Notes under the pieces: generated by a model
Databases searched by the model: none
Told to the model about the DNA's origin: nothing
Seen by the model: only the letters and a program-made list of their open reading frames with translations
Translations under genes and position numbers: made by a program
In this document: positions 1-64,000 of the stretch, piece by piece
Position numbering within the stretch: position 1 is the stretch's first letter
Layout of the letters: each line of letters opens with the position of its first letter
Assembly: GCF_009296315.1 (NCBI RefSeq)
Contig: NZ_WHLY01000002.1
Span: forward strand, 744,001-808,000
Length of the DNA stretch: 64,000 nucleotides
Reading direction: 5' to 3'
Source: Salmonirosea aquatica
GTDB lineage: Bacteria; Bacteroidota; Bacteroidia; Cytophagales; Spirosomataceae

Positions 1-123
1 CGAATGTCGTCAGCCAAAGTAGAGAAAAAGAAACAAAGTACCTGCCGGGCCGTGGCCATCGGGACGAACCTATACAAACCAAAAGCACAGGCTGTAGCCG
101 GGAATATCGCTGAATTCAGCTAA
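1..123 (+). CDS. 3' end of an unidentified gene
   Basis: The first reading frame is open from the window edge to a TAA at 121-123, giving 40 codons that end in ...QAVAGNIAEFS. The tail is basic and carries no motif I recognise. The patatin gene starts 43 bases later on the same strand, so this could be the end of an upstream gene in the same transcript. An open frame this short may be chance. The bases to the left of the window would decide it. Confidence 0.3.
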   Translation, partial: RMSSAKVEKKKQSTCRAVAIGTNLYKPKAQAVAGNIAEFS

Positions 124-166
124 ACCGATTAGCCGATTATTTACGGCCAGTGCCAACCGTCAATCT

Positions 167-1087
167 ATGAGAGCATTAGTATTTGGAGGAGGTTCTATGA
201 AAGGTGCCTTTCAGGTAGGAGCCGCTAAAGCGGTGTTAGAAGACGGTTTCGAGCCGGACATGATTTACGGAGTATCGGTAGGTGCCCTAAACGCCACTTA
301 TCTGGTTAATGAAGCCGGGAAACAGGATTTGGAAAATGGCCGGGTCAACTGGCCCCTCGCGGGCCGGGAATTGATGGCCTTCTGGATCAAGCATATTACA
401 CAGCCTCAGGATGTGGCGCTTCTGCGCTCCCGGGTTTCGCTGGGATTCAACACTCTGATGAGTCGCTTCGACGGGCTACTCGACCCATCACCTCTTCACA
501 ACCTCATCCGCCGTCACACCGATGCCTACATGCTGCGCACCAGCCCCGTCAAAATCAAGGTAGGAGCGGTCAATATCACCAACGGCAATATTAAATTTGC
601 CTCGCCCGATGACGAATATTTCATGGATTACGTCCGGGCCAGTTCGTCGCTGCCCATGCTAATGCCTGCCGTGCCCATCGGCAGCCGTAACGACAAGTAC
701 CTTGATGGAGGCCTGCGTGTGGTGGCCCCCATCCACGAAGCCATCCGGGACGGTGCCCGTGAAATCGTGTTGATCGCCTGCCACGCCAAACAACTCTACA
801 CCCGCGAAAATTTCAATTCCCGTAACCTGATTAGCCTCATCGAGCGCGTGAAAGATGTAACGGTCAATCAGATCGTCAACAATGACATCGAGTGGGCTGA
901 AGGGTACGCCGAGCGCTCTGTTTTGCGTGGTGATCCGATCAAACTCACCATCATCCGGCCCGAAGAGCCGCTGCTGCTCGACTTGCAGGGTTTCTCATCC
1001 GACGATATTACGCGTTTGATTCTGGATGGGTACCGGATTGGCCTCGATGCGTTGAAACGATCCAGAGAGACCGCTTCCAAGCCCTGA
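167..1087 (+). CDS. Patatin-like phospholipase
   Basis: A 306-residue patatin-family acyl hydrolase, expected to cleave acyl esters of phospholipids with a Ser-Asp dyad. The N-terminus has the glycine-rich oxyanion loop GGGSMKG (residues 7-13), the nucleophile elbow GVSVG puts the catalytic Ser at 37, and the DGG motif puts the catalytic Asp at 180. There is no signal peptide, so it is probably cytosolic or peripheral to the membrane. The ATG at 167 places the oxyanion loop at the usual distance from the N-terminus. It ends in a strong terminator shared with the convergent TonB receptor. The substrate is not evident. Confidence 0.88.
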   Translation: MRALVFGGGSMKGAFQVGAAKAVLEDGFEPDMIYGVSVGALNATYLVNEAGKQDLENGRVNWPLAGRELMAFWIKHITQPQDVALLRSRVSLGFNTLMSRFDGLLDPSPLHNLIRRHTDAYMLRTSPVKIKVGAVNITNGNIKFASPDDEYFMDYVRASSSLPMLMPAVPIGSRNDKYLDGGLRVVAPIHEAIRDGAREIVLIACHAKQLYTRENFNSRNLISLIERVKDVTVNQIVNNDIEWAEGYAERSVLRGDPIKLTIIRPEEPLLLDLQGFSSDDITRLILDGYRIGLDALKRSRETASKP

Positions 1088-1103
1088 AAATTAGATTTTC
1101 CAT

Positions 1104-1137
1104 GAAAAAGCCCGCACCATTTGGTGCGGGCTTTTTC
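1104..1137. terminator. Bidirectional intrinsic terminator
   Basis: A perfect 15-bp stem (1104-1118 with 1123-1137) around an ATTT loop, with A and T runs at the outer ends of the arms. It can end both the patatin gene on + and the receptor gene on -, whose stop lies about 30 bases further on. Confidence 0.88.
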
Positions 1138-1168
1138 GTGGTTTCAAGCTTCTTTAAATATATTCAGT

Positions 1169-4100
1169 TTAGTTGAAAATGTAGCGAAGACCTACCTGCG
1201 CCTGCCACACATTATTAACTGATACACTAGGAACAAATGAATCTTTAAGCAATACCGTCTCCCTGTCAACCACCTGAGTAGCTAATCGGTATGAAGGTAC
1301 ACCCGCAGCGCTAACACTTGCCAGAGCCAGCGGGTTAAAGGTAGTGGCCTGCTGGCCTGTTCCGTATTTGTCATTGAGCAGGTTGCCGACATTCAGGATA
1401 TCGGCACGCAGCTGAATTACGTTTTTCTTGCCTTTGGCGCCAACCGCTACATAAAATTCCTGAATGACCGTAAAGTCGAATCGGGTCAACCAGGGGAAAG
1501 AACCGCCATTGCGCTCCGCGTACTGTCCACGACGGGTTTTCAGATAATCATTACCATTGATGTAAGCATCGAAAGCGGCCTGTTGCTGCTCGGGAGAGAA
1601 GGTTTTAGCGGCAGAACCCGTTCCTACTGTCAACGGAGCGAACGTCAGCTCGGAGGCAGTATTAGGCACATAGATAAGATCATTGGTCGTTTGACCATCG
1701 CCGTTCAAATCCTGGTTAAGCGTATAGGAAATCTTGCTTCCGCTGTTGGATACCCCGGCCAAGGTAAAAGTGGTGGAGCCTCCGATTTTGCCACCGTAGT
1801 TGATGCGGTAGTTCAGTACGCCCACAATGCGGTGGCGCAGGTCGTTGTCTGAATAGGTCAGGGGCAGGTAGTTCTGGCCCACCACCGAGGGAACGTTGGC
1901 CTGTACCGTGCTACCTACAAAAGCAATGTCTTTCGCTTCCCCATACGTGTAAGACACAAATCCGCCAAATCCATTGGTAGCTGGTTTCTCCAGCTTGACA
2001 GTAGCAATGTACGAATTACCCTTGTCGGTGTTCTTCAATACAAATACGTTAGAAATAGCGGGGTTATAGAAACGTGCTGCTGCTAATGCACTACTGGCTA
2101 CACCCGAGCCAGGAAAACGAGGGCGATCGTCGGGGCCTGAGAACACGCGATCGGGAGCTTTCAGGTTAGCATCGATGTAGCGTAGTCCATTCAATGTTTT
2201 ATTGTAAATGAATTCGACCGTTCCAATCAGGCCCCATCCCAACTTCTGATCAACGGCGATATCCGTTTTCCAGATTTGCGGGTACTTCAGATCAGAATCG
2301 GAGGCGTTGATTACGTAAGGAGGCAACTTGGAAATATCGGGTCCCGTGGCGGGCACAAAACGGCTGGGATCCAGCGAGAAGGGATAAGCCGTCGTGTTGG
2401 TCACATTGATAACAGCAGTATTGACCCCATTGTTACCTAACTGATTGGAAACCAGAACCTCCGGAATTCGGGATACGAAGAAACCACTTCCTCCGCGAAT
2501 CTGAGTGACTTTATCACCCGACACATCAAGATTGAATCCGATCCGGGGTGAAATCAAAAAGCGGGATTTGGGAAAAGTACCGGTACTCACTTTGTAAGGA
2601 TTTCCATCTTCGTCCCGAAAAGTCAAACCTGCTACTATAGGGTTATTGAAGTCTTCTGCCGTAGAATTGTCATAGGCGAATACATCAGCGCGCAGACCCG
2701 CTGTGATTTTAAAATTCGGATTGACCTGCAACTCATCTTGCATATAAGCGCTGTACAGGTCGCGTTTTAGAGTTTGCAAAGGCTCTCCTCCGCCGGGAAG
2801 CAGGGAATAACGTAGGTTATAGCGAGCTACCGGAACCGGTGAAACCGTGGCGTTAGGATTGTTGATGAAAGCCAAGGCGGCTGTTTTGAAGTCAGCAATC
2901 GAGTTATAAACATACGATCCGTTCGAGGTGGGAAAGAATACGTTGTTTGAAGTGAAATGTTCATATACCCCTCCTACCGTAAAGGTATGGTTCCCGGCAA
3001 AATAGCTGAAATTATTCGTGATGTTAAAGGTCGAATAGTTCAGCTTGTTATTGGGTGTAAAAGGATCAAAGCCAATGGAAGTGTAAGTGCTGCCGTCTTT
3101 CAGGATGTCCACCGTCGGGAATATATCCGTCTTATAGGTACGGTCTTCGATCTGCTTGTTGTAAGTGAGGATCAGATCGTTGGCAAACTTACCGCCAAAG
3201 TTGGAAGTTAACTCCGCTGCTATTGAGCGTGTGTTATCCGCAATGATGTAGCCGGTATTTTCGGGTGAAATAGCCTCTACCCGGTTGGTGCGGTTGCCAT
3301 TACCCGCGGTGTTGCTACTGTTACTGTTGCTGATGATTGAACCCGATTCCGAATCATGATGCGAATACCTGACCGATAGTTTATGGTTGTTGTTGATATT
3401 GTAATCCAACCGGATCAAGCCTTTTGTACTTTTTACTTCATTGTTAAAACCATCCAACGCTCCCAAATCCCGATTAAAATTAGTCAATAGGAATTGGCTG
3501 AGGTCCTGCATATCGGCCTCTGTTACCCGCGATACGTTACCTGTTGCACCCGGGCGGTTCAGCGACCAGTTGAGTGCTGGCGTACTGCTGGTAAACTGCT
3601 CGGCGTTTACAAAGAAAAAAAGCTTGTTCTTGATAAGTGGCCCACCCACTCGGAATCCATAGGTAGTCTCATTCACATTAGGTTTGGGAGTAATTTCGAC
3701 ACCGTTTGCTTTCTTTCCCACCATGCTGTTGTTCCGGAAAAGTGTATAAGCTGATCCAGAAATTTCATTTGTTCCTGATCGTGTCACAGCGTTGATACCC
3801 GCCCCTGTAAAGCCCGATTGGCGCACATCAAAAGGGGCCACGTTAACCTGAACCTGATCAAGAGCGTCAAGTGATACGGCCGATGTACCCGTACGCCCCC
3901 CCGCCTGGGCGGAACTTCCCAGGCCGAAGCCGTTATTAAAGACAGCACCGTCAATCGTAATGTTATTAAACCGAGCATCCTGCCCTGCGAACGACTGCCC
4001 GTTGCCATATGCATTGTATTTGGTGATGTCGCTTATGGAACGACCAATGGTCGGAATTGTGTTGATAGCCTCCCTTCCAAACGAAGCCGCAGCACCTGTT

Positions 4101-4558
4101 CGATCCGAGCTAAAAATATCCGTTCGGTTCGTCGAAATTGTCACTTCGCTGAGTTGGGTACCTTCCTCCAGCATGTCGAAACTCACATCCGCTGCGGTTC
4201 CTAGGTTGGCAAAAATGTTTTCTTTGAATTGCTCCGAATAGCCTACGTAGCTTACCGTAACCTTGTAGGGACCACCTACCCGCACCGAAGGAAGTGTATA
4301 CCGCCCTGATTCATTAGTGACGGTACCATACTGCGAACCCGAAGGTAAGTGGGTCGCCACTACCGTAGCTCCCGGCAATCCTTCGCCTTTGTTGTCGGAC
4401 ACCCGCCCGGTAATGGACGAGGATGTTACTTGAGCCTGCACCTGGGCTCCCAGGAAAGTAAGGACGAACGCGAACAGCGCGCTAAACACTGCTTTGAAAA
4501 GTAAACCTTTTCTGTTCATTTGGAATTGGGATTTGGTTAGAGATGTTTGTTGTTGCAT
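1169..4558 (-). CDS. Oar-like TonB-dependent outer-membrane receptor
   Basis: A 1129-residue outer-membrane protein. After a signal sequence (about residues 14-43, ending in AQVQAQ) comes a carboxypeptidase-D regulatory-like beta-sandwich ([19 protein letters not shown] onward, to about 115). A plug region follows ([23 protein letters not shown], residues about 165-260), then a long beta-barrel that ends in the aromatic GLRYIFN expected of a BAM signal. The overall layout is that of the Oar family rather than SusC: there is no SusD gene next door and no canonical SusC motif. The ligand is unknown. The ATG at 4558 is used here. An internal ATG at 4519 (MNRKGLL) would give a more conventional signal peptide and is a real alternative. 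It converges on the patatin gene. Confidence 0.88.
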
Positions 4559-4586
4559 TCCATTATTTACTACAATAATCTGGCCG

Positions 4587-4613
4587 CAAAATAAGCCTAA
4601 TTTTTGTTCACAA
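4587..4613 (-). promoter_or_regulatory. Possible promoter of the Oar-like receptor
   Basis: On the minus strand a TTG (4613-4611) lies 17 bases upstream of TATTTTG (4593-4587), which is one base short of the Bacteroidota -7 box TAnnTTTG. It sits about 30 bases upstream of the receptor start. The match is imperfect. Confidence 0.35.
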
Positions 4614-4805
4614 GCAATGCATGATTTCCTACTAAAATACTATACTTATTGGCGTAACTCTTTGATTTATTGAAATAATGCATTTTTCTATCTCAATTCT
4701 TCAATATTACTAATATTAAGATATTGTTAACTAACCGGGAGCCCCGGATATTTCAGTAACTGAACTTTTTGGGGTAAAAAAGGTTTTGAAAAGAGTTTTT
4801 TAATC

Positions 4806-4929
4806 CGGCAAAATTCGATTTTGCCGAATGGTTTTCTGATACTGGAATATTTCTCAGGGTAGGTCATAGGCAATCCACTACCTTTAGCGTACCCATAAAG
4901 TACCATCCGTACCATGCCTGAGAAATATT
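4806..4929. promoter_or_regulatory. Structured inverted-repeat region upstream of selD
   Basis: Within the roughly 400-base AT-rich gap between the receptor and selD there is a tight hairpin (CGGCAAAAT 4806-4814 with ATTTTGCCG 4818-4826, loop TCG). Next to it is a perfect 13-bp long-range pairing, AATATTTCTCAGG (4846-4858) with CCTGAGAAATATT (4917-4929). The 58 bases inside can form two smaller hairpins (GTAG 4859-4862 with CTAC 4878-4881, and GTAC 4889-4892 with GTAC 4900-4903), so the whole resembles a multi-branch RNA ending 37 bases before the selD ATG. It could be a leader RNA or a small mobile-element fossil. The rest of the gap shows nothing I can name. Confidence 0.4.
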
Positions 4930-4966
4930 TCTGATTCCTTCACAGTCATCACTCATTATTTTTTCC

Positions 4967-6061
4967 ATGAACATACTCTCAGATTCTGTACTCCTGACCC
5001 AGTATAGCCACGGCGCAGGTTGTGGTTGCAAAATATCCCCGCAAATCCTGGATCAAATCCTGCACGGCAACGATTCGTCCGCCGCCTTTGCCGGTATACC
5101 TCCCTTTGATACGGCTACTTTGCTCGTAGGCAATCATTCCCGCGACGACGCTGCGGTCATGGATCTCGGTAATGGCGACGCCATCATCAGTACCACCGAT
5201 TTTTTCATGCCTATAGTGGACGATGCCTATGATTTTGGCCGGATCGCCTCGGCCAATGCCATTTCCGACGTATATGCTATGGGTGGGCAGCCGCTTATGG
5301 CCATCGCTATTCTGGGTTGGCCTATCGATAAGCTGGCTCCCGAAATAGCCGGACGAGTGATTGAAGGCAGCCGGGCTATTTGTGCCGAAGCGGGAATTCC
5401 GCTGGCGGGTGGCCATAGCATCGACAGCCCCGAACCGATTTTCGGCCTGGCCGTAACGGGCCGCGTGGCGGTACAGCATCTCAAGCGCAATGACACCGCT
5501 ATCGAAGGCAACCTTTTATATCTGACCAAAAAGCTTGGCGTGGGGATTTTGACGACTGCCCAAAAGAAAGGTTTGCTGCGCGAGGAGCACGCTCACCTGG
5601 CACCCGACCAAATGAGGCAACTCAATAAAGTAGGGGTAGCATTGGGCGCACTGGAATCAGTCAAAGCCCTGACCGACGTGACGGGTTTCGGTCTGCTGGG
5701 ACACCTCATCGAGATGGCACAGGGTAGCGGTCTGAGTGCGGTCATCGATTTTGACAAGGTACCCAAGTTGCCTTTCATTGAAGAGTACCTGGCCCAAAAA
5801 TCTTTTCCCGGCGGTACGGTGCGCAACTGGCAGAGCTACGGCCACAAGGTAGCCGACCTCACCGAAACCCAACGCTACATCCTGGCTGATCCCCAAACAA
5901 GCGGTGGTCTGCTCATCGCCGTTTCGCCCGAGGGCCAACATGATGTAGAAAATATCCTGCGCACTTTCAACATCGAGGCCGAACCGATTGGGAGACTGGT
6001 GAAGCCTGGACAAAGGGTGGTATATTTTGCAGAGGAAATGCAATTTTCCAGTTTCGCTTGA
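4967..6061 (+). CDS. selD: Selenophosphate synthetase
   Basis: A 364-residue SelD, which makes selenophosphate from selenide and ATP. The N-terminal catalytic segment GAGCGCK gives Cys19 at the position that is Cys or Sec across the family, and the essential Lys at 22. The next conserved blocks are [20 protein letters not shown] (metal and ATP binding) and [19 protein letters not shown]. The length is normal. This is the cysteine form, so it needs no Sec decoding itself. No SelA, SelB or 2-selenouridine synthase gene is in the window, so its use (tRNA selenouridine or selenoproteins) cannot be read here. It probably shares a transcript with the hydrolase 48 bases downstream. Confidence 0.95.
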
Positions 6062-6109
6062 GCCAGGGATCCTCCGAGAAGGCTATGTTTCATATTTTTA
6101 TAAACACCA

Positions 6110-6886
6110 ATGAAACTGAATTATAAGAAAGTAGGAGAAAAAGGCCAGCCCATGGTGATTCTGCACGGTTTTTTTGGCTCGCTGGATAACTGGGCTACCG
6201 TTAGCAAATCCATCGCTGACGCTGGCTATACAGTATATCTGGTAGATCAGCGCAACCACGGGCGCTCTCCTCATGCCGATGAGTTCACGTATGAAGCGAT
6301 GGCGGCGGACCTGGCCGAATTCATTCAGGATCATGCACTTGACAATCCTATCCTGATTGGCCATTCTATGGGTGGAAAAACAGTGATGCAATACGCCGAG
6401 CAGTACCCAGGTACCTTTGACAAACTGGTCATCATCGATATTGGCCCCAAAGCCTACCCACCGCATCATCAGGAGTTGATCGAAGGCCTTAACGCTTTAT
6501 CCTTAGATGAGATAGAAGATCGTCAACAGGCGGATAAACTTTTCAGCGCTTTTGAACCTAACCTGGGCGTACGGCAATTTCTACTCAAAAACCTGTACCG
6601 CACCGATGCTGGAGCTTTCGATTGGCGTTTCAATTTACCCGTCCTCACTGAATTACAAGCCAATGTAGGTGCCGAAACACCCAAGCTTCGTACCGTGACC
6701 GAACCCACCCTATTCATGCGCGGTGCGCTTTCGGGGTACCTTAAAGACGAAGACTGGCCAGCCGTTGAGGACATGTTTTCCCAGGCGCAACTCGTGACCA
6801 TCCCCAAATCCGGCCATTGGGTGCACGCCGAGCAACCGAAACTCTTTGTGGAGGAACTGATAAAGTTTCTGACGCTCCAACGCTGA
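6110..6886 (+). CDS. Alpha/beta-fold hydrolase (YbfF-type esterase)
   Basis: A 258-residue alpha/beta hydrolase. It has LHGFFGS near the N-terminus (oxyanion region), DQRNHGRSPH typical of the YbfF/epoxide-hydrolase-like group, a GHSMGG elbow with the nucleophile Ser at 86, and a late SGHWVHAEQP that supplies the catalytic His. The acid is probably the Asp in VIIDIGPKAYPP. There is no signal peptide, so it is cytosolic. The gene follows selD by 48 bases on the same strand, but nothing links the two functions. The substrate is not predictable beyond a small ester or thioester. Confidence 0.88.
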   Translation: MKLNYKKVGEKGQPMVILHGFFGSLDNWATVSKSIADAGYTVYLVDQRNHGRSPHADEFTYEAMAADLAEFIQDHALDNPILIGHSMGGKTVMQYAEQYPGTFDKLVIIDIGPKAYPPHHQELIEGLNALSLDEIEDRQQADKLFSAFEPNLGVRQFLLKNLYRTDAGAFDWRFNLPVLTELQANVGAETPKLRTVTEPTLFMRGALSGYLKDEDWPAVEDMFSQAQLVTIPKSGHWVHAEQPKLFVEELIKFLTLQR

Positions 6887-6904
6887 CAGCATTTTATGAT
6901 TTTG

Positions 6905-8359
6905 TCAGCGTTCACGGGGTACCTTAGCGCCTGTCCGTTCCAGAAATCCATCCAATTTTCCGCGTAACTCCTGCCGTTTCTTCGGAAGTCGGGCGGCCAC
7001 GTTGCGGGTTTCGGCGATGTCGTCTTTGAGGTTATACAATTCGTCGGAATCATCCTCATAGTTATGAATCAGCTTCCAGTAACCGCTACGCACTATACTA
7101 TACGGCGTTACTTCCTCATAACGGTAGTGGGGAAAATGCCAGAACAAATCGCGCGTGGGTAGTGGCTTTCCCGATTTCATGTGACTGAGCAAACTCACGC
7201 CATCATTCGGAATGGACCGGTCCGGTTGGGTACCTGCTACCTCCAGAATGGTGTTGAAAATATCCATCGTGATAACCGGACTTGCTGACACTCGCGGGGC
7301 AATTTGTCCCGGCCAATAAGCGATCATCGGTACGCGGGTACCCCCTTCGTACGGAAAACCTTTGCCACTACGGAAGGGTGGGTTGGACGTGATCGGATTT
7401 TGTTCGCTTCCCATTAGTCCACCGTTATCGGAAGTGAAAATAACCAGGGTGTTGTCCAGCAGATTCTGGGCTTTTAGTTCGGCCACGATGCGGCCCACGT
7501 TTTCGTCCAGACTTTGGATCATGGCCGCATACACCGGATTCTTTTGTCCGTTCGATGAAGGCTTAGCCTTATATTTCGCGATCAGCTCAGGCTTGCCACC
7601 GAGCGGCGTATGCACCGCGTAGGGCGCATAGTTGATGAAGAAAGGTCCGTTTTTATGGCTCCGGATCAGCTTAATCACCTCGTCGCCTTCGCGGTCGGTG
7701 AGGTACTCGCCCGTTTTGCGGGCAGGTAGGGTAGGAATCCCTTTGACCGAGGCATTGGCGTACGGATCAAAGTAGGAAGGTGGCTGACCGAAATCGCAGC
7801 CGCCGATGTTGACGTCGAAGCCCTGCTTGTCGGGATAGTAAGGTTCCAGGCCCAAATGCCATTTGCCAATGAAAGCCGTAAAGTACCCCTGTTCTTTCAG
7901 GTACTCGGCGGTCGTCTTTTCCGACAACAGCAATTCGAAAGGAATGGGGGGTACCTTGAGTTTTTGGGTCAGGTCGCGCTCGTATTCCTTTTTATTCTTG
8001 CCATCATATTCCGCCGAAGCGTTCTGAAAACTCGCCCGGATCCAATCCGTGATGCCCGTGCGGGCAGGGTACTTGCCCGTCATCAAGGCCGAGCGCGAAG
8101 GTGAGCAGATGGCTGCTGCCGCGTAAGCATCCGTAAATTTAAGGCCTTCGACGGCCATTTTATCCAAATTGGGCGTTTCGTAATATTTACTCCCATAGCT
8201 ACTCAGGTCCGCCCAGCCCAGGTCGTCTACGAAGATGAGCAGGACGTTGGGCGGAGAAGCTTGGGGAAAGGTACCTGGCGTAGGATGGCCCATTGCCACC
8301 AATAAAATCAGCGGCACCAGTAGCAAGGAAAAGCGTAGCAGACTCTTGGTAAAATTCAT
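6905..8359 (-). CDS. Cys-type sulfatase, exported
   Basis: An arylsulfatase-family hydrolase of 484 residues from the ATG at 8359. The signal peptide is MNFTKSLLRFSLLLVPLILL. The metal-binding FVDDLGWAD follows (Asp45, Asp46), and then the CSPSR motif whose Cys85 would be converted to formylglycine by an activating enzyme. No such maturase is in this window. Further active-site segments are GKWHLG and FTSDNGG. An in-frame ATG at 8401 exists but would put 14 extra residues before the signal peptide and run through the intergenic dyad, so the inner start is preferred. The likely role is removal of sulfate from a carbohydrate or aryl sulfate in the periplasm. Confidence 0.92.
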   Translation of the reverse strand: MNFTKSLLRFSLLLVPLILLVAMGHPTPGTFPQASPPNVLLIFVDDLGWADLSSYGSKYYETPNLDKMAVEGLKFTDAYAAAAICSPSRSALMTGKYPARTGITDWIRASFQNASAEYDGKNKKEYERDLTQKLKVPPIPFELLLSEKTTAEYLKEQGYFTAFIGKWHLGLEPYYPDKQGFDVNIGGCDFGQPPSYFDPYANASVKGIPTLPARKTGEYLTDREGDEVIKLIRSHKNGPFFINYAPYAVHTPLGGKPELIAKYKAKPSSNGQKNPVYAAMIQSLDENVGRIVAELKAQNLLDNTLVIFTSDNGGLMGSEQNPITSNPPFRSGKGFPYEGGTRVPMIAYWPGQIAPRVSASPVITMDIFNTILEVAGTQPDRSIPNDGVSLLSHMKSGKPLPTRDLFWHFPHYRYEEVTPYSIVRSGYWKLIHNYEDDSDELYNLKDDIAETRNVAARLPKKRQELRGKLDGFLERTGAKVPRER

Positions 8360-8428
8360 TTTAGGTATCGATTTTTGAATAAAAGAGGTTCTTTTGTACA
8401 AAAAATCCTCATTATTGATCCTAAAATG
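8357..8428. promoter_or_regulatory. Dyad spanning the divergent sulfatase/methylase start sites
   Basis: The whole gap between the two divergent start codons is an imperfect inverted repeat. The outer arms CATTTTAGG (8357-8365) and CCTAAAATG (8420-8428) contain both start codons. The centre has a 12-bp palindrome TTTTGTACAAAA (8392-8403). Intermediate blocks (ATTTTTGAATAAAAGAGG versus the reverse of the right side) are also similar. As a result false N-terminal extensions on both strands look alike (MYKRTSFIQK and MNKRGSFVQK). It may be a shared operator or promoter pair. Confidence 0.5.
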
Positions 8429-9151
8429 TCTGAAATAATTCCAAAAGTCTCCCCTTCCACCCTCTTCCTCATTCCCACCGTCCTAGCTGAAGGTACCTCA
8501 CAGCAGGTGCTCAGCCCGCAAGTGGCGGACGTACTGGGTACCCTCGACTATTTTTTCGCCGAAGAACTCCGTACGGCCCGTCGGTTTATAAGCAGCCTGC
8601 GGCTAGGCCGGGTGATCGAAGAAATGACTTTTTATGAGCTCAATAAAAAAACACCCGAAGCCGAAACCGCCGCGCAACTTCGCAGGCTACCCGCCGGAAA
8701 AGACATCGGTGTACTTTCGGAGGCCGGTTGCCCTGGTGTGGCCGATCCCGGCGCGGTGGCCGTGCGGCTGGCGCACCAGGTGGGGATGAAGGTGGTACCT
8801 CTGGTGGGGCCGTCGTCGGTACTGCTGGCGCTGATGGCCTCGGGACTGAGCGGGCAATCGTTCGCTTTCCACGGGTACCTTCCCATCGATCAGGCCCCCC
8901 GCCGGAAGGCCATCGTGTTTTTGGAAAGAGAAATGCGCGAATTTGGGCAAACGCAGATTTTCATGGAAACGCCTTTTCGCAACAATCACATGATGGAGAC
9001 AATCCTTGAAGCATGCCAGCCCGACACGCTGCTGTGCGTGGCCAGCAACCTCACCTCGCCCCAGGAGTACATCAGGACGCAGACCATCCGGCAATGGAAA
9101 ACCCAGAAGATCGACCTGCACAAACAACCGACGATATTTCTGCTGGGATGA
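8426..9151 (+). CDS. RsmI-family SAM-dependent methyltransferase
   Basis: A 241-residue protein of the tetrapyrrole-methylase fold, closest in pattern to RsmI, which 2'-O-methylates C1402 of 16S rRNA. It has LFLIPTVLAEG near the N-terminus and SEAGCPGVADPG at residues 98-109 (RsmI usually has SDAGTPxISDPG). VGPSSVLLALMASGLSG follows, then a C-terminal MEtPfRNNHMMETIL block. It is shorter than RsmI (about 280 residues) and lacks that C-terminal extension, so it may be the second, shorter paralogue found in Bacteroidota, with an unproven target. The ATG at 8426 is chosen because the longer frame runs through the regulatory dyad. Confidence 0.82.
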   Translation: MSEIIPKVSPSTLFLIPTVLAEGTSQQVLSPQVADVLGTLDYFFAEELRTARRFISSLRLGRVIEEMTFYELNKKTPEAETAAQLRRLPAGKDIGVLSEAGCPGVADPGAVAVRLAHQVGMKVVPLVGPSSVLLALMASGLSGQSFAFHGYLPIDQAPRRKAIVFLEREMREFGQTQIFMETPFRNNHMMETILEACQPDTLLCVASNLTSPQEYIRTQTIRQWKTQKIDLHKQPTIFLLG

Positions 9152-9180
9152 TGACGACTACGCGCTTCTTTCAATCTGAG

Positions 9181-9205
9181 TCCCGCCCAAAGCGGGATTT
9201 TTTTT
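9181..9205 (+). terminator. Intrinsic terminator after the RsmI-like gene
   Basis: TCCCGC (9181-9186) pairs with GCGGGA (9192-9197) around CCAAA, followed by eight Ts. Confidence 0.75.
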
Positions 9206-9341
9206 GCATTTCACCTACCTGATATTCAAGCAGTACCTCCTTTTCTTCCCAAAAATTTCATTTTCCTTTCCAACGGATCGGTTTTTTCGGGCCTCTATAA
9301 AGGCGATTACCATTTTTTGTAAAACTTAACAACTATTTAGC

Positions 9342-10043
9342 ATGAAGAAGAGTGTGTGGATGATGAGTGCCCTGCTGGGGATGGGTTTGTGGTCCTGTGA
9401 TCAGGATAAGGATTTGACGAACATGAAGTCAGTAGACTCCGATTTTGAGACGACAGTCGATGGGTGGGCAGTTGAATTTGCGGATTATAGTACTGACCAG
9501 GATTCTACGTCTCTTGAATTCAATTCGCGGCTATCCGCTTTGCCCGCTCCGCTGGATACCACGAAAAAAGCGTTAAGAGTACAGAGTCACAACCGCAGCG
9601 ACGATATGTTCATGTACCTTAAGAAGAAGATTACCGGCCTGGATCCGAACCGTACGTACAAGGTAACGTACGAGATCGACCTGGGTACCAATTATCCCAA
9701 CGGTAGTGTAGGCATCGGCGGTTCGCCAGCAGAGTCGGTCTATTTGAAAGCGGGGGCCTCACCCAACGAGCCCGTGAGGAAACTAGTAAACGGCTTCTAC
9801 GAAGTTAGCATCGACAAAGGCCAACAGGCCACAGGAGGTACCGAAATGCCCGTATTGGGCAATGTAAGCAATGGGCTGGACAGCACGGTCTACAAAGTGG
9901 TGCAGCGTTCGAATAACGATGCCCCGGTTTCTGTGAAGCCTAACGCCAACGGAGAAATCTGGTTGTGTGTCGGTACGGATTCGGGCTTTGAGGGTCTTAC
10001 CATCCTGTATTATGATCGGATCAAAGTCACGATCCGCGAATAG
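9342..10043 (+). CDS. Putative lipoprotein of unknown function
   Basis: A 233-residue protein with a lipoprotein signal peptide: a short basic start, a hydrophobic stretch, and LWSC with the lipidated Cys at 19. The mature part is polar with no helices and reads as a beta-rich domain (TYKVTYEIDLGTN, GEIWLCVGTDSGFEG, ILYYDRIKVTI), similar in style to carbohydrate-binding jelly rolls. I do not recognise the family. It is flanked by terminators on both sides, so it is a single-gene unit. The residues after the Cys (DQDKD) are acidic, which in Bacteroidota can favour surface export. Confidence 0.7.
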   Translation: MKKSVWMMSALLGMGLWSCDQDKDLTNMKSVDSDFETTVDGWAVEFADYSTDQDSTSLEFNSRLSALPAPLDTTKKALRVQSHNRSDDMFMYLKKKITGLDPNRTYKVTYEIDLGTNYPNGSVGIGGSPAESVYLKAGASPNEPVRKLVNGFYEVSIDKGQQATGGTEMPVLGNVSNGLDSTVYKVVQRSNNDAPVSVKPNANGEIWLCVGTDSGFEGLTILYYDRIKVTIRE

Positions 10044-10071
10044 AGCGATTTTTTTTGATTAAAAACGAATT

Positions 10072-10107
10072 GCTCCGCTATCCTCGATCGAGGGTAGCGG
10101 AGCTTTT
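10072..10107 (+). terminator. Intrinsic terminator after the lipoprotein gene
   Basis: A 14-bp stem (10072-10085 with 10090-10103, one G-U pair) with a GATC loop, followed by a T-rich tail. Confidence 0.85.
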
Positions 10108-10269
10108 GTTTTTTCACCTTTCTAGGGAGTTGGGCATACGATTACACAAAGGTACCGGCAAGAAACTTCTCAAAAATCAGGAAAGGATGGTTCCGGCACG
10201 TTGGAATAATTATTTAAGGTATAGTTGAAAGTAATCTTTTACACCATTCTATTAAACTTAGTTATTACT

Positions 10270-10899
10270 ATGGAAACTCAAAGAAATTTTAACGAAAGGA
10301 ACAATGCATCGAATAACGCCGAAATGGATCAGGACACAGGTACCATCACGGGCGTGTTTCACGACAAGGACGATGCTGAAAAGGCCTACAACAGTTTGCT
10401 GAGCCGGGGATATTCGCGCGATGAGATATCAGTACTCATGTCCGATGATACGCGCAATACTCATTATAAAGATGTTGACGAGGACGACCGTTCGGATCTG
10501 GGCAACAAGTCCATGGAAGGTGCTGGCGTAGGTTCAGCCATCGGCGGAACGGCGGGCGCTATCATCGGGGCCATTGCAGCTATCGGTACCGCTATTGCCC
10601 TACCCGGACTCGGTTTGGTTATAGCAGGACCTATCGCCGCCGGACTGGCCGGAGCTGGTGCGGGCGGACTGACGGGCGGAATTATTGGTGCCCTGGTAGG
10701 CTCCGGTATTCCTGAGGAACGCGCTGCGGTTTATAAGGAAAGTCTGGAAAATGGCGGAATCGTGGTAGGTGTCAAAGCACGTAATCATGAAGAAGGTACT
10801 GCTATTTCTGACGAATGGAAAACCTACCGGGGACGCAATATCCACACAGGTTGGGAATCGGACGTATGGAATACGACGACCAGCGACCGTATTCTTTAA
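10270..10899 (+). CDS. General-stress-type protein with glycine-zipper region
   Basis: A 209-residue protein. Residues about 20-55 (TGVFHDKDDAEKAYNSLLSRG, then SVLMSD) match the N-terminal domain of general stress protein 17M/YflT. A very Gly/Ala-rich central stretch (about 80-145) can form two or three membrane-inserting zipper helices. The C-terminal part (EERAAVYKESLENGGIVVGV) has the beta-alpha pattern that often follows in this family. The ATG at 10270 (METQRNF) is preferred over a TTG 45 bases upstream. Membership of a stress regulon is inferred from the family only. Upstream, TTG at 10201 and TATAGTTG at 10220 form an imperfect promoter match. Confidence 0.75.
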   Translation: METQRNFNERNNASNNAEMDQDTGTITGVFHDKDDAEKAYNSLLSRGYSRDEISVLMSDDTRNTHYKDVDEDDRSDLGNKSMEGAGVGSAIGGTAGAIIGAIAAIGTAIALPGLGLVIAGPIAAGLAGAGAGGLTGGIIGALVGSGIPEERAAVYKESLENGGIVVGVKARNHEEGTAISDEWKTYRGRNIHTGWESDVWNTTTSDRIL

Positions 10900-10940
10900 G
10901 GGATTTCTTTTAGAATAAACAAAGGATTGTATCCTTGATA

Positions 10941-10972
10941 AATCCCCCGTCCTAGCGACGGGGGATTTTTTT
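10941..10972 (+). terminator. Intrinsic terminator after the stress-type gene
   Basis: ATCCCCCGTC (10942-10951) pairs perfectly with GACGGGGGAT (10957-10966) around CTAGC, followed by seven Ts. Confidence 0.88.
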
Positions 10973-11048
10973 AATGTATATTCTCTTCGATTCCGGTCGC
11001 CCCTTTTCCCAGCCTTTCTTACCTTAGCGCCTTCAACGCACCCTAACT

Positions 11049-11687
11049 ATGATAGAAATCAAATCCTTTGTTTTCAGCCCATTTTCCGAAAACACCTACG
11101 TACTTTACGACGGAAGTAAGGAAGCCATTATCATCGACCCCGGCTGTTATGAACCATACGAATATGATGAGCTCAACAATTTTATCAAAAATAATCAGCT
11201 TACCCCCGTCGGTATTTACAATACCCACGCGCACATCGACCACGTGCTGGGGGTAGAAAAATTAAAAAATATATACAAGGTACCCTTCGCCCTGCACAAG
11301 CTCGATGAGCCGCTGCTGCGGGCGGTCAAAACCTACGCCCCAAACTATGGCTTCCCCGTTTTCTCGGAACCTGCCGTAGAGCGCTGGCTCAAAGAAGGCG
11401 AAACCGTGGAATTCGGCAATTCCTCACTGGGTATCCGCTTCGTGCCCGGCCACGCACCCGGCCATGTCGCTTTTGTCAATGACGCGCAGAAATTCGTGAT
11501 TGGGGGCGATGTGTTGTTTCGGCAGAGCATTGGCCGCACCGACCTACCCGGCGGCAATATGGGTACCCTTCTGAACAGTATTCGCACCCAACTATTCACC
11601 CTGCCTGACGACTACACCGTGTACGCCGGCCACATGCAACCGACTACCATTGGGTATGAGAAGAAGCACAATCCCTTTCTGAATTAG
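11049..11687 (+). CDS. MBL-fold metallo-hydrolase (glyoxalase II-like)
   Basis: A 212-residue single-domain metallo-beta-lactamase-fold protein. The metal-binding motif THAHIDH gives His60, His62, Asp64 and His65. Further ligands are the His in PGHAPGHVAFV, the Asp in IGGDVLF, and the His in YAGHMQPTT. It resembles the YcbL/GloB-like group that hydrolyses thioesters, but it lacks the C-terminal glutathione-binding domain of true GloB, so the substrate is open. It sits 10 bases before pssA and the two are probably co-transcribed. Cytosolic. Confidence 0.88.
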   Translation: MIEIKSFVFSPFSENTYVLYDGSKEAIIIDPGCYEPYEYDELNNFIKNNQLTPVGIYNTHAHIDHVLGVEKLKNIYKVPFALHKLDEPLLRAVKTYAPNYGFPVFSEPAVERWLKEGETVEFGNSSLGIRFVPGHAPGHVAFVNDAQKFVIGGDVLFRQSIGRTDLPGGNMGTLLNSIRTQLFTLPDDYTVYAGHMQPTTIGYEKKHNPFLN

Positions 11688-11697
11688 CCTCCCGCTC

Positions 11698-12387
11698 ATG
11701 AAACGACACATTCCCAACGCCCTTACCTGTGCTAACCTCCTCTGCGGCTGTGTGGGTATCGTGGAGGCATTTCACAGCAATATTCTTCTGTCGTGTGGGC
11801 TGATCGGCCTGGCGGCTGTGTTCGATTTTTTCGATGGCTTCGCCGCTCGCCTACTGAAGGTGAGTTCACCGATTGGGAAAGAGCTGGATTCTCTGGCCGA
11901 CATGACTACGTTCGGGGTACTGCCTGCCATCATCATCTACCAACTGCTGGTGCGGAGCGTACCTGAAATGGAAGATATGTGGATACCCAATCTGGCCTTC
12001 CTGATTGCCGTTTGCTCGGCGTTGCGGCTGGCGAAGTTCAACATCGATCCCCGGCAAAGTGACTCGTTCATTGGGGTACCTACCCCCGCCAACGCGTTGC
12101 TGATAGCATCACTGCCTTTCATCATCCGCTTTCATCCCGCGTGGGAATCCGTGATCGTAAGTACCCCTACCCTTTTGATTTTTACAGTGGTTATGTCTTA
12201 CTTGCTGGTAGCCGAGTTGCCACTTTTTGCTTTGAAATTCAAATCGTTCGGCTGGAAGGGCAATCAGGTGCGGTATTCGTTTTTGCTGGCATCCGTCCTG
12301 CTGCTGGCTACTCTGGGCGTACTAGGGGTACCTTTGGTGGTGGCGTTGTACGTGCTGATGAGTGTGGGGGTAATGCTGGTGAAGTAG
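11698..12387 (+). CDS. pssA: CDP-diacylglycerol--serine O-phosphatidyltransferase
   Basis: A 229-residue integral membrane enzyme that makes phosphatidylserine, the precursor of phosphatidylethanolamine. The CDP-alcohol phosphotransferase signature is complete: Asp46-Gly47, Ala50-Arg51, Gly60, Asp64 and Asp68. The N-terminal IPNALTCANLLCGCVGIV is typical of the PssA subgroup, and there are about six to seven hydrophobic segments. The usual partner psd is not in the window. It follows the MBL hydrolase by 10 bases. Confidence 0.92.
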   Translation: MKRHIPNALTCANLLCGCVGIVEAFHSNILLSCGLIGLAAVFDFFDGFAARLLKVSSPIGKELDSLADMTTFGVLPAIIIYQLLVRSVPEMEDMWIPNLAFLIAVCSALRLAKFNIDPRQSDSFIGVPTPANALLIASLPFIIRFHPAWESVIVSTPTLLIFTVVMSYLLVAELPLFALKFKSFGWKGNQVRYSFLLASVLLLATLGVLGVPLVVALYVLMSVGVMLVK

Positions 12388-12414
12388 TGCCAACCTACTA
12401 GTACTTATGCGTCG

Positions 12415-12795
12415 CTAGGTGCCTTCTGAATACCTAATCGGATCAATGACTTTCAGACCATCAATCCAAATAAAATCCTGAACGTTGTGGGAGTATAAAT
12501 CTAAGTCTCTGAGTAGGGCAGTTGCCGCTATGAGGGCATCGCCTATCTACATTTTCCGGATTTTTCTCAATAAGATAGCTCTATCGATTATTTGTCGATC
12601 CACGGATTGCACAACCATCAATGCAAAAAGACTCTTGAAATACTGCTCGTCTTTATCTGCAAGTTGATGGTAACCCAGTGTTTCCAAACGAGAAATTTCC
12701 GACACACTGGCATCAGGATGCAATAAGAGTGGGCGTAGATAATCAAACTTTGATTAAGAAGAATAAATCAACAAATTACTATCAATCAAGTACAT
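12415..12795 (-). pseudogene. VapC-type PIN-domain toxin pseudogene
   Basis: Reading the minus strand from the ATG at 12795 gives a continuous 126-codon PIN-domain frame interrupted by two in-frame stops: TAA at codon 14 (12754-12756) and TAG at codon 83 (12547-12549). There is no frameshift. Conserved parts are MYLIDSNLLIYSS (first acidic residue), SEISRLETLGYH (second), and IGDALIAATALLRDLDL followed by YSHNVQDF (third and fourth). PIN proteins usually read KMSxGDA where this one has a stop, so the TAG probably replaced a Ser codon. Intact, it would be an RNase toxin paired with the antitoxin 10 bases upstream. Two stop codons of different identity argue against recoding. Confidence 0.85.
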
Positions 12796-12805
12796 AACTT
12801 ACCTT

Positions 12806-13039
12806 CTAATTGCGTAAAGGTAAAATTCGATCCTGACGACCTTGTTCGAATTCAGCCAAATAGGCATCAAGATCGTCACGATCCTGCCCGCCGAGTTCTA
12901 TATTTTTTTTGTGAAAAGCCTCATTTTCTGGCAATTCAGGCTCGCTAAGTGGCATAACCTCAACACCCAGCCGATTAAGCATTGGAATCAGCCAATTTAC
13001 ATCTTGCTCATTCGGAAGTGTCACGATCAATTTTGTCAT
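12806..13039 (-). CDS. Antitoxin-like protein of a VapBC pair
   Basis: A 77-residue acidic protein, intact, placed directly upstream of the PIN-domain pseudogene in the usual antitoxin-toxin order. I see no DNA-binding motif I can name with certainty; the N-terminus MTKLIVTLPNEQD is a short beta strand and the second half is charged and helical, as in antitoxin C-termini that wrap the toxin. The call rests mainly on position and size. With its toxin dead it is now an orphan and may be decaying or may protect against related toxins. Confidence 0.7.
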   Translation of the reverse strand: MTKLIVTLPNEQDVNWLIPMLNRLGVEVMPLSEPELPENEAFHKKNIELGGQDRDDLDAYLAEFEQGRQDRILPLRN

Positions 13040-13102
13040 CGTTTCTTGTCTAGTAAAACAGTTGAATTCAAATTTACATTAATTATAGCTGAGCACGAAA
13101 TG

Positions 13103-13525
13103 TTACTTTTTATGATCTTTTACCACCGTACTGCTTGAACGGAAGTCATAGGCAGCGTACCCTAAAAGCAACAAACCTGTTAAAAAAAATGACACCCAGC
13201 AAGGGATAGGCGTGTCGGGGATTCTCATCGGGGCGCATGGCGATATCCCGCAAGGGATCAAAATTCACTTCGATACTTTTATCTTTTGCCGTTTTTCTGA
13301 AATAAGGGTTGCTCTTGGGTAGAGTATATCTTTCCCCTTGTGCCAAACGAGAATCTTGTTGGGACTTTTCAAGGTACCTAGCCCTTTGACCCTACCCACG
13401 ATCAGCATACGTACCAGAGGACTATACTGTTGTACATAAACCTGCTCTTCATAGCTTTCGTACATCTTATACGACAAAACACAGCAAAACAGTCCAACTG
13501 AGGCGGATAATAGCGCTCTTCTCAT
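13103..13525 (-). pseudogene. DUF3592-like membrane protein, two frameshifts
   Basis: Three consecutive minus-strand frames join into one plausible 140-residue protein. An N-terminal membrane helix (RRALLSASVGLFCCVLSY) is followed by a soluble beta-rich domain (YSPLVRMLI...KILVWHKG). The frame then shifts at a four-C run (13334-13337 on +) into RYTLPKSNPYF...IEVNFDPLRDIAMRPDENPRHAYPLLG. It shifts again at an eight-A run (13182-13189) into a second helix (LTGLLLLGYAAYDF) ending in KDHKK. Restoring one base in the first run and removing one in the second gives an uninterrupted frame. The layout resembles DUF3592 proteins, though the family call is tentative. Both lesions are homopolymer indels, so sequencing error is possible. 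A start at 13552 is an alternative. Confidence 0.65.
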
Positions 13526-13774
13526 TCGCTCATTTCTGAATGTCAGCCTCATACTGGTAATACGTCTAGTTGTCTGTAATCCGCTTATTAAAATTTATCA
13601 AAACAGGTCAAATAACAGATTCACCTCCATCAAAAATCAGCCAGCATTCATATCCTATGCGGTACCTTAAATAACACGAAAAGAAAAAACCGAATTGGTA
13701 AGCCGTTTATTTTATTGCATTTTTGCAGCATTAAAATCATCCATCAAAACCGACTTACTCTACCGCTACCTACC

Positions 13775-14026
13775 ATGCAATTCGTCGCTGATATCAACAT
13801 TATGCCCATCAAAGAAATTCTCGATCCGCAGGGCAAAGCAGTCAAACTAGGGCTACACAACCTCGGGATCGATCAGGTGGACGATGTCCGCATCGGGAAG
13901 CACATCACCATTCGGCTGGATGCCGCCGATGCCGACGAAGCCGAAACGAAGGTAAAAACGGCTTGCGAAAAATTGCTGGCCAATCTGATTATGGAGGAAT
14001 TCAGTTTCGACATCCATCCCGCCTGA
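13775..14026 (+). CDS. purS: Phosphoribosylformylglycinamidine synthase subunit PurS
   Basis: An 83-residue protein of normal PurS size. PurS forms the small bridging subunit of the PurL/PurQ/PurS complex in purine synthesis (FGAR to FGAM). The start MQFVADINIMPIKEILDPQGKA and the block LGLHNLGIDQVDDVRIGKHI are typical of the family, and it ends in FSFDIHP. The inner ATG at 13775 fits the family length; a longer in-frame start at 13715 would add 20 non-conserved residues. purL and purQ are not adjacent. fabH follows after 54 bases, probably with its own start signals. Confidence 0.9.
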   Translation: MQFVADINIMPIKEILDPQGKAVKLGLHNLGIDQVDDVRIGKHITIRLDAADADEAETKVKTACEKLLANLIMEEFSFDIHPA

Positions 14027-14080
14027 TAACTCGCTTTTTTCCAGACTGCCAGTCTTTTTTTTTCGCCAAATCCTGAACCC

Positions 14081-15082
14081 ATGCCTTACGCGCGTATCAC
14101 CGGAGTAGGTTACTACGTACCCGAGCAGGTCGTGACGAACGACGACCTCTCCCAATGGATGGAAACCTCCGATGCATGGATACAGGAGCGCACCGGCATC
14201 AAAGAGCGGCGATACTTCACCTACGGCAAGGAAACCAACGCCAGCATGGGCGCTGCCGCTTCGCGCCAGGCCCTGGAACGTGCCGAACTCACGCCCGATC
14301 AGGTCGATGTGATTGTGTATGCTACCATTACGCCCGATTATTTTTTCCCTGGCTCAGCTTTTCTGATGCAGCGCGAACTGGGCATGGACGGCAAGCCTGT
14401 CATTGACATTCGTGAGCAATGTTCGGGTTTTATTTACGCGTTATCCATTGCCGACCAATTTATCAAGTCGGGCATGTATAAGACGGCCCTGGTGGTGGGT
14501 TCCGAAATCCAGTCCACCTGGATCAATAAAAGTACCGCGGGGCGCAATGTGGCCGTAATATTCGGCGATGGAGCCGGAGCCGTGGTGGTGCAGGGTACCG
14601 ACGACACCGACCACCGCATATTGTCCACACACCTACACGCCGATGGACGCTTTGCGGAAGATCTGTACGTAAAAGATCCCGGTAGCAGCCGCCCCGATCG
14701 CGCCGCTACCAAAGAACTGCTGGACGAAGGTGGTTTCGACGTATTCATGAACGGCAACGCCGTTTTCAAACATGCCGTAGTGCGGTTTGGGGAAGTGATT
14801 CAGGAAGCCCTGGATGCCAACGGTGCCCAAACCGACGAAATAAGCTTACTGGTACCTCATCAGGCTAACATTCGTATCAGTGAGTACGTCAGGCAGCAGT
14901 TGGGACTCTCCTCCGATAAAGTCGTCAATAACATCGAGCGTTATGGCAACACCACCGCAGCCTCCATCCCGATCGCCCTCGCTGAAGCCTGGGAGCAAGG
15001 CCGCGTTCAACCGGGCAACCTGATTTGCCTGGCAGCCTTTGGGAGTGGCTTCACCTGGGCCTCGGCGCTTATTCGCTGGTAA
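14081..15082 (+). CDS. fabH: 3-oxoacyl-ACP synthase III
   Basis: A 333-residue thiolase-fold condensing enzyme that starts fatty acid synthesis by joining acetyl-CoA to malonyl-ACP. The catalytic triad is complete: Cys114 in REQCSGF, His260 in VPHQANIRI and Asn290 in RYGNTTAAS. It starts ARITGVGYYVPE and ends in a GSGFTWASALIRW active-site loop. Its stand-alone position, away from plsX, rpmF and other fab genes, means it could be a second FabH-like enzyme. That cannot be told from sequence alone. Confidence 0.9.
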   Translation: MPYARITGVGYYVPEQVVTNDDLSQWMETSDAWIQERTGIKERRYFTYGKETNASMGAAASRQALERAELTPDQVDVIVYATITPDYFFPGSAFLMQRELGMDGKPVIDIREQCSGFIYALSIADQFIKSGMYKTALVVGSEIQSTWINKSTAGRNVAVIFGDGAGAVVVQGTDDTDHRILSTHLHADGRFAEDLYVKDPGSSRPDRAATKELLDEGGFDVFMNGNAVFKHAVVRFGEVIQEALDANGAQTDEISLLVPHQANIRISEYVRQQLGLSSDKVVNNIERYGNTTAASIPIALAEAWEQGRVQPGNLICLAAFGSGFTWASALIRW

Positions 15083-15194
15083 AGCTTCAGACAGGATCCG
15101 GTTTCGAAGGTTTTCTATTACGACAAGATGCGGTACTGTATGCCCCTTTGTGTCAATTCCTCCCCAATAAATCAGCAAGTTGTGATTTTTTTCA

Positions 15195-15566
15195 CTAGTA
15201 CTGCCCGGTGGCGAGCATAACCAATGTGCAGGCTTCTAGAGGTTCTATTCCCTCCTTCAAGAGTCGATTTTCAAACTCGGTATTCTCCGTACCCGGATTA
15301 AATATAACGCGCCGCGGCCTAAGTGAAATTACGTAGTCGTAATATTCGGGCTGGTTACGAGGTCCTACATAGAGAGTCACTGTATCAATATCCGTGTAGT
15401 TTTCTTTCTGAGTGGTGATCGGCACTCCAGCTACTTCTCCCTGCCGCAGGCCAATCTGAACGATAGAATGGCCGCGTTGCGTCAAACGATGGGCTGCTGC
15501 AAAGGCGTATCGGCCTGGATTGGGCGTTGCGCCGATAATTAAGGTCTTTCCTGTGGACTGATTCAT
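15195..15566 (-). CDS. CoA-binding domain protein (YccU type)
   Basis: A 123-residue single-domain protein with a Rossmann-like CoA-binding fold: TLIIGATPNPGRYAFAAAHR at the N-terminus (nucleotide-binding loop), GHSIVQIGLR, and the C-terminal FNPGTENTEFENRLLKEGI, in which NPG and the acidic tail are the family hallmarks. It corresponds to the CoA-binding_2 family (YccU-like). The biochemical role of the family is unknown. It is transcribed alone, convergent with fabH. Confidence 0.85.
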   Translation of the reverse strand: MNQSTGKTLIIGATPNPGRYAFAAAHRLTQRGHSIVQIGLRQGEVAGVPITTQKENYTDIDTVTLYVGPRNQPEYYDYVISLRPRRVIFNPGTENTEFENRLLKEGIEPLEACTLVMLATGQY

Positions 15567-16036
15567 TTTTTGGTTTCTATTCTTTCGATAAACAATCTGG
15601 AAGTATTAGCTTAAAAATTGCGCCAACCCTTCGGCGCACTCGAAGGGACATGGCTGCAGTTATCTCCACCTATATGTCCCAGCTACCCAAGTCGCACCAT
15701 TGGCAAATCCCGACGGCCTGCCTGCCCTGGATGTTAGTACAGGTGCTCAATATATTCCTCAGCCTGACGACGTATAGCGCTTCTATGTAAAGGGCTTTGT
15801 ACGCTGGCCCTATTTTTTTATTTGTCAACACAAAAGCCGTTAGTTCGGTTTGAATTCAGCCCAAGTCTTATTTCGTATAGGTACCTCTAAACTGTTTTTA
15901 TACGATTGTACCCGACCGTACTTTACCAGTTGAGTATGAAATAATGCAGGGTGATAAAATCAATCCGCACTTAACCTATTCCGTTCAACATTTCGATCCA
16001 TGCATCGAACCTACAGTACCTAATTAACAATAACCC
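15567..16036. other. 470-base intergenic region without a recognised gene
   Basis: This gap separates the CoA-binding gene (-) and the HNH gene (+), which diverge. Bases about 15630-15770 have coding-like composition; one + frame stays open for about 48 codons (...ATQVAPLANPDGLPALDV...) before a TAG near 15770, and another carries MAAVISTYMSQL. I cannot match either to a family. The rest is AT-rich and has one GGTACC at about 15881. It may hold a gene relic and the promoters of both flanking genes. Confidence 0.3.
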
Positions 16037-16609
16037 ATGACAGAGAGAAAGAATAGCAACAGCTACTGGAATGAGAAGTGGGTACGCATCGTCTTCGACC
16101 AAGTCGACAACGCTCCACACTATGAAATATCAAACTATGGACGCCTGAAAAGCTTCCAGACCGATCCTGTAAAAGGAACCATCATCAATGGATCGGTGAT
16201 TCAGGGTTACCGCTCACTTAACATCCGGGTTCCGGGTGGACGCACCATCAACCGCTATGTTCATAAGCTGGTGGCTGATTATTTTCTGGCCCGAACAAGC
16301 AACGATCAGAAGTACGTCATCCACCTCGACTACGACAAGCAAAACAACTATTTTCAGAATTTGAAGTGGGTGACCAAAAGCGAAATGACTGATCATAACC
16401 GGGACAATCCGGCTTTGGTCAATCGGGTCATGCCCCGCCGTACCAGCAACTACAAGCTTACCGAAACCAAGGTACGTATGATTAAGAAGCTCCTTAAAAA
16501 CGACAATAATCGTTTGAAGATGATCGCGAAGCAGTTCGGTATTACCCATACCCAACTTAATCGAATCCGCTCAGGAGAAAACTGGAAGCATGTAACAATC
16601 GACGACTGA
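16037..16609 (+). CDS. NUMOD4/HNH-type protein with C-terminal helix-turn-helix
   Basis: A 190-residue protein. Residues about 12-60 (EKWVRIVFDQV, YEISNYGRLKSF) form a NUMOD4 domain. Residues about 73-122 form a compact HNH domain with the first His in YVHKLVADYF, then IHLDYDKQNNYFQNLKWVT, where most relatives have NHIDGxKxNN, so the residue before the His is Ile rather than Asn. The C-terminal part (KLTETKVRMIKKLL, then IAKQFGITHTQLNRIRSGENW) is a NUMOD1-like helix-turn-helix. The gene is not inside an intron or phage. Such proteins are known as homing endonuclease relatives; here it is a free-standing gene and cleavage activity is uncertain. Confidence 0.8.
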   Translation: MTERKNSNSYWNEKWVRIVFDQVDNAPHYEISNYGRLKSFQTDPVKGTIINGSVIQGYRSLNIRVPGGRTINRYVHKLVADYFLARTSNDQKYVIHLDYDKQNNYFQNLKWVTKSEMTDHNRDNPALVNRVMPRRTSNYKLTETKVRMIKKLLKNDNNRLKMIAKQFGITHTQLNRIRSGENWKHVTIDD

Positions 16610-16684
16610 CCGGACATAGTTGATAAAAGGTACCCCATACCGAGTAAAGAGAAGCTTTAATCAGAGATAAGGGAGTCGCTTTTC

Positions 16685-19600
16685 TTAAGGACTTTCCACA
16701 AGCGGAAGTGATAGAAAAAAGGTGGTACCTATGCCTTCTTCTGTTTCGAACCAGATGCTGCCTCCTGCGTACTCAATGATGCGCTTGGCCATTGCCAGAC
16801 CGAGGCCGGTTCCGCCCTCACGGGTCGTAAAATTGGGCAGAAATACCCGGCTCCTGATGTTTTGAGGAATACCGGTCCCATTATCTTCTACCTCTACAAT
16901 GATTGTTTCATTGTAAGTATAAAGCCTTACCGTAACCTGAGCGGGCCGCGATTCGGGTACGGATTGCCGGGCATTGATGATCAGATTGGAGATGCTGCTG
17001 CCGAACTGCTGGCGATCACCGATTACATAGAGGGGACCGGGGGTAATCTCGCGCCGAAATGTGACGGTATCATCGCTTGAATAGAGTTCGTAAGCCTTAT
17101 TGACTACTGAGGTTACTTCAAACAACTCGTTTTTGGGCGGTGGCATGCGGGCTATATCCGAAAAAGACTGGGCGATGTAGCCAATCGTGTCGATTTGCTT
17201 AATGATGGATTCCATGGCGCGGTTCACTTTTTCCAGTGCTTCGGGGTCATCGCGGCGGATAGTGCGCTGCAACTGCTGCAGTGTGAGCTTCATAGGAGTG
17301 AGCGGATTCTTGATTTCGTGCGCTACCTGCCTGGCCATCTCCCGCCAGGCCGATTGTTTTTCATTGGAGGAAAGCGCCTGTTTGTTGTGGTCCAGATTCA
17401 CCAGCATCTGGTTGTACTTTTTGATCACGGAGCCAATCTCATCGTTCGAATGCCAGGGCAGCGGATCATTGAGTTGATTGAGATTCGTGGTGCTGATTTT
17501 CCGAGCCAGCACTCTCAACGGTTCGATGAGCAAATTGGCCGCCAGGTAGGATACCAGCAGGAACACAATCAGCATGGTGGTGAATACAATCAGCACCGAA
17601 GCCACAATATCAATGATCTGTCGGTCCAGGATTGATTTGGCATCGAACTGAGGAACACTCAGCACGCCGAGTAGCTTTTGATCGTACGATTTCAACCCTA
17701 CATACGCGGTATTGTAGGGTTTATCACCCAAGGATTCATTGAGCAACAGCTGATTTTCCTTTTGCTCGACGATCTGTTTCATGGCTACCGGATTGATAAG
17801 TTCCGAGACTAGCCCGCCCTGATAAAGCATAGGTTTGGAGGCTAGCAGAATTTTCCCAGTGGTGTCGTACAGGTTCACTACCAGATCGCCGTCACGGGCG
17901 ATCTGCTTGATTTGTTGTTCAAAATATCCCTGACTCATTCTCCCCTGGCGGTAGTCGTCCATATAACCTATTATATTGACCGATAGGTTACGAGTATTGA
18001 CGATATGGGCATTTTCCTGATTTTCCCGGTAGTGGCTGTCAATGATCCCCAGTATGAAGAAAAGCACGATCAGCAACGGAATAATGAAGGCGGCATTGAG
18101 CAATATCTGAATCTTAGTAGAATAGGTCAGTGGCAAGTTGGATATACCCGAGTGAAGTGCATGTCCGAAAATGACCAGCGCTACCACTACAACCAGAATA
18201 AGATACAGAAAAGAGAAATTGGCCAGGAATCCGTTCCAGCCCCACGATTTTGTAGAAACCACAATCCGACGGTTGTGGGTACCTACCTGCCCGACATGAC
18301 GGTACCCATGCAGATCGAGACCAGTAGTGTACAGCGCCGAATCAAGCAGAACCGTGGAAGGGAATTTTCGTTCGTAGTTGTAGGGCCCACTGCTGAATTT
18401 TTGCACGTCGCCTTCAAATAGAGCATAGCTGTATTCCTGGTTGTCGGGTGTTTTGACGAACCGCTCGTCCGGCATAGGTGCCGGATCACGGGATACCCGG
18501 GGTCGTTGCCTTAGATCCACCACCACGTACCCCGCCAGTTCAGCTTGATTTTGTATCGTTATGAACGCTACATACTGCTTGGCAAAAGTGGTATCCCGGA
18601 CTGCATTGTCCGGCAGGGGTACCCCCACTCCCGATGTTGACGCGGCAGACGTATCCAGGCCCGGCATGTCAATCATGAACACGCCGGGATAAGGAGTGGC
18701 AAAGGCAGGTTTGCCAAAAGTATTGAGGTAATAATCATGCGAACGGGCCTGGGCGCTATTGTCCAGCGGATTGCCCTGCCGATCGAAGGTAAGTACCTCT
18801 ACGGTGTATTCGTCCAGATACCGATCGAGGTATTGACTTCTGATACGCTGCTGTATCATCTCACGGGCAAGGGGTACATTATTAACCAGGAATTGTTGCA
18901 CTTCCCTGTCCTGAGCCACCAGTTGAATATCCTTCTTGAGCAGAAATTCAGCCAGCGGGTCATTCCCGGTTAATAGTTGCTGTCCAAACTCTTTCTTGTT
19001 GAGTACGTCCTTGGTATTTTCCTGGCTTTCCACTACGTAAGTACCCGTGAGGGCGCACACCAGCGCGGTCAGAAAGTAATACACCGTCGTCGGATATCGG
19101 AAACCGTAGAAGGTCCGCGGAAGCCGGGTGAGATACAAAGTCAGAATGTAGGCCACGTGGGTCAGGAAAATCCACTTGAAATACACCCCTATTAACCAGG
19201 AAACTGCGTATACCAGTCCCACACTCAGCAGCAGTATTGCCCCTCCCACTCGTGGATCGCGCGTGAGCCGGATATACACAATAAACACCAGCTGGGTTAT
19301 CATGAAGTAAAGGCCCGACAGGCATACAAACACGGCTAGGGCGGTAATTTTCAGAGGACTGAATGTGATGCTAAGGGTGATATCGAGGGTATATAGCCTG
19401 CTACCATATATAGCGACGAGTTCGCGGTAGCATAGGTAATACGCCATATAACTGACTAAGAGTATGAGCAGTGAAACCAGATACTGAAACACCGGAGGAC
19501 TTGTGACCAGTCGCCGGTAGGTGACCGTGCGGAAATAGTTCCGATTGGCATATACCAATATCCACAGCATACCCATTCCGTTCAGTAACAAGTCGCCCAG

Positions 19601-20512
19601 GGAGGGGGAAAGCGGACTACCCTCATAATTCTGGGCATCAAAAATCGCACTGTCATAAAATGCAGAAGGAATCGAAAAATGCAGCATCAAGCCCCGGATT
19701 ATCACGACAAAAAGTACGATAACGGCCAGTCCAAGACCGTAGCGGTGCCGGGTACCCAGCTGCCTCACCACCCTACCCAGGTAGGCAATCAAAAATAGGA
19801 GAGCCAGAAATGCTAATAAAAAAGACTGAACCGGAATGCGACCTCTCGGGCCTGTCCAACCGTTGGGTGGATTTACGTAAAAGAAAGGGCGGCCAGTTTG
19901 GTCGTTTACAGGCAGGTACCCTTCGTCCCCTGTCAGGCTCAATGATTGGGGTGCCACGTCGAAAATCCTCGAATTGAAACCCGAAGCGGTTTCATCCTGC
20001 TCAGCCTGAAAGTGGGATTGCAGTTCGAGTAGCACAAATAAATCATAGAGATTTCCACCGATCTCACGACGCTGGCTGAGCTGTAAAAATTTACCCTGGG
20101 GTGTTTCGATAGGGCGTATTTCAGAACTCGCTCCAGAAAAAAGCGCATAATTAACTACGTACCGATAGTCCGACCATACCAAAAGGGTGGAATCACGGTA
20201 CAGGTAGTAGGGATAAGGGGTTTCCAGAAGTAATTCGGAAAAAGGTTTTCCATCGGGCAGCGGCAGCCGACCCATGATTTGATCCATATCCTCATTGACC
20301 CGCAAAACCTCTTTTTGCAGCCTTTCCTGGATCGTTCCGGCGTAGGTTTCGCTGGTTACCGTTTCGTTCTTGGTAAGATAGAATGCCACAGCCCCCACGA
20401 ACGCCATTATCGATGCAAGTAGGAAAATGTATTTTCTTAGGAATAGGGACACCGTACTATGGGATATACTTAGGCATGGCCGAACATTGCTGATACTCAA
20501 CAGAAAAACCAA
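16685..20512 (-). CDS. Very large NtrY-like membrane sensor histidine kinase
   Basis: A 1275-residue kinase. An N-terminal membrane helix is followed by an extracytoplasmic region, then a cluster of about eight helices (residues about 230-500), a second extracytoplasmic region, and two to three more helices (about 780-1000). A HAMP linker follows (LLIEPLRVLARKISTTNLNQL). The H box is AREMARQVAHEIKNPLTPMK-like, with phospho-accepting His1065 and the NtrY-style NPLTPMKLTLQQLQR. The catalytic domain has NLIINARQS, DNGTGIP and GGTGLGLAMAKRI. The kinase core fits NtrY, but the sensor half is far longer. No response regulator gene is adjacent, so it is an orphan. Confidence 0.9.
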   Translation of the reverse strand: MVFLLSISNVRPCLSISHSTVSLFLRKYIFLLASIMAFVGAVAFYLTKNETVTSETYAGTIQERLQKEVLRVNEDMDQIMGRLPLPDGKPFSELLLETPYPYYLYRDSTLLVWSDYRYVVNYALFSGASSEIRPIETPQGKFLQLSQRREIGGNLYDLFVLLELQSHFQAEQDETASGFNSRIFDVAPQSLSLTGDEGYLPVNDQTGRPFFYVNPPNGWTGPRGRIPVQSFLLAFLALLFLIAYLGRVVRQLGTRHRYGLGLAVIVLFVVIIRGLMLHFSIPSAFYDSAIFDAQNYEGSPLSPSLGDLLLNGMGMLWILVYANRNYFRTVTYRRLVTSPPVFQYLVSLLILLVSYMAYYLCYRELVAIYGSRLYTLDITLSITFSPLKITALAVFVCLSGLYFMITQLVFIVYIRLTRDPRVGGAILLLSVGLVYAVSWLIGVYFKWIFLTHVAYILTLYLTRLPRTFYGFRYPTTVYYFLTALVCALTGTYVVESQENTKDVLNKKEFGQQLLTGNDPLAEFLLKKDIQLVAQDREVQQFLVNNVPLAREMIQQRIRSQYLDRYLDEYTVEVLTFDRQGNPLDNSAQARSHDYYLNTFGKPAFATPYPGVFMIDMPGLDTSAASTSGVGVPLPDNAVRDTTFAKQYVAFITIQNQAELAGYVVVDLRQRPRVSRDPAPMPDERFVKTPDNQEYSYALFEGDVQKFSSGPYNYERKFPSTVLLDSALYTTGLDLHGYRHVGQVGTHNRRIVVSTKSWGWNGFLANFSFLYLILVVVVALVIFGHALHSGISNLPLTYSTKIQILLNAAFIIPLLIVLFFILGIIDSHYRENQENAHIVNTRNLSVNIIGYMDDYRQGRMSQGYFEQQIKQIARDGDLVVNLYDTTGKILLASKPMLYQGGLVSELINPVAMKQIVEQKENQLLLNESLGDKPYNTAYVGLKSYDQKLLGVLSVPQFDAKSILDRQIIDIVASVLIVFTTMLIVFLLVSYLAANLLIEPLRVLARKISTTNLNQLNDPLPWHSNDEIGSVIKKYNQMLVNLDHNKQALSSNEKQSAWREMARQVAHEIKNPLTPMKLTLQQLQRTIRRDDPEALEKVNRAMESIIKQIDTIGYIAQSFSDIARMPPPKNELFEVTSVVNKAYELYSSDDTVTFRREITPGPLYVIGDRQQFGSSISNLIINARQSVPESRPAQVTVRLYTYNETIIVEVEDNGTGIPQNIRSRVFLPNFTTREGGTGLGLAMAKRIIEYAGGSIWFETEEGIGTTFFLSLPLVESP

Positions 20513-20625
20513 TACAACTATTTCTCTATCAGGATATTAATAGATCAATGTAAAGTTTTATCTTATGAATATCTTGTATTAACCTAAAACCGTGCCAAAA
20601 AACTAAATTCTATTGGTTACTTTTT

Positions 20626-21006
20626 TTAATCGTTTTTTTGCAAATCTTTTGTGTCCGAAAACACCTTATCGTTTAAGTCCTCCCTTGGCGGCATGTTTAT
20701 TGTAAACCCCTGTTCTTGTGGATTCTCCTCGTAGTCAACAGCTGCTCCCAAAACGTACATCAGATGTCTGCGATCGATTATAACGCGTATTCCTTCCACA
20801 TCATATTCTTGGTCGTGCGGGGTGGCGGTGTCGAAACCCAGCAGGTAGGTAGCGCTACAAGCGCCACCCCGTAAACCTACCCTCAGACCGTACGCATCGG
20901 GGATTTTATTGGCAGTAAAAGTATCCATAATTTCTGCCCTGGCACGGGCCGATATATGAACCGGAGACTCCGGAACAGTGTTTTCATCGAGCGATTTATC
21001 TTTCAT
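20626..21006 (-). CDS. IscA/HesB-family protein with a single conserved Cys
   Basis: A 126-residue protein of the A-type iron-sulfur carrier fold. HISARARAEIMDTF, LRVGLRGGACSATYLLGFD, IRVIIDRRHLMYVLGAAVDY and QGFTINMP all align with IscA/ErpA. The first cluster ligand is kept as Cys50. The C-terminal CxC that supplies the other two ligands is missing: where relatives have CGCG after FxxNNP this protein continues in a charged tail (PPREDLNDKVFSDTKDLQ). It therefore may not carry a cluster in the classical way. No isc or suf genes are nearby. Confidence 0.82.
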   Translation of the reverse strand: MKDKSLDENTVPESPVHISARARAEIMDTFTANKIPDAYGLRVGLRGGACSATYLLGFDTATPHDQEYDVEGIRVIIDRRHLMYVLGAAVDYEENPQEQGFTINMPPREDLNDKVFSDTKDLQKND

Positions 21007-21067
21007 AGCGGTAATTTCAGGCTTAAAACCGTAGGGGATTTGTCTTCGTTCAGCCGGCTTTTAAGCG

Positions 21068-21075
21068 TACTTTTG
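21068..21075 (+). promoter_or_regulatory. -7 promoter box
   Basis: TACTTTTG matches the Bacteroidota TAnnTTTG box exactly, 27 bases before the start of the next gene. A TTTG at 21039-21042 could be the -33 element, but the 25-base spacing is long. Confidence 0.45.
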
Positions 21076-21101
21076 CCGTTCAATTTTGTTAACAATTCTA
21101 T

Positions 21102-21620
21102 ATGGAACTGTATTCCCTGGTGACAATACTTTTAGTGGCCTTGATCGTAGTATTTGGCTTGTATCTGATCCTGACAACGCTGGCCGAAAAAATCTTTGAA
21201 AAACAAAGATGGGACATTCGGGCCAAAAACACTGAAATCATTCTTCCTCTGCGCTTACAGGCTTACGAGCGGATGTGTCTCTTTCTTGAACGAATCACCC
21301 CCAACCAGTTACTGCTGCGTACTGCCGGCTCGGCTTCCAATGCCCTTGAATTTCAGCAGATTCTATTGCGGGAAATCCGTGAGGAGTTTAACCACAACCT
21401 GGCCCAACAAGTATACCTCAGCAACGATACCTGGGAACAAATCAAGAAAGCTGTCAACGAAGTGCAGTCGCTGATTAACCGCGCGGCCGCCGAAGTGGAT
21501 GATGAAGCCCCGGCCAATGATCTGGGGCGGAAGATTTTTGAACAGGTGATTCAGCAGGAAACACAACCCTGTACACTGGCGCTGCGCGTCGTAAAGGAAG
21601 AAGTGCAGCGCATATTTTGA
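21102..21620 (+). CDS. Conserved Bacteroidota-type membrane-anchored protein
   Basis: A 172-residue protein with one N-terminal membrane helix (LVTILLVALIVVFGLYLIL) followed by a long helical cytoplasmic part that is rich in charged residues (EIILPLRLQAYERMCLFLERI, FQQILLREIREEFNHN, TWEQIKKAVNEVQSLINRAAAE). I have the impression of a family common in Bacteroidota but cannot name a function. It has its own promoter-like box and no obvious operon partner; mutS2 follows after 137 bases. Confidence 0.7.
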   Translation: MELYSLVTILLVALIVVFGLYLILTTLAEKIFEKQRWDIRAKNTEIILPLRLQAYERMCLFLERITPNQLLLRTAGSASNALEFQQILLREIREEFNHNLAQQVYLSNDTWEQIKKAVNEVQSLINRAAAEVDDEAPANDLGRKIFEQVIQQETQPCTLALRVVKEEVQRIF

Positions 21621-21757
21621 AAAGGATTTATTATGTCAAATTGTCGGCAGGTTTGATTACATGCGATTCAGGTTACTCTGCTCACTAAATAACCTGCGAT
21701 CTTGCGATTCAACAGCTAAATCCTTCATCGTTTTAAACTTTCAATTTTTCAATTACT

Positions 21758-24166
21758 TTGCTATATCCCAAAAATCTCGAACAAAAATTAGGATTTGACC
21801 GGCTACGTGAGTGGCTCAAAGAGGCGTGTATTAGTTCTCTGGGCCGAACCTATGTGGACAAAATACGCTTTTCCGACAATTTTGGTCTGGTGGACAAACT
21901 CGTCGGCCAAACTGCTGAGATGCAGCACATCATGCAGTCGGGCGGCGAGTTTCCCGCCCAAAACTACCTCGACGCTACCCCCTACCTTCACCGCGCCGCT
22001 ATCGAAGGTACCATGCTGATGCAGGATGAGTTCTTCGATCTGAAAGTATCGCTTAACACTATACGCGGTTGCTTAAGGTACTTCGAAAACCAGTCACCGG
22101 AGAGTTACCCATTATTGAGCGAGTATGCCAAAACCATCCGAGTGGAGCGTGCCGTAACCGATGCGATCGAGCGAATCATCGATGAGCGGGGGCAAGTGCG
22201 CGATAATGCTTCGCCCGAACTGGTACAAATCCGGCGTCGGCTTATTGCCGAGCAGGTCAATGTACGCAAGCGGCTTGATACCATGCTGCGCACTGCCAAA
22301 AGTAATGGCTGGATTGGTGATGATGTGTCGCTCACGATACGAAACGGGCGCATGGTGATCCCCATGGCCGCCGAACACAAGCGTAAGTTTAAGGGCTTCA
22401 TTCATGACGAGTCCGCCACGGGGCAGACCGTGTTCATTGAACCTACCGATGTACTGGAAGCCAACAACGCCATTCGGGAGCTGGAATACGAAGAACGCCG
22501 CGAAATCAACCGCATTCTGACCCGCCTTACGGATCAGTTGAGGCCCTACCTGCCTGAGTTGCATAAAGCGTACCAATTTCTCGGACTCATGGATTTTCTG
22601 CGGGCCAAGGCCAAGCTTGCCGCCCAGATGAGTGCTATTAATCCAAAATTCGAAAACCGTACCGTGGTCGACTGGCGCGAAGCCCGGCACCCGCTGCTGC
22701 ACCTAACCTTTCAGAAGCAGGGCAAAACGGTGGTACCCCTCAGCATTGAATTAAATGCCAAACAGCGTATCCTGATCATTTCGGGTCCCAATGCGGGAGG
22801 GAAATCTGTATCGTTAAAGACCGTCGGTCTCATTCAATATATGTACCAGTGCGGTCTGCTGGTACCCATGCGGGAGGACTCGACGATGGGCTTTTTCCAG
22901 AATATATTCATTGACATTGGTGACGAGCAGTCGCTGGAAAACGATCTGAGTACCTACAGTTCACACCTAACCAACATGCGGAATTTTCTGGCCATGGCCA
23001 ACAAGCGCACTATCTTCCTGATCGACGAGTTCGGTACAGGTACCGAACCGGGGCTGGGTGGAGCCATTGCCGAAGCCATCCTGGAAAATCTGACCCGCTC
23101 AGGTGCGTATGGCGTGATCAACACGCACTATACCAACCTTAAGGTACTGGCCGACAAAACCGAAGGGCTCATTAATGGTGCCATGCGTTTCGATGGTGAG
23201 CATCTGGAACCCCTGTACCAATTGGAAATAGGTCGGCCGGGCAGTTCGTTTGCGTTCGAAATTGCGTCCAAAATCGGCTTGCCCAAAGAAGTGGTAGTCC
23301 AAGCCAAAGAGAAACTGGGGGCACAACAGGTGAACTTTGAAAAACTCCTGAAAGAACTTGACATCGAACGCCGGGTATTTGCCGAGAAAAATCTGGAATT
23401 GGGTATTAAGGAACGAAAGCTAGCTCAACAACTAGCCGAGTACACCGCCCTGAAAACTACCCTGGATAATAACGAAAAGCGGATCTTGAACGAAGCCAAG
23501 CAGAAAGCCAAGCTACTACTTAGCGGTACCAATCAGCGCATCGAGAACACCATCCGGGAAATCAAGGAAAGTCAGGCTGAAAAAGAAACGACTAAAAAAG
23601 TCCGGACAGAACTGGAACGGTTTACCAAAAAAGACCTCAAACCCGAACCTGTAGCCGAGCTACCCACAGCCAACGCAGAATATGAGCCGGAAAGCGGAGC
23701 AATCGAGGTAGGTAGCTTTGTGCGCATTAAGGGGCAGAATGCTCTGGCTGAGGTACTGGCACTAAAAGGCAAGGACGCCGAAGTACGGATTGGCGAACTC
23801 AAATCCAACATCAAGCTAAACCGGCTGGAAAAAGTATCCAATAAAACCTACCGCGAACTTACGGGTGAAAAGAAATTGAAATCCGGTACGGGTGGCGTGG
23901 ATCTGAACGAGCGACATCTGAATTTCAGCTTCAATCTCGATATCCGGGGTAAGCGCGGCGAAGAAGCTCTGGGTGTGGTGGACCAATTCATGGACAACGC
24001 CCTGATGCTGGGCTACGACGAACTGCGTATTGTGCACGGCAAGGGCGACGGTATACTCCGTACCTTAGTGCGAAATCATCTCCGTGGATACAAGCAGGTA
24101 GCAGCCATGCAGGACGAACACGCCGATCGAGGCGGTGCAGGTGTGACGGTGGTGCGGATGCGGTAA
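21758..24166 (+). CDS. mutS2: MutS2 endonuclease / ribosome-rescue ATPase
   Basis: An 802-residue MutS2. The core has helical clamp regions and an ABC-type ATPase with Walker A GPNAGGKS (residues 343-350) and Walker B FLIDEFGTGTEP. A charged coiled coil follows (about 520-640), and the C-terminus carries a Smr nuclease domain (LDIRGKRGEEALGVVDQF, IVHGKGDGILR). Family members suppress recombination or split collided ribosomes. The start is TTG at 21758: an in-frame TAA lies 24 bases upstream and the family N-terminus MLYPKNLEQKLGF begins exactly there. It ends in a bidirectional terminator. Confidence 0.95.
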   Translation: MLYPKNLEQKLGFDRLREWLKEACISSLGRTYVDKIRFSDNFGLVDKLVGQTAEMQHIMQSGGEFPAQNYLDATPYLHRAAIEGTMLMQDEFFDLKVSLNTIRGCLRYFENQSPESYPLLSEYAKTIRVERAVTDAIERIIDERGQVRDNASPELVQIRRRLIAEQVNVRKRLDTMLRTAKSNGWIGDDVSLTIRNGRMVIPMAAEHKRKFKGFIHDESATGQTVFIEPTDVLEANNAIRELEYEERREINRILTRLTDQLRPYLPELHKAYQFLGLMDFLRAKAKLAAQMSAINPKFENRTVVDWREARHPLLHLTFQKQGKTVVPLSIELNAKQRILIISGPNAGGKSVSLKTVGLIQYMYQCGLLVPMREDSTMGFFQNIFIDIGDEQSLENDLSTYSSHLTNMRNFLAMANKRTIFLIDEFGTGTEPGLGGAIAEAILENLTRSGAYGVINTHYTNLKVLADKTEGLINGAMRFDGEHLEPLYQLEIGRPGSSFAFEIASKIGLPKEVVVQAKEKLGAQQVNFEKLLKELDIERRVFAEKNLELGIKERKLAQQLAEYTALKTTLDNNEKRILNEAKQKAKLLLSGTNQRIENTIREIKESQAEKETTKKVRTELERFTKKDLKPEPVAELPTANAEYEPESGAIEVGSFVRIKGQNALAEVLALKGKDAEVRIGELKSNIKLNRLEKVSNKTYRELTGEKKLKSGTGGVDLNERHLNFSFNLDIRGKRGEEALGVVDQFMDNALMLGYDELRIVHGKGDGILRTLVRNHLRGYKQVAAMQDEHADRGGAGVTVVRMR

Positions 24167-24212
24167 AGGTAGGTCGCTCGGTCACGTTCTATTCAATCAA
24201 TGTTCCTGAAAC

Positions 24213-24253
24213 ACAAAATTCCCCGAAAGCTCAAAGCTCTCGGGGAATTTTGT
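24213..24253. terminator. Bidirectional intrinsic terminator (mutS2 / MFS)
   Basis: A perfect 14-bp stem, ACAAAATTCCCCGA (24213-24226) with its complement at 24240-24253, with extra AGCT pairing inside the loop. It lies between two convergent genes. Confidence 0.88.
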
Positions 24254-24292
24254 TTATAAATAAATTCGACTGCCAACAGCCAATAGGTACCC

Positions 24293-25552
24293 CTACAACT
24301 GCGGCTGCTGCAATACTTCCGACTCGGGTAGTCCGTGCAGCCCCTTGGCCTTACGAGCACGTACCCAGAAGAAAAGAAAGGTAAAGGCTACGATCAGAAT
24401 GATCGGGAACGTAGTCATATTTTGTAGGGTAGCCTGTCCGGCGGCCAGTTCCAGCGCGTCACCGCTCAGCCCCTGGGCGGACATCTCAGCCCGGTGGTTG
24501 TCGATCCAACTTCCGATAAAGGGTTGGAAAATGGCGGTAGAGAACATGCCCATACCTCCCACAAGTGAGAGTCCCAGCGCACCGCTAAGGGGTACCTTTT
24601 CAGCGACAAAGCCCAACATGGTGGGCCAGAAGTAGCATACGCCCAGAGCGAAACAAATAGCAGCCAGGTAAGCCATAGGTCCGGTAACGCTGCTGAACAG
24701 ATAAATTCCAATCGTAGCAAAAATGGCCGAGCCTAATAAAACGCCCGTTTGGCCGAATTGACCAATGACAGGCCCCGCGAAGAAGCGCCCTACCGCCATC
24801 AGCCCCGTCACCAACGCCAAAATCAACAAAGGTTCAGCACCACTTTTGCTCAAGATAATGGCCGTCCACTGCTGCGGACCAAACTCCGAAATGGCGGTGA
24901 ATGCCATGAAAAAGAAGATGAAAATGAACAGCGGATTAAGCATTCCCCGGAAGTTGGCAGAGAGTGAGGTAGCTCCTTCTACCACGGCTTTGGGGAAGGT
25001 TTGTCCCCAGAACAGGAAAGCGTAGATCAGCGTCGGGATCATGATAATCCAGATTTGTGCCTGCCACCCCATGTCCATTTTGGTCATCGCCAGTGAAATG
25101 AGGCTACCCAACACGATACCGCCCGGAAACCACATGTGGAAACGGCTAAGCATTTTGTTCATTTTTGCGCCTGCGTACGAGTCGGCGATCATGGGATTAC
25201 AGGCAGCCTCGGTACAACCGTTACCGATGCCGATGAACAGGGTAGAAAGCAACAGACCGTTATAGCCGCCCGAATAAATGGTCATAACAATGCCCAGGGT
25301 ATGCATGACAAACGCCACCATCATGATGATCCGCGGCCCTACACTGTGGTAGACTATACCCCCGACGATCATGGCGATGGGGAAACCATAGAACCACATG
25401 GAGTTGATGAAGCCCAGCTGCTCGGCAGACAGTCCAAACTCTTCTCCCAATTGGGGTAGGATACCCGCTCGGATGGCAAAGGAAAAGGCCGTAGTAATGA
25501 GTGCAAAGCAACTGCCCAGAAACAGGCGATCCGCATTGACATTTTGATTCAT
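24293..25552 (-). CDS. MFS transporter, probably for a sugar or polyol
   Basis: A 419-residue major facilitator with about 12 membrane helices. It opens with FLGSCFALITTAFSFAIRAG and has a helix-2/3 loop FINSMWFYGFPIAMIVGG. The conserved ACNPMIADSYAGAKMNKMLSRFHMWF segment is typical of the sugar/nucleoside MFS branch seen in Bacteroidota. It diverges from two Gfo/Idh/MocA dehydrogenases and a sugar phosphate isomerase, which suggests it imports their substrate. The substrate itself is not evident. Confidence 0.87.
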   Translation of the reverse strand: MNQNVNADRLFLGSCFALITTAFSFAIRAGILPQLGEEFGLSAEQLGFINSMWFYGFPIAMIVGGIVYHSVGPRIIMMVAFVMHTLGIVMTIYSGGYNGLLLSTLFIGIGNGCTEAACNPMIADSYAGAKMNKMLSRFHMWFPGGIVLGSLISLAMTKMDMGWQAQIWIIMIPTLIYAFLFWGQTFPKAVVEGATSLSANFRGMLNPLFIFIFFFMAFTAISEFGPQQWTAIILSKSGAEPLLILALVTGLMAVGRFFAGPVIGQFGQTGVLLGSAIFATIGIYLFSSVTGPMAYLAAICFALGVCYFWPTMLGFVAEKVPLSGALGLSLVGGMGMFSTAIFQPFIGSWIDNHRAEMSAQGLSGDALELAAGQATLQNMTTFPIILIVAFTFLFFWVRARKAKGLHGLPESEVLQQPQL

Positions 25553-25699
25553 AAGAAGTAGTCGGTTTAGTGAGAAAGGATTAGTTGGTTAAAAAAAGAG
25601 CTAGTGGTGAGTTTCGTCCAATAATTTCGTAAAAAAAAGAAATAGCCCGCATTTCTACTTATAAACGGATTGGCTATTCTGCTATTTTTTTGAACTTGC

Positions 25700-25707
25700 T
25701 ACCTTTG
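25700..25707 (+). promoter_or_regulatory. -7 promoter box of the dehydrogenase cluster
   Basis: TACCTTTG matches TAnnTTTG exactly, 72 bases upstream of the first dehydrogenase start, in the 227-base gap divergent from the MFS gene. No well-spaced -33 TTG was found. Confidence 0.45.
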
Positions 25708-25779
25708 TAAGTAGTAAGAGTGCGCTATGTTACTCTTTTTTCAGCAATAAAAATTTCAAAAACCTTTAACCAACCAGTA

Positions 25780-26934
25780 ATGCCAAGAAAAATTCGCATG
25801 GGAATGGTAGGCGGCAGCACCGATGCCTTCATTGGAGCCGTGCATCGCCGAGCGGCAATCATGGATGGCGAAATCGAGCTCGTTTGTGGTGCGTTCAGCT
25901 CAAGCCCCGAAAAATCCGCCGCCACGGGCGCCGCCCTGTACCTGCCCCCCGACCGGGTGTACGCCAACTACGAGGAAATGATCCAAAAGGAAAAGGAATT
26001 ACCCGAAGGCGAGCGCATGGATTTCGTCGCCATCGTAACGCCCAACCACGTACATTTCCCTCCCGCCAAGCTTGCGCTCGAAAACGGATTCCACGTGGTA
26101 TGTGACAAACCCCTCACCCATACTACTGAAGACGCTGAAGCTCTGGTCAAAATTGTGGAGGAAAGTGGACTCATTTTCTGCCTTACTCATAATTACACGG
26201 GCTATCCGATGGTCAAAGAAGCCCGGGAACTAATCAAGGCTGGCGCTCTAGGCAGCATCCGTAAGGTAATCGTAGAGTACCCCCAAGGTTGGCTGTCGAC
26301 GCTGGTGGAAGCTACGGGCAACAAGCAGGCATCCTGGCGTACCGATCCCGAGCGCTCTGGCGCGGCGGGCGGGCTGGGCGACATAGGTACCCACGCCGAG
26401 AATCTGGCCGAATACATCACCGGACTGAAAATAACCGAGGTATGCGCGGACCTGACCATTTTTGTCGAAGGCCGCCTGCTCGACGATGACGCCAATGTGT
26501 TGCTCCACTTCGACAACGGCGCCAAGGGAATCCTGCAAAATAGTCAGATCTGCAACGGCGAGGAAAACGACCTGAACATCCGTATCTACGGTGAGTTAGG
26601 CGGTCTGGAATGGAACCAGATGGAACCCAATACGCTCATCCATAAGGTACAGGGTAGCCCGGCGCGTCTGTTGCGGACGGGGGTAGGTGCTTTATCGGAA
26701 GCAGCTCAAGCACATACCCGCATTCCGGCGGGCCATCCCGAGGGGTACTTTGAGGCATTTGCCAACCTGTACCGGAATTTTGCCCTGGCGGTACGCGCCC
26801 GCTGGGAAGGAAAAGATCAAGACCCGTTGTACGATTTCCCCGACGTGTATGACGGCCTGCGCGGCATGAAGTTCATCGATACCGTAATAGCCTCGGACAA
26901 ATCGGACGAGAAGTGGACCAAGTTCATTGTTTGA
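25780..26934 (+). CDS. Gfo/Idh/MocA oxidoreductase (first of two)
   Basis: A 384-residue NAD(P)-dependent sugar/polyol dehydrogenase. Rossmann start [20 protein letters not shown], then [14 protein letters not shown], then VCDKPLTHT with the catalytic-site Lys (DKP replaces the commoner EKP). The C-terminal alpha/beta domain carries [19 protein letters not shown] with the active-site Asp and His. The ATG at 25780 is preferred because it begins right at the Rossmann strand; 20 extra residues from 25720 have no conservation. It is followed by a second member of the same family and an isomerase, as in keto-sugar or inositol-type catabolic clusters. Confidence 0.9.
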
Positions 26935-27070
26935 TCGTGTTTCTTGGTTTATTGAATTATAAAAAGTCAATTTTATGAACCAGGCAATCCAACAACTAAC
27001 CCCTGACGATTGATCCATCAATAGTACCTTTATCCCTTTTTTACAAAAAACGTTTCAACAAAAAACAACT

Positions 27071-28216
27071 ATGTCAAAAATTAAAGTAGGAGTCGTAGGA
27101 ACCGGATTCATTGGCCCTGCCCACATCGAGGCGTTGCGCCGTTTGCCCAATGTTGAAGTAGCAGCCCTGTGTGAGGTCACCGCCGAACTGGCCGCCGACA
27201 AGGCCAAATCCCTGGGCATTGAGCGTTCCTATACCTTCGATGAGCTATTGAAGCAGGACGATATTCAGTGTATCCATATTTGTACCCCCAACTTTCTGCA
27301 CTATTCCCAATCCAAAGCTGCCCTGGAAGCGGGCAAGCATGTGGTGTGTGAAAAACCCCTGGCCAAGGATTTGGCTGAAGCTGAGGAATTGGTAGCTCTG
27401 GCCACCAAAACCGGGCTGGTCAACGCCGTGCATTTCAACCTGCGCTACTATCCGCTGGCCCGCCAGATGAAAGTGATGCGTGAAAAAGGGGAACTTGGCG
27501 ATGTGTATTCCGTGATTGGCTCCTACCTGCAGGACTGGCTGTTCTACGAAACTGACTACAACTGGCGGCTTGAACCCGACAAATCGGGTGACTCGCGGGC
27601 TATTGCCGACATCGGCTCCCACCTGATGGATATTTTGGAATACATCACAGGCTTGAAGACCGTCGCCGTAATGGCCGATTTCAATACCATTCACAAAACC
27701 CGTAAAAAACCGCTTACGGAAGTTGAAACCTACTCAGGTAAAATCCTGAAACCCGAGGACTACGCCGACGTACCCATCAATACCGAAGACCACGCCAACG
27801 TACTGCTGCGCTTCGACAACGGCAACCGGGGCGTCATTACGGTGTCGCAGGTGTCTGCAGGCCGCAAGAACCGCATGAGTCTGGAAATTTCGGGTTCCAA
27901 GAAAACTTTCAGCTTCAATTCCGAAAGTCCTAATGAACTTTGGATTGGCAACCGCGACGGCTACAACGAGGTACTCATGCGTGATCCGTCGCTGGTTCAC
28001 CGTGAAGCCAGTTCGGTGATTTCGTTCCCCGGCGGCCACAACGAAGGCTTCCCTGATACTTCCAAGCAAATGTTCAAGGAGGTGTACGCCGCCGTTGAAG
28101 CCGGCAAGCAACCCGAAAACCCCACCTACCCTACCTTTGCCGATGGTTACCGTGAACTCCTAATCTGTGAGAAGATACTCGAGAGCGCGCGCGGGGAAAA
28201 GTGGGTGGAGGTCTAG
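27071..28216 (+). CDS. Gfo/Idh/MocA oxidoreductase (second of two)
   Basis: A 381-residue paralogue-type dehydrogenase. KVGVVGTGFIGPAHIEALRR forms the nucleotide-binding loop, and VCEKPLAKDLAEAEELV carries the conserved Lys. The C-terminal domain has ADIGSHLMDILEYITG with Asp and His. Relative to the first enzyme it has an insertion (FNTIHKTRKKPLTEV) that is typical of the larger dehydrogenase subgroup. It lies 136 bases after the first enzyme and 96 before the isomerase, all on +. Two such enzymes in tandem can run opposite redox steps on a keto-sugar intermediate; that is inference. Confidence 0.9.
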   Translation: MSKIKVGVVGTGFIGPAHIEALRRLPNVEVAALCEVTAELAADKAKSLGIERSYTFDELLKQDDIQCIHICTPNFLHYSQSKAALEAGKHVVCEKPLAKDLAEAEELVALATKTGLVNAVHFNLRYYPLARQMKVMREKGELGDVYSVIGSYLQDWLFYETDYNWRLEPDKSGDSRAIADIGSHLMDILEYITGLKTVAVMADFNTIHKTRKKPLTEVETYSGKILKPEDYADVPINTEDHANVLLRFDNGNRGVITVSQVSAGRKNRMSLEISGSKKTFSFNSESPNELWIGNRDGYNEVLMRDPSLVHREASSVISFPGGHNEGFPDTSKQMFKEVYAAVEAGKQPENPTYPTFADGYRELLICEKILESARGEKWVEV

Positions 28217-28312
28217 GTACATAGTACCAAAGGCACAGAGGCACAAAGAAAAATACCTGCCCATTTTATGCCTATGTGATAAATATTCCCAATCAAAACT
28301 AAACGCTAAATA

Positions 28313-29365
28313 ATGAAAACCATAAAAGGTCCCGCCATATTTCTGGCACAGTTCATGGGCGACGAAGCTCCATTTAACACTCTGGAATCCATTGCTCAAT
28401 ACATGGCCGACCTGGGTTACAAAGGAATCCAGATTCCTACCTGGGACGCCCGCTGTATTGATCTGAAGCAAGCCGCCGAGTCTAAAACCTACTGTGACGA
28501 GTACAAGGGAAAACTCAAAGACATCGGTGTAGAAGTGACCGAACTATCCACCCACCTACAGGGACAATTGGTAGCCTCGCACCCGACCTACGATGCTATG
28601 TTCGACGGCTTTGCCGCGCCTGAGGTACGTAACAACCCCAAAGCTCGCGCTGAGTGGGCGGTTGACCAACTCAAACTGGCGGCAAAGGCCAGTCAAAATC
28701 TGGGCCTGAAGGCTTCTGCCACCTTTTCGGGAGCATTGGCGTGGCCCTTTATGTATCCCTGGCCCCAACGTCCGGCGGGCCTGGTAGAAACCGCTTTCGG
28801 AGAACTAGCCAAGCGCTGGAAGCCCATCCTGGATGTCTACGATGAAGCGGGCGTGGATGTTTGCTATGAACTGCATCCGGGCGAGGACTTGTTCGATGGA
28901 GCTACTTTCGAGCGCTTCGTCGACGCTGTGGACGGCCATCAGCGCGCCAATATCAACTACGATCCGAGCCATTTTGTACTACAGCAGTTGGATTATCTGG
29001 CTTTCATTGACCTGTATCACGACCGTATCAAAGCCTTCCACGTGAAAGACGCCGAGTTTAACCCCACGGGCAGTCAGGGCGTGTATAGCGGTTTTGCAGG
29101 CTGGGCCGACCGCGCCGGGCGTTTCCGTTCGCTGGGTGACGGACAAGTCGATTTTGCCGGTATCTTCTCCAAGCTCTCGCAGTATGATTACGATAGCTGG
29201 GCAGTACTGGAATGGGAATGTTGCATCAAATCGCCCGCACAGGGTGCGGCTGAGGGAGCTCCCTTCATTGCCGACCACATTATCGAAGTAACAACCAAGG
29301 CTTTCGACGATTTCGCCGGCACGGGTGCCGACGAAGATTTCAATCGGAACGTGCTGGGACTATAA
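28313..29365 (+). CDS. Sugar phosphate isomerase/epimerase (TIM barrel)
   Basis: A 350-residue xylose-isomerase-like TIM barrel (AP endonuclease 2 superfamily). Candidate metal ligands are the Glu in CYELHPGEDLFDG, the Asp and His in NINYDPSHFVLQ, the His and Asp in IKAFHVKDAEFNP, and the late Glu in WAVLEWECC. Its context with two Gfo/Idh/MocA dehydrogenases and an MFS transporter is the usual one for this family in sugar and cyclitol breakdown. It ends in a strong terminator. Confidence 0.9.
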   Translation: MKTIKGPAIFLAQFMGDEAPFNTLESIAQYMADLGYKGIQIPTWDARCIDLKQAAESKTYCDEYKGKLKDIGVEVTELSTHLQGQLVASHPTYDAMFDGFAAPEVRNNPKARAEWAVDQLKLAAKASQNLGLKASATFSGALAWPFMYPWPQRPAGLVETAFGELAKRWKPILDVYDEAGVDVCYELHPGEDLFDGATFERFVDAVDGHQRANINYDPSHFVLQQLDYLAFIDLYHDRIKAFHVKDAEFNPTGSQGVYSGFAGWADRAGRFRSLGDGQVDFAGIFSKLSQYDYDSWAVLEWECCIKSPAQGAAEGAPFIADHIIEVTTKAFDDFAGTGADEDFNRNVLGL

Positions 29366-29387
29366 AGCTAATTCTGGTTACAAAGAC

Positions 29388-29428
29388 GCCCGTGTAGCCT
29401 ACCACCCAGGACGCTACACGGGCTTTTT
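29388..29428 (+). terminator. Intrinsic terminator of the sugar cluster
   Basis: GCCCGTGTAGC (29388-29398) pairs perfectly with GCTACACGGGC (29413-29423), followed by TTTTT. Confidence 0.9.
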
Positions 29429-29664
29429 ATATCCTGGTTTGGGCAGCGGGTAAAACTGCTCAGATAAATAGCATCCACTAAGGAGTACTATATATTATTT
29501 TAAAAGCGATGGTCTGTTTATTCGGATCGCCGCTTTTTTTATATTCTTCATAAAGAATTCAGAGAGAACGGGAAAGCTTAGAAGCAGACAAATTGTTTCA
29601 TCACCATCCAATGCTTACATTAGTCTACTTTTTGGTAAAATATTTCATCGATTTTCCGGTCGCC

Positions 29665-31629
29665 ATGAACAAACCTTTCATTCTGCTACTCGTCTTGCTG
29701 GCCACCTTATCTGGATATAGCCAGCCGAAGCCTAGCCCGGCGGATACGACGTACGTCTTGAAATTGCTCAAAAAGGGTGAATCCTTTGAAAGAAAAAAGG
29801 TTAACGTCGCGCTGAATTATTACCGGAAGGCCTACGATTTTTCCAAAAAAACCAACTATACCAAAGGCTATTTTGAAAGCATGCGGCTATTAGCCTATAC
29901 CCTGAACAATCTGGGGCGGCACGAGGAAGCGAGCAAGGTAGCCCAGGCCGCCGTGCAAAAGGCTAAGCAAGACACCTCCAAAAGAAACCTGGGTTTGAGC
30001 TATTTTGCCGTGGCCAATACGGCACTTTATGCCGGAAACTTTGAGCAAGCTATCCCCAATTACCAGAAAGCCGCTCAATACATGCGGTTAATCGGCCATC
30101 TGGCCAATGTGGCGGTGGTGAACCAGAATCTGGGCTATATTTTCGGGCGGCAACACATGTATGACCAAGCGATTGAGTACTACAAACGTGCTTTGGCTTA
30201 TGACAGCACTGATAAAGAAGACAGGCGGTCGGCCGCAGTGGATTATTTCAGTATCGGGAACATCCTGGATGACCAGGAAAAAGTCGCCGAATCCAAAAAG
30301 TACTACCTAAAAGCTCTGGATAATATTGATCCCGAAAATGATCTTGACTTCATGGTCAACGTGTATGGCAACATAGGCTCTCAATACACGCGGGAGGCCC
30401 AGTACGACTCCGCGCTGTACTATCAACGTAAGGCTGTGCAGATAAGCCGGGAATTGGGAAACCCCCGCCACGAACTGCATACCCTCATGATGCTGGCGCA
30501 GACTTACAACCGCATGGGAAAGCACGGCCAGGCTACCCAGCTGCTGGACGAGTCTTACGCGATTGCTTCGGAAAACCAGGTAGGTCTCGACGAGTTCAGG
30601 AATATTTACGCTGAATATGCCATCGCAACCGAGAGCTTGGGCAATCACAAAGCCGCCGTCAAGTGGCTCAATCAATACATCGACACCAACGACTCGCTGA
30701 ACAACCAGCAAACCAAAGAATTACTGCAGGAATACGAGGTTAAGCTAAAAGAGGCTGAGAGCCGACAGAAACTCGCCGAGAAGCAGCAGTATATCGATCG
30801 GCTGCAGTTGGCAAACCAACGCCAGAATTTCTGGATCCTGTTAGCTACGCTGGTAGGACTTGGGGTGATTAGCGGATTACTTTTCGCCTATCTCTATACC
30901 CGCCAGCGCCGTCGGGCGGCCGACAATGCTCTGCTGGCCGCTCAGCGCGAACGTGAACTGGCCGTAGTGCAGTCGGAGTTGCAGGGACAGCAAAAAGAAC
31001 GCCTGCGTATTTCCAAAGAAATGCACGACGACCTGGGCGCGTCCCTAACCGCCATTGGATTGCTCAGTGAAGTAGCCAAAAGCCGTATGGGGGCAGCTAC
31101 CACCCCCGAAATTGAGAAAATATCGAGCATATCCGCTGAGATGGTCACGGCCATGAACGAAATCATCTGGTCACTGAACAACAAGAACGACAGCCTGAAC
31201 GGACTGATCGCCTACACCCGTTCATACGCCAGCGAGTTCATTGACAACACCACGCTTTCCCTGAAAACAGAAGTAGATGAGCTACCCTACGAAGTATCCA
31301 TGCGGGGCACCGACCGACGGAACGTTTTTCTAACGGTAAAAGAAGCGCTGAATAACGTGGTGAAACACGCCGATGCCACCGAGGTACGGCTGCGGATTCG
31401 GCCAGAAGCCGATCACCTGAGCATTGATGTATGCGACAACGGGCAAGGGTTTATTCCGAAAGAGGGAATCGGCACCCGGAATGGCTTGACCAATATGCGG
31501 AGCCGGATGGCTGACGTGGGCGGAAATTGCGAGATTTCGTCGTCGGCGCGGGGTACCTGCTTAAAAATAACCTACCCCTACCCTACGGTGCCCGAAATAA
31601 AAATCATGCAAATGGAGTATAGCGAATGA
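29665..31629 (+). CDS. TPR-containing histidine kinase (HisKA_3 type)
   Basis: A 654-residue sensor. A signal peptide (MNKPFILLLVLLATLSGYSQ) is followed by about six to seven TPR repeats in the periplasm (for example GNFEQAIPNYQKAAQYM, MYDQAIEYYKRALAYD). One membrane helix (NFWILLATLVGLGVISGLLFAYL) leads to a coiled linker and a NarX/DesK-type kinase: RISKEMHDDLGASLTAIG gives His454, and CDNGQGF and GLTNMRSRM belong to the ATPase. The ATG at 29665 is chosen because it starts the signal peptide. The cognate regulator is the next gene, 25 bases on. The ligand is unknown; TPRs suggest a peptide or protein contact. Confidence 0.9.
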   Translation: MNKPFILLLVLLATLSGYSQPKPSPADTTYVLKLLKKGESFERKKVNVALNYYRKAYDFSKKTNYTKGYFESMRLLAYTLNNLGRHEEASKVAQAAVQKAKQDTSKRNLGLSYFAVANTALYAGNFEQAIPNYQKAAQYMRLIGHLANVAVVNQNLGYIFGRQHMYDQAIEYYKRALAYDSTDKEDRRSAAVDYFSIGNILDDQEKVAESKKYYLKALDNIDPENDLDFMVNVYGNIGSQYTREAQYDSALYYQRKAVQISRELGNPRHELHTLMMLAQTYNRMGKHGQATQLLDESYAIASENQVGLDEFRNIYAEYAIATESLGNHKAAVKWLNQYIDTNDSLNNQQTKELLQEYEVKLKEAESRQKLAEKQQYIDRLQLANQRQNFWILLATLVGLGVISGLLFAYLYTRQRRRAADNALLAAQRERELAVVQSELQGQQKERLRISKEMHDDLGASLTAIGLLSEVAKSRMGAATTPEIEKISSISAEMVTAMNEIIWSLNNKNDSLNGLIAYTRSYASEFIDNTTLSLKTEVDELPYEVSMRGTDRRNVFLTVKEALNNVVKHADATEVRLRIRPEADHLSIDVCDNGQGFIPKEGIGTRNGLTNMRSRMADVGGNCEISSSARGTCLKITYPYPTVPEIKIMQMEYSE

Positions 31630-31654
31630 ACCGGAAAGTCAGGAATATTGCCAG

Positions 31655-32290
31655 ATGAAAACTACCATTACCGTTTCCATCGTCGAAGATAAGGAGCCGA
31701 TTCGCCAGTCGCTGGCCATTCTGGTCGGTGGGGCCGATGGGTTTACGTGCCAGTCTACCTACGAAACCGCCGAAGCCGCCCTGGCCGATTTGCCCGGTCA
31801 CTGTGTCGATGTGGTGCTTATGGACATCGACCTGCCCGGCATGAACGGCATCGAGTGTGTGCGGCATCTCAAGCCCCTTTGTCCCGATACCCAGTTCATG
31901 ATGTGTACCATGTACGACGAGGATGAGACCGTCTTCGAAGCGCTCAAAGCTGGCGCTAACGCCTACATTCTCAAACGTAGCCCGCCCCACAAGTTGCTGG
32001 AAGCCATTACCGAACTGCACGAAGGGGGATCGCCCATGAGTAGTACCATCGCGCGCAAAATCGCCCTTTCGTTTCATACCGATACCTCAGCGCCCAGCGA
32101 ACTTGACGTGCTGACTCCCCGTGAACGCGAGATCCTTGAAAAACTTTCCAAAGGCCACAGCCACAAGGAAGTAGCCACTGAACTCTTTGTAAGCCCTACT
32201 ACGGTACGTAAACACATCTTCAATATTTACGAAAAGCTGCAGGTACACTCCAAAGTCGAGGCGGTCAATAAGTACCTGGGGCGGAGTTGA
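31655..32290 (+). CDS. NarL/FixJ-type response regulator
   Basis: A 211-residue regulator: a receiver domain with the acidic pair Glu11-Asp12, phospho-acceptor Asp57 in VVLMDIDLPG, and Lys in YILKRSPP, then a LuxR-type helix-turn-helix (LTPREREILEKLSKGHSHKEVA, TVRKHIFNIYEKLQV) of the C-terminal 65 residues. It pairs with the upstream HisKA_3 kinase. The lipoprotein gene 170 bases downstream, with an inverted repeat over its promoter, is a natural candidate target, which is inference. Confidence 0.93.
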   Translation: MKTTITVSIVEDKEPIRQSLAILVGGADGFTCQSTYETAEAALADLPGHCVDVVLMDIDLPGMNGIECVRHLKPLCPDTQFMMCTMYDEDETVFEALKAGANAYILKRSPPHKLLEAITELHEGGSPMSSTIARKIALSFHTDTSAPSELDVLTPREREILEKLSKGHSHKEVATELFVSPTTVRKHIFNIYEKLQVHSKVEAVNKYLGRS

Positions 32291-32394
32291 TTTCTTGATG
32301 ACTTTTGACGCTCGGCTATCCGAGGATGCAGTAGTATCAAAAAATGAACGTCAAACGTCCACTTTCCTACTTCCAAAATCATACAAATGCCGTA

Positions 32395-32425
32395 TTGTCG
32401 GGGGTACATACGCCGGGTAGTTTTG
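32395..32425 (+). promoter_or_regulatory. Promoter of the lipoprotein gene
   Basis: TTG at 32395-32397 and TAGTTTTG at 32418-32425 (an exact TAnnTTTG) are separated by 20 bases, the normal Bacteroidota spacing, 35 bases upstream of the ATG. Confidence 0.7.
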
Positions 32426-32451
32426 TCACAATAATCACAAACAAAACTACC
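32416..32451 (+). promoter_or_regulatory. Inverted repeat over promoter and leader
   Basis: GGTAGTTTTGT (32416-32426) and ACAAAACTACC (32441-32451) form a perfect 11-bp inverted repeat with a 14-base centre. The left arm contains the -7 box and the right arm lies in the expected leader just before the ATG at 32460. It could be an operator for a dimeric regulator or an mRNA hairpin hiding the start. Confidence 0.55.
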
Positions 32452-32459
32452 TTATTTGT

Positions 32460-32906
32460 ATGAAAAAGCTCCTTGTATTTCTATTCGTTGCCACAGCCTT
32501 TGCAGCTTGCAAAAAGAATGACGACGTTACACCCAAGAATCCTGCCGATGCGGTGGCAGGTACCTACGCACTCACCTCGTTCCGTTTTGTCCAGGGTACC
32601 GACGACCTCAATTTGCCCCAGCTACCCTTCTCTCAAGCAGGCCAGACGATCTCGGGAACGTTAGAGTTAAGCCCTACTTCTACGGACGAAGTTACGCTGA
32701 CCGTCACGCTAAAAATTACGGGCGAAGCCCCTGAATCGTTTGACATAGACGGCGTGGAAGTCCGGAAAAGTAGCGAAGCCTATAGCCTGTACGTGGAGGG
32801 AGAATTAGTGGCCGATGCGGATGGACAGAATGTCATTTTCAGCTACTCCGAAACCGATCCCCAAACCCAGGAGACCACCAGTTTGAGTTTTGTGGCCAAG
32901 AAATAG
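32460..32906 (+). CDS. Lipocalin-like lipoprotein
   Basis: A 148-residue secreted lipoprotein: MKKLLVFLFVATAFAAC with the lipidated Cys at 17, followed by KKNDD. The mature domain begins AVAGTYALTSFRF and is all beta (TISGTLELSP, VTLTVTLKITG, AYSLYVEGELV, VIFSYSETD), like the small lipocalin-like domains common in Bacteroidota. No ligand is evident. It has its own promoter with an overlapping inverted repeat and a downstream hairpin, so it is a single-gene unit beside a two-component system. Confidence 0.78.
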   Translation: MKKLLVFLFVATAFAACKKNDDVTPKNPADAVAGTYALTSFRFVQGTDDLNLPQLPFSQAGQTISGTLELSPTSTDEVTLTVTLKITGEAPESFDIDGVEVRKSSEAYSLYVEGELVADADGQNVIFSYSETDPQTQETTSLSFVAKK

Positions 32907-32942
32907 TACCCCGAAGGATATCCACGTTATCCTTCAGTCTGG

Positions 32943-32984
32943 AAAGGTACGGCGTTCTCTTTAATGGGAGTACCGTACCTTTTG
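32943..32984 (+). terminator. Probable intrinsic terminator
   Basis: AAAGGTACGG (32943-32952) pairs perfectly with CCGTACCTTT (32973-32982), with a 20-base loop and a short T-rich tail. A second small hairpin (GAAGGATA/TATCCTTC) precedes it. The remaining 280 bases up to the next gene hold a TAACTTTG box at 33150-33157 and no gene I can support. Confidence 0.65.
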
Positions 32985-33262
32985 TTGTTTGCCGCTATTT
33001 TATCCGAAAAATCATGGTTTGATTTTTGTATTGCGCACGGGTGCAGGTGTTTCATCCTATACGCGCTTTCCTCTAAGCTCCATCGGTTTTCTTCAAACTA
33101 CATCTCCAAAAAACCATAAGAATTCTCCAAAACCTAACGTTTTGATCGTTAACTTTGAGGTTCCGGTGAGCAATCAGAGTTTGACGTGTTCAATTCACTT
33201 TCCTTCAAACATCTGGTACCCTGCACCGTTTAAGTACCGAATACAATTTAACCTTTTAACCC

Positions 33263-36200
33263 ATGTTCATTTTGCGTAATAAATTTATTCATAAAGGCTT
33301 GTTAATCCTTGCCTTATGTTGCGGCGTCGGCACTGGCTTCTCAGTAGCGCAGACCGCCAGCAAGCGGATTCTGGTATTTTCCAAAACCGCCGGCTACCGT
33401 CACGCCTCCATTCCGGTGGGGCAAAAACTCATCATGAAGTTCGGAAAAGAGAACGGCTTCGCCGTAGATACCACCGAGAATGCCGCTGCTTTTACCGATG
33501 AAAACTTGAAAAAATATAGTGAGGTTGTCTTCCTGAGCACCACCGGCGACGTGCTCAACGACGAGCAACAAATTGCTTTCGAACGCTATATCCAAGCCGG
33601 TGGGGGCTATGTGGGCATCCACGCTGCCGCCGATACCGAGTACGATTGGCCCTGGTACAACCGCTTGGCCGGAGCGTGGTTCGCTAGCCATCCGAAGAAT
33701 AATATCCAAACGGGCGAAGCTTACGTAGTGAACCGCAGCAATCCGTCCATGGAAGGATTTCCGGATAAGTGGTCAGTGAAGGATGAGTTCTACGATTTCA
33801 AGAATTTTAACAAAGATGTAACGGTACTCGTCAAGATTGATGAAAAAACCTATACTGAGGGCAAAATGGGCGATGACCATCCTATGGCCTGGTACCATGA
33901 GTTTGAGGGCGGTAAGTCGTTTTATACCAACTTTGGCCATACTGATGAAATGTACGCCAATCCGGTGTACATGAAGCATCTTCTGGGCGGCATGAAATGG
34001 GCCATGGCCGATAAACTGGACTACTCCAAATCCCGCCCCGAAGAAAACCGTTTCGTACGGAAGGTGCTGGTGGACCATCTGGACGAACCTACCGAACTGG
34101 TCGTACTCGACAACGATAAGGTACTCTTCACCGAAAGAAAAGGAGCAGTCAAAGTATATAATCCCAAAACAGGTACCACCGAGTTGGCGGCTACTATTCC
34201 CGTCCATTTCCAACGCGAATATGGTCTGCTGGGGGTTAACATTGATCCGGATTTTAGCAAAAATAAGTGGGTGTATCTGTATTACTCGGCTGTTGATCCT
34301 GACAAAAACAATCGCCTGGTCCGGATGAAATGGGACGATGCCAACAACAAACTGTTACTTGATACGGAGCAGCTTTTGCTGAATGTGGCCGAAAACCGCA
34401 TCGGGGGCCAGGACGACTGCTGCCATACCGGAGGTTCCATCGCCTGGGACAAAAAGGGAAATCTATATCTTTCGACGGGTGATAATACCAATCCTTTTCA
34501 GTCGAACGGTTTCTCGCCCAGCGATCTGCGCCCCGGACGCGAGAAATTCAGCGCCCTGAATTCAGCCAGTAACACGGCCGATCTGCGTGGTAAAATCCTT
34601 CGGATCAAGCCCCTTGCCGAAGGCGGTTATGATATTCCCGAAGGCAACCTTTTCCCCAAAGGTACCGAAGGAGCTCGTCCCGAGATTTATGTAATGGGCA
34701 ACCGAAACCCCTACCGTATTGCAGTAGATCAGCGTAATGGGTACCTGTACTGGGGTGAGGTAGGGCCGGATGCCGGTGAAGATAATCCCAAGCGCGGTCC
34801 CCGTGGCCACGATGAAATCAATCAGGCCCGCCAAGCGGGGTACTTTGGCTGGCCGCTTTTTGTGGGCGACAACAAACCCTACCGTCTGTTCAATTTTGCC
34901 GATAGTACCTCCGGACCGTATTTTGATCCTGCGAAACCTGTAAATCCTTCCACAACAATCAAGGGGCTTAAGGAATTGCCTCCCGCGCAAAAAGCTTTCA
35001 TCTACTACCCCTACGCCGAATCGCCTGAATTCGGGGCAATTGTGGGCAAGGGCGGCCGTAACGCTATGGCCGGGCCCGTGTACTACTACGACGATTATGC
35101 CGACAGTAAAGTAAAATTCCCCCGTTATTACGACGGGAAGCTATTTGCCTATGAGTGGATGCGGGGCTGGATCAATCCGGTAACCATGGCCCCCAATGGT
35201 GATTTCATTTCGATGGAGCATTTTATGCCTTCTTCTACTTTTAACCACCCCATGGATATGCAGTTTGCTAAGGATGGCTCACTCTATATGCTGGAATACG
35301 GCAGCAACTGGTTTGCGCAGAACGACGAAGCCCGGCTCACGCACATCACTTACAATGCCGGCAACCGCACCCCGGTAGCCATGGCCGCAGTCGATAAAAC
35401 TGTGGGAGCCGTACCGTTGAAAGTAGCGTTCTCGTCCAAAGGTTCGATGGATTATGATAAGGATGCCATTAAGTACGAGTGGACGTTTGGAAAAGGTCTT
35501 CCCAAAAGCACAGAAGCTAACCCGACTTTTACTTATACCAAAACCGGCGAATATACGGCCACACTAAAAGTTACGGATGCCAAAGGCAATGCGGCTACCT
35601 CTGAGGTATCTGTAAAAGCCGGAAATGCCGTTCCTGACGTAGAAATCGCGATGACCGGAAACAAATCGTTTTATTGGGACAACAAACCCATCGCTTACGA
35701 AGTGAAGGTGAACGATAAGGAGGATGGCTCGCTGGCGAAGGGCGTCGATCAAAATGACGTGCTGCTGACGGTTAACTATCTGGAAGGTTTTGACAAAACC
35801 ATGATTGCTCAGGGACACCAGGTCAATACCGGTTTTGCCACGGGCAAGCGCCTGATTGAGCTGAGCGACTGCAAGGCTTGCCACAGCATCGACAAAAAAT
35901 CAGTGGGCCCGGCCTATATTGACGTAGCCAAAAAATACCAGAAAGACCGTAATGCTCCCAAGACGCTGGCCGAAAAAGTAATCAAAGGCGGTGGCGGCGT
36001 ATGGGGTGAGCAGGCCATGGCTGCCCACCCTCAGTTGAAGCAGGAAGAAGCCGAAGACATGGTGAAGTACATCCTGTCGCTAGCGAATGAGAATAAAGTA
36101 AAAAGTGAACCGCTGAAAGGTACCTATGCAGCTCAATCAAAAGCCAAGGAAGGTTCGTATGTGTTCACGGCCAGCTACACCGATAAGGGAAATGGAGCCA

Positions 36201-36637
36201 TCGGCCCGCTGACGGGTAGCCAAACCATTGCCCTGCGCCCAGCCAAAATGAAGGCCACCACCTATGATTCCGGTAAGGATTTCATGAAATACAAGCTTCC
36301 CCAGGGTAATGAGGTAGTAGTAGCAACCGCCGATGGTGGCTACGTGAAGTACGATAACATCGACTTGACGGGTATCAGCAAGTTGAAAGCCAGTATTTTT
36401 ACGGCCAAAGGCATGACTGTGGGCGGCGCGCTTGAGGTACACCTCGACTCGCCAACTGGCCCGAAAATCGGCTCGGTGGATGTAGGCGAAGATACCATGG
36501 GTGCAGTGGAAATTCCGCTTCAGGTACCTGCCGACCGTCGTCAGCGCGACCTATACCTTGTATTCAAGAACCCCAAAGCGGGCGGTAAACCGTTGTATAC
36601 GATCGATACGCTGGAATTTATCAACGGAGCGATGTAA
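33263..36637 (+). CDS. ThuA / sugar dehydrogenase / PKD / cytochrome c / CBM fusion protein
   Basis: A 1124-residue exported multidomain protein. After a signal peptide (about 1-30) come these domains. (1) ThuA-like domain (about 33-245: RILVFSKTAGYRHASIPVGQ, GGGYVGIHAAADTEYDWPWY). (2) PQQ-type glucose/sorbosone dehydrogenase beta-propeller (about 265-690: LGVNIDPDF, CHTGGSIAWDKKGNLYLSTG, MGNRNPYRIAVDQ). (3) PKD domain (about 700-785: YEWTFGKG, GEYTATLKVTDAKGN). (4) Class I cytochrome c with CKACH (Cys870, Cys873, His874). (5) C-terminal CBM6-like domain (about 970-1120). It should oxidise a sugar in the periplasm and pass electrons to the haem. Promoter-like TAACTTTG lies 106 bases upstream. 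Confidence 0.9.
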   Translation: MFILRNKFIHKGLLILALCCGVGTGFSVAQTASKRILVFSKTAGYRHASIPVGQKLIMKFGKENGFAVDTTENAAAFTDENLKKYSEVVFLSTTGDVLNDEQQIAFERYIQAGGGYVGIHAAADTEYDWPWYNRLAGAWFASHPKNNIQTGEAYVVNRSNPSMEGFPDKWSVKDEFYDFKNFNKDVTVLVKIDEKTYTEGKMGDDHPMAWYHEFEGGKSFYTNFGHTDEMYANPVYMKHLLGGMKWAMADKLDYSKSRPEENRFVRKVLVDHLDEPTELVVLDNDKVLFTERKGAVKVYNPKTGTTELAATIPVHFQREYGLLGVNIDPDFSKNKWVYLYYSAVDPDKNNRLVRMKWDDANNKLLLDTEQLLLNVAENRIGGQDDCCHTGGSIAWDKKGNLYLSTGDNTNPFQSNGFSPSDLRPGREKFSALNSASNTADLRGKILRIKPLAEGGYDIPEGNLFPKGTEGARPEIYVMGNRNPYRIAVDQRNGYLYWGEVGPDAGEDNPKRGPRGHDEINQARQAGYFGWPLFVGDNKPYRLFNFADSTSGPYFDPAKPVNPSTTIKGLKELPPAQKAFIYYPYAESPEFGAIVGKGGRNAMAGPVYYYDDYADSKVKFPRYYDGKLFAYEWMRGWINPVTMAPNGDFISMEHFMPSSTFNHPMDMQFAKDGSLYMLEYGSNWFAQNDEARLTHITYNAGNRTPVAMAAVDKTVGAVPLKVAFSSKGSMDYDKDAIKYEWTFGKGLPKSTEANPTFTYTKTGEYTATLKVTDAKGNAATSEVSVKAGNAVPDVEIAMTGNKSFYWDNKPIAYEVKVNDKEDGSLAKGVDQNDVLLTVNYLEGFDKTMIAQGHQVNTGFATGKRLIELSDCKACHSIDKKSVGPAYIDVAKKYQKDRNAPKTLAEKVIKGGGGVWGEQAMAAHPQLKQEEAEDMVKYILSLANENKVKSEPLKGTYAAQSKAKEGSYVFTASYTDKGNGAIGPLTGSQTIALRPAKMKATTYDSGKDFMKYKLPQGNEVVVATADGGYVKYDNIDLTGISKLKASIFTAKGMTVGGALEVHLDSPTGPKIGSVDVGEDTMGAVEIPLQVPADRRQRDLYLVFKNPKAGGKPLYTIDTLEFINGAM

Positions 36638-36661
36638 CAAAAATACCATGACCATGTACGA

Positions 36662-36695
36662 GCGGGGGCGGGTAATACCGACTCCCGCTTTTTTT
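36662..36695 (+). terminator. Intrinsic terminator after the fusion gene
   Basis: GCGGG (36662-36666) pairs with CCCGC (36684-36688), with partial extra pairing inside, followed by seven Ts. Confidence 0.7.
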
Positions 36696-36808
36696 GCATT
36701 TATGCTCCATCAGCAAGTATAAATCAAGTGTGGATTTCTCTGGAAATCAGACTGACAGCATGTGTTAATTTAACAGCTTTCCTGTAAAATCCCCCAACAT
36801 CAAAGACG

Positions 36809-38355
36809 ATGAAAATATATAAGGTACTTGTCTGCGGACTTTTAACATTTTGTTCCACTTCATTTTTTATCCCGTCGTCAATGCCTAGGGTGATAAAAAT
36901 CGAATCGGGCATGATTGAAGGTACCCTAAGTGCCGATAGTCAAATTGCCATGTACAAGGGGGTACCCTTTGCAGCGCCACCGGTGGGCGCACTGCGCTGG
37001 AAAGCCCCGCAACCGGTAAAACCTTGAAGCGGCGTGCGGAAAGCCGATCAATTCGGTCCCAGCCCCATGCAGGGTACCCCGGCACCATTCAGCATGTGGT
37101 CGGCAGAATTCCTGATTCCCAAAGAACCCATCAACGAGGATTGCCTCTATCTTAATGTTTGGTCGGGAGCACAGGGGCCCCAGGAGAAAAGGCCGGTTGT
37201 GGTATGGATCTATGGAGGCGGATTTTCGAGTGGGGGTAGTGCCGTGCCCATTTATGATGGGGAGGCTATGGCCCGGAAGGGAATTGTGTTCGTAAGCACC
37301 AACTACCGGGTTGGGCCCTTTGGTTTTTTTGCGCACCCTGACCTGACCAAAGAGTCGCCCCACCAGGCTTCGGGCAACTACGGACTTATGGATCAAATAG
37401 CGGCTTTGAAATGGGTAAGGACGAATATTGCCGCATTTGGCGGTGACCCCAATAACGTCACCATTGCCGGACAGTCGGCGGGCTCCATGAGTGTGAATTG
37501 CCTGGTAGCCTCGCCGCTGGCTAAGGGGCTATTCAATAAAGCCATTGCCGAAAGCGGAGCAAGCTTTTCCCGAAATAACTCGGGACTTGACCAGGCCGAA
37601 AAAGACGGTGTCAGAATAGCTGAAAGTCTAGGTGTCAATTCTGTAGAAGCACTCCGCGCCCTATCGGCCGATGACATCCTGAAAAAAGCGCAGGGGTTGC
37701 GGGGACCCATCATCGATGGATACGTGCTGCCTACTACCATTGCTGACATATTTGCGGCGGGAAAACAGAACGAGGTTACCCTGCTCACAGGCTGGAATCA
37801 GGATGAAGGGCTTCTTTTCGGCCCGCTCAAAAACGCCGTTGATTTTCGAAAACAGAGCGAAGCGCAATATGGCGCTGATACCGAAACATTTCTGAAATAC
37901 TACCCCGCCAGTACCGATACCGAAGCGGCGGCCTCTCAGCTAAATCTTTCCAGAGATATGATTTTCGGTACCCAGAACTACGCCTGGGCCAATGTGCAAG
38001 CTACCCAGAACAAATCAAAAGTATATGTATATCGCTTCACGCGCAAAGTACCAGCGACGGGTGAGTACGTGAAGTACGGAGCGTTTCATACCGGCGAGGT
38101 ACCCTATGCCTATGACAACCTGCGCTTTGTAGACCGTCCCTGGGAGGAAGCTGATCGGAAACTGGCACAGCTAATGTCTGAGTATTGGGCCAATTTTATT
38201 AAAACCGGCAATCCTAACGCCCCAGGTTTACCCCCTGGCCGACCTATACCCCAAAAGACAAGCAGATCATGATATTGGGCAAAGACCAGCATACCAAGCC
38301 GCTGCCCGATCAGGCCGCCTTGGACTTCCTGCTTTCAAAGTCGTCGGGCAACTAA
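36809..38355 (+). pseudogene. Type-B carboxylesterase with a nonsense codon and a frameshift
   Basis: The frame starting at 36809 (signal peptide, then IESGMIEGTL, GVPFAAPPVGALRWKAPQPVKP) meets TGA at 37025-37027 and continues in the same frame as SGVRKADQFGPSPMQ. Carboxylesterases have Trp here (PWxGVR), so TGG became TGA. The rest is well kept: NEDCLYLNVW, GGGFSSGG oxyanion loop, GQSAGS with the nucleophile Ser at codon 223. Near the end a C5 run (38231-38235) is one base short; adding a C restores PPWPTYTPKDKQIMILG through to a TAA at 38353. Repaired, it would be 515 residues, a normal length. It leads directly into the CitMHS gene (13 bases). Confidence 0.87.
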
Positions 38356-38368
38356 CCAACTCCGTAAT

Positions 38369-39667
38369 ATGCTCGCCTTTCTGGGTCTTTTGACCATCGT
38401 TCTCTTGCTGCTGTTGGTTATGACCAAAACAGTCTCGCCGGTAGTTGCCTTGATCATGGTACCCGTTACCACGGGACTTTTGGCAGGTTTCACATCGGAG
38501 CTGCTGGCTTTCATGACCGAGGGTATCCAGTCTATTGCCACCACGTCCGTCATGTTCGTGTTTGCCATTCTATTTTTCGGTACCCTGATGGACGCCGGTA
38601 CTTTCCGGCCTCTTATCGCCTACCTTCTGAAACTTGCCGGAAATGATCCCGCCCGCATCACGGTCGTCACCGCTCTGCTGGCTATGCTGGTGCATCTGGA
38701 CGGCTCCGGGGCCGTAACCTTTTTGGTTACCGTACCGGCTCTGTTACCCCTATACGACAGTCTCGGCATGCGCCGGACCACCCTGGCTACTACGGTGGCG
38801 CTGGCCGCCGGCACGATGAACATTCTGCCCTGGGGAGGTCCTACCATCCGCGCGGCCACGGCGCTGGAGGTACCTGTCACCGAACTTTTTAATCCGCTGC
38901 TCATCCCGGTGGTGTGCGGCCTGCTGACCGTAATGATCATCGCTTTTGTGTTAGGGGTCAAGGAACGAACCTACCTGCAGGCCGCCAGAATCATCACCCG
39001 AGAGAAAACAATCCAAGAATCGGCAGAGTCGTTCCGGGAACTCGAACGGCCGCGTTTAGTGGGGGTCAATCTACTGCTGGTGGTAGCTGCCATTACGCTT
39101 CTGATTGCAGGGATAGCGCCGCCCCATGTCATTTTTATGATCGCTTTTGCCCTGGCTATTACCCTCAACTATCCTGATTTGAAAATACAAAGGGAGCGTA
39201 TCGACGCGCACGCCAAAGCCGCGTTGCTCATGGCGAGTATCCTCTTCGCGGCAGGCTGCTTCACGGGTATTCTCAAAGGATCGGGTATGATCAAAGCCAT
39301 GGCCGAAGCGGCTGTGACCTATATCCCCGCCGTGGTAGGTAATCATTTGGCGGTAGTTACGGGGGTAGTTTCCATGCCAGCCAGTCTGCTTTTTGACCCC
39401 GACTCTTTTTATTTTGGTATTCTGCCGCTGCTGGGTACCACCGCTACGCACTTTCAGGGCGATGCATTGGAGGTAGGTAGGGCCGCTATTCTGGGGCAGA
39501 TGACGACCGGATTTCCGATAAGCCCCCTCACCGGGGCTACCTTCCTACTGATTGGCCTCACGGGCGTAGACCTGGGCGACCATCAGCGCAAGACCATTCC
39601 GCTGGCTTTTCTGGTAACTTTGGTGATGCTTACGGTAGCCATTCTGCTGGGGACAATAAGCTGGTAA
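38369..39667 (+). CDS. CitMHS-family carboxylate transporter
   Basis: A 432-residue membrane protein with about 11-12 helices. VSPVVALIMVPVTTGLLAGF, VMFVFAILFFGTLMDAGTF, the acidic LDGSGAVTFLVT and the NILPWGGPTIRAA segment are the hallmarks of the CitMHS branch, whose members take up metal-citrate with protons. The C-terminal half repeats the pattern (FGILPLLGTTATHF, GQMTTGFPISPLTGATFL). It lies between a broken esterase and atuA-type genes, so it may import a hydroxy-carboxylate other than citrate. That is inference. Confidence 0.9.
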   Translation: MLAFLGLLTIVLLLLLVMTKTVSPVVALIMVPVTTGLLAGFTSELLAFMTEGIQSIATTSVMFVFAILFFGTLMDAGTFRPLIAYLLKLAGNDPARITVVTALLAMLVHLDGSGAVTFLVTVPALLPLYDSLGMRRTTLATTVALAAGTMNILPWGGPTIRAATALEVPVTELFNPLLIPVVCGLLTVMIIAFVLGVKERTYLQAARIITREKTIQESAESFRELERPRLVGVNLLLVVAAITLLIAGIAPPHVIFMIAFALAITLNYPDLKIQRERIDAHAKAALLMASILFAAGCFTGILKGSGMIKAMAEAAVTYIPAVVGNHLAVVTGVVSMPASLLFDPDSFYFGILPLLGTTATHFQGDALEVGRAAILGQMTTGFPISPLTGATFLLIGLTGVDLGDHQRKTIPLAFLVTLVMLTVAILLGTISW

Positions 39668-39773
39668 TGTATTTTAGTGGTAAAAATGGCTCTGGGTAAT
39701 CAGCTAAAAAAACAACAATCAATGGTTTATCTATTTTGTCTAAAATTCAGTCGACAATAGTCCGACAACTTCC

Positions 39774-41096
39774 ATGAAACAAAAAATCAGAATAGGCTGC
39801 GGCGCAGGGTTTTCGGGCGATCGGCTGGAACCAGCCGTAATATTGGCTGAAAAAGCGCAGCTGGACTATCTGGTACTCGAATGCCTGGCCGAAAGAACCA
39901 TTGCCCTCGCTCAGAAACGAAAAATCCAGGATACTAACCAAGGCTATGATCCGCTGCTCGAACGCCGTCTGGAACTGCTTTTGCCCCTCATAAAAAGCAA
40001 CAAAATCCGACTAATCACCAACATGGGAGCCGCCAACCCGATTGCGGCAGCAGAAAAAATAGTTGAAATCGCCAGGAAACTGAAAATCGACATTACTGTG
40101 GCTGCGGTTACCGGCGATGACGTATTCAGTAGCCTTAGCCCGCAAGACCGTGATCTGGATACCGGACGACTACTGACCGACTTTGGCCCCTTGATTTCGG
40201 CCAATGCCTACCTCGGCGCCGATGCACTGCTACCCGCTCTGGCTTCCGACGCCGAAGTGATTATCACGGGCAGAGTGGCCGATCCGTCCCTATTTGTAGC
40301 GCCGATGGTGCACGAATTGGGCTGGTCACTGGACGATGCCAACAGGATTGGACAAGCGACCATCATCGGCCATTTGCTCGAATGCGCCGGGCAACTTACG
40401 GGAGGGTACTTCGCCGATCCGGGCAAAAAAGACATACCCGATCTGGCCAATTTGGGGCATCCCTTCGTCGATGTGATGCAGGATGGTACGGCAGTTTTCA
40501 GCAAGGTACCTGGCACCGGAGGTACCTTGCGGCTGGAAACGGTCAAAGAACAACTGCTGTACGAAGTGATGGACCCCAGCCAGTACTTCACGCCGGATGT
40601 CGTAGCTGACTTCACCCAGGTAAAAATGCGTGAAACCGGTCCCAGCTTACTCGAAGTGACGGGCGGGCGGGGCCAGGCCAAACCAAAAGCGTTGAAAGTA
40701 AGTGTAGGCTACCAGGCCGGTTTTGTGGGTGAAGGAGAAATATCTTACGCCGGTACTAATGCCCTGGGCCGCGCTCAACTGGCCGGAGCAATGATGGAAG
40801 AACGTTTGAAAAACCGATTTACGGAACTTCGTATCGATTACATAGGAAGCACTTCCGTGCATCGAACCCAATGGGGTACCTGGCCGGAGCCGTACGAAAT
40901 TCGGCTCCGGGTGGCGGGGAAGGCACCCACCGCCGCTGAGGCTGCCGTGATCGGCGAAGAAGTGGAAGCCCTCTACACCAACGGCCCTGCGGGTGGGGGT
41001 GGTGCTCGTAAGTATGTACACGAAGTCGTGGGGATTGTGTCCACTTTCCTGAACCGTGAGCAGGTGGAACCTACCCTAACCATCAGAAAATCATGA
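39774..41096 (+). CDS. AtuA family protein (DUF1446)
   Basis: A 440-residue protein of the AtuA family, named after the acyclic terpene utilisation operon, whose catalysis is poorly defined. Typical blocks are KIRIGCGAGFSGDRLEPAV, LDYLVLECLAERTIALAQ, LITNMGAANPIAAAEKIV, GRVADPSLFVAPMVHELGW, and the glycine-rich FADPGKKDIPDLANLGHP. The last bases overlap the start of its small partner (ATGA at 41093-41096), so the two are translationally coupled. Bacteroidota copies are often next to CitMHS transporters rather than terpene genes, as here. Confidence 0.88.
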   Translation: MKQKIRIGCGAGFSGDRLEPAVILAEKAQLDYLVLECLAERTIALAQKRKIQDTNQGYDPLLERRLELLLPLIKSNKIRLITNMGAANPIAAAEKIVEIARKLKIDITVAAVTGDDVFSSLSPQDRDLDTGRLLTDFGPLISANAYLGADALLPALASDAEVIITGRVADPSLFVAPMVHELGWSLDDANRIGQATIIGHLLECAGQLTGGYFADPGKKDIPDLANLGHPFVDVMQDGTAVFSKVPGTGGTLRLETVKEQLLYEVMDPSQYFTPDVVADFTQVKMRETGPSLLEVTGGRGQAKPKALKVSVGYQAGFVGEGEISYAGTNALGRAQLAGAMMEERLKNRFTELRIDYIGSTSVHRTQWGTWPEPYEIRLRVAGKAPTAAEAAVIGEEVEALYTNGPAGGGGARKYVHEVVGIVSTFLNREQVEPTLTIRKS

Positions 41097-41413
41097 AAAT
41101 AAAATTGTATGACCTGGCCCACAGCCGGGCTGGCGACAAAGGCGACACGCTCGTACTCTCGCTCATTCCCTACCGCGAAAAGGATTATCCACTGTTGAAA
41201 GCAAAAGTGACTGCAGAAGCCGTGAAAGAACATTTGAAAGATATCGTAGCGGGTCAAATTGAACGTTACGAATTGCCCAATCTGCCTGCCTTACAGTTTG
41301 TCTGCCGACAGGCGTTGTTGGGCGGAGTTACCACATCACTGGCTATGGATACGCATGGCAAAAGCCTGAGTTTCGCTTTACTGGAAATGTGGATTGAAAA
41401 CAATGAAATTTGA
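41093..41413 (+). CDS. AtuA-associated small protein
   Basis: A 106-residue protein equal to the C-terminal domain found fused to AtuA in other bacteria. Key blocks are LYDLAHSRAGDKGDTLVLSLIPY and NLPALQFVCRQALLGGVTTSLAMD, ending in SFALLEMWI. The start overlaps the stop of the AtuA gene by four bases, so both products are probably made in equal amounts and form one complex. Its function follows that of AtuA and is unknown in detail. Confidence 0.85.
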   Translation: MKIKLYDLAHSRAGDKGDTLVLSLIPYREKDYPLLKAKVTAEAVKEHLKDIVAGQIERYELPNLPALQFVCRQALLGGVTTSLAMDTHGKSLSFALLEMWIENNEI

Positions 41414-41438
41414 AACATCTTTATTTACCTATCGCCTC

Positions 41439-42317
41439 ATGTCCAAAACAAAAAATGTCACTGCCTTACTTTTTTTGTGCCTGCTGGGCCTGAATGCAGC
41501 CGCGGCAAAAGTAGATACCCTTGATGTGTACAGTGCGCGAATGAACCGTACCCTAAAGGCCGCCGTAGTGCTTCCTGACAACTATCAGAAACTAAACCAG
41601 GCTTTCCCCGTATTATATCTGCTCCACGGTGGCTCAGGAGGTTTTCGTGACTGGCTGACCAAGGTACCTGACAAAACGCTGCTGCACCGACTGGCGGATC
41701 AGTACAACCTGATCATCGTAACGCCCGATGGTGATCCTACCAGTTATTATTTTGACAGTCCGCTCATCAAAACCAGTCAGTTCGAGACGTTTATCGTCAA
41801 AGAATTAATGGATAAAATCGACAGTTCTTACCGTACCGTTAAGGATAAAAAAGGGCGACTTATTGCAGGATTATCGATGGGCGGACACGGAGCTATGTAC
41901 ATAGCGAGCCGTCATCCCGAATTGTACGCTGCGGCAGGAAGCATGAGTGGAGTGATGGATATCAACACGGCTACCTGGAAAGTACCCGCGGAATTTGCCA
42001 AATCGCGAGCGGAAAACTTTGCCAAACTGTTAGGTCCGCCCCAGACAGGTGCAACGCCCTATCCCGGCTATACGATGGTTACTCTGGCCGATCGCCTCAA
42101 ATCCAACGGTCTGCCCCTCATATTCGATATTGGGGTAGATGATTTTCTGATTGATACCAACCGCGATCTTCATCACCAGTTGGTAGAGAACAAAACTCCG
42201 CACGACTACACCGAGCGGCCAGGCGGACATAGTTGGGAATATTGGGAGAATGCCCTGCCCTACCAGCTATTATTCTTCCATAAAGTCCTGAAAGCCAATG
42301 GTACGTCTATTCCTTGA
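41439..42317 (+). CDS. Exported esterase of the esterase-D family
   Basis: A 292-residue alpha/beta hydrolase with a signal peptide (NVTALLFLCLLGLNAAAA). It has LLHGGSGGFRDWLTKVP (oxyanion), AGLSMGGHGAMYIAS with the nucleophile Ser, an Asp in IGVDDFLIDTN, and the His in RPGGHSWEYWENALP. It belongs with esterase D/tributyrin-esterase type enzymes. The ATG at 41439 sits right at the signal peptide; upstream in-frame starts overlap the AtuA partner. Clustered with a carboxylesterase, CitMHS and AtuA, it may release the acid that the cluster consumes; this is inference. Confidence 0.87.
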   Translation: MSKTKNVTALLFLCLLGLNAAAAKVDTLDVYSARMNRTLKAAVVLPDNYQKLNQAFPVLYLLHGGSGGFRDWLTKVPDKTLLHRLADQYNLIIVTPDGDPTSYYFDSPLIKTSQFETFIVKELMDKIDSSYRTVKDKKGRLIAGLSMGGHGAMYIASRHPELYAAAGSMSGVMDINTATWKVPAEFAKSRAENFAKLLGPPQTGATPYPGYTMVTLADRLKSNGLPLIFDIGVDDFLIDTNRDLHHQLVENKTPHDYTERPGGHSWEYWENALPYQLLFFHKVLKANGTSIP

Positions 42318-42341
42318 ATAGTATTGTGGAGTGCAATGCTG

Positions 42342-43088
42342 CTACCTACTCGGTTGCTTCTGGTACACCAGAAAATGCTGAATGGGAAGAAAATCGCCGC
42401 GCTGGACCAATTTAAATCCGTTTGCTTCCAGTTCTTTATTAGCCTGATCCACACTGAGTTTGTGCAGCTTTTTGATGGGAATGGCAGGGTCTTCGGCGCG
42501 GTATTCCAGCAGCAGAATTTTTCCGTCCGCTTTCAGGGCTTTGCGCAGGGCCTGCAACATTTCGTATGGATATTCCAGTTCGTGGTACACATCCACCATA
42601 ATGGCCAGGTCCACCGAATTGTCCGGCAGGTTGGGCGATTGGGGGGTACCTTTAACCACTTCTACATTTTTCAGCCCCAGGTTTTCGGCTTTGTTTCGTA
42701 AATACTTGATCGATTCGTCCTGCACATCCACGGCATACACCTTTCCCTGAGGTACCTTGGGTGCAATCCTGAAGGTGTAATATCCGGTACCCGCGCCAAT
42801 GTCGGCCACCACACTCGTGGCGGAAATAGGTAGCTTGCTGATCGCCAGCGTGGTGTTTTCTTCCTCCTGTCGTTCGTCGCGCTCCAGCCAGCTGGCCCCG
42901 CCGAAACCCATCACGTGGGCTATTTCCCTACCGAAGTAGGTCTTGCCAATGCCATCGTACGAGGCAGTTTGCCGCCCGTACACATTCGTATCGGCCTGGG
43001 CTTCGGCAGTCTGTTTTTGTTGGGAAGAGGAGGTAGTGCAGCTGAAAAACAGAATAGCCAAGGCTAAAAATAGCTGGGGTAGCTTCAT
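42342..43088 (-). CDS. Lipoprotein-anchored SAM-dependent methyltransferase
   Basis: A 248-residue class I methyltransferase. VVADIGAGTGYYTFRIA is motif I with the SAM-binding glycines, VYAVDVQDESI holds the acidic ribose ligand, and NLPDNSVDLAIMVDVYHELEYP is the post-II region. The N-terminus from the ATG at 43088 is a lipoprotein signal (LALAILFFSC, Cys17) followed by a Ser/Gln-rich linker, so the enzyme should be outside the cytoplasm, where SAM is not normally available. Relatives with signal peptides exist, but their substrate is unknown. In-frame starts at 43112 and 43142 are less likely because they bury the signal. Confidence 0.82.
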   Translation of the reverse strand: MKLPQLFLALAILFFSCTTSSSQQKQTAEAQADTNVYGRQTASYDGIGKTYFGREIAHVMGFGGASWLERDERQEEENTTLAISKLPISATSVVADIGAGTGYYTFRIAPKVPQGKVYAVDVQDESIKYLRNKAENLGLKNVEVVKGTPQSPNLPDNSVDLAIMVDVYHELEYPYEMLQALRKALKADGKILLLEYRAEDPAIPIKKLHKLSVDQANKELEANGFKLVQRGDFLPIQHFLVYQKQPSR

Positions 43089-43248
43089 GACGTTTTGATA
43101 TTTGTATTTCATAAATTCTATTTTTTCGCTTTTTCTTTCCAACCATTCAGGCCGTAACCTTCTCTACTATAAACTCAGTAAAATGTAAATTGTGTTGATT
43201 TCTTTTGAAAAAGTACCTTTAACCCTTTTAACAATAAACGATTATCGC

Positions 43249-43869
43249 ATGAAAAACCTCCTGCTCTCATTCCTATTCATTAGTCTCTTCAATCCGATTT
43301 TGGCCCAAACACAGGGTAACCTGACTGGCAAAGATTTTACCCACGCCTCTATGCAAAAAGGACAATGGTTTCTTGGCCTAAACGGAACGGGAGGACTGGG
43401 TCGAGGGAATGTTTCAGACAGCGACACTTGGTCTGCTACAGGGCAGGCGGGCTATTTTATCGCCAATCGTTGGATAACTGGAATACAAGTCTCTTACGGA
43501 GCTTATCACGCTGTTAACAAATTAGCCGCAGCGAGCAGTATGTTTCCGCAACCTGCCTGGAAAAGGAATGAACGCTTTATTACCCCGGAACTTTTCACCC
43601 GCTATTATTTTACTTCTGGAAAAGTAAAGCCCTTTGCCCAACTATCAGGTGGCTGGAACTTTCAAACTAGGGAGGCAACATATTTCATAGGAGAGAATAC
43701 CCAGGCTTCAGCCTCCAATTTCACTGCCAAAGCCGGGTTGGGTGTGAGTTTCAGACTCAGCAAGCGCATTAACCTCGACTTGATGTACAACCGGAGTATT
43801 CTGAGCAAACAGCAACCCGGAGATTTCAATGGCTTGCGGCTGGGACTGACTTTTCTTATAGGCAAATAG
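43249..43869 (+). CDS. Outer-membrane beta-barrel protein
   Basis: A 206-residue exported protein: signal peptide MKNLLLSFLFISLFNPILAQ, then alternating beta strands of an eight-stranded-type barrel (GQWFLGLNGTGGLG, GYFIANRWITGIQVSYGAY, ELFTRYYFTSGKVKPFAQ, KAGLGVSFRLSKRINLDLMY) with a C-terminal strand LRLGLTFLIGK. It resembles the OmpA-barrel-like proteins common in Bacteroidota. No function is known. The ATG at 43249 begins the signal peptide. Confidence 0.78.
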   Translation: MKNLLLSFLFISLFNPILAQTQGNLTGKDFTHASMQKGQWFLGLNGTGGLGRGNVSDSDTWSATGQAGYFIANRWITGIQVSYGAYHAVNKLAAASSMFPQPAWKRNERFITPELFTRYYFTSGKVKPFAQLSGGWNFQTREATYFIGENTQASASNFTAKAGLGVSFRLSKRINLDLMYNRSILSKQQPGDFNGLRLGLTFLIGK

Positions 43870-43981
43870 ATAGGCCCACATTTGGCCCGGCAACCAGTTT
43901 TTTCTCACTCATATTATTTTTCTCTAATTTCGTGAGGGTTTAAGCGAAGCCGATATAGATGGCTTGAACTAAGTTCTCACC

Positions 43982-44782
43982 TCATACATACCCCTCGATA
44001 CCCAACCCAAACAACGCAAAATCATACTTCACCGGATCATAAGGATCGAGTGCTCGAAGGGCAGCCGTAAGTTCCAGAGCAGTAGACCAATCGGTTTGGG
44101 GCCGCTGGATTAGGCCCAGGTACCGGGCCACACGGTCCACGTGCACATCGCAGGGCATCACCAGCTGGTCGGGGCGTATGCGCTGCCAGATCCCGAAATC
44201 AACACCTCGGTCGTCCTGGCGCACCATCCAGCGCAAAAACATATTCAGCCGCTTACAGGACGACTTACGGGCAGGCGTGGCAATGTGTTTTCTTGTCCGG
44301 GGGGGGAAATCTTCCAGGCCACAGAATAGGTCGTGGAAAGCAATCAGGCTACCTTCCGTAGTAGTTTGTTCAGCCTGTCCAGGAATCAAAAAAGCTTCTT
44401 CCAGCGAGTCGTGTTTTTTATAAAAATCCTGGAAGAAGTGAAGAAAGTACAGCGTATCCGTAGCGTTGAAGGTACGGTGCTTGAACAAGAGAAAGCGTTT
44501 CAGGTCATTTTCCTGATGATTCAGGACAAAATCATAGGGTGCATGATCCATCAAAGCATCCAGTTCCAGACACTTGTTGATAATGGTTTTCCGCTGTCCC
44601 CACGCCAGCATAGAAGCCCAGAAACCCATAAGCTCAATATCCTGCTTCAGGCTGTACCGGTGAGGAATGCTAATGGGATCGTGAGGGATAAAATCCGGAC
44701 GGTTGTATTGCTCATACTTACGCTCGAGCAATTCGGCCAAGGTTTCCAGGGAACTATCGGCGGACAACTTTTCCAAGTACAT
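43982..44782 (-). CDS. TIGR02757 family protein
   Basis: A 266-residue protein of a Bacteroidota-typical family of unknown function. Recognisable segments are ELLERKYEQYNRPDFIPHDP, FWASMLAWGQRKTIINKCLELD, CKRLNMFLRWMVRQDDRGVDFGIW and MPCDVHVDRVARYLGL. The last two resemble a helix-hairpin-helix glycosylase/nuclease layout (FLRWM...D...L..P.D.H). That would suit DNA repair but is unproved. Its first 29 bases overlap the end of the small membrane protein gene upstream, so they are probably co-transcribed. Confidence 0.85.
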   Translation of the reverse strand: MYLEKLSADSSLETLAELLERKYEQYNRPDFIPHDPISIPHRYSLKQDIELMGFWASMLAWGQRKTIINKCLELDALMDHAPYDFVLNHQENDLKRFLLFKHRTFNATDTLYFLHFFQDFYKKHDSLEEAFLIPGQAEQTTTEGSLIAFHDLFCGLEDFPPRTRKHIATPARKSSCKRLNMFLRWMVRQDDRGVDFGIWQRIRPDQLVMPCDVHVDRVARYLGLIQRPQTDWSTALELTAALRALDPYDPVKYDFALFGLGIEGYV

Positions 44783-44963
44783 AAGCCAAACCCTGTGAGA
44801 TTCCGGAAAACACCATCACCAGGCTGGAAAAAAGGAAAGTGAAAATCGCAATGAACGGATATAACAACGTAAAAGCCACGCTCCACACTTTGTAGCCGGT
44901 GGTTTTTTTGAGTTCAGCGCGTTCCTCTTCGCGGCGGGATTTGAATTCGGGAGCGTGTTTCAT
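44754..44963 (-). CDS. Small membrane protein
   Basis: A 69-residue protein: a charged N-terminal third (KHAPEFKSRREEERAELKK) and a long hydrophobic stretch of about 40 residues (VWSVAFTLLYPFIAIFTFLF, then SSLVMVFSGISQGLAYVLG) that can form one or two helices, ending in a basic tail. It overlaps the TIGR02757 gene by 29 bases and follows the LysM gene by five bases, which supports a real operon member. The function is unknown. Confidence 0.65.
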   Translation of the reverse strand: MKHAPEFKSRREEERAELKKTTGYKVWSVAFTLLYPFIAIFTFLFSSLVMVFSGISQGLAYVLGKVVRR

Positions 44964-44968
44964 GCAGA

Positions 44969-45952
44969 TCAGTTGGCCGAGATGTAGTTGATCTCAGCCC
45001 TAAAACGGCGGCTGTTCGGAGAAAGTTTCTCAAATGCCCGGGCCGACAGTTTAATCACAATGTCTTCGTTGATACTCGTACTGGGAATCCGCCCGACCAC
45101 TTTCACCCAGATTTTTTCCTGATTATACTGGTTCTTCACTTCAATCAAGGTACCCAATGGAGCCGAGCGGTGCAGGGCCAGGTACTTGCTGCTGCTCTCC
45201 TCAGTGTCGATCAATTCTGCCAATCCCGATTCGCTCATTCGCCGACCCGTTGTTTCCTTGGGTTCGGGTTCTGGCTTGGTCTCTTCGACTACCGGTTTTT
45301 TGGGTTTCTCCACGGTAGCTACGGGCGGGGGGGTAGGTTCGGTCTTTTCCGCTGCCTTGGGCGCCGGAAAAGGGGTCACGCTAGGGCGACGTTCCGAATA
45401 GGCCTTTTCGGATACGATCAAATCCTGCCCCAGCTGCACATTGTCGGAAGTCAGGCCGTTCCATTTGCGTACATCCGCCATTAGCACTCCGTATTTTACC
45501 GCAATGCTGTACAAGGTCTGCCCCTGCTCTACCTTATGAATGCCCGGAGCGGACTTTACCGCAGGAGCAGTAGCCGGGGCGGGTTCGGTTTTCTTCTCTT
45601 CATTTTTTTTCTTTTCTTCCCGGGCCGCGATCCGCTCCTCCCGGGCCGATGCCCGGCTCGATTTAGGCGGTGTGTAGGGTACCCGTATGACCTGATCAGT
45701 CCGCAGATTATCGGCCATCCCCGCATTGGCGGCCTTGATTTCGCCTACTGGTACACCGTATCGCCGCATCACGGCATATAGGGTTTGCCCGGCATCCACT
45801 TTGTGCAAAATATAAGTTTTTCCATTTGCCCGCTCTGTCCCGATGGAATCCCTGAGGGCTGCCACCGAGCCTGACCCGGATATAGCTGACGCCGGACTCA
45901 TAAGGGCTATAAAACAGACCATTAGAAAAATCTGACCAAATGCGTATTTCAT
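44969..45952 (-). CDS. LysM / RlpA-like envelope protein
   Basis: A 327-residue exported protein: signal peptide (IFLMVCFIALMSPASAISG), a first LysM domain (about 48-93: ILHKVDAGQTLYAVMRRYGV), a charged linker, a second LysM (about 137-182: GIHKVEQGQTLYSIAVKYGV), a Pro/Glu-rich linker, and a C-terminal double-psi beta-barrel like RlpA (about 245-325: ALHRSAPLGTLIEVKNQYN, VKVVGRIP). The acid residues of active lytic transglycosylases are not obvious, so it may only bind peptidoglycan. It lies two bases from the frameshifted DUF4905 gene and leads a short minus-strand operon. Confidence 0.88.
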   Translation of the reverse strand: MKYAFGQIFLMVCFIALMSPASAISGSGSVAALRDSIGTERANGKTYILHKVDAGQTLYAVMRRYGVPVGEIKAANAGMADNLRTDQVIRVPYTPPKSSRASAREERIAAREEKKKNEEKKTEPAPATAPAVKSAPGIHKVEQGQTLYSIAVKYGVLMADVRKWNGLTSDNVQLGQDLIVSEKAYSERRPSVTPFPAPKAAEKTEPTPPPVATVEKPKKPVVEETKPEPEPKETTGRRMSESGLAELIDTEESSSKYLALHRSAPLGTLIEVKNQYNQEKIWVKVVGRIPSTSINEDIVIKLSARAFEKLSPNSRRFRAEINYISAN

Positions 45953-45953
45953 T

Positions 45954-46756
45954 CTAGGGTGTCAATTTTATACTGATGAATTCATTACTGTTTCGAAGAC
46001 AAACCAGGCGATGGGCTTTCCAGATAATCGTGTCCCGTCCCACGCCTTGTCGGTTTTCACCCAGCCGTTCATGATGGACAATTTGCTTCCCACGATCTAC
46101 AATCAGAAGATACTGAGCTACTTTTTCCTGCTCGTAAAGATAATAAGAAAAGACTAAATAAGGGTCCGATTCGAGGTAATCAACGGCAATTGGATCCCGG
46201 ACACGGACTATTTTCTCCAAAAACGACGAAAGTACATCAAAGTATATGTCCTGGGGCCATACCGCACCGGAATCCGGAAATCGGACGTGGGTAGGGCTCT
46301 GCTTTTTTCCCTATCAATAGGTTGTAAGATACGCCCTGTATGAGAATCGCACTGCTGGTACTGAATGGTTTCGGGCAACTTCCTGGCCACAATCAAGGTA
46401 CCTGATTGGAGGTCTTGCTCAACAAACGTCCAGCCGGGTAACGCCCAGCGTAGGGTACCCTCCAATCGTGAAACTGCCAGCAAATCCGTCGGTTCGGGAA
46501 TGTCGGGGAAGCGGTAATTGTGGAGGTACAGGGCATCCTCCGCAAAGGCCACGAGGGTACTCCACCAGTCGGTCGCTTCCGGGGTGGTATGCCAGCGCAG
46601 GGCGGGCAGCGCCAGATCCAGTAAGGCCCATGAAACGGTTTTACGGTCCGCATCCCGTAATTCTACCGCCCACTCGTCGCGGGTGGCATGCGGCAGTATA
46701 CGCCAGATGGTCTGTGAAAAAGTGTGTACGAATAGGTTTTCCGAAGCGGTAGGCAC
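45954..46756 (-). pseudogene. DUF4905-type protein with one frameshift
   Basis: The minus frame from 46756 (MPTASENLFVHTFSQTIWRI, then WAVELRDADRKTVSWALLDL) reaches SDFRIPVRYGP and then changes frame at a four-G run (46253-46256 on +). Adding one base to that run continues it as DIYFDVLSSFLEKIVRVRD and on to the stop at 45954, giving 267 residues. The repeated beta-strand pattern matches DUF4905, a family of unknown function in Cytophagales. The lesion is a single-base indel in a homopolymer, so it may be a sequencing error rather than true decay. Confidence 0.78.
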
Positions 46757-46874
46757 GAGTTATGGGATTGATGTGCTAGATTTGGTGTTTTTAAACCAAG
46801 TAGTAAAGCTATCAGCTAATTGCTAACCGCTGCTGGCTTTTTTGGTATTTTGTTAAAAAGCCGCTCTTTCCCCA

Positions 46875-47615
46875 ATGCAAATCGTTGGAATTATTCCTGC
46901 CCGCTACGCCTCCACCCGCTTTCCGGCCAAAGCCCTGACCGAGATAGGCGGCATAAGCATGGTTCGCCGGGTTTATGAGCAATCCAAACTCTCTTCGCGG
47001 CTTTCGCATGTGGTAGTAGCTACGGACGATGCGCGGATTTTCGACCACGTCCGGTCCTTTGGCGGTGAAGTCGTGATGACTTCCGCAGCGCACCAAAGCG
47101 GTACCGACCGCTGCTTTGAAGCCTTGCAGTATCTGGAAGGTGTCTATGAATATGTAATCAATATTCAGGGCGACGAGCCTTTCATCCAGCCTACCCAGAT
47201 CAACCGGCTGGCCGCGGTACTCAACGGCGACACCCAACTGGCTACGCTGGTGAAAGTGATCGAGGACGAAGAAACGCTCTTTAACCCCAATTCGCCCAAA
47301 GTGGTACTGAGCGCCAAGCGGAACGTGTTGTATTTCAGTCGTCAAACTATCCCCCAGATACGGGGTACCGAAAAATCGGACTGGCTCGCCCGGCATACCT
47401 TTTACAAACATATCGGTATTTATGCCTACCGTACCGACGTCCTGGCTCAAATCACACAGCTACCCGTATCACTGCTGGAAAAAGCCGAAGCCCTGGAGCA
47501 ACTACGCTGGCTCGAAAACGGCTTCTCGATTCAGGCCGTCATCACTCCCGATGATTCCCACGGCATCGACACTCCTGAGGATTTGGCACGCGTGGCACGA
47601 AAGTTTTTGCTATAA
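46875..47615 (+). CDS. kdsB: 3-deoxy-manno-octulosonate cytidylyltransferase
   Basis: A 246-residue enzyme that activates KDO as CMP-KDO for lipopolysaccharide inner core synthesis. The nucleotide loop IGIIPARYASTRFPAKAL type start is present (VGIIPARYASTRFPAKAL), followed by VVVATDDARI, TSAAHQSGTDRC, NIQGDEPFI with the metal-binding Asp, and HIGIYAYRTDVL. Length is normal. It indicates an LPS-bearing outer membrane. It is transcribed alone; a gap of 188 bases follows in which I see no gene. Confidence 0.94.
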   Translation: MQIVGIIPARYASTRFPAKALTEIGGISMVRRVYEQSKLSSRLSHVVVATDDARIFDHVRSFGGEVVMTSAAHQSGTDRCFEALQYLEGVYEYVINIQGDEPFIQPTQINRLAAVLNGDTQLATLVKVIEDEETLFNPNSPKVVLSAKRNVLYFSRQTIPQIRGTEKSDWLARHTFYKHIGIYAYRTDVLAQITQLPVSLLEKAEALEQLRWLENGFSIQAVITPDDSHGIDTPEDLARVARKFLL

Positions 47616-47803
47616 ATCGTCTATCTACCAAATAACGTATATAGGTTGGCTTCGAGCGGATTAGACTGTTTTTCAAAATTCTCTCACCCACTGTCACGTA
47701 CGAGGCTGCCTCTTTTTACGTTAAAAAAAGATTGTCACAAGTCGGCTTACCGGTGGCGGGTCGATTTTGACGACGATTCATCCATAAAACAAAACGCTGA
47801 ACC

Positions 47804-49369
47804 ATGCAATACAACATCCTTTGGGCCGACGACGAAATAGATCTATTGAAACCCCATATCATGTTTCTGACCAACAAGGGCTATGCGGTGACCCCCGTCA
47901 ACAGCGGTTCCGATGCCCTCGATAAGGTCGAGAAAGAACGCTTCGACATTGTGTTCCTGGACGAGATGATGCCCGGCATGACGGGCCTGGAAACCCTGGC
48001 CCAAATCAAGCAGATGCGCCCCTCGCTTCCGGTTGTGATGATTACAAAAAGCGAAGAGGAACATATTATGGAGGATGCCATTGGCTCCAAAATTGCTGAC
48101 TACCTCATTAAGCCCCTCAATCCCAATCAGATTCTGCTTTCGGTGAAGAAAATCCTGGATAATAAACGTCTGGTTACCGAAAAAACCACCCTGAGCTACC
48201 AGCAGGAATTCCGCAACCTGGCGATGCAATATCAGGATCGGATTGGCCATGAAGAATGGGTAGACATCTACAAAAAGCTGATCTATTGGGAATTGGAACT
48301 GGAAAGTTCGCAGGACCAGGGTATGGCGGAAGTATTCAGTATGCAGAAAAGTGATGCCAATGCCAATTTTGCCAAGTTCATTGAGGAAGAATACGAAGAC
48401 TGGCTGAACGATCCCCGCGCGGATCGACCGATCCTGTCGCACCAGTTGATGAAGCAGAAGGTGTTCCCGCACCTGAAAGGCAGCGGCGAACCGCTGTTCT
48501 TCCTGCTGATCGACAATTTCCGCTACGACCAGTGGAAGATGATTCAATCCGTGATGCAGGAGTACTTTACCATTGAAGAAGAAAGCGCCTACTATTCTAT
48601 CCTACCCACTACCACGGGGTACGCCCGGAACGCAATTTTTGCCGGGGTGATGCCCAGTGAAATCGAGCGAAAGTACCCCCAATGGTGGGTCAGCGACGAG
48701 AATACGCCCGAGGGTGAAGAAGGCCTCAACAAACACGAACACGAGCTTTTGCAAAAGCAACTCGACTGGAACCGCTTGAACATCAAGTTTTCGTACAATA
48801 AGATATTGAACACCAATCAGGGAAAATCGCTGGTGGATAATTTTAATAACCTGATGGGGAATGCGCTGAATGTGGTGGTTTATAATTTCGTAGATATGCT
48901 CTCGCATGCCCGTACCGATGTGCAGATGATCAAGGAATTGGCTCCCGACGAAGCGGCTTACCGCTCGATCACCAGGTCATGGTTTCAGCATTCACCGCTA
49001 CTCGATTTCATCAAGAAAGTAGCGGAGAAAAAGGGACGCCTGATTTTGACTACCGACCACGGTATGATTCGGGTTCAGAAGCCGGTCAAGATTATCGGCT
49101 ACCGCGAAACGAATACAAACCTGCGTTACAAGCATGGCAAAAACCTGGGTTTTGACGACGATCACCTGCTGGTCTGCCGCAAGCCGGAACGCTTTTTCCT
49201 GCCCAAACCCCATGTTTCCACGTCTTATGTGTTCACCAAGGAAGACTACTTTTTTGCCTACCCAAACAATTACAATCAGTACGTGAATCTATACCGCGAT
49301 ACGTTCCAGCATGGGGGCGTTTCACTGGAAGAAGTCATCATACCCTTCATCGATATGAAAGCGAAATGA
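47804..49369 (+). CDS. porX: PorX-type response regulator with PglZ phosphodiesterase domain
   Basis: A 521-residue protein with a receiver domain (residues 1-125; phospho-acceptor Asp53 in IVFLDEMMPG) followed by a helical linker and an alkaline-phosphatase-like PglZ domain (about 205-520). Metal-site segments are LIDNFRYDQW, the nucleophile region LPTTTGYARNAIF, VYNFVDMLSHAR, LTTDHGMI and the late TFQHGGVSLEE. This architecture is PorX, which with PorY controls T9SS genes in Bacteroidota. The PglZ part of PorX is a nucleotide-type phosphodiesterase. A T9SS cargo gene is found at 55.7 kb. Confidence 0.95.
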   Translation: MQYNILWADDEIDLLKPHIMFLTNKGYAVTPVNSGSDALDKVEKERFDIVFLDEMMPGMTGLETLAQIKQMRPSLPVVMITKSEEEHIMEDAIGSKIADYLIKPLNPNQILLSVKKILDNKRLVTEKTTLSYQQEFRNLAMQYQDRIGHEEWVDIYKKLIYWELELESSQDQGMAEVFSMQKSDANANFAKFIEEEYEDWLNDPRADRPILSHQLMKQKVFPHLKGSGEPLFFLLIDNFRYDQWKMIQSVMQEYFTIEEESAYYSILPTTTGYARNAIFAGVMPSEIERKYPQWWVSDENTPEGEEGLNKHEHELLQKQLDWNRLNIKFSYNKILNTNQGKSLVDNFNNLMGNALNVVVYNFVDMLSHARTDVQMIKELAPDEAAYRSITRSWFQHSPLLDFIKKVAEKKGRLILTTDHGMIRVQKPVKIIGYRETNTNLRYKHGKNLGFDDDHLLVCRKPERFFLPKPHVSTSYVFTKEDYFFAYPNNYNQYVNLYRDTFQHGGVSLEEVIIPFIDMKAK

Positions 49370-49383
49370 TTATCACGTCGAGA

Positions 49384-49439
49384 AAACATAGCCGTTCTTA
49401 TACTCAAAATATTGTATAAAGCGGCTTATGTTTTTTTTT
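49384..49439 (+). terminator. Intrinsic terminator after porX
   Basis: The outer stem AAACATA-GCCG (49384-49394) with CGGC-TTATGTTT (49422-49433, one bulge) and an inner TTATAC/GTATAA stem end in nine Ts. Confidence 0.8.
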
Positions 49440-49523
49440 CGTTTATTTGCCCTGAAAATGGTGTTCGCTTCATGAGCCTCCTCTCTGCTGAAGAGTTGTT
49501 ATTCATTTTACAAAAACGAACAA

Positions 49524-49979
49524 ATGCTGGCACCCACCCCATTTTATTCAAAGCCACAAATATTCCTGGTTGACGACGACGAGGACGATCGATTTCTCTT
49601 TTTGGACGCAGTGACCGAACTGAGAAACGATCTGGAGTTCAGGGAATTTGCGGATGGTGAAACCCTTATGGCTACCTTATCCAACACGTCGAACCCTCCG
49701 GACGCGATTTTCCTGGATCTGAACCTACCCAAACGGAGTGGAATCGAATGCCTTGATTATCTTCGAACCGCCCTGGGCGACAAATTCACCAAAGTATTCA
49801 TTATATCCACCAGTTCTTCCGATTTGATGATTGAAACTACCCGTGATAAGGGTGCCAATCTTTATATTCGTAAATCAGAAAATTTCACCCAACTAAGAGA
49901 CCTGATCAAGATCGCCCTTCAGCAAATACACTCTTCGGCGATCGTCCCCTATTACTTAAACCAATTAGTAGAAGAATAG
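49524..49979 (+). CDS. Single-domain response regulator of the phytochrome operon
   Basis: A 151-residue CheY-like receiver: IFLVDDDEDDRF acidic patch, phospho-acceptor Asp65 in AIFLDLNLPKRSG, Ser in FIISTSSSD and Lys in YIRKSENF. There is no output domain, so it acts through a partner protein. It lies 32 bases upstream of the phytochrome kinase and is probably its phosphorelay partner (BphR-type). The family is often called the Rcp1-like group from cyanobacterial phytochrome operons. Confidence 0.9.
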   Translation: MLAPTPFYSKPQIFLVDDDEDDRFLFLDAVTELRNDLEFREFADGETLMATLSNTSNPPDAIFLDLNLPKRSGIECLDYLRTALGDKFTKVFIISTSSSDLMIETTRDKGANLYIRKSENFTQLRDLIKIALQQIHSSAIVPYYLNQLVEE

Positions 49980-50011
49980 CCTTTTGAGCTACCCCCATAC
50001 TTCTATTTAGA

Positions 50012-52300
50012 ATGATTGATTTGACTAATCACACAGTTGCAACTATTACCGACTGTGACCAGGAACCCATTCATATCCCCGGCAGTATTCAGCCCCACGG
50101 CTACCTGCTCGCCGTAGATTCTGAAACGGGAACAATCACCCATGGCAGTGCCAACCTTTCCGAACTTTTCCGCATTCCGTTACAGAGTATCTTGGGAAAT
50201 AATATCCTGCATTTTTTTCCCGATCAGCAAGACGAACTCCGGGACTATCTGGAGCTGAAAGAAAACTTCCAAAGCAAAAGGCTTCTCACCCGCCTGCAGG
50301 GTAGGGAATATCTGCTCAATGCGCATCGAGTCGATGCCACTTGCCGGATTGTCGAACTGGAGCGCTGGTCAGATGAGGCGTCCGATTCGCTTCAGATTGC
50401 CGATTTGCTAGATTTGATCAAAATTCCGAACAATCTGACCGAATTATGCCAGATTCTGGCGGAACATTTTCGAAAAACGCTGGGCTATGATCGGATCATG
50501 ATTTACCGGTTCGATCAGGAAGACTTTACGGGCGAGGTATTGGCCGAAAGCCTGTCAGAAGGTCTGGAGCCCTATCTGGGGCTAAGGTACCCCGCCAGCG
50601 ACATCCCGCAGCAGGCCCGTGAGCTGTATCTGAAAAATTCCTTACGCTCCATCAATGATACTTTCTATGAGCCCGTGGCGCTTTATGGGCTGCCGGACGC
50701 CCATGGTACCGCTCAGCAACTGGATTTGAGCCTGGCTTACCTGCGCAGCGTATCGCCCATTCACATTCAGTACCTTAAGAACATGGGGGTAGCTTCCTCA
50801 CTTTCTATCGCGATTGTCATCGGCAACAGATTATGGGGGCTTATTGCCTGCCATCACAGTGCTCCCCGACACCTCACCATAAAGCAACGCGACAGTGCTC
50901 AGTTGCTGGGTATGCTGCTGTCCTCCCAAATCGAATTGCATGAGCGGAACGACTCGTCGGCCTATGCCCGTGGAGTCGAAGAGAAACTTCATCGCCTGCT
51001 TCCGGCACTGGACCAAAATGAGCTGGGAATAGGAGAAATTATTATTCGGCCCGAGTTGCTTGAGATCGCTGATGCCTCGGGCGTTGCGATCTTGACCGAT
51101 GGGCTGGTGTATACTCATGGAGGTACCCCTTCCAGTGATGCCATCAAGAATCTGGCCTTTTTTCTCTCTGAGCGAACCCAACACAAAGGATTTTCAAGTA
51201 AAAATCTCGCGGGCCTCTACCCCGAGGCGGAGCAATTTGCCGACAGCGCTTCGGGCATCCTTTACCAGCCACTGAGCTACCTGAACGAAGACTGCATACT
51301 GTGGTTCAGGCCTGGTATCGAACAAACCATCAACTGGGCCGGCCGTCCCAAGGGTACCTCGGCGCAGCTTGATGTCAGCCAACGGCTGACGCCGCGGAAT
51401 TCATTCAGTGCCTGGCAGGAGACCGTTCGGAATGTCAGCCGGCGCTGGCTGCCCGTTCACAAGCAAGCCACTGAATACCTGGCTTCGGTACTCCAAAAGC
51501 AACTTCGCTTGCTACAATTGCAGCAGGAAGCCGACAAGCAGCGCGCGCTCAACGAAAAGCTGAAAGCGGCTACCGAAGAGCTCGAAAACATCAACTGGAT
51601 CAGTATGCATGATCTGAAAGAGCCTCTGCGTAAAATCCAGGTACTGGCTTCACGGGTACTTAGCCGCGAAGCCCAGAGCTTGACGGAATCACTGCTGGAC
51701 TCGATTAACCGAATGCACAATTCGGCCATGCGGATGCAAAAATTACTAGATGATGTTTCGGCCTACTCCCACATTTCTTCCCAAAATGAACTGATTGAGC
51801 CTGTGGATCTGAACAGGTTACTGGCCGATATTATCCGGGAAAAGGATCAGGCTATCCGTTCTCAAAAGGGGTTCATCCACTACGAGCACCTACCCACCAT
51901 TCGGGGAGTTCAATTTCAGCTGAAGCAATTGATGCTAAATCTGATCGACAATGCTCTCAAGTTTAGTAAGCCCGATGAAGCACTATACATTACAGTGCGC
52001 AGTACCGTTCCGACCGCAGAAGCGCTTCTGGAATCAGGCATCGGATTCGACCAATATCTGGCGGTATCGGTGAAGGATAACGGAGTTGGCTTCAATCGTG
52101 ATTATCGGGATATCATTTTTAAACTTTTCAAACGTCTCAATAACGACACCAGCGGCCATAAAGAAGGCACAGGAATTGGATTGGCCATCTGTAAAAAAGT
52201 AATGATGAACCACGAAGGGTATATTTGGGTCGACAGCGAACTGGGGCAGGGAACAGAGTTTCAGTTGCTCTTTCCAAAAGCGAGAATCAAGGAATCATGA
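50012..52300 (+). CDS. bphP: Bacteriophytochrome histidine kinase
   Basis: A 762-residue red/far-red photoreceptor. PAS domain (about 10-120) with Cys15 in TDCDQEPIHIPG, the biliverdin-attachment Cys of bacteriophytochromes. GAF domain (about 140-310) with RYPASDIPQQARELYL, where Asp197 is the chromophore-contacting PASDIP Asp. PHY domain (about 320-500; its tongue is expected near WAGRPKG). Kinase: SMHDLKEPLRK with His533, LNLIDNALKFS, DNGVGF, GTGIGLAICKKV. A bilin supply is encoded next door: the heme oxygenase start overlaps this stop by four bases. The output presumably passes to the upstream receiver protein. Confidence 0.96.
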   Translation: MIDLTNHTVATITDCDQEPIHIPGSIQPHGYLLAVDSETGTITHGSANLSELFRIPLQSILGNNILHFFPDQQDELRDYLELKENFQSKRLLTRLQGREYLLNAHRVDATCRIVELERWSDEASDSLQIADLLDLIKIPNNLTELCQILAEHFRKTLGYDRIMIYRFDQEDFTGEVLAESLSEGLEPYLGLRYPASDIPQQARELYLKNSLRSINDTFYEPVALYGLPDAHGTAQQLDLSLAYLRSVSPIHIQYLKNMGVASSLSIAIVIGNRLWGLIACHHSAPRHLTIKQRDSAQLLGMLLSSQIELHERNDSSAYARGVEEKLHRLLPALDQNELGIGEIIIRPELLEIADASGVAILTDGLVYTHGGTPSSDAIKNLAFFLSERTQHKGFSSKNLAGLYPEAEQFADSASGILYQPLSYLNEDCILWFRPGIEQTINWAGRPKGTSAQLDVSQRLTPRNSFSAWQETVRNVSRRWLPVHKQATEYLASVLQKQLRLLQLQQEADKQRALNEKLKAATEELENINWISMHDLKEPLRKIQVLASRVLSREAQSLTESLLDSINRMHNSAMRMQKLLDDVSAYSHISSQNELIEPVDLNRLLADIIREKDQAIRSQKGFIHYEHLPTIRGVQFQLKQLMLNLIDNALKFSKPDEALYITVRSTVPTAEALLESGIGFDQYLAVSVKDNGVGFNRDYRDIIFKLFKRLNNDTSGHKEGTGIGLAICKKVMMNHEGYIWVDSELGQGTEFQLLFPKARIKES

Positions 52301-52938
52301 ACGGACCCACGCATGCGGCCTTGCAGGAAACGAGGCCGGGAGAAAACGAATTCCTCGCCTTATTGAAGAGGAGTACCCAGTACCACCATCAGGCTTTGGA
52401 AGCCACTGATATAAGCCGTCTGTTGATGAGTCCGTCGCTTAACGTGGAGGCCTACACACGTATTCTGTACGCATTCTATGGTGCTTTTGCACCGTTTGAG
52501 GCCATGCTACTGGAAGCACTAAAAAATAATAGAATCAATTTTTCAATTGATTTCCGCGCTTCATTAGCCGTTGAGGATATCCGTGATCTGACGGGTACCT
52601 TTGATCCTTCCATCCTGCTTTGCCCGCCGCCCCGTCAGCAGCAACCTTCTACGGCCAAAGCACTAGGTACCCTGTATGTTCTGGAAGGATCTAAACTGGG
52701 CGGGAAAGTCATCAGCCGGCAGATTTCAAAGACAATCGGGGTAACTCCCCTGCGCGGAGGACGTTTTTTTGCCGGCACCGGCGGTTCAGGCACGGAGGGT
52801 TGGAAAGAATTCCGATCCCAGTGCGAATCCCATGTTAAGCTTTTTCCCCTTAGTGCGGAGGAGATTATCGAATCGGCAAACGATACTTTCTGCTCTATCC
52901 AAGACTACTTCGATCGTTTTTATTCGGCCACATCCTGA
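52297..52938 (+). CDS. bphO: Biliverdin-producing heme oxygenase
   Basis: A 213-residue heme oxygenase-fold protein. The proximal haem ligand is in STQYHHQALE (His30 or His31). The distal helix region is LGTLYVLEGSKLGGKVISRQI with GGRFF later on, as in the BphO group. It opens haem to biliverdin, the phytochrome chromophore. The ATG at 52297 overlaps the phytochrome stop (ATGA), so translation is coupled. An in-frame start at 52225 lies inside the phytochrome gene and would add residues with no conservation. Confidence 0.9.
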   Translation: MNGPTHAALQETRPGENEFLALLKRSTQYHHQALEATDISRLLMSPSLNVEAYTRILYAFYGAFAPFEAMLLEALKNNRINFSIDFRASLAVEDIRDLTGTFDPSILLCPPPRQQQPSTAKALGTLYVLEGSKLGGKVISRQISKTIGVTPLRGGRFFAGTGGSGTEGWKEFRSQCESHVKLFPLSAEEIIESANDTFCSIQDYFDRFYSATS

Positions 52939-52961
52939 CAGAAAAGGTAGATCGACAGAAC

Positions 52962-53639
52962 TCAGGACTCCTTCACTTTACCGCCTTCACATCGAATAAT
53001 TCGGGCGGGATGGTTTTTCAGCAGATCATAATCGTGGGTTGCCATCAGTACAGCCGTACCTGCACTGTTGATGGTTTTGAATACCTGCATAATCTGATCG
53101 CTGACATCGGGATCGAGGTTCCCGGTAGGTTCGTCGGCAATCAGAATCTGGGGCTCGTTGAGCATGGCACGGGCAATAACTACCCGTTGCTGCTCGCCGC
53201 CTGAGAGCTGATGCGGCATTTTCTTGGGTGATGTACCTAACCCCACCTGCATCAGCACCTCGGAAATGCGCCGGGCAATGTCCGCCTTTTCTTTCCAACC
53301 CGTAGCGCGTAGCACAAAAGTCAGATTTTCCTCTACCGAGCGATCGGTAAGCAGCTGAAAATCCTGAAAAACGATACCGATGCGCCGCCGCAGAAAGGGT
53401 ACGTCGGAGCGTTTGATCTTGTGCAGTTCATACCCAGCTACCTTAGCCGACCCGGTCTGGAGCCACAGGTCGGCGTAGAGGGTCTTGAGTAGTGAACTTT
53501 TCCCGCTGCCGGTTCGCCCGATCAGGAACACAAACTCCCCCTTGTCGATCTGGAAATTCACATCGGCAAGAATAGGCTTATCTCCCTGGTAAATATCCGC
53601 ATGTTCCAGCGAAACTACGGGTTCGGAAGAAATGGTCAT
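52962..53639 (-). CDS. ftsE: Cell-division ABC ATPase FtsE
   Basis: A 225-residue ABC ATPase with Walker A GRTGSGKSS (41-49), Q loop VFQDFQLL, signature LSGGEQQR, Walker B ILIADEPTGNLD and the switch His in MATHDYDLL. The length and the text ADVNFQIDKGEFVFLIGRTG fit FtsE, which with FtsX activates cell-wall hydrolases at the septum. ftsX is not adjacent, which is common in Bacteroidota. A LolD/MacB-type ATPase is the main alternative. Confidence 0.87.
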   Translation of the reverse strand: MTISSEPVVSLEHADIYQGDKPILADVNFQIDKGEFVFLIGRTGSGKSSLLKTLYADLWLQTGSAKVAGYELHKIKRSDVPFLRRRIGIVFQDFQLLTDRSVEENLTFVLRATGWKEKADIARRISEVLMQVGLGTSPKKMPHQLSGGEQQRVVIARAMLNEPQILIADEPTGNLDPDVSDQIMQVFKTINSAGTAVLMATHDYDLLKNHPARIIRCEGGKVKES

Positions 53640-53753
53640 CTCATTGAAATTTTTGCATGGATTTGTTTACCCGATTGGCTGGAAAGCAAAGAATCGTGTC
53701 CATCAACCGCTGATGCCTGCCTTAGCGAATCGCCCGGAAAACGGCTTGTACAA

Positions 53754-54410
53754 CTATTGATTTCCCTTCTTGTAATCGGCCAAAAATTTCTCAAGGCCAC
53801 TGTCGGTGAGCGGATGCTTCAATAACGCCAGAATGGCGCTAAGGGGCCCTGTCATCACGTCTGCACCGATTTCAGCGCACTGCATGATGTGCATGGGGTG
53901 ACGGATAGAAGCCGCCAAAACCTGGGTTTCGTAGTTGTAGTTGCGGTAGATGGTCACGATCTGCTCGATAAGCGCCACACCATCGGTAGCGATGTCATCA
54001 AGGCGGCCAATGAACGGTGACACATAGGTAGCGCCGGCTTTGGCGGCCAACAGAGCCTGCCCACCCGAGAAAACCAGGGTACAGTTGGTACGGATACCTT
54101 TATTGGAAAAATATTTGAGCGCTTTCACGCCGTCTTTGATCATAGGTACCTTCACGACGATCTTATCATCTATTTCGATCAGCTCTTCGCCTTCGCGGAC
54201 AATACCGTCAAAATCGGTTGAAATAACTTCGGCGCTCACATCACCATCCACCAGGTCGCAGATCGCCTTATAATGACGCATGATGTTGTCCTTGCCGGTA
54301 ATACCCTCCTTAGCCATCAGAGAAGGATTCGTGGTGACTCCGTCGAGTACCCCTAAGGAATGGGCCTCCTTGATTTCGGACAGATTGGCCGTATCTATGA
54401 AGAATTTCAT
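53754..54410 (-). CDS. fsa: Fructose-6-phosphate aldolase / small transaldolase
   Basis: A 218-residue TIM-barrel Schiff-base aldolase of the TalC/FSA group. It starts [20 protein letters not shown], with [14 protein letters not shown] and the catalytic Lys87 in IVVKVPM, followed by [29 protein letters not shown]. It either transfers a dihydroxyacetone unit (transaldolase) or cleaves fructose-6-phosphate; sequence alone does not separate the two. The ATG at 54410 matches the family start; the longer frame from 54614 runs through the RNA gene upstream. Confidence 0.9.
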
Positions 54411-54516
54411 GTCAGTAAAATTGATTAGGTTTTGGAGATTATTATCCGCAAAAGTAGGGAAAGCAGCGGAAGACCGAAAGGAAGGAGATTTTTTGTCAGG
54501 AAAAGAAACAAAAAAA

Positions 54517-54608
54517 GGCAAACCGAGAATCTCACCGCTACGACCACCTACCCTTGCTTCGGTCAGGACCTGGGGGATTCGGCAGGAGCTGGTAGTTCCG
54601 ATTTGCCT
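54517..54608 (-). ncRNA. ffs: Signal recognition particle RNA (small bacterial type)
   Basis: On the minus strand about 92 bases form one long hairpin. The ends GGCAAATCG (54607-54599) and CGGTTTGCC (54525-54517) pair and are followed by a T run. A middle helix (CUAC..CCUGCC with GGUAGG..GUAG) and a CCC/GGG helix lead to an apical block CAGGUCC-UGAC-CGAAGCA. That block lines up base for base with the SRP domain IV core CAGGUCC-GGAA-GGAAGCA apart from the loop. The expected transcription start falls right after an exact -7 box. The identification rests on this core and structure, not on a covariance search. Confidence 0.75.
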
Positions 54609-54611
54609 CTG

Positions 54612-54619
54612 CAAAGGTA
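54612..54619 (-). promoter_or_regulatory. -7 box of the SRP RNA gene
   Basis: TACCTTTG on the minus strand matches TAnnTTTG exactly and places the start of transcription at about the first base of the RNA hairpin. A TTTG 15 bases further upstream could be the -33 element, although that spacing is short. Confidence 0.6.
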
Positions 54620-54810
54620 ATGACTTTTTCTTGACAAAAAGAAACCATTCGCACAGCTTTGTGCCGTACTTTTGCAGCGATCACTTCCGGGCAGGTTAGG
54701 TTTTGAATCCAGACCCAGGCCTCATTCACCTCTTTACTACCTGAATAATAACGGACTATCACTTTTTTGGGACTAAAATCTCCCACAAGTACCTTCCAGT
54801 CAGGCCAACC

Positions 54811-55557
54811 ATGATGCAGCACGCTTCTTTTCAAAAATCACTTTCATTCGTTCTTATTCTTTTCTGTTCCGGTTTTCTGCTTTCCGCCTGTTCGGATTCA
54901 TCAGAAGCTTTTCTGAACAAAGGAAAAGCCCTGCTGCGCGAGGGAAAACTACGCGAAGGCATCGGGTACATTAATCAGGCGATTGAGAAAGATTTGCGGA
55001 ATGCCGATGCCTTCAACTCCCGGGGGGTAGCCTATTTTGAACTCAAGGAATATCCCAACGCCTTGCTCGACTATGGGCAAGCGATTCGGATTGACCCTCA
55101 GTTTTATGCCCCCTACCTGAATCGGGCCTTGCTCTACACGGCACAAAATCGCCTCGACTCGGCACTCAGCGACTACAACCGCGCCGCTCACCTAGCTCCT
55201 GATACCGCGGATATCTACCTCAACCGGGGACAAGTGTACGCTTTGCTGGACCAAACACCAAAGGCCATTCAGGATTTTGAGAAAGCTACCCTCCTTGACG
55301 AGGAAAACGTACTGGCTTGGTACAACCTGGGTAATCTGTACTACCGCGAAAAAGAATATGCAAAGGCTACCCTGGCTTTCCGACAGTCAACCCGCTATGA
55401 TCCTACCTTCGGAAAAGCTCACTATGCCCTTGGTCTGAGTCAATGGGAGAGCGGTGAACATGAGTTGGGCTGCACGAGCTTCAGGCAGGCCGAACGATTG
55501 GGTTTTAGCGAAGCTACAGCAGCCCGTAGCCAATACTGCGGAGAAACCAGCCCATAA
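54811..55557 (+). CDS. TPR-repeat lipoprotein
   Basis: A 248-residue protein with a lipoprotein signal peptide (FVLILFCSGFLLSAC, Cys27), then five to six TPR repeats of about 34 residues (for example ADAFNSRGVAYFELKEYPNA, ADIYLNRGQVYALLDQTPKA, LAWYNLGNLYYREKEYAKAT) and a capping helix ending in a free Cys region. Such proteins hold envelope complexes together; no partner is evident here. It diverges from the SRP RNA gene, and the space between the two holds no other gene. Confidence 0.85.
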   Translation: MMQHASFQKSLSFVLILFCSGFLLSACSDSSEAFLNKGKALLREGKLREGIGYINQAIEKDLRNADAFNSRGVAYFELKEYPNALLDYGQAIRIDPQFYAPYLNRALLYTAQNRLDSALSDYNRAAHLAPDTADIYLNRGQVYALLDQTPKAIQDFEKATLLDEENVLAWYNLGNLYYREKEYAKATLAFRQSTRYDPTFGKAHYALGLSQWESGEHELGCTSFRQAERLGFSEATAARSQYCGETSP

Positions 55558-55658
55558 TCTTTTTCAGACAGCAGGTCCTCTGCTTTGAAAAAAGTACCCG
55601 TTTGATAAGTTTTCCAATATTTTAGACGGCTCCCCTAGTCATTGTAATTCTTAAATTT

Positions 55659-55666
55659 TATATTTG
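55659..55666 (+). promoter_or_regulatory. -7 box of the T9SS cargo gene
   Basis: TATATTTG is an exact TAnnTTTG match, 66 bases before the ATG. A TTG 14 bases upstream is closer than usual for a -33 element. Confidence 0.5.
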
Positions 55667-55732
55667 GACAAATTACTCGATTAGGAGTGATTCTGTGTTC
55701 GTAAAATTCACCTACTGAACAGACGTTTCGTG

Positions 55733-56296
55733 ATGAAAAAATCTACTTTAGTATTGGTCGGTGCCTTAACTCTGCTGACTACCCTTTCGCAGGCTCAGGA
55801 CTCATGTCCTACTTCCATAACGCTTACCGCGCCAGTCTCAGGGGCAAAAATAGTAGAACAGGCCAGTGAGCACCTCACTGCTTCTAACCTGGTTCAATCC
55901 GCCGAAACTGCCTACCGTGCGGGACAGTCGGTAACACTTACTCCCGGCTTCGAAGTAAAGCCAGGCGCGGTGTTTGAAGCTTCTATCGCTGCCTGCCAGG
56001 CTGTGGACATTAACCTTACTGCTTGGGAAGAAAATGTGTTTACTCTGGGAGCCTACCCAAATCCCTTTGCACAAAATACGTTAATCGAATATACGATTCC
56101 CGAAACCTCTACGGTCAGTATTAACATCCTGGATGTACGGGGTGTGGTAATATCGAGATTGCTCAAAGACCAAAAGCAAGACGGTGGGACGCACCGGGTT
56201 ACTTTCGAATCTGAAACGCTGCCAAGCGGCGTGTATATTTGTACGCTCGATACGCCCAACGGGCGCCGTACCCACAAAATCGTGAAGCAGAAGTAG
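55733..56296 (+). CDS. T9SS cargo protein with coathanger-like domain
   Basis: A 187-residue secreted protein. A signal peptide (LVLVGALTLLTTLSQA) leads to a beta domain that resembles the 3-coathanger stack (HLTASNLVQSAETAYRAGQ, TLTPGFEVKPGAVFEASI). The C-terminal 80 residues are a type A sorting domain for type IX secretion: GAYPNPFAQN (residues 106-115), then STVSINILDVRG, LPSGVYICTLDT and a basic end. It should be exported and cleaved at the sorting domain. No enzyme domain is present. The ATG at 55733 is preferred to a GTG one codon earlier. Confidence 0.87.
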   Translation: MKKSTLVLVGALTLLTTLSQAQDSCPTSITLTAPVSGAKIVEQASEHLTASNLVQSAETAYRAGQSVTLTPGFEVKPGAVFEASIAACQAVDINLTAWEENVFTLGAYPNPFAQNTLIEYTIPETSTVSINILDVRGVVISRLLKDQKQDGGTHRVTFESETLPSGVYICTLDTPNGRRTHKIVKQK

Positions 56297-56446
56297 CATA
56301 CTGTACACATACATCAAAGCGGAGACAGGCCACCTGTTTCCGCTTTTTGTATTTTTCACCTGCCAATAAGTAATTTGGCTCATTTTTTGGCTTCTATAAA
56401 AAAGGGCCAACTCCCAATTGTCTATCTCGTTTCGCCGCTGGTACGT

Positions 56447-56803
56447 ATGAAAATCGTAGCTATTATTTTCGGGTTAGTTTTTTTACTTTTTTCTTATTTT
56501 CAATTCAACGATCCCGATCCACAGATTTGGATTCCCGTATACTCGGCGGCGGCGTTGGGGTGCTATATGGCCTATCGTGAGCTTTGGCCCGCCTGGGTAT
56601 TTTATATTATGGCAGCCGTCTACGCAGTGGGCGCAGTCTTACAATGGCCTCCTGCCTTCGAAGGAATCTTTTTTGGTGATCTCGCTATGAAAAGCCTCAA
56701 TATCGAACTGGCTCGAGAGTCACTGGGGTTAGGAATCTGCGCCCTGGTCATGGCGTTTCTTGGCTGGAGTACTGGTCGGGCCACAACCACTCCACTTCCT
56801 TGA
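56447..56803 (+). CDS. TMEM220-type small membrane protein
   Basis: A 118-residue membrane protein with about four helices. The N-terminal helix ends in FLLFSYFQFNDPDPQIWIPVY, which is the hallmark of the TMEM220 family; further helices are AALGCYMAYRELWPAWVFYIM and GICALVMAFLGW. The function of the family is unknown. The ATG at 56447 places the helix correctly. Its last 56 bases overlap the end of birA on the other strand. Confidence 0.75.
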   Translation: MKIVAIIFGLVFLLFSYFQFNDPDPQIWIPVYSAAALGCYMAYRELWPAWVFYIMAAVYAVGAVLQWPPAFEGIFFGDLAMKSLNIELARESLGLGICALVMAFLGWSTGRATTTPLP

Positions 56804-57569
56804 TATCATATTCGAGCTGTACCCCATCGGCATGCCTAATGCATAGTTTGCCCAAAGCAGTCACACCAGTGACCGTTCCTTCAAATATCCGCCCATCCTT
56901 CCCGCGAAACAGCCTTTTCTCCCCATAGCCCAGCAGCGCTGATTGATAGTCATTTCTGATGGCCTCATACCTACCCCCACGTAGCCGAAGGTAGGTATGT
57001 TCTAGAGCCTGCAGGAGGTGGGGCAGTTGTGCGGCCAGTTCGAAGCACTGCCCTGTTTCCAGGCGCAGTGAGGTCGCCCGTTGCGGGGTACCTTTGGTAA
57101 CGGAACCTATACTTGACTCAAAATGTGTCTGGTTGATATTCAGGCCAATCCCTACCACAGCGTGAGCCATGCGCGCCCCTTGCCATGTACTTTCAATCAG
57201 AATCCCACCTAGTTTAAAATCATTGATATACAAATCATTAGGCCATTTGATTTGTATATCTTCCGTAATACTTGATACAAAATCCCTCACACCTAGCGAT
57301 ATTGCCTGACTTAACAGAAATTGCTCTCCAGGCGCGAGAAAAGTAGGGCGCAGAATGAGCGAAAATGTAAAATTTTGTCCTTGTGAAGTAACCCAGCTTG
57401 CGCCGCGCTGACCCCGGCCCGCGGTTTGTGAGTCAGTAATGACAAGGGTACCTTCTGAAAGGTTTTCCTTGCGCACTAATTCAGCCGCTATGTCGTTGGT
57501 AGAATGACAAGTTGGCAGATAAATAATCTTTTTCCCGATAAAGAGAGTTTTAACACAAGGATCGTACAC
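56748..57569 (-). CDS. birA: Biotin--[acetyl-CoA-carboxylase] ligase
   Basis: A 273-residue class I biotin protein ligase without the DNA-binding domain of E. coli BirA. LPTCHSTNDIAAEL starts the catalytic domain; the biotin-AMP loop is GRGQRG (51-56); IKWPNDLYI has the catalytic Lys108; KLGGILIES and VGIGLNINQ follow. The C-terminal beta domain (KRLFRGKDGRIFEGTVTGVT) is present. It attaches biotin to acetyl-CoA carboxylase. It overlaps the convergent TMEM220-type gene by 56 bases at the 3' ends. Confidence 0.92.
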   Translation of the reverse strand: MYDPCVKTLFIGKKIIYLPTCHSTNDIAAELVRKENLSEGTLVITDSQTAGRGQRGASWVTSQGQNFTFSLILRPTFLAPGEQFLLSQAISLGVRDFVSSITEDIQIKWPNDLYINDFKLGGILIESTWQGARMAHAVVGIGLNINQTHFESSIGSVTKGTPQRATSLRLETGQCFELAAQLPHLLQALEHTYLRLRGGRYEAIRNDYQSALLGYGEKRLFRGKDGRIFEGTVTGVTALGKLCIRHADGVQLEYDIKEVEWLWPDQYSSQETP

Positions 57570-57649
57570 TTTTTTTAAAATATTTTATACTTTTATTAGA
57601 GGCGAAATGCGGCTATTCCATTTCGGCCAGTCACGGGTAATCACATCGC

Positions 57650-58033
57650 ATGAAACAACGCAAAAATAAAGAAGTATCTTCACAAGACCTCTGCCAGTTA
57701 GTGGCGAAAGGTATGATGGAAAAGAAAGGGCAGGAAGTTGCCATCCTCGATCTCCGCAAAGTTAAAAATGCCATTGCCGATTTTTTTGTTATATGCTCGG
57801 GTACCTCTGATACCCAAATCGATGCCATTGCCGATTCGGTGGAACACGAAGTGTATAAAGCCGTTGAGGAAAATCCCTGGCATAAAGAGGGAAAAACAAA
57901 CCGTGAGTGGATTTTGATCGATTATGTTGATGTCGTAGCCCACGTATTCAAGAAAGATCGTCGGAAATATTATGATCTTGAGGAATTGTGGGGAGATGCC
58001 GATCTTACCCTCATCGAGGAGTCGGCAGCCTGA
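57650..58033 (+). CDS. rsfS: Ribosomal silencing factor RsfS
   Basis: A 127-residue RsfS/Iojap protein that binds ribosomal protein L14 and blocks subunit joining when nutrients are short. Family blocks are KNAIADFFVICSGTSDTQIDAIADSVE, WILIDYVDVVAHVF and the end YYDLEELWGDADL. It lies 70 bases upstream of ftsH on the same strand, an arrangement seen in many Bacteroidota, and the two are probably one transcript. Confidence 0.94.
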   Translation: MKQRKNKEVSSQDLCQLVAKGMMEKKGQEVAILDLRKVKNAIADFFVICSGTSDTQIDAIADSVEHEVYKAVEENPWHKEGKTNREWILIDYVDVVAHVFKKDRRKYYDLEELWGDADLTLIEESAA

Positions 58034-58103
58034 GCCGGTTCGTTTGAACATTAAACAGGCAGAATTCGTTTTACTTTCAAATTTCTACTAATGACCCTTT
58101 ATA

Positions 58104-60170
58104 ATGTCTGATAACGATAACAAAAGAAATCCCTTGAATCCTAAAAGTCCGCAACGGGGCTATCAGGGTTGGATCATTGCCGCCCTCATTGCTACGATTC
58201 TGGGAATAACATACCTGAACAGATCGTCCTCACTCCGTGAAATTACCCAAAAGCGGTTTGAGAAAATGGTGGCCGATAAGGAAGTGGCCCGCGTGACTAT
58301 CGTCAACGACAAGTCTGTGGAGGTTACCCTCAAACCAGAAGCCCTTAGAAAGGATAAATACCAGGTTATTTCCAAGGAGAACAATTACTTCGGAGGCGAG
58401 GCCAGTCCGCACTACCAGTTCCAGGTCACTTCGGCGGAAACTTTCAAGAAAGATCTCGAGAAAATGCAGGAGGCCGTCCCTGACGGTGATAAAGTCGAAT
58501 ACAAAATTGATACCCGAAACGATTGGACCGGGTTTATAGGTACCTGGGGCTTTTTCATTGTCATGATTCTGGTGATGTATTTCCTGCTGGGCCGTATGTC
58601 GGGAGGCGTAGGACCAGGAGGTCAGATTTTTAACATCGGTCGGTCCCGGGCTACATTGTTCGATGCCGAAAACAAAGTCAAGATCACCTTCAACGATGTA
58701 GCAGGCCTTGATGAAGCCAAAGAAGAAATCAAGGAGATCGTAGACTATCTGAAAAGTCCTGACAAATTCAAGAAATTAGGGGCCAAAATTCCGAAAGGCG
58801 CTTTGTTAGTGGGACCTCCCGGTACCGGTAAAACCCTCCTGGCCAAAGCCGTAGCGGGTGAAGCGGAAGTACCTTTCTTTTCGCTTTCAGGTTCCGACTT
58901 TGTCGAAATGTTTGTGGGGGTAGGTGCCGCTCGGGTACGTGACCTGTTTAAGCAAGCCAAAGAGAAGGCTCCCTGTATCATATTTATCGATGAAATCGAC
59001 GCCGTTGGTCGCTCACGTGGCCGGGGTGGTATGCCGGGTTCAAACGACGAACGGGAAAATACGCTGAATTCACTTTTGGTAGAAATGGACGGCTTTGCCA
59101 CGGATTCAGGTATTATCATTGTGGCCGCCACCAACCGTCCTGATGTACTTGATTCAGCTTTGCTACGTCCCGGTCGTTTTGACCGTCAGATATCTGTAGA
59201 CAAACCTGACGTTATTGGCCGGGAAGCGATCTTCAAGGTACACCTTAAGCCGATCAAAATCTCGGAAGATGTGGATATTCAGAAATTGGCTGCTCAGACG
59301 CCCGGTTTTGCTGGAGCCGAAATTGCCAACGTATGTAACGAAGCGGCCCTCATCGCCGCCCGGCGCGATCGGGATAGTGTGACCATGCAGGACTTTCAGG
59401 ATGCCATGGATCGCGTGATTGGTGGTTTGGAAAAGAAAAACAAATTGATTTCTCCCGAAGAGAAGCAGATTGTGGCCTATCATGAAGCTGGTCACGCTGT
59501 GGCAGGTTGGTTCCTGGAACACGCCGATCCTTTGGTGAAAGTGACGATTGTTCCTCGTGGCGTAGCTGCTTTGGGATACGCCCAATACCTACCCCGAGAG
59601 CAGTACTTGTACCGCACTGAGCAACTATTCGATGAGATGTGCATGACACTGGGTGGTCGTGCGGCGGAGGATGTGGTCTTTGGAAAAATATCCACGGGTG
59701 CCCTCAGTGATCTGGAGCGCGTTACCAAAGTGGCCTACAGCATGGTTACTATGTATGGTATGAATGATAAGATTGGAAATATATCGTTTTACGATTCCAA
59801 ACAGTCGGACTATTCATTTACCAAGCCCTACTCGGATGCTACTGCTGAGAAAATCGACCATGAAGTACGCCTGCTGGTTGACAAAGCCTACCAGCATGTG
59901 ATGTCCATGCTGCGTGACAAACGCGAAGCGTTGGAAGTGATCGCCCAGGAACTTCTGGAAAAGGAAATCCTGTTCCAAAGTGACCTTGAACGATTGATAG
60001 GTAAGCGGCCTTATGAGAAAGAAACCAACTACCAGGCTTATGTTAACCGTCGCTCGCGTGAGGAAGCCGCCATCCATGATGAGGCAGTAAAGCAAGCGCA
60101 CGAAACCAACGAACAGGCTGGTGATGTGGTGGTGGAAACCGAAGTAGAAGGCGGTGAGCCAAAAGTGTAA
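58104..60170 (+). CDS. ftsH: ATP-dependent zinc metalloprotease FtsH
   Basis: A 688-residue membrane protease. Two N-terminal helices (about 20-38 and 150-168) enclose a periplasmic domain; the AAA module has Walker A GPPGTGKT (237-244), Walker [13 protein letters not shown] and the SRH region; the protease domain has HEAGH (460-464) for zinc. It degrades misplaced membrane proteins and short-lived regulators as a hexamer. Length and order are standard. A 23-bp perfect inverted repeat follows. Confidence 0.97.
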
Positions 60171-60181
60171 ATCACACTTTT

Positions 60182-60230
60182 CATATAAATAAAGAGGCCA
60201 GTTTAAGAAACTGGCCTCTTTATTTATATG
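60182..60230. terminator. Bidirectional terminator, perfect 23-bp stem
   Basis: Bases 60182-60204 and 60208-60230 are exact inverted repeats around AAG, with T-rich arms on both sides. It lies between ftsH (+) and the last gene of the minus-strand lasso-type operon. Confidence 0.92.
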
Positions 60231-60232
60231 AG

Positions 60233-61339
60233 CTATTCATTTTTCAAATACCACAATGCCTTATGGTATAGAAGGCTAAATTCGGAAGCATAACTTAGAT
60301 GCAGTTTGCCAACCTTTAAGCGATCCAACAAAGTATCGCGCATGGTCAGAGCGTGGCGAAAATATGCCCATGTCGAGTTCTTAGGATTCTTAGGCATATT
60401 TTCCCACTCCTTCAGAACACTGCTTGATAAGGTTTTGGGCGTGACGTCAGGCCATTCTTTTTTCCATTCCAAACCCAGGCCTCTCAAGACTCCCAGACTA
60501 TGTTCCACCAATTTTTGGATTCCCTTCTTCTGAGCCATCTCATTGATTACTTCCCAATCGGTTTCATGCCCGTATCTTGAAAGATAGGTTGCAAAATCAG
60601 CAATATATTTCAACTTCAACCAGCGTTCTTTGCCTCCGTGGTGCATTAGCAAAAGCAAGAATTGATATTCATTTGAAAAACTACGAAGGGATTCGTTCTG
60701 AATTCGATGAAACAATTCGAATGTAGACCATTCTGAGGAAGGAAAATGAAAACCCAATCTGGGATAGGATACTTTCCAATGCATTTCCAATGTAAATTCC
60801 AGGGAACTACCCGTAACTTTTCTTAACATGGGCACATGATAATCTGTGCGCAGAAATGCGTCTCGCAAAGTAGGCGAACCATTCAATAAATATATCCGAT
60901 AAGGGTCGGCAGAAAAACCCGCCTTTGTAACGAGGTCCAACGCAGATTGGTATTTATCCACACCCACCAACATATCAATATCACCGAACTCCCGTTTCCC
61001 GACTTGTCCATATAACCATTCGGCCCAGACGCATCCCTTATAGGCATATACCGGAATCTGGTTTTCCTCCAGTATTTTGGCCACTCGAATTGTCTCCTGC
61101 GTGTTGATGAGATTGGACACTGTAATGTCCAAACATTCTTGTCTAAGCTCAGAAACCCAACTTTCATTTTTCCCTTGTACCAACGAGAACAGTTGAGGCC
61201 GGACATTATGCCAACGTGCAAGAGCCAACAACCGATCGCTTCTAACTGACCTCATTTCCTGCTCGTCCAAAGGCAGGTCTATGCTGGTTGAGATCAGTAG
61301 AGATAGTTCTGGCGAAAAACCTACGCTGCGTTTTTCCAT
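60233..61339 (-). CDS. Nucleotidyltransferase family protein (lasso-type cluster)
   Basis: A 368-residue protein of the PF14907-type nucleotidyltransferases. IPVYAYKGCVWAEWLYG carries the conserved KG, and REFGDIDMLVGVDKY has the metal-binding Asp120 and Asp122. The rest is helical and includes NEYQFLLLLMHHGGKERW, typical of the group. Members often sit in peptide or polysaccharide clusters with PqqD and HprK-like kinases. Its start overlaps the stop of the kinase gene by one base (TAATG), so it is the last gene of this operon. What nucleotide or sugar it transfers is unknown. Confidence 0.86.
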   Translation of the reverse strand: MEKRSVGFSPELSLLISTSIDLPLDEQEMRSVRSDRLLALARWHNVRPQLFSLVQGKNESWVSELRQECLDITVSNLINTQETIRVAKILEENQIPVYAYKGCVWAEWLYGQVGKREFGDIDMLVGVDKYQSALDLVTKAGFSADPYRIYLLNGSPTLRDAFLRTDYHVPMLRKVTGSSLEFTLEMHWKVSYPRLGFHFPSSEWSTFELFHRIQNESLRSFSNEYQFLLLLMHHGGKERWLKLKYIADFATYLSRYGHETDWEVINEMAQKKGIQKLVEHSLGVLRGLGLEWKKEWPDVTPKTLSSSVLKEWENMPKNPKNSTWAYFRHALTMRDTLLDRLKVGKLHLSYASEFSLLYHKALWYLKNE

Positions 61340-62250
61340 TATACTTTCGTCGCATTAGACAGCACCCACTCCTCCAGCGAGGCAAAGTCCTTGGGGCGGC
61401 GCAACCGCCATATAGAGGCCGCCGAAGCACACCAAATGCTTTGCATGAAATGCCGCTGCAGGGCTTTCCCAGTAAGGAGGTGGGTAGCCAAAGGAAAATG
61501 CCTGACCAACTCGACTGGAGCTTCGGTAGGTTGTACGGCCTGTAGGGCAGAACGATTACGTGCCTTATGAAGAAAATAGATTTGCGCCACCGGAACGGGT
61601 TTACTTGGAAAATCCATATCAGGTACCATGGCAAACTTATTGATGCCTTCGCTAACGGGGACCAATCGAGCCGAATCTAGCCCCAGTCCTTGTACTGTAT
61701 TTCCCCATATTTTCAATTGAGGATAAGCCGGTAGTACAAAAGGCTGATTCTTTTTGTCAAATGCAATGGCCGTGAGGTCATCGCTGAGTAGTTGAGCTCC
61801 TTGTTTGACAAAGGCCGATGCAGTAGTAGACTTACCCGCCCCCGGCTCGCCCATGAAGCAAAAAGCTTCCTGGCCTACTTGTACCGAGCTGGCATGTAGC
61901 AGTAGCAATCCTCGCTGGAAAAGGACACATCCCAGCGCCTCACTAACTGTAAAAAGACTGAGAAGAGCGAAATCCTCTGTATAAGAATCGACATAAAGGG
62001 TATGGCCACCAACCGCCCGGAAGCTCGCTATGCCTTCCCATTGCAAGCAGATCGACCCATCCGAACCCGTCCCACTTCGCGCCATGACGCCTCGCCTATG
62101 AATAGCGGTTTGTTCCATGGACGGAAACGTGATCGCTGACCGGACAATATGAATGTCCGGGATAGAATTACCGTTTTCCGGTAAGGAAATCAATTCGGGG
62201 AGTAGGATATCGGAAGCAATGGTCAGCTCGAAAGCACGGTACAAGGGCAT
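61339..62250 (-). CDS. HprK-like kinase of a lasso-type cluster
   Basis: A 303-residue kinase of the HPr-kinase-like type. P-loop GEPGAGKST lies at residues 134-142 (preceded by LLLHASSVQVGQEAFCFM), a double-Asp LLSDDLTAI at 154-162 is the metal site, and LPAYPQLKIWG follows. There is no HPr in the pathway; relatives in lasso-peptide clusters (paeninodin type) phosphorylate the peptide C-terminus. It lies 18 bases after the B2 gene. The substrate here is unknown because no precursor is seen. Confidence 0.85.
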   Translation of the reverse strand: MPLYRAFELTIASDILLPELISLPENGNSIPDIHIVRSAITFPSMEQTAIHRRGVMARSGTGSDGSICLQWEGIASFRAVGGHTLYVDSYTEDFALLSLFTVSEALGCVLFQRGLLLLHASSVQVGQEAFCFMGEPGAGKSTTASAFVKQGAQLLSDDLTAIAFDKKNQPFVLPAYPQLKIWGNTVQGLGLDSARLVPVSEGINKFAMVPDMDFPSKPVPVAQIYFLHKARNRSALQAVQPTEAPVELVRHFPLATHLLTGKALQRHFMQSIWCASAASIWRLRRPKDFASLEEWVLSNATKV

Positions 62251-62268
62251 AATTCCTTTTCTTGGTAA

Positions 62269-62694
62269 TTACTGCCATACCCAAATGGGCCGGTAGTTTG
62301 TTTCTTCAGGCCAAGCGCCAATGACAATATGCCCATCCTTCTCGACCCAGGCATGGGCCTCGAATCCTTGGGGGGCCGCTGTCTGCACGCCAATGTGTAA
62401 TGGCATATCCGGATCACACCGAAGGATATATTTTAAAGCCAGGGCCTGGGGTAGGCAGGTCAATGCAAAGGGTAATCTAAACGCTGCCGTCTGCACGGCC
62501 CACGCCGCATCGGCTATGTATTGTTTTGGATAAACACCCGCTTGCCGTACCCGTAGGGTATATGCGTAGGCTTTTTTGAACTGGTTAAAAGAAAGGAACC
62601 GCAGGCTCGCTTTAATAACGAGTAGAACTACCATGGCTTTCCCCAGTAAGAGCCACTGCCTGCTGCTGAGTTTTCGTATCTTGTTCCAGTCCAT
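62269..62694 (-). CDS. Lasso peptide B2-type leader protease
   Basis: A 141-residue protein of the lasso-peptide biosynthesis B2 family, a transglutaminase-like cysteine protease that removes leader peptides. The catalytic residues are present: Cys80 in LTCLPQALALKYIL, His114 in FEAHAWVE and Asp120 in KDGHIVIG. An N-terminal basic helix (MDWNKIRKLSSRQWLLLGKAM) is normal for the family. It lies 28 bases downstream of the B1/PqqD gene, as in other lasso clusters. Confidence 0.92.
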   Translation of the reverse strand: MDWNKIRKLSSRQWLLLGKAMVVLLVIKASLRFLSFNQFKKAYAYTLRVRQAGVYPKQYIADAAWAVQTAAFRLPFALTCLPQALALKYILRCDPDMPLHIGVQTAAPQGFEAHAWVEKDGHIVIGAWPEETNYRPIWVWQ

Positions 62695-62722
62695 GTTCTA
62701 CCAGCTCACTCATTCGGCTGCG

Positions 62723-63007
62723 TTAGGCTTCATCGACTACTAATTTTTCACGTAGCAGTTCATCAAGCAACGCCGCTATATCCTCCTCGCAGTTTACGCG
62801 GTCAACTTCGTATTCATTCATTACCAGCTCGCAAAGTTCGTCAAAGGATTTCGGGCCGCTTTCAAGGGCGCTCCATACTAAAGCACCTACTTCACTCAAA
62901 CCGTAGTACATACCTTTGTCGTGGTTCAGGATAACTACCTCATCGGCCATATTTGATGACACCTGCGCGGTAGATAAGCTGAATTTTTTATTGCTCAATT
63001 CATTCAT
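62723..63007 (-). CDS. PqqD-like protein (lasso B1 / leader-binding)
   Basis: A 94-residue RiPP recognition element. VVILNHDKGMYYGLSEVGALVWSAL and VNCEEDIAALLDELLREKLV are the two marks of PqqD/B1 proteins, which bind the leader peptide and bring it to the B2 protease. It is the first gene of a four-gene minus-strand operon (B1, B2, kinase, nucleotidyltransferase) behind an exact -7 box. No precursor peptide lies in the 110 bases upstream. Confidence 0.9.
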   Translation of the reverse strand: MNELSNKKFSLSTAQVSSNMADEVVILNHDKGMYYGLSEVGALVWSALESGPKSFDELCELVMNEYEVDRVNCEEDIAALLDELLREKLVVDEA

Positions 63008-63056
63008 GCAATGGAAATTGTTATGCTTGTGGGGTAGGTGGTGTTGAAATTATTCA

Positions 63057-63090
63057 CAAAAATAATAAATATACCTCCCGTTGGAGTCAA
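63057..63090 (-). promoter_or_regulatory. Promoter of the lasso-type operon
   Basis: On the minus strand TTG (63090-63088) and TATTTTTG (63064-63057, an exact TAnnTTTG) are 23 bases apart, about 50 bases upstream of the PqqD-like start. The spacing is at the upper limit reported for Bacteroidota promoters. Confidence 0.55.
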
Positions 63091-63117
63091 GCTTTCACTT
63101 ATTTACCGAAAATCACC

Positions 63118-64000
63118 CTATAATTCAAACGTAATCCCTTGGGCCAACGGCAGAGAATGCCCGAAATTGATCGTATTGGTCTGTCGGCGCATATAGGTTT
63201 TCCAGGCATCCGATCCCGATTCGCGTCCCCCGCCGGTTTCTTTTTCGCCCCCGAATGCTCCTCCGATTTCGGCCCCCGAGGTACCTATGTTGACATTTGC
63301 GATGCCGCAGTCACTACCCGCTGCCGACAAAAATCGTTCGGCTTCCCGCATGTTGAGAGTAAAGATGGCCGATGAAAGTCCTTGGGGTACCCCGTTCTGT
63401 AAGGCGATTGCCTCTTCCAGCGTGGCATATTTGATCAAATACAGAATGGGAGCGAAAGTTTCCCGCTGCACGATATCCCAGTGATTCTCCACCTCAGCTA
63501 CACAGGGTCGAACATAACAACCTGACTCGTATCCGGATCCTGTCAGGGTACCCGGCTCAATAACAAAGGTACCCCCCTGGGCTTTGATAGTTTCTAATGC
63601 GGCCTGATAGTCGTCTACGGCCTGTTGGTCAATGAGGGGCCCTACGTGGTGGGTCGCTTCCATGGGATCACCAATCCGGAGCTGAGTATAAGCTTTTTGA
63701 AGCCGTTGCTTCAAATCCTCGTAGATTTTTTCGTGTACAATAAGCCTGCGCGTACTCGTGCAACGCTGACCAGCCGTACCTACTGCCCCGAACACGATGG
63801 CGGGAACAGCTACGGCAAGGTCGGCCTCGGGGGTAATGATAATGGCATTGTTCCCTCCGAGTTCCAGCAGACAGCGGCCTAGCCGCCGCCCGGTTGCTTC
63901 GGCTACGGCCTTTCCCATGCGGGTACTTCCTGTAGCCGAAACCAACGCCACCCGCGCATCACTGGCAATCCATTCCCCAGGTTCACGACCACCCAACACC
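63118..64000 (-). CDS. ALDH7-type aldehyde dehydrogenase (partial, 5' end outside)
   Basis: The C-terminal 293 residues of an aldehyde dehydrogenase that continues beyond the right edge, so the true start is not in view. The conserved [12 protein letters not shown] carries the catalytic Glu, and [11 protein letters not shown] the catalytic Cys. The late block [20 protein letters not shown] and [12 protein letters not shown] are typical of ALDH7 (antiquitin, piperideine-6-carboxylate dehydrogenase of lysine breakdown). It reads toward the lasso-type operon with 110 bases between the two. Confidence 0.9.

Follow-up and report, generated by a model that had tools for sequence, protein, structure and literature searches.

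Lasso peptides are formed by a recognition element, B1, which binds the leader of the precursor, a protease, B2, which cuts the leader off, and a cyclase, which closes the macrolactam; the threonine at position -2 is 94% conserved (PMC9266682, PMC11420955). Among the described systems, the paeninodin cluster of Paenibacillus dendritiformis resembles the locus presented here in its split B1/B2, its lasso cyclase, its precursor and its HprK-like kinase with a His-Lys-Asp-Asp set (PMC9266682, PMC5067487), residues that are needed in lasso kinases (PMC9266682). However, paeninodin is encoded by one cluster and its kinase targets a conserved C-terminal serine, whereas the genes of the present system occupy several loci, a terminal serine is found in no more than 12 of 88 precursors, and the operon has an NTP_transf_5 gene in addition. 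The psm cluster of Bacillus pseudomycoides likewise pairs a kinase, PsmK, with an annotated nucleotidyltransferase, PsmN; PsmK phosphorylates the C-terminal serine of pseudomycoidin, and PsmN is needed to add hexoses there (PMC9266682). It is also a single cluster, and the phosphoserine carrying these hexoses occupies a site that is not conserved here.

Remote genes have been described for other peptides. The citrulassin pathway needs a distant PAD gene (PMC9266682), but there a late tailoring enzyme alone is remote, whereas in the present case it is the core enzymes of leader processing that lie apart from precursor and cyclase. Unclustered lanthipeptide proteases, found by correlation, are also remote from their precursors (PMC8960859); they belong to a different RiPP class and concern proteases, whereas here the recognition element and the tailoring enzymes are remote as well. 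A literature search, covering open-access papers and a few subscription ones, returned no description of core lasso genes that are unlinked. The B and C proteins of the paeninodin type are reported to work apart (PMC5067487), whereas those of the MccJ25 type are reportedly inactive unless combined (PMC11420955), an observation that could speak against unlinked genes. Clusters in Spirosoma, Fibrisoma, Runella and Lacihabitans contain homologous B1, B2, kinase, nucleotidyltransferase, cyclase, precursor, lipoprotein and PorU2 genes, but in contrast to the genome studied here they are mostly organized as single loci.

The operon from Salmonirosea aquatica very probably supplies one half of a lasso pathway, namely leader processing and tailoring, while the genes for precursors and cyclases are found at other sites of the genome and its proteins act in trans. 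It would be a maturation hub for several unlinked precursor/cyclase loci that are associated with surface-protein genes (type IX secretion, PorU2 sortase, curli). Leader processing is unlinked from cyclisation across an entire genus and in its neighbours. This is of special interest, since mining for lasso peptides usually relies on the adjacency of precursor, B and C genes, so that split pathways are overlooked or classified as orphaned pieces. Whether one recognition element and protease serve several precursors and cyclases in trans is now a testable question.

The operon and its enzymes

The window, i.e. the whole stretch of 64,000 nucleotides analysed (contig C2:744001-808000), belongs to a genome of 7.07 Mb that is 99.99% complete; the operon lies at 0.80 Mb. 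Open reading frames and profile searches bear out the original prediction of four minus-strand genes in the order B1, B2, kinase and nucleotidyltransferase, including the junctions of 28 nt, 18 nt and a 1-nt overlap. B1 (62723..63007, 94 aa) is a PqqD-like RiPP recognition element (PF05402, 1.8e-18) with 67 bits against NF033536 (cut-off 80). It is followed by the lasso leader protease B2 (62269..62694, 141 aa; NF033537 79.3 bits, cut-off 33), which also matches Transglut_core3 (PF13471, 4e-22). The HprK-like lasso-tailoring kinase (61339..62250, 303 aa) and the NTP_transf_5 nucleotidyltransferase-like protein (60233..61339, 368 aa, GDID motif; PF14907 7.9e-39) complete the operon. The predicted closing terminator proved to be a hairpin with a perfect 24-bp stem at 60180..60232 (-34.7 kcal/mol, z -12.5), which is located between the nucleotidyltransferase gene and the convergent plus-strand ftsH (58104..60170). 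In contrast, the proposed promoter box gained no support: a promoter-like site exists at 63090-63062, but the number of sigma-70-like sites in the promoter scan equals chance level. Upstream of B1, also on the minus strand, lies a gene for L-piperidine-6-carboxylate dehydrogenase (63118..64000, running past the window; NF050084 828 bits, cut-off 730), which like ftsH is a flank outside the system. A check of the reading frames inside the operon found no precursor-like one, as had been stated, and a cyclase just past the window can be discounted, the operon being flanked by metabolic genes and ftsH.

In profile searches of the genome, B1 is the sole PqqD-family match, B2 the sole B2 and the NTP_transf_5 gene the only one of its kind. 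A second B1/B2 pair, which might have served an ordinary cluster elsewhere, is thus not present, and a search of plasmids for copies of the operon returned none.

Concerning the active site of B2, the assignment of Cys80 and His114 stands, both being present in 73 of 73 homologues, but that of Asp120 does not, since this residue is conserved in only 4 of 73. The third catalytic residue is likely at position 127, which is D, E or N in most of the 73 homologues and Ala in the B2 of the window. A search for solved structures related to B2 yielded no meaningful relative.

The kinase retains its P-loop, as predicted, with K140 in it, as well as H119, D157 and D158; all four are invariant columns in alignment A1 and correspond to the conserved His-Lys-Asp-Asp residues of lasso kinases of the PadeK/ThcoK type. 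Its matches to the HPr kinase/phosphorylase models are weak and under the cut-offs, with 21.7 versus 240 bits for TIGR00679 and 22.6 versus 33.3 bits for PF07475. The nucleotidyltransferase-like protein, a putative transferase, adjoins the lasso kinase in the manner of PsmN.

Precursors and cyclases at distant loci

The whole genome contains two lasso-type cyclases and three precursors, at a distance of 0.5-3.4 Mb from the operon; the sites lie at 1.34, 4.05 and 4.23-4.25 Mb on C2. The search of the genome that had been proposed together with the original prediction thus yielded both kinds of missing component, which favours a split cluster with precursors encoded elsewhere. Both cyclases, CYC1 at 4.05 Mb and CYC2 at 4.24 Mb, are asparagine-synthetase-like and match the lasso-cyclase model NF033535 with 273 and 455 bits, below the cut-off of 525, which is likewise missed by the cyclases of all family members. 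The ATP-binding SGGxDS motif of such cyclases is present, the CYC1 family retaining SGGxDSS. Two further Asn_synthase matches at 0.23 and 1.79 Mb have lower scores with the lasso-cyclase model than CYC1 and CYC2 and were taken as ordinary asparagine-synthetase-like enzymes.

The precursor P1, MNAYTSKNATTPGGKKSYVKPTLKKIGSVARLTLKGGSQTDAFSTYTP, is encoded 93 bp upstream of CYC1. A scan for the leader motif revealed P2 at 1.34 Mb, a near copy of P1 with a different tail, and P3, MNNTKKTYTKPTLSVKGKVQNLTLAAGSFSADVPGGATNGPFGGGGG, at 4.23 Mb. The combined leader-plus-core pattern finds only P1, P2 and P3 in the whole genome, while the reversed pattern, used as control, gives 0 matches. All three possess the YxxPxLxxxG leader, a Thr at -2 and a D/E at core position 7-9; the Thr places the ring acceptor at Asp7 (P1, P2) or Asp8 (P3). 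P1 and P2 pass the lasso-leader cut-off of NF033521, whereas P3 falls just short (15.4 versus 19 bits). Between P1 and P2, which is a recent paralogue of P1, the leader DNA differs at 2 bases and the core with the stop at about a dozen. A single processing machinery that constrains the leader would be expected to leave such near-identical leaders next to diverged cores. Co-localisation of A, B and C genes, which is absent here, is typical of the lasso class but not essential to it.

From these sequences we infer how cleavage, cyclisation and modification would proceed, how precursors and cyclases would pair and what the function may be. B1 would bind the YxxPxLxxxG...T leader of P1, P2 and P3, and B2 would cleave after position -1, the residue next to Thr(-2). 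The cyclase encoded at the respective locus (CYC1 for P1 and P2, CYC2 for P3) would then join core residue 1 to Asp7 or Asp8, and the kinase, followed perhaps by the nucleotidyltransferase, would decorate the peptide.

It is conceivable, but unlikely, that the operon serves only P1, P2 and CYC1, and that P3 and CYC2, which are linked to curli genes, do without B1 and B2 or are inactive. Kinase genes are accompanied by CYC1-type genes, the combination of CYC2 and curli is confined to few genera, and pseudomycoidin is reportedly made without leader and leader peptidase, all of which would fit such a restriction. Yet P3 has the full leader motif with Thr(-2) and a core that is almost invariant in three genera, and the single B1/B2 is available to recognise it. 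Moreover, in Runella a CYC2-type cyclase is found beside B1, B2 and kinase. A wider search for P3 found full-length versions in these three genera only, the other matches being generic lasso leaders.

Conservation of the split among relatives

In the genome of the window, the gene order is saccharopine-dehydrogenase-like gene, piperidine-6-carboxylate dehydrogenase, B1, B2, kinase, nucleotidyltransferase and ftsH. The comparison of gene order that had been suggested shows the operon at the same site throughout the split clade: the order recurs in Persicitalea jodogahamensis, in Arundinibacter roseus (with one extra gene) and in the examined Dyadobacter loci, where an aldose epimerase gene is inserted before ftsH and a few loci are without the dehydrogenases. 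Where the dehydrogenases occur, the piperidine-6-carboxylate dehydrogenase gene is the upstream neighbour of B1 across the clade. Both halves of the pathway are present in all 48 Dyadobacter genomes and within 20 kb of each other in none; on shared contigs, their minimum distance is 361 kb. At the Dyadobacter cyclase loci, 48 of 49 have a precursor within 400 bp, whereas a search of 994 kb of control DNA from operon loci found no ORF with the motif.

Other relatives carry the parts together. In Fibrisoma and many Spirosoma, precursor, B1, B2, kinase, nucleotidyltransferase and CYC1 form one locus (17 of 26 Spirosoma have the parts within 20 kb). In Rhabdobacter, the two loci of the window genome appear as one: the dehydrogenases, B1, B2 and an extra gene are followed by a bracketed set (repeat protein, type IX C-terminal-domain protein, precursor, CYC1, lipoprotein and PorU2) and then by kinase and nucleotidyltransferase. 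These joint loci indicate that the two halves belong together. The extra gene encodes a cysteine-rich protein of 354-358 aa; in Arundinibacter it separates B2 from the kinase, and in Rhabdobacter it follows B2 (L092:10234-11310; L110:6284-7348). Neither Pfam nor NCBIfam gives a match for the copy of Arundinibacter, and the protein is absent from the operon in the window.

Among 222 genomes of the family, 96 have both the kinase and a CYC1-type cyclase, 118 have neither and 8 are discordant (96/5/3/118; phi 0.93), although these counts are inflated by shared descent and do not represent independent events. Taken together, the single B1/B2, the two cyclases, the three precursors, the conserved split and this co-occurrence support the split-cluster reading. 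They leave little room for the other option of the original prediction, a cyclase-free system, in which a different peptide would be cleaved by B1 and B2 and modified by the kinase and nucleotidyltransferase, and to which the cyclases far away would be unrelated. Such a system would agree with the operon neighbourhoods of the split clade, which lack a cyclase, and with five genomes (G013, G018, G022, G033 and G034) that have the kinase but no strong cyclase match. However, two of the five are only 63% and 78% complete, peptides with the leader motif occur in the window genome only at or near cyclase loci or as a paralogue of one that does, co-occurrence of kinase and cyclase is near-perfect and in relatives these genes share a locus with cyclase and precursor; we therefore regard a cyclase-free system as very improbable.

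Even less probable is a vestigial or decaying half-cluster retained by chance, for which the Ala at position 127 of B2 and the frameshifts in one Dyadobacter genome described below might speak, since seven close pairs of split Dyadobacter give dN/dS values of 0.04-0.19 across the four genes and the operon is kept in all 48 genomes of this genus and at the same site in Persicitalea and Arundinibacter. By this measure, purifying selection acts on each of the four genes in the split genomes. On the kinase tree, 2 changes suffice to explain the split state, as compared to 18.8 with shuffled labels; it has, on this reconstruction, either one origin and one reversal or two origins, and the split is old and stable. 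One Dyadobacter genome (G187) carries a frameshift in the kinase (L151:7477-8393) together with one in a precursor leader (L169:6100-6270). It is possible that this represents a co-loss or a sequencing error, and since the frameshifts may be such errors, the evidence for co-loss is weak.

Kinase target and surface-gene context

The C-terminal residues of P1, P2 and P3 are Pro, Gln and Gly, respectively. Since the C-terminal serine phosphorylated by kinases of the PadeK/ThcoK type is present in so few of the precursors (12 of 88), the target of the kinase is probably a different one. A D/E at core position 7-9 is found in 85 of 88 distinct precursors and absent in 3. A Gly-Ser within the first nine core residues occurs in 88 of 88, and this invariant ring serine is a candidate target. 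However, one genome (G006) possesses the Gly-Ser motif without a match to the kinase, so the motif may serve recognition by the cyclase instead.

The loci of CYC1 and its precursors adjoin genes for type IX-secreted repeat or ice-binding proteins, a lipoprotein and a C25 sortase of the PorU2 type (NF052324 925 bits, cut-off 450). The sortase gene is convergent to the CYC1-lipoprotein pair (L007:5281-8586), and most relatives carry a homologue close to the cyclase. A curli operon is bracketed by P3 at its start and CYC2 at the other end (L032:8575-18844, L008:8857-10818); it encodes curlin-repeat proteins, CsgE, CsgF, CsgG and a TolB-like lipoprotein. A similar arrangement of P3, curli genes and CYC2 is found in Persicitalea (L241, L112) and Arundinibacter (L242, L120). 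This context suggests a surface-related role for the lasso peptides, and the conserved linkage to type IX, PorU2 and curli genes points to the same possibility. A literature search, mainly of open-access papers, found no report in which lasso peptides are connected to curli or to type IX secretion. A tentative extension of the hub reading, which we consider rather doubtful, concerns the peptides themselves, encoded inside surface gene sets (type IX-secreted repeat or ice-binding proteins with a dedicated PorU2 sortase, and the curli operon). These peptides would build, anchor or control surface structures rather than act as secreted antibiotics, and the invariant Gly-Ser of the ring would be a site of modification or recognition.

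Outside the family, lasso clusters of cyanobacteria (L214, L216, L218, L219 and L227) contain a related kinase together with several precursors and often an ABC transporter.
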